Shown here one piece after another: positions 1 through 31,928 of a DNA stretch of 31,928 bases; position 1 is the first letter of the stretch; each line of letters opens with the position of its first letter. Both the position numbers and the translations under genes were made by a program. Source of the stretch: a virus. The stretch spans positions 1 to 31,928 of IMG/VR virus record IMGVR_UViG_3300020479_000001; one strand, written 5' to 3'. Under the pieces are notes generated by a model. The model did no database searches. It worked only from the letters and a program-made list of their open reading frames with translations, and had not been told where the DNA came from.

Positions 1-585
1 GGGGATTGGTTCCATCCCTATAATCTGCTGAACAACAAGGCCCAGTTTCACAACAGGCAAGTTCTTGGCGCGTTCCTCGGGGCACTTCCTATTTTGTCTA
101 TGAATGTTGATGAATCCCGCGGAAACAAGATCGTGGTGTGTCTGGCGTCCAGCAGTATAGTCAAATCATGGCCTACGGATCATTGGGAAGCCTTGTGTAA
201 GCTTCTGCGGAGTGCTGGGCATGAGGTGGTGCAGTTGCTGGCCCCCGGCAGTGACAAGCTACAGAACGTGGACGACCGGGTAGAGGTAAAACTGAGTATG
301 CTCCGGGAGTGGGCGCAGCGCGAGGCGTGGTTGTATCTGGGGCACGATACTGGGCCAACGCATATTATAGCGTTGGCTGGTGTGCCGGTCATGGAGATCG
401 TAGGAGGGTTGGTTGCGCCGAACGAGTGGCAGGGTCTGGGAGCTTTGGTGTCCTTGACGATGGGGCTTCCGTGTGCCCCCTGTTACCGCCAGCCGTGCAA
501 GATGGGAAACATCGCGTGTATCAAAACCGTTGCGCCGCAGCAGGTGTTTGAGTTGGTGAAGCGGCTGGAGAAACTGGGCGTCTGA
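1..585 (+). CDS. Glycosyltransferase family 9 (heptosyltransferase-like), 5' truncated by window edge
   Basis: The reading frame is open from base 1, so the N-terminal part lies outside the window; 194 residues are visible. It looks like the C-terminal nucleotide-sugar-binding half of GT9 enzymes: a strand ending in CLASSSIVKSWPTDHW (the usual GT9 'P.K.WP..W' step), then a helix-strand pair and YLGHDTGPTHIIALAGVPV, matching the conserved 'D(T/S)GP.H.A...G.P' motif that contacts the activated sugar. A late cluster of Cys (CAPCYRQPC) is also common in this group. GT9 enzymes add heptose to lipopolysaccharide core; in a phage the target could be host surface glycan or modified DNA. That choice is inference. 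It is the first visible gene of the plus-strand operon and is followed by a promoter. Confidence 0.8.
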   Translation, partial: GDWFHPYNLLNNKAQFHNRQVLGAFLGALPILSMNVDESRGNKIVVCLASSSIVKSWPTDHWEALCKLLRSAGHEVVQLLAPGSDKLQNVDDRVEVKLSMLREWAQREAWLYLGHDTGPTHIIALAGVPVMEIVGGLVAPNEWQGLGALVSLTMGLPCAPCYRQPCKMGNIACIKTVAPQQVFELVKRLEKLGV

Positions 586-590
586 GGGTG

Positions 591-618
591 TTGACAGCGG
601 TGATGGAGAGTGTATAAT
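591..618 (+). promoter_or_regulatory. Sigma70-like promoter, early copy 1
   Basis: TTGACA (591-596) is separated by 16 bases from TATAAT (613-618), a perfect match to both consensus hexamers. The predicted start is around 625. The surrounding 14-mer AGTGTATAATACAG (609-622) is repeated exactly at 2066-2079 in front of another gene, supporting a real phage promoter class. It drives the small-gene operon beginning at 625. Confidence 0.8.
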
Positions 619-624
619 ACAGGT

Positions 625-996
625 ATGGATTGGGAAGGAGGTGTGGGTATAAAACCGAAACGCTATGAAATAATTCGTCGTACAGGCAGCGCTTGGAAGT
701 TGTTAGAGAATGATGCTGAGTCGTGGTGCAAATCAGAGGATGTAGCCAAATTAGAGGCCGAGATTGAGCGCCTAAATAAATTGCTTACCAAGGATTTGAT
801 TTATTGGGAAGTTGGGCGCGAGGAGGATTACCTTTCGGAAGAGCCGTGGGAAATAGCAGATCGTGTAGCCGACGAGCATCTAGGTCCGGGTGAGGAAAAA
901 ATCGTTGAGGTGCAAGTCGCCGCTAGGCTGCCGGATCGGAAGATGCGCGTTTGGCGAGATGAAAGCGGAGACATGAAATGGGAGTGGGTGGAATGA
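625..996 (+). CDS. Small phage protein with N-terminal KxxRYxx motif and coiled coil (Ea22-like type)
   Basis: No function is known. The protein begins with a basic RYEIIR stretch, followed by a short acidic/aromatic region, then a heptad-like helix LEAEIERLNKLL, and an acidic C-terminal part ending WEWVE. It is a diverged relative of the next gene, which has RYDFR and LEAEIERLRAEIERL at the same places. The start is uncertain: ATG at 625 coincides with the predicted transcription start, but the strong Shine-Dalgarno AAGGAGG (635-641) points to the ATA at 649, which aligns with the ATG of the paralogue; GTG at 643 is too close to the Shine-Dalgarno. It overlaps the next gene by ATGA (993-996). 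Confidence 0.7.
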   Translation: MDWEGGVGIKPKRYEIIRRTGSAWKLLENDAESWCKSEDVAKLEAEIERLNKLLTKDLIYWEVGREEDYLSEEPWEIADRVADEHLGPGEEKIVEVQVAARLPDRKMRVWRDESGDMKWEWVE

Positions 997-1334
997 AACT
1001 GCAACGCTACGATTTTCGCGCCACGGATGTGGCGTTGGGTGAGTGTGAGGATGGGGATTTTGTGCGGTATGAGGACTGCGCCGCTCTGGAAGCCGAGATC
1101 GAGCGCCTCCGCGCTGAGATTGAGCGCCTGAAAGCGCCGCCCAAGGTGCTGAGCGCGAACGAGGTGACGGAGCCGGGGTTTTATTGGCATCGTTTCGAGG
1201 ATGAAAAAGACTGGCATCTTATACGCATCTTGTGCGAGGGGGATGGATTCTATAATTCCCGAAGCGATACATACTGCGACATAGCGATGTTGCACGGCCA
1301 ATTCATCGGCCCCCTGACGCCGCCGGAGGTGTAA
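993..1334 (+). CDS. Small phage coiled-coil protein, paralogue of the upstream gene
   Basis: A 113-residue protein of unknown function. ATG at 993 overlaps the preceding TGA (ATGA), indicating coupled translation. It begins MKLQRYDFRATD, has a short acidic segment with VRYEDCAALEAEIERLRAEIERLK (a two-to-three heptad coiled coil around residues 33-48), and then a C-terminal domain with paired aromatics (FYWHRFED, WHLIRIL) that resembles regulatory or structural beta domains but is not assignable. The N-terminal organisation is shared with many small early phage proteins of the Ea22 kind. Resemblance to the gene at 625 suggests tandem duplication followed by divergence of the C-terminal half. 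Confidence 0.75.
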   Translation: MKLQRYDFRATDVALGECEDGDFVRYEDCAALEAEIERLRAEIERLKAPPKVLSANEVTEPGFYWHRFEDEKDWHLIRILCEGDGFYNSRSDTYCDIAMLHGQFIGPLTPPEV

Positions 1335-1335
1335 A

Positions 1336-1548
1336 ATGAACGACCGCCCCATAGAAACCGCGCTGCAACCTGTGTGGCTGGAACTTACGCCGACGTGTCG
1401 GCCACATGGCCGGTGCCTTTTGTTGACCCGAGAAGGGGTCGCGGTGATTGGGGAGTTTAACGGGGATTTTGAAGGGTACGTCGCGTTTTTCGCACTGCCT
1501 AGAGTGCCAGCAAGGATCAAGGAACGGTTACAGGAGATTAGGTCATGA
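1336..1548 (+). CDS. Small DUF551-like phage protein
   Basis: 70 residues. ATG 1336 lies two bases after the preceding TAA, with GGAGGTG upstream. The pattern is a central turn-strand segment (GRCLLLTREGVAVIGEFNGD) followed by a strand and a proline-rich end (VAFFALPRVPARI). This resembles small DUF551 proteins of phages, where a 'V.V......IG.Y....W....W.PLP..P' pattern is typical; the canonical tryptophans are mostly absent, so the assignment is tentative. Function is unknown. Its stop codon overlaps the next ATG (ATGA at 1545-1548). Confidence 0.6.
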   Translation: MNDRPIETALQPVWLELTPTCRPHGRCLLLTREGVAVIGEFNGDFEGYVAFFALPRVPARIKERLQEIRS

Positions 1549-1772
1549 TTATCCTATTGGTGCTGTTTTTCCTCATCATGGCAATCATCCCTTGGGATGC
1601 AATTGAGGAACAAAAACGAAAGGAAGAAGCTGAGAAGAACGTCAAGTACGTCCATGTTACGGAAGAAGAAATGCCGGGGTTCCTCAAGGCCGTAGAGAAG
1701 CTAGGCGGCGAGGTGGTGGATGTGAAGCCGATACGGACGATGGAGGGGGAGGCACATGACGCCGGAAGGTAA
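1545..1772 (+). CDS. Small single-pass membrane protein
   Basis: 75 residues. Residues 1-16 (MIILLVLFFLIMAIIP) form one hydrophobic N-terminal segment, followed by a charged helix EEQKRKEEAEKNVK and a small alpha/beta tail. This predicts an inner-membrane protein with a short soluble domain. ATG overlaps the previous stop (ATGA) and GGAG sits upstream. It overlaps the VRR-NUC gene by 17 bases. Not a recognised family; it could be a superinfection or lysis-timing factor, but nothing in the sequence decides that. Confidence 0.65.
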   Translation: MIILLVLFFLIMAIIPWDAIEEQKRKEEAEKNVKYVHVTEEEMPGFLKAVEKLGGEVVDVKPIRTMEGEAHDAGR

Positions 1773-2067
1773 AGTAAAAGTCAAAATCCGTGAGTATCTA
1801 AAGGCCCGAGGGGACAACTACTCCTTCACTCCCATAGGCTCAGGGTACGGTACGGCGGGGGTGCCAGATAGGATCGTGTGTTGGCGGGGGCAGTTCATAG
1901 GTATAGAGGTCAAAGCGCCGGGCAAGCTCAAGACGCAGACGCCTATACAGAAGAAAGCCCAGCAAGAAATTGAGAAAACTGGCGGGGTGTATCTACTGGT
2001 GGACTCGGTGGAGACGGTGAAGGAATGGTTTGAGGGTGGGGTAGAGTTGGACACGCCAATTGGTTAG
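1756..2067 (+). CDS. VRR-NUC domain nuclease (PD-(D/E)XK type)
   Basis: 103 residues, the normal size of the stand-alone VRR-NUC domain. The catalytic layout is visible: Glu4 in the first helix, GVPDRI with Asp38, IGIEVKAP with Glu51 and Lys53, and a following Gln (Gln65) in TPIQKKAQ. A SGYGTAGVPD loop before the Asp is typical. Stand-alone VRR-NUC proteins of phages are structure-specific (Holliday-junction-type) DNases and act in replication or recombination. RBS: GGAGGGGGAGG upstream of ATG 1756. Its stop codon lies inside the next promoter's 14-mer. The family assignment is firm; the exact substrate is inferred. Confidence 0.9.
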   Translation: MTPEGKVKVKIREYLKARGDNYSFTPIGSGYGTAGVPDRIVCWRGQFIGIEVKAPGKLKTQTPIQKKAQQEIEKTGGVYLLVDSVETVKEWFEGGVELDTPIG

Positions 2068-2075
2068 TGTATAAT
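2047..2075 (+). promoter_or_regulatory. Sigma70-like promoter, early copy 2
   Basis: TTGGAC (2047-2052), 17-base spacer, TATAAT (2070-2075). The 14-mer AGTGTATAATACAG at 2066-2079 is identical to the one at 609-622. The promoter overlaps the end of the nuclease gene and gives a leader of about 25 bases with AGGAGG (2095-2100) before ATG 2107. Confidence 0.75.
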
Positions 2076-2106
2076 ACAGATATTGGTTCTTTTTAGGAGG
2101 TGGGTT

Positions 2107-2508
2107 ATGGGATGTGACATTCATATTACGGTAGAGAAGAAAATTGACGAGGAATGGGTGATGATTCATACCCCAACTTGGCAGAGTGACGTAGCTTGCG
2201 AACGTAATTACCGTCGTTTCGCGGCGTTAGCAGGAGTTCGCGGGGATGGGCCACCAGCCAAGGGTTTGCCTAGCGACGTAAGTAAAGGAACGGAATATAG
2301 GTTTGCCGCGTGGGGAGACGACGCACATAGTCCTTCCTACAATACTTTGCGCGAATTTTTGGATGTTTGTGAACGCACTAAGTACGACGATGTAGACCGT
2401 TCCAAATGGAGTATTTACTGCTTGTGCGAGCATTATTTGGGGTCTTATTGGGAGATTACAGACCAGAACCCAGATGATTTTCGCGTGGTGTATTGGTTTG
2501 ATAGTTGA
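2107..2508 (+). CDS. MGCDIH-family conserved phage protein
   Basis: 133 residues. ATG 2107 follows AGGAGG by six bases, a much better start than the upstream alternative. The protein opens MGCDIHITVEKKIDEEWV and continues with CERNYRRFAALAGVRGDG, KGLPSDVSKG and YNTLREFLDVCE. This set (MxCDIH start, ERNY..FA.LAGVR, GLP.DVS) recurs in an uncharacterised family found in phages and some bacteria. The conserved Cys, Asp, His and later His/Asp residues could bind metal, but no activity is established. It is the first gene after the second early promoter. Confidence 0.7.
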   Translation: MGCDIHITVEKKIDEEWVMIHTPTWQSDVACERNYRRFAALAGVRGDGPPAKGLPSDVSKGTEYRFAAWGDDAHSPSYNTLREFLDVCERTKYDDVDRSKWSIYCLCEHYLGSYWEITDQNPDDFRVVYWFDS

Positions 2509-2509
2509 T

Positions 2510-2689
2510 ATGCAGCTATTTGACGAAATCCTTCCTGCCTTGGAAGAGGCCGAGTGGTGTATGCGGCATGATGGGAAGTCCTATGCTCTGGTGGATTTGG
2601 GGGGTGAGAAGATCGGTGTAGCGGCGTATGAAGAACTGACCGAGGACGACAAGGTATTGGAGGTGGTGCGTGGAAAAGACTGGGGTTAG
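2510..2689 (+). CDS. Small acidic hypothetical protein
   Basis: 59 residues from ATG 2510, one base after the previous stop. It reads MQLFDEILPALEEAEWCMRH, then a strand-turn-strand region, then an acidic C-terminus. No family recognised. The short ORF overlaps the following GTG-started gene by 20 bases. An upstream in-frame ATG (2474) lies inside the previous gene and has no clear ribosome site, so 2510 is preferred. Confidence 0.55.
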   Translation: MQLFDEILPALEEAEWCMRHDGKSYALVDLGGEKIGVAAYEELTEDDKVLEVVRGKDWG

Positions 2690-2858
2690 AGAGAAGTTGC
2701 TGAAGTACATTGATGCTGGTGGCAAGACTATCTACGAGATCAAAGCTTACGTCGGGCTCAAGGGCATGGACGCGCTTAATGGGCTGTTGGCGGAAGGTAA
2801 AATCAAGTGGGACAACGAACGTGGGTTGTACCGGAGGAAACATGAGCAGCGGGGCTGA
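2670..2858 (+). CDS. Small winged-helix-like protein
   Basis: 62 residues, probably GTG start at 2670 preceded by GGAGGTGG. The pattern is helix (REKLLKYIDAGG) - helix (TIYEIKAYVGL) - helix (DALNGLLAEGK) - strand/wing (IKWDNERGLYRR), the typical outline of a mini winged-helix DNA-binding fold ('..I.......L...G.I......G.Y'). A role as a small transcription regulator is inferred from shape only. It overlaps the upstream gene and its last codons overlap the start of the coiled-coil gene at 2842. Confidence 0.55.
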   Translation: MEKTGVREKLLKYIDAGGKTIYEIKAYVGLKGMDALNGLLAEGKIKWDNERGLYRRKHEQRG

Positions 2859-3006
2859 TTCAGAAAAGATCATCAAACATCTGGAGGACGAAGTGAAATA
2901 CCTCAAGGCCGAGTGCGACCGATGGGTTAAGTTGTATGAGGAAGAAGCGAAGGCGCGGCGAGAGTTGCAGCAGTATATTCGGGAACGGTGGGGAAAGGAG
3001 AATTAA
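2842..3006 (+). CDS. Small coiled-coil protein
   Basis: 54 residues. ATG 2842 is preceded by CGGAGGAAAC, a good ribosome site. Almost the entire protein is a charged helix with heptad spacing (IIKHLEDEVKYLKAECDRW, then LYEEEAKARRELQQYIRERW), so a dimeric coiled coil is likely. Longer in-frame upstream starts lie within the winged-helix gene and are Arg/Ser-rich read-through, hence rejected. Function unknown. Confidence 0.55.
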   Translation: MSSGADSEKIIKHLEDEVKYLKAECDRWVKLYEEEAKARRELQQYIRERWGKEN

Positions 3007-3008
3007 CC

Positions 3009-3470
3009 TTGTTTGCGACCTTACTTTTTCACTTGCTGTTCCCAACGCTGCACTTTCGGCACAACCCTATCATCCCTGTAACTCACCGGGCACCATCCGT
3101 AGTATCCCTGACTGAGCGCGTCGCGGAGCAGGAGCGGGTGAGCCCGAGATTGGCGGTAGCGGTGCTGTACGTGGAGAACGGCGGCAATTTTCGGGGGTGC
3201 GATACACGAGTAAGCAATGCTGGGGCTATAGGGCCGATGCAGTTGGAGCCGGTGACGGCGAAGTGGTTGCATGTCAATCCATGGAACCCGGTGCAGAATA
3301 TCCGAGGTGGGGTGCGGTATCTGAAGTATTTGTTGCATAGGTTCGACGGGAGCCTCTGGTTGGCTCTGGAAGCGTACAACGCCGGGCCGACCGTGGTGCA
3401 GACCCAAGGGGCGCCGATAGGCGCGGTACAATACGCGAAAGCGGTGATTCGGAGAGAGGGGGACGTATGA
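3009..3470 (+). CDS. SLT-type lytic transglycosylase with N-terminal signal anchor
   Basis: 153 residues from TTG 3009, which follows AAAGGAG by about eight bases and the previous TAA by two. An earlier GTG (2988) would place this Shine-Dalgarno inside the coding region. Residues 1-16 are hydrophobic (signal peptide or anchor). The SLT family 1 signature follows: VLYVENGGNF with catalytic Glu56, NAGAIGPMQL (about residues 70-79), INPWNP.QNI..GVRYL-type helix, and ALEAYNAGP near the C-terminus. The enzyme cleaves the MurNAc-GlcNAc bond to give anhydro-muramyl ends. Being in the early operon rather than in the tail or lysis region is unusual; remodelling of the wall during infection is a possible role. 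Overlaps the next gene by ATGA. Confidence 0.85.
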   Translation: MFATLLFHLLFPTLHFRHNPIIPVTHRAPSVVSLTERVAEQERVSPRLAVAVLYVENGGNFRGCDTRVSNAGAIGPMQLEPVTAKWLHVNPWNPVQNIRGGVRYLKYLLHRFDGSLWLALEAYNAGPTVVQTQGAPIGAVQYAKAVIRREGDV

Positions 3471-3991
3471 TTACTCGGGAAGAATTGAAGGTTGGGGAGA
3501 AGTATCTTTTTTTCGACATGATTGTGAAAGTTTACTCTGTAGATTATGAGAACAATTTGGTGATTTTTGCATTTCCATCTTTGGAAAACACGCGTCACCA
3601 TGGTCAACCTCTTGATTACTTCTGCGGCCACGCATGTCTGTTTCAAGAGTACACACAGACCATTGGCTACCGTCCATTCCCAAAAACCGCCATCAAACAC
3701 GATGCCGATAAGCCGCGTCTGGATTTAATCCCCCCGGAGGCGTTGATGGCGGTGGGGGAAGTGTTCGCTTACGGGGCGGAGAAGTATGGGGATTGGAACT
3801 GGCGCAAAGGAATGGCGCATAGCCGGTTGGTTTCTGCGTTGCTGCGACACCTCATGGCGCACCAGATGGGAGAGGACAAAGACCCGGAGTCGGGGTATAC
3901 GCACCTCGCGCACATGACCTGTAATGCGTTGATGCTGTTAGGGAGCTATTTGAGCGAAGATGGCGTGGATGATCGGTGGAAAGGGGGGTAA
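3467..3991 (+). CDS. dATP/dGTP diphosphohydrolase-like protein (DUF5664 / PF18909 type)
   Basis: 174 residues. ATG 3467 overlaps the previous TGA. The C-terminal 100 residues carry the family signature: HDADKPRLDLIPPEAL, VFAYGAEKYGDWNWRKG, LVSALLRHLMAHQMGEDKDPESG, HLAHMTCNALMLL. The Glu/Asp and His positions form the all-alpha metal-binding bundle of nucleotide pyrophosphohydrolases. The first 75 residues form a separate small beta domain (VGEKYLFFDMIVKVYSVD) not part of the family, so this is a two-domain version. Members of this family in phages remove dATP/dGTP from the pool to aid base replacement or degrade nucleotides; the exact substrate here is inferred. Confidence 0.8.
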   Translation: MITREELKVGEKYLFFDMIVKVYSVDYENNLVIFAFPSLENTRHHGQPLDYFCGHACLFQEYTQTIGYRPFPKTAIKHDADKPRLDLIPPEALMAVGEVFAYGAEKYGDWNWRKGMAHSRLVSALLRHLMAHQMGEDKDPESGYTHLAHMTCNALMLLGSYLSEDGVDDRWKGG

Positions 3992-3996
3992 AGAAC

Positions 3997-4689
3997 ATGG
4001 CTAACCCAGAGAACCTAGCAATCATTATCCCCACGGCGGGGAAACGTTTGCCTTTGCTAAAGGCATTATGCAGGCATCTGACGGAGAAGTCTGTGGGCCA
4101 GATTGTGGTTATGGATAATTCGCATGTGGATTCGTGCGTTTACGAAGTCGCTACTTCTAAAACGCTTATAGTTTTGTACTCCGAATCTTTTAACTGGAGC
4201 AAGATAAACAACAGCGGAGCGAAATATTATACTTACCAAGCTACGATTTTCGGTTTCCTCAACGACGACCTAGAGGTCATTCAAGACGACTGGCTGGACA
4301 AAATCTTAGAGGCGTTTGAGGACGAGACGATAGGTGGTGTATCTCCCGTAGTGGAACTGCCGGATGGATCGGTCCCCGGACCTGCGGTGAAAATTGACCG
4401 AGACATACAAAACTTCGTTGCTACGGGGGAAGTGAAGCCGGGTATTTTTGACGTCCCCGCCATCGCCGGTCCTGCGTTATTCATTCGCCGGAGTCTATTT
4501 GAGGACATAGGCGGCTTTGACGAGGACTACCACATCACCCACTCGGACGGGGTTATGGGGCTACGGATAGCCGAACGCTCAAGGTGTGTCGTGCATGGTG
4601 ACAGTAGGATTCGCCATTACGAGCGAAGCTCCCGAGGGCCGGACGACCCTCAGGACTGGGAGACGTTCAAGAGGAAAGAACTTCGTTAG
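3997..4689 (+). CDS. Glycosyltransferase family 2 (GT-A fold)
   Basis: 230 residues from ATG 3997; an upstream in-frame ATG at 3976 would overlap the prior gene. GT2 landmarks: LAIIIPTAGKRLPLLKALCRHL (N-terminal nucleotide-binding strand and helix), VVMDNSH, SKINNSGAKY, then FLNDDLEV, whose NDD takes the place of the DxD metal-binding motif, and later AIAGPALFIRRSLFEDIGGFDEDY, the acceptor-side motif with the catalytic Asp/Glu. No membrane segment is present. The donor and acceptor are unknown; with the GT9 gene at the other end of the operon it may modify host surface sugars or phage DNA. Its 3' end overlaps thyX on the other strand by 23 bases. Confidence 0.85.
   Translation: MANPENLAIIIPTAGKRLPLLKALCRHLTEKSVGQIVVMDNSHVDSCVYEVATSKTLIVLYSESFNWSKINNSGAKYYTYQATIFGFLNDDLEVIQDDWLDKILEAFEDETIGGVSPVVELPDGSVPGPAVKIDRDIQNFVATGEVKPGIFDVPAIAGPALFIRRSLFEDIGGFDEDYHITHSDGVMGLRIAERSRCVVHGDSRIRHYERSSRGPDDPQDWETFKRKELR
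4629..4662. other. Hairpin at convergent gene ends, possible transcription barrier
   Basis: CTCCC-GAGGG (4629-4638), loop of 8, CCCTC (4647-4651), bulge of 6, GGGAG (4658-4662): a ten-pair stem with one bulge just beyond the thyX stop and inside the end of the GT2 gene. There is no T tract on either strand, so intrinsic termination is uncertain. Confidence 0.35.
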
Positions 4690-5317
4690 TCAACGCCGCC
4701 CACGACACCGGGCATAGTTTCTCGATTTCTTCACCCACTCGGGCGGCGTAGTACTGGATTTCCTTCTGGGCGTGAGAGTCCGTGCGAAGCCGCCATATCC
4801 GAGCGTAAGCGTAAAGGCTACCCGTCTCGATAAATTCCGTCATCATGGACTGCGGCAGGATCATCCGGGCCTGTTCAGGACATACCCCGCAGTTCAGCAG
4901 CGTTTCGTAGCCATCCACGCATTTTTCTAGGGCTTTGGAGTATGCGTCGGAGATTTCACATAGCTTCCCAGGTGCGTCAATGGCGCCCCCACTTCCCTGC
5001 TTAACGTGCTCTGCTTTGGAGCGCCACTCGGACGGGGTAAAGAACTCGGGCTCGTCTGTGACGTATCTCCGGCTCACTTCGTTTCGCGTGACGCCTACGG
5101 TATGGCGGAACCACTCCCGAGCTACGAAGATCGGCATTTTGAGCCGAAACTGAAAAGTGACGTGGGAAAATGGTGTCCAATGGTTGTGCTTGGCAAGGTA
5201 GAGGATCAGCTTTTCGTCTTTCCCAAGTAGATGCGTGGATTCTTTCGCCATGCTGACTCGTGCGGCATTTACCACCGTGAGATCGTCCCCCATGTGGTTG
5301 AGTAGTTCCACCTGCAT
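4667..5317 (-). CDS. thyX: Flavin-dependent thymidylate synthase ThyX
   Basis: 216 residues, full length for the family. ThyX makes dTMP from dUMP using FAD, NAD(P)H and methylene-tetrahydrofolate. Visible motifs: AARVS near residue 18, HNHWTPFSH (44-52), VAREWFRH (65-72) and RHTVGVTRNEVSRRY (71-85), the phage-type version of the RHRx7S ThyX motif with Thr instead of the second Arg and one extra residue. PEQARMILPQSMMTEFI near 150 is the second dUMP-binding segment. Shine-Dalgarno GAGGGAAAG precedes ATG 5317. It is the last gene of the late minus-strand run, only 14 bases after the endolysin, an unusual place for a nucleotide-metabolism gene. It overlaps the GT2 gene tail to tail. Confidence 0.93.
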   Translation of the reverse strand: MQVELLNHMGDDLTVVNAARVSMAKESTHLLGKDEKLILYLAKHNHWTPFSHVTFQFRLKMPIFVAREWFRHTVGVTRNEVSRRYVTDEPEFFTPSEWRSKAEHVKQGSGGAIDAPGKLCEISDAYSKALEKCVDGYETLLNCGVCPEQARMILPQSMMTEFIETGSLYAYARIWRLRTDSHAQKEIQYYAARVGEEIEKLCPVSWAALTNEVLSS

Positions 5318-5331
5318 GTTTCTTTCCCTCT

Positions 5332-5820
5332 TTATAGTGCTTCGTTCAGTCGTTGAGTCTGCTCAGGCGTGAGGTATTCTTCACACCATTCGTCAAACAG
5401 GATCATGTAGCAAATCGTATTCACCCGGTCAGGGACTTGCTGATACCAAAGCGACTGGCGGAAGCCTTTTACCGCACCTACCCAGTCTTTCGCTTGCATG
5501 GCGCTTAGTGCCTCGTTGAACTCTAGCAGCCCGGCTACCCCCAGATTGTACGCGGCGTCAATCAGTGCCCCAAGGCGAACTTCGGACAAATACGCGGCCC
5601 ATGGGAGGGCGGCAAGAAGCTGGTTGTAGATACGTTGCTCGTTCTGGATGACCCACTGAGTGGCTTGCTGGCGAGTAACCACGGTATCCGGCCCAATATC
5701 CGGCCCCGTCTGACCGAAACCCACAGTCCATACCTGTCCGATGGGGTCCCAGTAGGCGTGGGAACGGAAGCCTTCGGCATTTTCCAGAGCTAAGGTTAGT
5801 TGTTCAGGAGGTGTTGACAT
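5332..5820 (-). CDS. GH24 endolysin (T4-type lysozyme)
   Basis: 162 residues, the usual size of T4-like lysozymes. The N-terminal catalytic region reads LENAEGFRSHAYWDPIG then WTVGFGQT: Glu16, Asp25 and Thr32 match the Glu-Asp-Thr triad. DAAYNLGVAGLLEF and the C-terminal helices also fit. No signal peptide or SAR segment is seen, so release probably depends on a holin, for which 6435-6632 is the candidate. It cleaves the MurNAc-GlcNAc bond. This is the free lysis enzyme; a different GH24 protein lies among the baseplate genes. Ribosome site is weak, suggesting coupling to the gene 9 bases upstream. Confidence 0.92.
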   Translation of the reverse strand: MSTPPEQLTLALENAEGFRSHAYWDPIGQVWTVGFGQTGPDIGPDTVVTRQQATQWVIQNEQRIYNQLLAALPWAAYLSEVRLGALIDAAYNLGVAGLLEFNEALSAMQAKDWVGAVKGFRQSLWYQQVPDRVNTICYMILFDEWCEEYLTPEQTQRLNEAL

Positions 5821-5829
5821 AGCGGTCAG

Positions 5830-6054
5830 TCAAGACGCAGCGGCAGGGGCCGGAGTTTCTGCTTGCGCCTCGGTTTTCTGTAGCGCCGTGGTCGTCACTT
5901 GTGTCAGCGCCACCGTGGACTTGATCAGGGCTTGCAGGTCAGCCTCAGTAGTGTTGCTGCTTTGCGCTTCCTGCACGTCCTTGACGATCTCCTGAATCAA
6001 CTGTGTGACGACGGGGATCAACTGAATAAGAAGTTGTATGGTTGCCGGGTTCAT
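5830..6054 (-). CDS. Small amphipathic helical protein in lysis cassette
   Basis: 74 residues from ATG 6054, which overlaps the lipoprotein stop (ATGA). The N-terminal 25 residues are hydrophobic with regular polar breaks (MNPATIQLLIQLIPVVTQLI), followed by acidic/Thr-Gln-rich helices and an Ala-Pro end. Its shape fits a membrane-associated or amphipathic lysis accessory, but there is no recognisable family. A longer frame beginning at 6411 is an antisense-like read-through of the lipoprotein gene rich in Arg and Gly, and was rejected. Confidence 0.55.
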   Translation of the reverse strand: MNPATIQLLIQLIPVVTQLIQEIVKDVQEAQSSNTTEADLQALIKSTVALTQVTTTALQKTEAQAETPAPAAAS

Positions 6055-14292: not shown

Positions 14293-15476
14293 GCGGTCGT
14301 TACCGTGATTACACCGGGTTGTATGATTTGTGTAGGCTCAGGAGTAATATCGCTCGTTCCCTCGTTAATCAGAAGCCCCGTGGCGTTCTGTACCCCCGGT
14401 ACTCCGTAGATCACATCGTACAGATAGGACCAGTACAGGGTTTCACCCAGTTGCAGCCCCGTAATGTAGTCATCCAATGCCTCCTGTACTGCAAAAGCAA
14501 CGGAAGCAGAGGAATATCCCGAAGCTGCGGTGATCGTAACGGATACATCAACCAAAAGTTCTGTTGAGCTATAAACGTTGAACTGAATACCTAAAGCAGC
14601 TACTTGAGCTATTGCGTTATAAACCGCCGCTTGTAATTCACTCGTATAAGGCCAGATCGTGACGTAGAAATACCCGTACTGCGTTTGTCCGTCCAAAGTT
14701 TCATTTTCTACAATCACATATTGCAACCCCGCTTGCACGGACTCGATCGCTGCCTCCACAGCGGGAAGGGTAGCTTGCCGAAGCCCCTGTAGGTACAAAA
14801 TGAACCGCGCTCGAAAGGCGTTATCCGTCTCTGCGTTGACACCATTCAGAATAGCGTTGGGGTTCGTGACGTTATCGATCCCCGGAGGTTGTACGGCGAA
14901 CTGAATAAGCTGGTTGGCTTGGACGTTGTAGGCGGACCCGGCAACGGTGGCTTGGGCCGTGGCGGTAATACTGGTAGCCCCTGCGGGAAGGACATAAGTC
15001 TGTGTACCCGAGACGTAAGCGGGCTGCGTGTTATCCGCCACTAACTGATATTGAATTGCTCCACCGACGGTTTGGATGATGGTGGTCAGTGGGATGTTCA
15101 CGTCGCTGGCGTGGGGGGAGTTCACGGACAAAACTACCGGACCAGTGGCAGCTACGGCGGGGAGGCGAGTGAAGTTGAACTGCGCCATCCACGTATCCAG
15201 ATTCGCACCCGTAGAAGTTTGTGCCCGAGTAAGTGCGGCAAGCTGTACCGCGATGTTCTCCAGAAACACCGCTTGGGAGGAAAAGGACTGGAAAATGGCA
15301 AGGAGTGGATCACCGGGGTCTAATTGGGGTTGTGTTCCTGTGTTGGCTGCCCATAGCGCGATCAAGTTGCTGACAAACTCACTGAAAGAAAGCGTAGGCA
15401 CTTGGGGCGGCAACTGCCCCGCCGTCGGGTTCGGATTGACCTGTAGAGGAATAAGCGTAGAAGGGTTCGCTGCCAT
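14289..15476 (-). CDS. Baseplate wedge J-like protein (gp6/gp47 family)
   Basis: 395 residues, the usual length of the Baseplate_J family. Landmarks: GDPLLAIFQSFSSQAVFLENIAVQLAAL (N-terminal helical bundle), GANLDTWMAQFNFTRLPAVAATG, IPLTTIIQT followed by QYQLVAD, AGSAYNVQANQL, NAETDNAFRARFILYLQGLRQATLPAVEAAI, which is the central J motif (E.D..FR.R...). The C-terminus has VVENETLDGQ and YVTIWPYTSELQAAV. This protein forms the wedge dimers of the contractile-tail baseplate. It starts one base after the gp25-like stop. Confidence 0.9.
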   Translation of the reverse strand: MAANPSTLIPLQVNPNPTAGQLPPQVPTLSFSEFVSNLIALWAANTGTQPQLDPGDPLLAIFQSFSSQAVFLENIAVQLAALTRAQTSTGANLDTWMAQFNFTRLPAVAATGPVVLSVNSPHASDVNIPLTTIIQTVGGAIQYQLVADNTQPAYVSGTQTYVLPAGATSITATAQATVAGSAYNVQANQLIQFAVQPPGIDNVTNPNAILNGVNAETDNAFRARFILYLQGLRQATLPAVEAAIESVQAGLQYVIVENETLDGQTQYGYFYVTIWPYTSELQAAVYNAIAQVAALGIQFNVYSSTELLVDVSVTITAASGYSSASVAFAVQEALDDYITGLQLGETLYWSYLYDVIYGVPGVQNATGLLINEGTSDITPEPTQIIQPGVITVTTA

Positions 15477-15477
15477 G

Positions 15478-15885
15478 TTAGTTTACCTGTAGTGCGACGG
15501 TGCCTATCTGTTTGTTGATGAGACGCATGTTGATCGTGACGATCATCCCATGCACAGGAACCGAGGTGAACGTCACTTGCGGCTCATACGTTGGGTCTAC
15601 AAACGACTGGTTCAGCACTTGGCTATTGATTAGCCCTTGGAGCTTATTCACCTGCGTCGTGTTCATATCCACGCCTACGTACAATCCCAACCCTGCGCCG
15701 TACTCCGGGTCAAAGACATAATCCGGAGGCACTTGTTCGCCGGTGGGTAATTGTGTAGCTGGGTTGGTCAAGAGCGCACGGACGGTGAGTTGTCTGGCTT
15801 CATCCCAGCCGTTAGCCATCTGTACCGAGCCGTTGGGTGTCAGTACGAAATCCCCTCCCCAGTCCAAGTACAGTACGCTGCTCAC
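15478..15885 (-). CDS. gp25-like baseplate wedge protein
   Basis: 135 residues from GTG 15885, which overlaps the previous TGA as GTGA and has GAGGG at an eight-base spacing; a TTG six bases upstream is too near the Shine-Dalgarno. The protein has the gp25/GPW pattern: DFVLTPNGSVQMANGWDEARQLTVRALLTNP near the N-terminus, an EYGAGLGLYVG segment containing the conserved YG.GL, and a beta-strand-rich end (FTSVPVHGMIVTINMRLI). gp25-like proteins seed sheath polymerisation. Order spike - enzymes - gp25 - J - I matches contractile-tail baseplate clusters. Confidence 0.85.
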   Translation of the reverse strand: MSSVLYLDWGGDFVLTPNGSVQMANGWDEARQLTVRALLTNPATQLPTGEQVPPDYVFDPEYGAGLGLYVGVDMNTTQVNKLQGLINSQVLNQSFVDPTYEPQVTFTSVPVHGMIVTINMRLINKQIGTVALQVN

Positions 15886-16262
15886 CGGCAAAACCCTCGT
15901 AGCTCAGAAATGGATAAGTCCGGATACCTCGGTCCTATCAATCCGAAAATTGACCCTATCAGCGTGGCACAATGGTAGTTTATAGGAACATTTGCTAATT
16001 TTCCATTCAGCCATCCCCAGTCGTAAGGCTTTCCTACTAACGATTTTGGAGAAATTAACGGTGCTCGTGGCATCGTCATGACGGTGATACGAGTAGATTC
16101 CGCAGCGCGGACGTGGATGGGTACTACGCGAACGGCAGGGGGCGCTGCCTCTAGCAACATACATTCGTCGATCTGTAAGCCCACATGGGAGTACATCCCC
16201 CCATCCAGTTCCATAATCCGCCCGGCCAAGTCGCCTTTGAGTTGGAAGAAAAAGACGTTCAT
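15882..16262 (-). CDS. Permuted papain-like (YiiX/YaeF-type) peptidase or amidase
   Basis: 126 residues. In permuted NlpC/P60-type enzymes the His precedes the Cys: here YSHVGLQI has His26, LLEAAPP has Glu38, and NYHCATLIG has Cys98. The PYDWGWL segment and the short core are also right for the family. It likely cuts peptide or acyl bonds, probably in peptidoglycan, because it lies directly between a GH24 lysozyme and the baseplate wedge genes. No signal peptide; a virion role is inferred. ATG overlaps the lysozyme stop (ATGA), and its stop overlaps the gp25 gene start (GTGA). Confidence 0.7.
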   Translation of the reverse strand: MNVFFFQLKGDLAGRIMELDGGMYSHVGLQIDECMLLEAAPPAVRVVPIHVRAAESTRITVMTMPRAPLISPKSLVGKPYDWGWLNGKLANVPINYHCATLIGSIFGLIGPRYPDLSISELRGFCR

Positions 16263-16750
16263 TGTTCCACCACCTGCCCACCGGGGGTCAAATCTGCTGA
16301 TCCTGTCAATAATGCCGCTTCTCTGTACCGCCGAGAATTACTTAACCCGCACCCGATAGAGGACGCTTTCATGAGATTTGCCGCGCCATTGATGTCCCCC
16401 GCGTTGAGCGCAGCCGGAATACCGCTTTTGATCCACCCACCGGGGCCAGTCGTGTAAATGTAGTCCACGCAAGCTGCCACTTGATTCTGGTTAAGAGGTA
16501 CATGAACAGTAGAATCAAGCGTACTCAGAGCACTCTCCGTATCTTGATTGAAATAGGCTTGGGCCTGCGCCGGGGTGATCGTCCCCCCTATATTGTTGGC
16601 TGGCAGGGCGTGGCCCCAGCCTACGTCGTACTGACACTTACAAGGATCAAGATAAGGGGTGAGATATTGGCTGCCGGGAGGTATGGAGGTCATGCTCAGT
16701 TCATTGAGCTTAATAAAATTTTGGCCCCCTTGGGAAAGTGAGAAGCCCAT
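16259..16750 (-). CDS. Tail-associated GH24-type lysozyme with altered active site
   Basis: 163 residues. Matches GH24 lysozymes: LSQGGQNFIKLNEL (Glu17 as the general acid), LTPYLDPC (Asp35), YDVGWGHAL, QAQAYFNQDTESALSTLD and VPLNQNQVAACVDYIYTTG (the conserved helix), CGLSNSRRYREAALLTG. The usual catalytic Thr before VGxGH is replaced by Asp42, and the Glu-Asp distance is 18 residues rather than 9 because of an inserted loop with Cys37/Cys39. It sits just downstream of the spike gene (one base gap), as expected for a tail lysozyme that opens peptidoglycan during DNA injection. Activity is not certain given the altered residue. Confidence 0.8.
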   Translation of the reverse strand: MGFSLSQGGQNFIKLNELSMTSIPPGSQYLTPYLDPCKCQYDVGWGHALPANNIGGTITPAQAQAYFNQDTESALSTLDSTVHVPLNQNQVAACVDYIYTTGPGGWIKSGIPAALNAGDINGAANLMKASSIGCGLSNSRRYREAALLTGSADLTPGGQVVEQ

Positions 16751-16751
16751 G

Positions 16752-17444
16752 TCAGCCTGCCTTCACCACGGAGGTAAGTTGATCTTGTCCCATTTGTTGA
16801 TTTGGGACGCCCGTAGTGCCGTTCGGCGCCGGGTGTGTATGCTCGTTAAACAGTCCGACCATCGCCGCCGTGACGATTTCTTGCAGCGTTTCCCCTTGAG
16901 AGCCAAGCTCTATGTTATTTGCCGTGATGCTAGCGTTGTTGGCGTTGACTTGGACGTTTTGAGGAGCGTTGACCACTACATTCATTCCGCCACTGACCAG
17001 CAACGTGCCGTCATTCCGCCAATAAACCGTGTTTCCCTTCGGGTCGCTAATGAATAGCTCCCCCGGTTGGATGTTCGGGTTTGGGACGCGCTGCACCGCG
17101 TTCCATGTATAGGCCATGCACTCATACGACCCGTCCTCGTGATCCACCACGATCAAATGCACCTGCTCTCCGGCCTGATAATTCTCCTGCGTTGCCCCGC
17201 CGAACGGCGCATACTGAAACCCCCACCCCGGACCCATCATCGGCGTGAAGAAGGGGAGCCAGCCGGTCAACCGCATTTCGTTGGTCGTCGGGTTGATGAT
17301 GGACGGAATCAGGCAGCGAACGTAGTGCGTCCGGGGATCGTAAGAGGCTATATGCGCCGGGATGGTGTAGAACGGGCGTCCGGACTGCTGCTGCGCCGCG
17401 TGCATGATGTTGTGGACGAGTTCATCTTGGTCGGTGAGTAGCAT
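16752..17444 (-). CDS. Baseplate assembly/spike protein V-like (gp45/gpV family)
   Basis: 230 residues from ATG 17444, which overlaps the hub stop (TAATG). Starts MLLTDQDELVHNIMHAAQQQ, then an OB-fold region (VRCLIPSI, LTGWLPFFTPMMGPGWGFQYAPFGGATQENYQAGEQVHLIVVDHED) typical of the gpV/gp5 N-terminal domain, followed by short strands in a triple beta-helix (VVVNAPQNVQVNANNASITANNIELGSQG). NEHTHPAPNGTTGVP near the C-terminus carries an HxH motif that in such spikes can hold a metal. It forms the membrane-piercing tip below the hub. A longer frame to 17576 was rejected as overlap read-through. Confidence 0.85.
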   Translation of the reverse strand: MLLTDQDELVHNIMHAAQQQSGRPFYTIPAHIASYDPRTHYVRCLIPSIINPTTNEMRLTGWLPFFTPMMGPGWGFQYAPFGGATQENYQAGEQVHLIVVDHEDGSYECMAYTWNAVQRVPNPNIQPGELFISDPKGNTVYWRNDGTLLVSGGMNVVVNAPQNVQVNANNASITANNIELGSQGETLQEIVTAAMVGLFNEHTHPAPNGTTGVPNQQMGQDQLTSVVKAG

Positions 17445-18934
17445 TAGCTGTTCTCCGAGTGCATAAGATACGCCTTCTGGCCCGCTATCATTTGCCCGTT
17501 GATGGTCGGTGCAGTAACGCTGTTGAGGCCCGGTGTGATCGGGCTCAAGGTCCATCCGTGGACGTGCGTGTACCAACCGTCGTGCATCGTAAACTCGTGT
17601 TCTATGGAGTTAGCGTAGAACCGCTGACCGGAAAAGTCCCCCAAGTCTCCTTTGAAATTGAATGTCTGTAGCGGTTGAAAACTACCCACTCCGTCCATGC
17701 GGAAACTCGTCAGCAATTCTCGCTTGGCAATATCCAGCGCCTTTTCATAAGCATATAACTGCGCCGTAGCAGGAACGAGGCCGTTCTTATGAAACAAATA
17801 TACTGGCTTACCCAGATTAGTGAAGAGTGCGGCGAGTTTGTCAGGGGCCGCAGCGCCTTGTGTAGCCACTACCCATTTGTTGCTTTCTATGGAGACTTGC
17901 GGAGCGGCTAGAAGAATAGCGTTTGCCGTATCAGGGGTAGCAACCCCAATAGCCGACACGGACTGCTGCGCTGTAGCGACATTGTAAGAAGCGACCACCA
18001 CGAGAAAGTTCATGTTCCGACGTGGATTGTAGGAGATGCGGAAATTGTTGATGGGATAAGGCGCAGACTTTAACTCCCCCTGTTCCCAGTCCAAAGTAAT
18101 CTCTGGATACTCCGGCAATGGCCCAAAATACAACTCCCGTCCGGGAGTGACGAAACAGACAAACCCGAGAAGCCGGGCGAAGAATTGTAACTGCTCCCAC
18201 AAAGTACGCGGGACGCCAGCAGACACCGCCAAAGCCCCGACCGTCTGCCCGACGTACACTTCGTTAGGATACGCATATACCACCGGCTTAAACCCGTTGT
18301 GCGTCGCAATATAATAGGCAAGCTGGGAGGGGGTTTTGTTCTGGATGTTCAATCCCCCTGTACCGGGCGCTTTCGGGCCACCAAGACTCGGGGCGCCGGT
18401 CGGCGCAGTATTTCCCCCCGGAGGGCAGCCACCTGTTTCTTGGGGTCCACTTGCGCCAAGCGTCCCCGGTGTATTGAACCCTATATCCTTGGAGAACGTG
18501 ATCGGACTTTTTACATCGACCAACAAACCCGCCCAGTCTCTCCCCGTAACGGTAATGGTGTCAGTATCATACGCCACTTCCACCTCATCCAGCTCCCCTC
18601 CGAACAGATGATGTTTCCCGTATTCATCCTCCATGTAGATGTCCACAGGGATTTGCTTGAATGAATTTTTACCGTAGGCTTGCTGGCCCATTTTGTAGAA
18701 ATCGATTCCCGCTACTTTTGCCGCTTCCCTCGTCGTCGTAAACCGGAAAGAGCCCACGGAACCGTAGGCCGGACGAGTGCAGTTGAAAGAGTCTATCGCC
18801 AATGTAATACCGTTGACCACGACGTAGGGCAGTAACGTCCGATCATGATGTACGGCAGTAGGTTTTCGGGGCGCAGGAGGGGCGGCCGGTTTTACCGGAG
18901 GGTTGACGACAGTGACATCAACAAATAAACCCAT
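17444..18934 (-). CDS. Baseplate hub protein (gp27/late control D-like)
   Basis: 496 residues. After a Pro-rich leader (PPVKPAAPPAPRKP) the beta-barrel hub domain begins near residue 35 (LPYVVVNGITLAIDSFNC; RFTTTREAAKVAG; IPVDIYMEDEYGKHHLFGGELDEVEV). VTGRDWAGLLVD, followed by NIQNKTPSQLAYYIATHNGF, is the typical hub motif, and a GlyPro linker (GGCPPGGNTAPTG) interrupts it. Later LWEQLQFFARLLGFVCFVTPGRELYFGPLPE also matches gpD/gp27-like proteins. It links the tube to the spike. Starts 4 bases after the tape-measure stop; the ORF directly precedes the spike gene, the usual order. Confidence 0.85.
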   Translation of the reverse strand: MGLFVDVTVVNPPVKPAAPPAPRKPTAVHHDRTLLPYVVVNGITLAIDSFNCTRPAYGSVGSFRFTTTREAAKVAGIDFYKMGQQAYGKNSFKQIPVDIYMEDEYGKHHLFGGELDEVEVAYDTDTITVTGRDWAGLLVDVKSPITFSKDIGFNTPGTLGASGPQETGGCPPGGNTAPTGAPSLGGPKAPGTGGLNIQNKTPSQLAYYIATHNGFKPVVYAYPNEVYVGQTVGALAVSAGVPRTLWEQLQFFARLLGFVCFVTPGRELYFGPLPEYPEITLDWEQGELKSAPYPINNFRISYNPRRNMNFLVVVASYNVATAQQSVSAIGVATPDTANAILLAAPQVSIESNKWVVATQGAAAPDKLAALFTNLGKPVYLFHKNGLVPATAQLYAYEKALDIAKRELLTSFRMDGVGSFQPLQTFNFKGDLGDFSGQRFYANSIEHEFTMHDGWYTHVHGWTLSPITPGLNSVTAPTINGQMIAGQKAYLMHSENS

Positions 18935-18938
18935 AATT

Positions 18939-20891
18939 TTACCCTATTCCCGCTGCCAACGGACGTGCTGTGCTTCTACCCTCCCCTGTAACGACGCTTT
19001 TTAACGCTTGCGCTACATGGTGAGCAATATCTTTATTAGAACCGTCACCATGCAGATATACATGAAGATGGCTTGTCGTTCCCGCTGCGGTAGGGGAGCC
19101 TACAGGGGCGACTTGGGGCGCTACCGGCAATGCACCGTCTGACTGCATGTGCTTCTTCATGTAATTGTCGTAGATATGCGCTGCTTGGGTAGTCAACGGA
19201 GTAGCTGGCGTCCATAGACCGAGAACTTTCCCTATCTCTGCAAGTCCTTTGAACATAAAAGAAAACGCATGATGTGCGTTCTTTAGCGCGGACTCTACTC
19301 CATTGGAACTACCAGCGATCCAAGAAAAGAAAGCCTTTGTCGCGTCAAACAGGCCCAATACCCCACCAACGATTGTTTTTCCGATACCACCTGTCAGGTG
19401 CGGGAACCATTTATCTAGGAGTTTTCCGATATTCCAACCCGTTAGGAAAGATACCCCCGCTTCTCCTGCGATTCCTGCGCCACCAAGAACGCTACCAATC
19501 CTCCCCAAAATCGGGAGTTTTTCTGCGAACTTGGACAAGAACCCCCCTACTTTCCTAACTGCGCCAAATATCCCCATACCAGCAGCCCATCCAGCCGCAG
19601 TAGCCAATACACCCCCAACGAAAGGCATGTGTTTTAAGGCAGTAGTCGCCCATCCGCCGACGGTATTCAAAACCCCTAAAGTACCAGAAACTGTTGGCGC
19701 CGCTTGTTTCCCGAGCACCGCCGCAAGTTTATCTACAGTTGCGGACAGCCGATTCATAGCGTTTACTGTGGGAGCGTCATATCTATTAGTAAACGGCGAA
19801 ACGGAGCCAAAGTGTTTATAATCATAGGGAGTGAAAAACAACCCTTCTAAAAACTTTGAATACATTCCACTATGACTTGAGGCTAGCTCCGCTTTTGCCC
19901 GCACTGACAAAAACGCAAGCGCCGCTTTATTATGTTCCACCTGATTTAACGACATACCAGCATAAGGGCTGCCCGCCTCCAAGGTAGGAAGCATGGTCTT
20001 TGCCAGTAACCGGGGATCGCGAATGAAACTCAGCATCTGTGATTTGCTAAAAGAGTAAGGATGGCCCCCTACCGCCATAGCTACCGAACCATTAACCCCC
20101 ACTCGAAACCCATTAAGCATGGCTGTTTGGACAGCGGCGGCAGAGGCGTTACCTGTCATAAGTGCCATCAATCGATTTGTAGCACCTGACCCTACCCCAC
20201 GAGTTTGCTGCAATAAAGTGTCTAGCCCGATGGAGCCAAACAGCATACTAGTAGATAGCCCCGCCGTACCCGCGTAAGGGGACTGCATAGCTCTGCGGAT
20301 GTTGCTAAGGTATGCACTTTGGTCTACGAATTTCCCCATGTTAGCGGCGACAAGTTGTGCGGTATGAATGGCATAGTTTTCTTGTTTGCCTGTAGGAACG
20401 CCTCTGGCCTGTGCATATCCAAGCCCCGCACTCAAAAACTTTTGCATAAACCCAGAAGAGTCCGCAGAGGACATCCCATACGTCCCACGAAGCATCTCTA
20501 CCGTTCGGTTATACATCCCCTCCGACTTCGGGTTCAGCCCTCTTGCGCCAAAATAGCCACCCAGTAGCATCCCTCGAGTCACCCCAGCCTCTGGTGTCAG
20601 AAACCCCGCAGCACCTTTCGTAGACAATGCTTGGTGCATGGCCTTGTGTGCCGTAGCAGTGTTTCGTAACCCAATTTCCAAAGTCGCCAGCATCTTCTGA
20701 TAGTTCTCAGCAGCCTTAGTCAACTCCACGAACGCACCGATACCCGCCGCCGCGAGGTCTACAAACCGATTTTTGAGCAAATCCGACGCAGCTTCCAGCC
20801 CGGCCAAGGCGAATGAATACTTCCCGATCTCACCAAGGAGGTTGCCGTAGGCTTTGAAGCGGATGCCTACCAGATAGTCTAGGCCAGCCAT
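18939..20891 (-). CDS. Tail tape measure protein
   Basis: 650 residues. Starts MAGLDYLVGIRFKAYGNLLGEIGKYSFALAG followed by a long helical region, a Gly/Ala-rich middle, hydrophobic segments near residues 430-500 (HMPFVGGVLATAAGWAAGMGIFGAV and further helices) and a C-terminal His-rich beta end (SHLHVYLHGDGSN). Position and composition fit tape measure proteins. Its length sets tail length; by the usual 0.15 nm per residue a tail near 95-100 nm is expected, as a rough inference. It overlaps the gp10-like gene by 1 base (TAATG) and lies downstream of the chaperone by two genes. Confidence 0.85.
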   Translation of the reverse strand: MAGLDYLVGIRFKAYGNLLGEIGKYSFALAGLEAASDLLKNRFVDLAAAGIGAFVELTKAAENYQKMLATLEIGLRNTATAHKAMHQALSTKGAAGFLTPEAGVTRGMLLGGYFGARGLNPKSEGMYNRTVEMLRGTYGMSSADSSGFMQKFLSAGLGYAQARGVPTGKQENYAIHTAQLVAANMGKFVDQSAYLSNIRRAMQSPYAGTAGLSTSMLFGSIGLDTLLQQTRGVGSGATNRLMALMTGNASAAAVQTAMLNGFRVGVNGSVAMAVGGHPYSFSKSQMLSFIRDPRLLAKTMLPTLEAGSPYAGMSLNQVEHNKAALAFLSVRAKAELASSHSGMYSKFLEGLFFTPYDYKHFGSVSPFTNRYDAPTVNAMNRLSATVDKLAAVLGKQAAPTVSGTLGVLNTVGGWATTALKHMPFVGGVLATAAGWAAGMGIFGAVRKVGGFLSKFAEKLPILGRIGSVLGGAGIAGEAGVSFLTGWNIGKLLDKWFPHLTGGIGKTIVGGVLGLFDATKAFFSWIAGSSNGVESALKNAHHAFSFMFKGLAEIGKVLGLWTPATPLTTQAAHIYDNYMKKHMQSDGALPVAPQVAPVGSPTAAGTTSHLHVYLHGDGSNKDIAHHVAQALKSVVTGEGRSTARPLAAGIG

Positions 20892-21421
20892 TATTCGTCC
20901 TCGCTCTCGGTCAGCGTAACTCGCTCGATGAAATGACCACTCATAGGCCCGTCGCCCTTACCATGCTTGAATACCACGCCTACGGTTTTCTTCACATGCT
21001 CCGACATCCGGTCATATACTTGGTGCGCCGTAGGCTCAAATACCGGACGTGCTGGTATATCCTGAGCGCCGGACCAAGGGTTCGGAGCGCCAAACTCCTG
21101 CGTCAACATCACTTCGTCATCCGTGCCTACCGCACTTTCGTTCTTTTGCACCGTCTTTTTCACACTATCCCGAAGGTGCCCAGTGACAAACAAAGGGGTA
21201 TTGGTCGTAGGAAATTCTCCAAGGATGGTTCCTGCGTTAGCTTCATGAGTTTCTAAAGTCCTTTTTGCCAACGGTGCCCATCCCGGTTGGTACACACCGA
21301 ACATCCCCTTAGCCGTTTTCTGCCCATCCTCCGCCAAGTTCTTCACGAGATTATGCTGCGCCTGTGCGAGTTCTTTCTGGAGTGCGGCCAACTCTTTCCC
21401 CATGCCTTTTGGGCTAAGCAT
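20891..21421 (-). CDS. Tail completion protein, HK97 gp10-like / Mu gpG-like morphogenesis family
   Basis: 176 residues. Has the family pattern: KNLAEDGQKTAKGMF, QPGWAPLAKRTLETH, TPLFVTGHLRDSVKKTV, then the EFGAPNPWSGAQDIPARPVFEPTA segment (E.G.....PARPF). Such proteins complete the neck or tail top. Its place here, between a LysM-like baseplate protein and the tape measure, differs from the usual location near the head genes. Both ends overlap neighbours by one base (TAATG). Assignment is by pattern. Confidence 0.7.
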   Translation of the reverse strand: MLSPKGMGKELAALQKELAQAQHNLVKNLAEDGQKTAKGMFGVYQPGWAPLAKRTLETHEANAGTILGEFPTTNTPLFVTGHLRDSVKKTVQKNESAVGTDDEVMLTQEFGAPNPWSGAQDIPARPVFEPTAHQVYDRMSEHVKKTVGVVFKHGKGDGPMSGHFIERVTLTESEDE

Positions 21422-22509
21422 TAGCTGAACCTCCCCGGATTCTGTTGCGGCGGTACGGAACTGGGGATTTGGATGTTGTATTGCCCTTGTGGGAATGGGT
21501 CGGTCAGGCCGTTGGCATACGCCAAGTCTACCCAGCGGGAAGCGTCCCCGTAGTATGAAGCGGCCAGACTCAACAGGTTCGGATTGATAAGGGAAAGCGT
21601 TTGTTGAATTGGAGAGACCGTCGTGTAGAGATTCTTTACGATCCCCGCATACGAAAGTACATGCGCGATGGATGCAGCAGCGGAAAGTGTCAACCCCGAA
21701 ACGCTATTGGCCTCCAGTATGCTATTCCCAAGACTCAATGCGCTATCCGCATAGAAACTCACTTGGTTCGCAATAGACGGGTCCACTACGTTCAGTACGT
21801 TGTCCGCGTAGAGAAGCCCTTGCTGGCCGTAAGCCACCATGTTTGCCAAAAACCCAGTTAACGTAGAAGGTAGCAAATCCCCAAAAACCGACACCGGGAT
21901 GTTGCCAGAAATAGCTGCGAACGCTTGATGTAGCTGTTCCACCGCCTGAGAAGTGTTTACCGTAGCGGGTGGAGAGCTTATGTCCTTGGACGGCACGAAC
22001 TCCAGATGGTACGTGCAGTACCACTCATTACGAATATAGACGTGAAAGGACTCGATCTTTCCCTCAAATTTCCACTTCCCGAAGGTCAGAGGGATTTTCT
22101 TGCCGTCTATCCGAAATCGGTCTAACTGATAGGCGCGATTCCACGCATTAGACCCGAGAAACACCCCATCCCAGCGAATTACGTCTGGAGGAAATGCCCC
22201 TAAGGACTGGATAGTGCGGATGCCACCGGGGAAGTTATGGACGGCAAGCATTTGGTCGCCGCCCACGGAGTCAAGCTGCTGTGGAATCTCCACTCCGACC
22301 AGCAAAAAGTCCCCGAGCTTGAATGGGTTTTGGATAGATTGAGCGTCGTGTGCGTTGATGACCGACTTAGTGGCTTTGTTAAGTTGCTTGGCCGCGAACT
22401 GATTGATTGCCGAACTGGAACTGACCTTGAGCGAATCCAACGCAGACGGCCCCCCACTCAGCAAGTAATCCGCTGTGGTAGAACCAAGTGTGCCAAGGAT
22501 TCCGCTCAT
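21421..22509 (-). CDS. Tail or baseplate protein with LysM-like C-terminal segment
   Basis: 362 residues. A central beta region (IRTIQSLGAFPPDVIRWDGVFLGSNAWNRAYQLDRFRIDGKKIPLTFGKWKFEGKI.SF) resembles proteins in contractile tails with an 'R....PP.I.W.G......A..R...L' pattern. C-terminal SLAASYYGDASRWVDLAYANGLTDPFPQG is LysM-like, as in gp53-type baseplate proteins, followed by a Pro/Gln tail. It starts directly after the frameshift stop. Not certain whether it acts in the baseplate or the tail tube; the LysM part suggests peptidoglycan contact. Confidence 0.65.
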   Translation of the reverse strand: MSGILGTLGSTTADYLLSGGPSALDSLKVSSSSAINQFAAKQLNKATKSVINAHDAQSIQNPFKLGDFLLVGVEIPQQLDSVGGDQMLAVHNFPGGIRTIQSLGAFPPDVIRWDGVFLGSNAWNRAYQLDRFRIDGKKIPLTFGKWKFEGKIESFHVYIRNEWYCTYHLEFVPSKDISSPPATVNTSQAVEQLHQAFAAISGNIPVSVFGDLLPSTLTGFLANMVAYGQQGLLYADNVLNVVDPSIANQVSFYADSALSLGNSILEANSVSGLTLSAAASIAHVLSYAGIVKNLYTTVSPIQQTLSLINPNLLSLAASYYGDASRWVDLAYANGLTDPFPQGQYNIQIPSSVPPQQNPGRFS

Positions 22510-23105
22510 TTATCCGCCCTTTGGGAAAGTCACCGCACCCGTATCCCAGTCCACTTTTCCGCCATCCAAAGTAGCAGCATAGTATAAAAACGCTCGACGC
22601 TCCAATGGGTGCATCGCCGTGGCCTCAGACCAAGACAATCCGTGTTTTACCGCGCTCACACACTCCCGAAAGTCCGGGAGTTCCACTATTTTTTTATGAT
22701 GGGCAACTCCTCTTTAGAGGGCATCGGCCAGAACTTCTCGTAGGCCGACATAACCAAATCCTCACCTCGATCCCCAAGCTGATCTGCGATCTTCTGCAAA
22801 TCCACCATGGCGCTGACTGGACCGACCGGAACGCCGTCAATGGAACGCACGTACATAAGCGCCTTCATCCACATCACCAAAATGGATATGTTCCCCTGAT
22901 TGGCATCCCCGAGCATCATGGCGATTTTCCGCATCGTGCCGCCCGGAGGAGGAGCCATGACCACTTCCTTACCGCCAATGTCCAGTGTGATTTCCTCACG
23001 ACCTTCAATACGGGCGCGTTCCTGTGCCTGCCGTTCCGCCAACACCTGCGCTGCCCGGAGTAGTTCCGGGTTATTTGATACGTCCGCTACCTTCCGTGTG
23101 CTCAT
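22510..23105 (-). CDS. Tail assembly chaperone, -1 frameshift long form (gpGT-like)
   Basis: A -1 shift on A_AAA_AAA (22695-22689) lets the ribosome bypass the TAG at 22688-22686 and read 59 more codons, ending TAA at 22512-22510, for 198 residues in total. The extension reads like a natural protein: SAVKHGLSWSEATAMHPLER, AFLYYAATLDGGKVDWDTG, VTFPKGG. The pattern 'ER.AFL....A...GG..DW.TG' fits the T part of gpGT proteins in other phages. It has no good start codon of its own. It ends one base before ATG 22509 of the next gene, a further sign that this frame is used. Confidence 0.85.
22662..22695 (-). promoter_or_regulatory. Programmed -1 ribosomal frameshift signal
   Basis: Slippery heptamer A_AAA_AAA in the zero frame at 22695-22689, then a 7-base spacer, then a stem of seven pairs (22681-22675 with 22668-22662; ACTCCCG / CGGGAGT) with a 6-base loop GACTTT. 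Position and spacing match known stimulatory stem-loops. Confidence 0.88.
22686..23105 (-). CDS. Tail assembly chaperone, short form (gpG-like)
   Basis: 139 residues. Located between tube and tape measure, the usual place for the tail chaperone. The N-terminal half is charged helix (LAERQAQERARIEGREEITLDI) and contains KEVVMAPPPGGTMRKIAMMLGDANQGN followed by helices; the end is LPIIKK. The last codons ATA AAA AAA TAG contain the slip site for the long form. It overlaps the MerR-like gene by 35 bases. The short form alone and the long form together normally guide tube polymerisation on the tape measure. Confidence 0.8.
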   Translation of the reverse strand: MSTRKVADVSNNPELLRAAQVLAERQAQERARIEGREEITLDIGGKEVVMAPPPGGTMRKIAMMLGDANQGNISILVMWMKALMYVRSIDGVPVGPVSAMVDLQKIADQLGDRGEDLVMSAYEKFWPMPSKEELPIIKK

Positions 23106-23277
23106 TCTGTGTCTCCATGTTCAGTTGTCTGCGTAAAAGCTCCAAATCGAACCGTCGATGATTGCCCGGTGTGCGAAGGGCCGTGATGACCCCCGCGTTG
23201 TGCCATGCCCGCAGGGCCTGTTCGGATACCCCCAGTTCCCGTGCCGCCGTACTGATATTGACGATTTTCCGTTCCAT
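23071..23277 (-). CDS. MerR-type helix-turn-helix regulator, probably leaderless
   Basis: 68 residues. Matches the MerR/excisionase-like HTH: ISTAARELGVSEQALRAWHNAGVI followed by RTPGNHRRFDLELLRRQL (the wing with the conserved P.G.HRR). There is no C-terminal effector domain. No Shine-Dalgarno is present; the predicted transcript starts at the A of ATG 23277, so it may be translated without a leader. Upstream an in-frame TAA rules out a longer start. The gene lies in the middle of the tail operon, between a terminator and the chaperone, and overlaps the chaperone start by 35 bases. It may regulate its own promoter or late genes; the direction of control is unknown. Confidence 0.8.
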   Translation of the reverse strand: MERKIVNISTAARELGVSEQALRAWHNAGVITALRTPGNHRRFDLELLRRQLNMETQNEHTEGSGRIK

Positions 23278-23283
23278 AAAGAA

Positions 23284-23312
23284 GTTTTAGCAAGTTTTGG
23301 GAACTTAGTCAA
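23284..23312 (-). promoter_or_regulatory. Promoter of the MerR-like gene
   Basis: TTGACT (23312-23307), 17-base spacer, TAAAAC (23289-23284). The -35 begins within the U tract of the terminator. The spacer holds an inverted repeat AAGTT-N5-AACTT (23306-23292), and AAAACTT is repeated with a 10-base period (23298-23292 and 23288-23282), candidate operator sites. Predicted start about 23277, i.e. at the ATG. Confidence 0.6.
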
Positions 23313-23337
23313 TAAAAAAGGGCTGCCGAAGCAGCCC
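23311..23337 (-). terminator. Rho-independent terminator after tail tube gene
   Basis: On the minus strand GGGCTGC-TTCG-GCAGCCC (seven perfect G:C-rich pairs around a UUCG tetraloop) followed by TTTTTTATT. It lies 34 bases after the tube stop and upstream of the MerR-like gene. Confidence 0.93.
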
Positions 23338-23371
23338 AAGGAGGATGGCGAGGGAGATCGCCGTGGGAAAG

Positions 23372-23887
23372 TCAAGTGGAGGAAAGAGCGCCCACCAACG
23401 GAATACCAGAAAGGATGCTGGCAAGGTTGGTCGTAGACTCAATGGTCGGGCAAGAGAAGGAGAGTTTTTGCGTAACCTGCTCAATGCCATTGAACTCACC
23501 GAAGTCCGGGGTGTGGAATACGAGATCGGGGAAAATATACTCGTCCACTTGACCGCCATGGTTTAGCACGTTCAGGGACAGTGTGAAATGTGGAAGCAAA
23601 CCCTCGTTGTAGAAAGCAGCATACAGGGAAGTGAACATACTAGTCAGGTTGCCATTAACCCGCACAAAGGTCATGTCTCCGCTGATACCGTTTGGGATGG
23701 CTTGGTAAATTGGTCGGCCCCCGTTGGTGATCGGGGTGATCTTTAGCATGTGCAAATCGAAATTCGCGTTGACACTCATGAGATCGCCAAGGTCAGCCAA
23801 AGAGAACGTGTCCCCGTAGCTGTCCGAGATTACTCCGGATATGTCCGTACCAATGTTGAAGCTAGAGTTTACCGTGAAGTTTGCCAT
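23372..23887 (-). CDS. Tail tube protein
   Basis: 171 residues from ATG 23887, with TAAGGAG upstream. A longer frame from 23944 overlaps the sheath gene and is rejected. The protein is beta-rich: MANFTVNSSFNIGTDISGVISDSYG, LMSVNANFDLHMLKITPITNGG, RVNGNLTSMFTSLYAAFY, HFTLSLNVLNHGG, YIFPDLVF. Size, composition and position directly after the sheath identify it as the tube subunit. It is the last gene before the strong terminator, which fits its high-copy role. Ten-base gap to the sheath stop. Confidence 0.85.
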   Translation of the reverse strand: MANFTVNSSFNIGTDISGVISDSYGDTFSLADLGDLMSVNANFDLHMLKITPITNGGRPIYQAIPNGISGDMTFVRVNGNLTSMFTSLYAAFYNEGLLPHFTLSLNVLNHGGQVDEYIFPDLVFHTPDFGEFNGIEQVTQKLSFSCPTIESTTNLASILSGIPLVGALSST

Positions 23888-23897
23888 TACTAGCTCC

Positions 23898-25478
23898 TTA
23901 CGCTGCCGTGGCTGCCGGGGAAACTGTGACCACCGTAGTACCACCCTGCAAACTGATAACGAAATACCAAACGCTGCTCAGATACCGCACCGCTGCAAAG
24001 GCATACAAGTAATGCTGGGCGATAGTCGCCGGGGTATTGATGCCTAGCTGTGGATTTCCGGACGTGGCATAAGTACAGACCACGTTGAAAGCGTCAATCA
24101 GCCCAGCCTCTTGCAGCCCTTTCAGGAACGTGTTGAGGGTATGCCGTACTTTAGCCCGCAAAGGATCAGCGGGGCGAGCCGTCTGCAACTGGCCTACGAA
24201 AGCCCCCATAGACTCCCCAAAACTCAAATCAAGGAAGTTGGTCATGGTGGCGTACTCCACCGGGCTTTGCGCCGTGTTCGTGCTGGTGTTCGTCGCCGTG
24301 GCGATACCAAAAACGTTGCCCTGCGGGATTGGATTCGTGATAACCAACACGCCCAAAGACTGCAAAATGCCAATTTCCGATTGGCTATACGGTACGTCGC
24401 CGGTGTAGGGATTGTTGCGCTCCGTGCCGACTACACCGTTGACCGTCTTATTCAAAGGAGACTGCGCCGGAGACAGAGCCGTGATTGTACCCATAGTGAA
24501 AGGATACGGGGCTACCAACCGCACCACGGCATTTACCGGGTCGTTCCAGTAAATCCAGTCCTTCAACCAAGAGAACTCATAGCTGCTCTGCGCTGCGGCG
24601 TTGATAAGAGTCTGTGCCTCTGACGTACTGGTGCCAGTCGGAAGGGCCATAGCCGTGAAGATCGCATTAGCCTCACAGAAAGCCAACTGATCTGCCAGTA
24701 CCGACGTGTCCGTATTTCCCGCCAACCAAGCCTTCTGCGGGTACGGGTTCAATGACGAAGCCAAATACAGGCCGGTCGGAGGGTTGGTCTGGTTCTGTCC
24801 CAAAAGATCGCTCGCCGTAACACCAGACGCCCCGTCCGTGCCGCCAGAAAGGGTATAAGTTTGTGCTGTAGGTGCCCCCGCCGCATTGTTGGCATTATTC
24901 AAGCGAATCAACCGCGAAGGCCCAACCACGCCACTGATACCAGAACTGAGCGCCGAAGCCAGCGAAGTCCAGAAAGTCGATGCGGGGATGTTCGGGAAAG
25001 TCTCTTGATTACGGAACGCTGAGGTGACGAATACGTTGTAGTAATTCTGGTTCGCTGCTTGCTGGATCGTGACGTTGATAGTATTGCCGGACGACCCCGT
25101 ATGCAGTGCAGTAATCGTGCCCCCACTGGCGGTAGCCCCGCTGGCAACGACCGAAGCTGCTACGTCCGTCCCATCCGTGACCCGAACACCCCACAGGGAA
25201 ATGAACCCCTGCTGAAAAGCAATAGTCAGGTCCGTACAAAGATCGTGCGGGTCCGTGAGGGCCGCTGCGGTGATCCCACCAAATTCCTGCTGTGCCTCAG
25301 AGGGATCGGAGGTAATACGTGGAGCATTGACCGGACCCCAAGTCGCCGTACCTACTACAAGGCCAATATTGGTAGGCGTACCGGGCAGATACGGCGTAGG
25401 TGGGACGTTATTGATGTACAGGCCGGGAGCCTGAAAATCCGCAGGATTGAAGCTGGAACTGGAAATAATCGTCGGCAT
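23898..25478 (-). CDS. Tail sheath protein
   Basis: 526 residues. N-terminal APGLYINNVPPTPYLPGTPTNIGLVVGTATWGPVNAPRITSD is the usual sheath beginning ('..GV......P......T.....G.A..GP...P'), followed by FGG....DLCTDLTIAFQQGFISLWGVRVTDGT, a variable insertion domain (about residues 115-230), and C-terminal LGVLVITNPIPQG, with the LNTFLKGLQEAGLIDAFNV and QHYLYAFAAVRYLSSVWYFVISL segments of the conserved C-terminal sheath domain. Contracts around the tube. Presence of this gene defines the contractile tail. Confidence 0.93.
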   Translation of the reverse strand: MPTIISSSSFNPADFQAPGLYINNVPPTPYLPGTPTNIGLVVGTATWGPVNAPRITSDPSEAQQEFGGITAAALTDPHDLCTDLTIAFQQGFISLWGVRVTDGTDVAASVVASGATASGGTITALHTGSSGNTINVTIQQAANQNYYNVFVTSAFRNQETFPNIPASTFWTSLASALSSGISGVVGPSRLIRLNNANNAAGAPTAQTYTLSGGTDGASGVTASDLLGQNQTNPPTGLYLASSLNPYPQKAWLAGNTDTSVLADQLAFCEANAIFTAMALPTGTSTSEAQTLINAAAQSSYEFSWLKDWIYWNDPVNAVVRLVAPYPFTMGTITALSPAQSPLNKTVNGVVGTERNNPYTGDVPYSQSEIGILQSLGVLVITNPIPQGNVFGIATATNTSTNTAQSPVEYATMTNFLDLSFGESMGAFVGQLQTARPADPLRAKVRHTLNTFLKGLQEAGLIDAFNVVCTYATSGNPQLGINTPATIAQHYLYAFAAVRYLSSVWYFVISLQGGTTVVTVSPAATAA

Positions 25479-25514
25479 GGTCAGCCCCCCGAACTAGATA
25501 GCAAAAACATAGCA

Positions 25515-26405
25515 CTAAGCAAGACCATTCGCAAGGTTTTGTTGCGAAAGAATAGGCGCGAGCACCGTGTACCCCATGTCAGTAATATCTACACCGTACT
25601 CCAAGGTCAACATCCAGTCCCGCCGAGCAATGTTGTGCATGACGTTATCCCATAACACGATGTCACCCTTATTGATTAGCCGTACCCACGTAGAGTCCGG
25701 TAGCTCATATCCGTAGGAAATCTCTAATTCCCCCAACAACTGCGCGATAGGTTCCCCAATGGTGTCTAGCGTAGACGGGCGGTTCGCCAAGGCGATAATT
25801 TGAACGCTTCGTTGTACACGATGTACCTCGTACTGTGCGCTAGCGACATTCCCAGACTCTACCGTAATGTTCAATAACCCCGCAGTATCGTTCGTCAACA
25901 GCAGCGTAGCACCAGAGGCCGTAGCGGAAAGAACTCCTTGCAAAGAGGTGTTGATAGCATCTGCCATCCCTTCGCAAAATGCCGCCGCAGACATCGCTTC
26001 ATTCGCAACAAAAACCGCCCCTGTAGAAATCCCGGCACCCGAGACATTCAACGCCACCGCGTCATTCGTCGCCGCAGAAGTCAAAAACACCAAGGCGTTC
26101 GGAGTGGAAGAGAGCAACAGGTCTGACGGAGAATAGGTAATGGAGGGGGGAGTAATGTTCCATGGGGTGACGTAGTGGGGAATCCATCGAGTTACGTCCC
26201 GACTCATACCCCGGTCGTACAGCATGACCATAGGGGACTGCGCCACTTGTCCCGCCAAATCCATGATCTCCGCAGGCTGCCCCGTAGACTGGACGATGGG
26301 CGTACCAAAATAGCCGATGGAAATGTTGGATGGCGACACAAGCCCATCTAAGGCCGTAATGACCTGATTCCGAAGCCCTTGGTACACCGCGTTCCACGAG
26401 GACAT
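25515..26405 (-). CDS. Possible tail terminator / sheath-proximal structural protein
   Basis: 296 residues directly upstream of the sheath gene (36-base gap). MSSWNAVYQGLRNQVITALDGLVSPSNISIGYFGTP suggests a terminator-like alpha/beta start, where helices precede a strand. An insertion (about residues 110-195) with FCEGMADAINTSLQGVLSATASGATLLLTND resembles a variable virion insertion module. The end, WVRLINKGDIVLWDNVMHNIARRDWMLTLEYGVDI, is rich in aromatic strands, as in tail terminators. Assignment is from order and outline only; it could also be a neck protein. Confidence 0.5.
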   Translation of the reverse strand: MSSWNAVYQGLRNQVITALDGLVSPSNISIGYFGTPIVQSTGQPAEIMDLAGQVAQSPMVMLYDRGMSRDVTRWIPHYVTPWNITPPSITYSPSDLLLSSTPNALVFLTSAATNDAVALNVSGAGISTGAVFVANEAMSAAAFCEGMADAINTSLQGVLSATASGATLLLTNDTAGLLNITVESGNVASAQYEVHRVQRSVQIIALANRPSTLDTIGEPIAQLLGELEISYGYELPDSTWVRLINKGDIVLWDNVMHNIARRDWMLTLEYGVDITDMGYTVLAPILSQQNLANGLA

Positions 26406-26408
26406 AGC

Positions 26409-26603
26409 TTACTTCTTGTGCATCTTCTTCAACGTCTTGGCAAGATTGATCTGACGCTCCAGCTTCGTGTCGCCGCTTTTCTTCGCCTTTTTGTCCGCTT
26501 CTGCCAGCTTCTTTGCCGGAATCTTCTCGCCTTTTTTGACGCCTAGCTCCTTGTGGAGTGCGCCGGGTTTGCCTACTGCCTTCTTGATCCAGTCCTTAGC
26601 CAT
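26409..26603 (-). CDS. Small lysine-rich conserved phage protein
   Basis: 64 residues from ATG 26603 (AGGAGAAGCAAC upstream). It reads MAKDWIKKAVGKPGALHKEL, then GVKKGEKIPAKKLAEADKKA and ends KTLKKMHKK. The KPGALH..LGV..GEKIPAKKL motif recurs in small proteins encoded by many phages and bacteria with unknown function; strong positive charge suggests nucleic-acid binding or a packaged protein. An upstream ATG (26618) adds five residues, without a better ribosome site. Sits between two structural genes, 3 bases before the next. Confidence 0.75.
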   Translation of the reverse strand: MAKDWIKKAVGKPGALHKELGVKKGEKIPAKKLAEADKKAKKSGDTKLERQINLAKTLKKMHKK

Positions 26604-26614
26604 GTTGCTTCTCC

Positions 26615-27475
26615 TCAAATCGGGCCGCTATTCTGCACCTGCGCGTTAACGCGCCGTACCAACATACTATTCCCGACGATACCCATCTCCAAATGCCACG
26701 GAATGATGACTACGTATCGGGAGCCGTTCAATGTCTGAATTATGTCCCCTTCCATCGGTTCATACCCTTGGATTGGCGGGACGTAACAAAAATACTCCGT
26801 GATCTCCGTCAACCCCGGCACGTAGGGCTTCAACTGCTCCCCTTTGGGTCGAGACACGGGCTGTAACCCTATGGGAATCCAGTTAGGCTGTACGTCCGGA
26901 AGCAAAACCGCCTGTCCCCCGCTGATCGTTACGTTCAACATATTCTGTTGATACGTCTGTGCATATCCGCTGGAGTCCACCCCCGTCTGCGGGCGGAAAA
27001 TATGAGCAAACCGTTGTAATTGAATGGCGTAAGCGGGCTTGGCAACCGGATGGTTCACCAGACAAAACCCGACAAATTCCTCCGTGGAGTAATCCACCAA
27101 GGTAGCGCCTTCACCGTAATACGGGTCGGTCTGATACCACACGTCCCCGGTCAGCATGTAATTCAAATCACAAACGATGTTGTAGTACACCAACCCCATA
27201 CCTTCATGGGTTTCCATCGCCAAACCGCCCTGTACTATTTTCCGAATCGCTGGAAAGTTCGTAGCAACGACGGTCGCGTCCTGTAGCCAATCTCCAGAGA
27301 CGGTAGAGGAAAGACGGTAAATCGTCCCTGGCTGACCTAATACATTAGCTGCGTACCCACGGCCCGTATCAATGATGCGCTGAATACTGGCGTATTGCTT
27401 GGAGAACGGAAACGCCCGAGGTTCCCGAGATAAGTCCGGGTTGGGTATGGGCGCAGTCTCCGGTGGAATAGGCAT
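26615..27475 (-). CDS. Virion structural or connector protein (unassigned)
   Basis: 286 residues. N-terminal Pro-rich MPIPPETAPIPNPDL, then helical QYASIQRIIDTGRGYA, and a long beta-rich body with many aromatic residues (DVWYQTDPYYGEGATLVDYSTEEFVGFCLVN; FAHIFRPQ; YFCYVPPIQGYEPMEGDIIQTLNG). No family recognised. Starts 3 bases after the upstream stop; position between the decoration-like and sheath genes suggests a head-tail connector. Confidence 0.5.
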   Translation of the reverse strand: MPIPPETAPIPNPDLSREPRAFPFSKQYASIQRIIDTGRGYAANVLGQPGTIYRLSSTVSGDWLQDATVVATNFPAIRKIVQGGLAMETHEGMGLVYYNIVCDLNYMLTGDVWYQTDPYYGEGATLVDYSTEEFVGFCLVNHPVAKPAYAIQLQRFAHIFRPQTGVDSSGYAQTYQQNMLNVTISGGQAVLLPDVQPNWIPIGLQPVSRPKGEQLKPYVPGLTEITEYFCYVPPIQGYEPMEGDIIQTLNGSRYVVIIPWHLEMGIVGNSMLVRRVNAQVQNSGPI

Positions 27476-27478
27476 GGC

Positions 27479-28357
27479 TTACAGATAATTCCGCATGGAG
27501 GAACGGCCAAAATCTCCCTTCCGAAACGGGTTCAACGGCACGTCCATAAACTCCGATAAGCGTTGTGCCCACGTCTGGTACAGGGAGAGCGTTTCCGCCA
27601 ACACCGTTTTTCTCGCGGTGAATACGTCTGCCCGGTCGATCTGCAAAATGTCCGTGCTGTTGCCGTAAGCCGTCTCCAGAAAGTCCAAAATGGGCAAATA
27701 CCCGTACAAAGGGCTATTCAGCGAATTCGGAGAAATGGAGGGGGAAAGATACGACCCGTTTGCGTCGATTTGCACCGACATATTACCAGTGTTTTGCACG
27801 GAAATAGAAAATGGTAATTGGTTCGTGAAGTCCACCTCAGGGACGGGGATTGCCTGCTGCCGATACGGACCCGTACCATACGGTGCTCTGGCAACAAATC
27901 CTGCTTGGGTCAGCGCCGGGTTCGTAGCCACCAAAAAAGCCACCTGAGAGGCCAGCCCGAGGCCAATGTTCGCGTTGAAATACTGGCTTACCAAAGTTTT
28001 CTGTACAATACCTTTCGGCTGCGCTATGGCAATCAGCTCTTCCGTTGCCACCAACTCAATCGTCACCGGGCTGGACAAACCACCACCAGAAAATGTGATA
28101 TAGGAAACGTCCCCGACATTGGGAGTAGGGCCGACGAACACCAAAGACCCATAGGCCATGCCCGTAATACGGGCTTCTTCATTCGGGGTGAGGTTATTGA
28201 GCCGCCACAGTAACATGCCGTAGGCTTGTGTGTAGCGGTAACTGACAGCAGTAGCCGTCGCCAAGGACTGGCCCGCTACGTTGATGGTGAACATACCCAA
28301 AACGGGATACCGAAGGTGCCGGGCCACGTTAGACATCTGGGCCATACTGAGCGCCAC
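27479..28357 (-). CDS. Virion structural protein (unassigned)
   Basis: 292 residues from GTG 28357, six bases after AGGAGG. It starts MALSMAQMSNVARHLRYPVLGMFTINVAG, followed by beta strands with small residues (ITGMAYGSLVFVGPTPNVGDVSYITFSGGG), a neutral middle, and C-terminal helices (SLYQTWAQRLSEFMDVPLNPFRKGDFGRSSMRNYL). No catalytic or family motifs recognised. Likely a head, neck or connector component because it lies between the capsid and tail genes. An internal ATG 9 bases later is also possible. Confidence 0.5.
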   Translation of the reverse strand: MALSMAQMSNVARHLRYPVLGMFTINVAGQSLATATAVSYRYTQAYGMLLWRLNNLTPNEEARITGMAYGSLVFVGPTPNVGDVSYITFSGGGLSSPVTIELVATEELIAIAQPKGIVQKTLVSQYFNANIGLGLASQVAFLVATNPALTQAGFVARAPYGTGPYRQQAIPVPEVDFTNQLPFSISVQNTGNMSVQIDANGSYLSPSISPNSLNSPLYGYLPILDFLETAYGNSTDILQIDRADVFTARKTVLAETLSLYQTWAQRLSEFMDVPLNPFRKGDFGRSSMRNYL

Positions 28358-28368
28358 GGCGCACCTCC

Positions 28369-28653
28369 TTAGTTCTGGTAGAAGCTATGCCCGCAGTGAG
28401 GGCACTTTAACAATTCCTTAGAATCTTCGTCACGGATGATAGGGGCGTTCGTGTCCAGCAAATACTTGATCTGCGCCCCGGACACAATCACGTCACCCGT
28501 CTTGAAATGAATGGTCATGTTGCCAAAAAACACGCTGAAGTCCTGTAGCGCCCGGTACACACCGGAATACTTTGACTCCGGTGCCTTTTCCTCAAACCGA
28601 GGAGCTTTATTCAGACTAGCCGATAAGCGACTCTGGTACGACGGGCGGCTCAT
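28369..28653 (-). CDS. Small protein with C-terminal zinc-knuckle-like CPHCGH
   Basis: 94 residues, ATG overlapping the previous stop (ATGA 28650-28653). The N-terminus is basic/Ser-rich (SRPSYQSRLSASLNKAPRFEEK), then a beta-helix region (SVFFGNMTIHFKTGDVIVSGAQIKYLLDTNAPII) and a CPHCGH near residues 84-89. Only one pair of Cys is seen, so metal binding would need a partner or dimer. No known family; position suggests a minor virion protein. Confidence 0.5.
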   Translation of the reverse strand: MSRPSYQSRLSASLNKAPRFEEKAPESKYSGVYRALQDFSVFFGNMTIHFKTGDVIVSGAQIKYLLDTNAPIIRDEDSKELLKCPHCGHSFYQN

Positions 28654-29255
28654 GATATCGGCAGCCCTTGAGCGACCATATTGCTCAACTCATAGTAGCT
28701 GGGCTTGAACGGCAATCCATACCAGTAGTCCCGAACCACACCAGCGTTGGTGTAAATAAAGTTGGACAACGGCACGATAGGCCCACTGCCACCCGTCATC
28801 TGCACCGTAGTAAACGTCTCGGCACCCGTAGTGCTGGGGGTAAGCGTCGTAAAGTTCCCAACCGGGCCACGCTGATACACCTTGACCTCGCCATCCCCGT
28901 TGTCGTCTGCCCAAAAGCCGAAAGAGCGCAACGTAGAATTGGCATTGATCTGAGCCGCCAGATTCGCCGCAATGGTCGCCAAAGTATCGGTGCTGGTCGC
29001 CGTGTACGAAACCTTCACGGAGGGGTTCAAGACCCCGTTCGCAAGTTCCAAAGAAATCACGTCCCCCGCCGCGACCGTACCCGCGATAGTAACCGAGCCC
29101 TCAGAAGGAACCCCATTACCAAGCTCAGAAGCCAATTCCGGCGAAGGAGTGAGCGTCACCGTACCATTATTGGCATACGGACGGTCGAAATTAGGCAACA
29201 GCGTGGGGTTGCGCCCGTTGTGCTGATTACCGGGAAGTTGAAAAGGGAAAGCCAT
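28650..29255 (-). CDS. Structural protein with phage insertion/decoration domain
   Basis: 201 residues. Residues about 50-130 form a beta-alpha domain (VTIAGTVAAGDVISLELANG; VKVSYTATSTDTLATIAANLAAQINAN; FGFWADDNGDGEVKVYQRG) of the sort inserted in many phage sheath and capsid-decorating proteins. A DDNGDGE loop suggests calcium binding. N- and C-terminal arms (FDRPYANNG; NAGVVRDYWYGLPFKPSYYELSN) are rich in aromatics. A head-decoration or joining role is inferred from location after the capsid gene. Confidence 0.55.
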   Translation of the reverse strand: MAFPFQLPGNQHNGRNPTLLPNFDRPYANNGTVTLTPSPELASELGNGVPSEGSVTIAGTVAAGDVISLELANGVLNPSVKVSYTATSTDTLATIAANLAAQINANSTLRSFGFWADDNGDGEVKVYQRGPVGNFTTLTPSTTGAETFTTVQMTGGSGPIVPLSNFIYTNAGVVRDYWYGLPFKPSYYELSNMVAQGLPIS

Positions 29256-29267
29256 GACAATTTCTCC

Positions 29268-29495
29268 TTACGGGCGCGGGTGATTGGACTTACGTGGTGG
29301 ATGGTTACTGTCCGTCCCGCCATAGGGCTTCGTAGGCTGCTCCGACATGCTGATTCGCTTGGCATGTTGGCTCATACCGGGTACGTCATCCCAACCGGGA
29401 ACTACAGCATCCACAGGCCAGTCCTGATACGGAGGCTTTACCGTCCGTATCAGCGGAGTAACCACTTTAATAGGGCTACCACCTTTGCGGGCCAT
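29268..29495 (-). CDS. Small proline/basic-rich hypothetical protein
   Basis: 75 residues; ATG 29495 lies two bases after the previous TAA. Contains SPIKVVTPLIRTVKPPYQDW and PVDAVVPGWDDVPGM and ends in a Pro/His/Asn tail (NHPPRKSNHPRP). Low predicted order, no known family. Close packing with neighbours (12 bases to the next start) supports a real gene. Confidence 0.5.
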   Translation of the reverse strand: MARKGGSPIKVVTPLIRTVKPPYQDWPVDAVVPGWDDVPGMSQHAKRISMSEQPTKPYGGTDSNHPPRKSNHPRP

Positions 29496-29497
29496 GA

Positions 29498-29737
29498 TTA
29501 GACCCCTTTACCCCGACCGGCGTAAGGCTTGTCTTGATACTGGTAATCCACCGAGTCAGCACTGCCACAGAACGGGTCCATGACGTTGGCAAAATGGCGG
29601 GCGTTACGGACGTTTCGACCGTCGCCCAGACCGCCCATGGTGGTCATGTTCTTGGGAATCTCCACGTCGCCCCGACCGGGAACATCCATGGAGGGACTAT
29701 ACTTCCGCAGCTTGCGTACACTAATTTCGTCCGACAT
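29498..29737 (-). CDS. Small hypothetical protein downstream of capsid gene
   Basis: 79 residues from ATG 29737, with CAGGAGAA upstream. MSDEISVRKLRKYSPSMDVP, then GRGDVEIPKNMTTMGGLGDG and NVMDPFCGSADSVDYQYQDKPYAGRG. No family recognised. It is the first gene after the second late promoter. Composition suggests a flexible virion-associated protein; function unknown. Confidence 0.5.
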   Translation of the reverse strand: MSDEISVRKLRKYSPSMDVPGRGDVEIPKNMTTMGGLGDGRNVRNARHFANVMDPFCGSADSVDYQYQDKPYAGRGKGV

Positions 29738-29763
29738 TGCAATTCTCCTGTTCAGCTACTTCC

Positions 29764-29792
29764 ACTATAGACCGATTAACCAGCGGTCTCAA
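29764..29792 (-). promoter_or_regulatory. Late promoter across the capsid stop codon, with dyad in spacer
   Basis: TTGAGA (29792-29787), 17-base spacer, TATAGT (29769-29764) on the minus strand: 5/6 at both boxes. A perfect inverted repeat AGACCG-N9-CGGTCT (29769-29789) fills the spacer and touches both boxes, giving an operator-like layout. The capsid stop codon is at 29776-29778. Predicted start near 29757, upstream of the gene at 29737. Confidence 0.6.

Positions 29793-31928: not shown

Follow-up and report, generated by a model that had tools for sequence, protein, structure and literature searches.

The stretch of viral DNA analysed here (the window, a virus record of 31,928 bases) carries a minus-strand operon for a contractile tail, in which the genes are ordered sheath, tube, HTH gene, G, T, a gene for a 362-residue protein, a Neck1-like gene and the tape measure gene (Table 1). 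G and T lie between the tube and tape measure genes, the latter assigned by position and length only. The placement given in the original prediction therefore stands in outline, but the HTH, 362-residue and Neck1-like genes intervene. The 362-residue protein has a C-terminal stretch that weakly matches the baseplate-hub family phrog_184. Its gene precedes the tape measure gene in the window, whereas its homologue in Komagataeibacter phage phiKX1 (L002, 6001-6525) comes after it; this is a gene-order change within related tails.

Table 1. Features of the tail operon around gene G (window coordinates unless another record is named)
Feature	Position	Strand	Basis
Tail sheath protein	23898..25478	-	PHROG 279, E 4.7e-11; 30% identical to the annotated phiKX1 sheath
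Probable tail tube protein	23372..23887	-	PHROG 12993, as in the corresponding phiKX1 gene
Small MerR-like HTH gene	23071..23277 (window), 3102..3293 (L006)	- (window)	Pfam MerR, E 6.6e-10
Gene G, tail assembly chaperone, zero frame	22686..23105	-	ORF, 139 aa; PHROG 20383, E 1.7e-5; fold
Shine-Dalgarno-like block AAAGAGGAG inside G	22707..22715	-	Sequence; identical in L006
Slip heptamer A_AAA_AAA, G frame	22689..22695	-	Sequence; identical in L006
Zero-frame stop TAG of G, directly 3' of the heptamer	22686..22688	-	Sequence
GTG in the T frame overlapping the G stop (TAGTG), possible start of free T	22684..22686	-	Sequence; ATG in L006
Stem-loop ACTCCCGG-ACTT-TCGGGAGT, 7 nt 3' of the heptamer	22662..22681	-	RNAfold
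T domain, -1 frame, C-terminal extension of the GT fusion	22510..22689	-	59 codons + TAA
362-residue protein gene after T	21421..22509	-	PHROG 21362
Neck1/tail-completion-like protein	20891..21421	-	PHROG 222, E 3.7e-11
Probable tape measure protein, 650 aa	18939..20891	-	Position and length only; no family match

Several other features of the region deserve mention. The MerR-like HTH gene, which sits between tube and G both in the window and in its relative L006 and overlaps the start of G, also weakly matches a terminase small subunit family. Just past the tube gene is a strong hairpin resembling an intrinsic terminator (GGGCTGC-TTCG-GCAGCCC followed by TTTTTT; 23337..23320, minus strand), and directly upstream of the HTH gene a TTGACT lies 17 nt before a TAAAAC, a pair that was left unscored in the promoter scan. 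The abundant sheath and tube transcript may end at this terminator-like hairpin, with the chaperone section beginning anew. A fragment resembling an HNH/homing endonuclease (31296..31859, minus strand), next to the gene for the major head protein at the end of the contig, matches the C-terminal part only of PHROG 559.

The AlphaFold model of G has a mean pLDDT of 77.6, and the best match of its fold in the PDB is the HK97 tail assembly chaperone (2ob9; probability 0.94, E 0.078, TM 0.41-0.50), with a weak match to YqbN (3klu; probability 0.18). Among viral models (BFVD), several annotated tail assembly chaperones are matched with a probability of 1.00. The predicted fold supports the assignment of G as a tail assembly chaperone.

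The last codons of G read AAA GAG GAG TTG CCC ATC ATA AAA AAA TAG, encoding the C-terminus KEELPIIKK*. As originally described, the gene thus ends in ATA AAA AAA TAG with an in-frame A_AAA_AAA (22695..22689 in reading direction), which supplies the last two codons before the stop. After the stop comes TGGA ACTCCCGG ACTT TCGGGAGT, leaving a spacer of 7 nt (TAGTGGA) between heptamer and hairpin. The stem ACTCCCG/CGGGAGT is present where it had been placed, 7 nt past the slip site, and its seven pairs are borne out; RNAfold adds an eighth, G.U pair and turns the supposed 6-base loop into an ACTT tetraloop, which is a trivial difference. The resulting 8-pair hairpin has a predicted energy of -12.7 to -13.6 kcal/mol and a modest z-score of -1.41. 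Overlooked at first reading was a Shine-Dalgarno (SD)-like block (AGGAG) whose 3' end lies 11 nt upstream of the heptamer, so that block, heptamer and hairpin together form a three-part, dnaX-like layout. In the window the -1 frame is interrupted by a stop six codons upstream of the heptamer codons, confining any shift to a short segment with A_AAA_AAA as the sole proper in-frame slip heptamer. Among 34 minus-strand ORFs of the window, G alone has an A_AAA_AAN within its last 50 codons; codon shuffles of G place an in-frame A_AAA_AAN within the last five codons in 0.075% of cases, and random sequences contain a perfect 7-bp stem at such a spacing in 0.17%.

Read from the ATA at 22689, the -1 frame runs through 59 codons without a stop (IVELPDFRECVSAVKHGLSWSEATAMHPLERRAFLYYAATLDGGKVDWDTGAVTFPKGG*), and its TAA (22512..22510) directly abuts the ATG of the next gene at 22509, confirming the predicted extent. 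Open -1 frames of at least 59 codons past the stop are, however, found in 19 of 34 minus-strand ORFs of the window, many of which overlap the next gene, and the open frame alone is therefore weak evidence.

Stronger evidence comes from a 9.2-kb IMG/VR contig (IMGVR_UViG_3300005573_000603; records L006 and L007, hereafter L006), the sole close relative found. Single-protein scans of viral contigs with G and with the 362-residue protein gave no match, nor did a first genome scan with the sheath, and tblastn in phages returned nothing for G and spurious matches only for T. Eight further contigs from a DNA pattern scan (nine matched including L007) had nothing resembling T among their products and were discarded as chance matches. 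L006 has the same gene order as the window, with identities over aligned positions of 77% for the sheath, 80% for the tube, 55% for G, 64% for T, 59% for the 362-residue protein and 33% for the tape measure protein. At its junction (AAAGAGGAGTTGCCCACCGTAAAAAAATAATGGAACTCCCGGAGTTCCGGGAGT), the SD-like block, the heptamer, the spacing and the hairpin are all kept; the stem-loop reads ACTCCCGG-AGTT-CCGGGAGT, in which the G.U pair of the window has become G-C. Of all 70-nt windows in the alignment of about 6.5 kb, 22730..22661 ranks first, with 88.6% identity against a mean of 54.7%. Within the signal stretch, 13 of 14 conserved residues use the same codon, compared to a fraction of about 0.41 elsewhere (binomial P about 8e-5, which is indicative only, since the stretch was picked after inspection). 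With a single close relative, the case for the hairpin and the SD-like block in this lineage comes from comparing two sequences, between which one stem pair changes consistently.

Changes in T between the two sequences fall 17/11/32 over the three codon positions, as for a coding frame. This bears on the possibility that the -1 frame is open by accident or is a product of decay, which the frequency of such open frames in this compact genome would allow; the codon-position pattern, the 64% amino acid identity of T, its homology to the T of distant phages (below) and the first rank of the junction in nucleotide conservation reduce the probability of chance or decay to a negligible one.

The distant phages are prophages of the phiKX1 type. 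The phiKX1 gene at the position of G belongs to the same PHROG (20383), and a search with it yielded 45 loci with 36 distinct junctions, from Komagataeibacter, Asaia, Gluconobacter, Acidomonas, Tanticharoenia and other Acetobacteraceae genomes and from virus contigs. In every one of the 36, G ends in A_AAA_AAC directly before TGA or TAA and is followed by 56-66 open codons in the -1 frame; the AAA AAC codons are fixed although G just upstream differs among the junctions in both length and sequence. Alignment of the -1 products with the T of the window is free of gaps, except for an insert in some, and shows the shared pattern P.FRE....K.G..W.......RR.A...G...DW. In hhalign, single pairwise comparisons of window and Acetobacteraceae proteins gave E-values of 2.7e-10 for T and 1.3e-5 for G. 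Stop codons throughout the -1 frame of relatives, which the original prediction had named as a refutation, were looked for and not seen: the T protein is conserved in L006 and in the Acetobacteraceae prophages. A hairpin starting 6 nt past the heptamer is predicted in this group, with two-sided changes in 5 of 12 pairs; its arms also code for conserved residues. The Acetobacteraceae junctions do not conserve the SD-like block. In two Asaia astilbis loci (L030 and L061) T changes frame about 17 codons in, with KMGCLGLS in place of the KNGVPWSVV of relatives and the slip site intact, which points to a decayed prophage or a sequencing error. The sequence elements, their conservation and the conservation of both frames as protein are directly established by these comparisons.

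The T domain itself resembles nothing that is named. The pattern ER.AFLYYAA..DGG.VDWDTG, which had been put forward as typical of gpGT-type tails, has no significant Pfam or PHROG family match, and we could not uphold that reading; the pattern belongs to the window lineage and its Acetobacteraceae cousins and is not a general gpGT signature. Searches of T against Pfam and PHROG gave noise-level matches only, and a match between the L006 T and a 'tail chaperonin' family (E 0.025), likewise at noise level, was not used. The AlphaFold model of T (mean pLDDT 92.6) consists of three helices and a beta hairpin, and a search with this fold gave no named match, the best being an unnamed 49-residue phage protein (probability 0.99, E 0.18). 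In the databases searched here, the window lineage and its short T domain match no described family.

A different way of making T would be coupled termination and reinitiation, in which ribosomes restart at the GTG (ATG in L006) over the stop of G and produce a free T of 58 residues and no fusion. The overlaps, TAGTG for the window and TAATG for L006 (where the stop of G is TAA), offer a start at the second codon of T in either sequence, so that a separately started T is possible in these two phages; stop-start overlaps couple translation (PMC6728339), and the chaperones of T4-like phages are reportedly not made via frameshifting (title of Vladimirov et al. 2022, cited in PMC10885494). The original statements that T has no good start and would be missed by gene calling were accordingly too strong, the second judged solely from the GTG overlapping the stop; what holds is that no SD motif is found 4-13 nt upstream of the GTG, nor before the ATG of L006. 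The conserved AGGAG lies 20 nt upstream, a distance too great for ordinary initiation and right for frameshift stimulation, and reinitiation leaves both the fixed A7 run and the conserved hairpin unexplained. It equally fails to account for the homologous A_AAA_AAC systems in which T has no start: in 18 of the 36 Acetobacteraceae junctions, ATG, GTG and TTG are absent from the first ten T codons, so that a complete T there needs a frameshift; this is what speaks most strongly against reinitiation as the usual mode in the G-T family. As the explanation of the locus, reinitiation without fusion is improbable; in the window lineage, reinitiation alone or beside frameshifting is possible. A dual arrangement, in which heptamer and stop-start overlap (TAGTG/TAATG) would give both a GT fusion and free T and the dose of T would be set by two independent routes, is unlikely, if somewhat less so.

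The A7 run of the window is also a homopolymer, and such runs are suspected of causing indels in mRNA (PMC4066793), so that transcriptional slippage might create mRNAs with altered numbers of A that place T in frame with G. The Acetobacteraceae junctions, however, have only six A before a C, which suits the slippage of two tRNAs in tandem, and transcriptional slippage would give the conserved hairpin and the SD-like block no role, which makes it highly improbable. A frameshift of the insertion sequence type was considered as well, since IS1 and IS3 elements favour the same heptamers (PMC4066793), and was rejected, given that tail genes surround the locus.

A programmed -1 ribosomal frameshift that yields a gpG/gpGT-type pair of tail assembly chaperones is therefore very probably the correct reading. 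The frameshift interpretation of the original prediction is supported by the signal elements and by the conservation of both frames as protein; that frameshifting itself occurs, with what efficiency, and how G and T function, we infer. Most ribosomes would terminate at TAG and release G (139 residues). A minority would pause on AAA AAA, with the SD-like block paired to the anti-SD and the hairpin ahead, and both lysyl-tRNAs would slip back by one base on A_AAA_AAA; reading would then continue through ATA GTG GAA to TAA, producing a GT fusion of 198 residues (139 + 59). By analogy with lambda, G would coat the tape measure and T would recruit the tube subunit, with neither being kept in the virion. 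The conserved signal, the homologous G and T and the fold of G place the locus in the gpG/gpGT frameshift class and do not call for a new mechanism.

This kind of frameshift has been known since lambda (1993), and the finding in the window is sound but ordinary; what is new is the lineage and a T domain without a database family. An uncultivated contractile-tailed lineage and, from acetic acid bacteria, prophages of the phiKX1 type join the phages for which a G-T frameshift is strongly supported, and a T domain missed by Pfam and PHROGs now has a profile. In phiKX1, G and T are annotated as separate hypothetical genes, and frameshifting is not mentioned in the paper on phiKX1 and phiKX2 (PMC8566455). 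Such pairs in Acetobacteraceae prophages are most likely one frameshifted gene, and pairs of 'hypothetical proteins' in public records become recognisable as such. The fixed slip site over 36 divergent junctions also constitutes a clean natural data set on frameshift signals.

Frameshifting of the gpG/gpGT kind is conserved across a wide range of long-tailed phages (Levin 1993; Xu 2004, 2013; reviewed in PMC5009743). Lambda produces G and GT in a ratio of about 30:1, and the two proteins connect the tape measure with the tube (PMC5009743). The window shares with these phages a chaperone gene between tube and tape measure, a -1 shift near the 3' end that adds a domain, and a chaperone-like G fold for which HK97 2ob9 is the best PDB match. 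Unlike them, it has a contractile tail, a three-part dnaX-like signal, a T that matches no described family and extra genes between T and the tape measure. A_AAA_AAA belongs to the V_VV.A_AA.R class, which is efficient in E. coli (PMC4066793), whose ribosome may differ from that of the host, and it is less shifty than A_AAA_AAG (PMC5009743).

YqbN of the Skin/PBSX type (PDB 3klu) and gp14 of Brevibacillus phage Emery have a predicted, weak fold similarity to G, and T has no detectable sequence similarity to these systems. Emery gp14 (L003, 1808..1969) contains an in-frame A_AAA_AAC and an open -1 frame of 54 codons, with gp15 annotated separately downstream, and is likely an unannotated G-T frameshift; its slip site is about 13 codons upstream of the stop, unlike that of the window, which directly precedes it. 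In Alicyclobacillus phage MMB025 (L005, 2723..3243), a 'baseplate hub' gene after the tube ends in an in-frame C_CCT_TTA with an open -1 frame, and may be a misnamed tail chaperone with a frameshift. The Komagataeibacter phages phiKX1 and phiKX2 and the related Acetobacteraceae prophages have homologous G and T, a slip site just before the stop and related sheath and tube proteins, and differ from the window in having A_AAA_AAC, no conserved SD-like block and a longer hairpin.

The E. coli dnaX signal consists of an SD-like block about 10 nt upstream, an A-rich heptamer and a hairpin downstream. The window and L006 likewise have an SD-like block, AAAGAGGAG, 11 nt before the heptamer, and a downstream hairpin of 8 bp after a 7-nt spacer. 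In dnaX, however, the heptamer is A_AAA_AAG and the shift gives a shorter product, whereas in the window the heptamer is A_AAA_AAA and the shift would give a longer one; the likeness is one of signal and not of gene.
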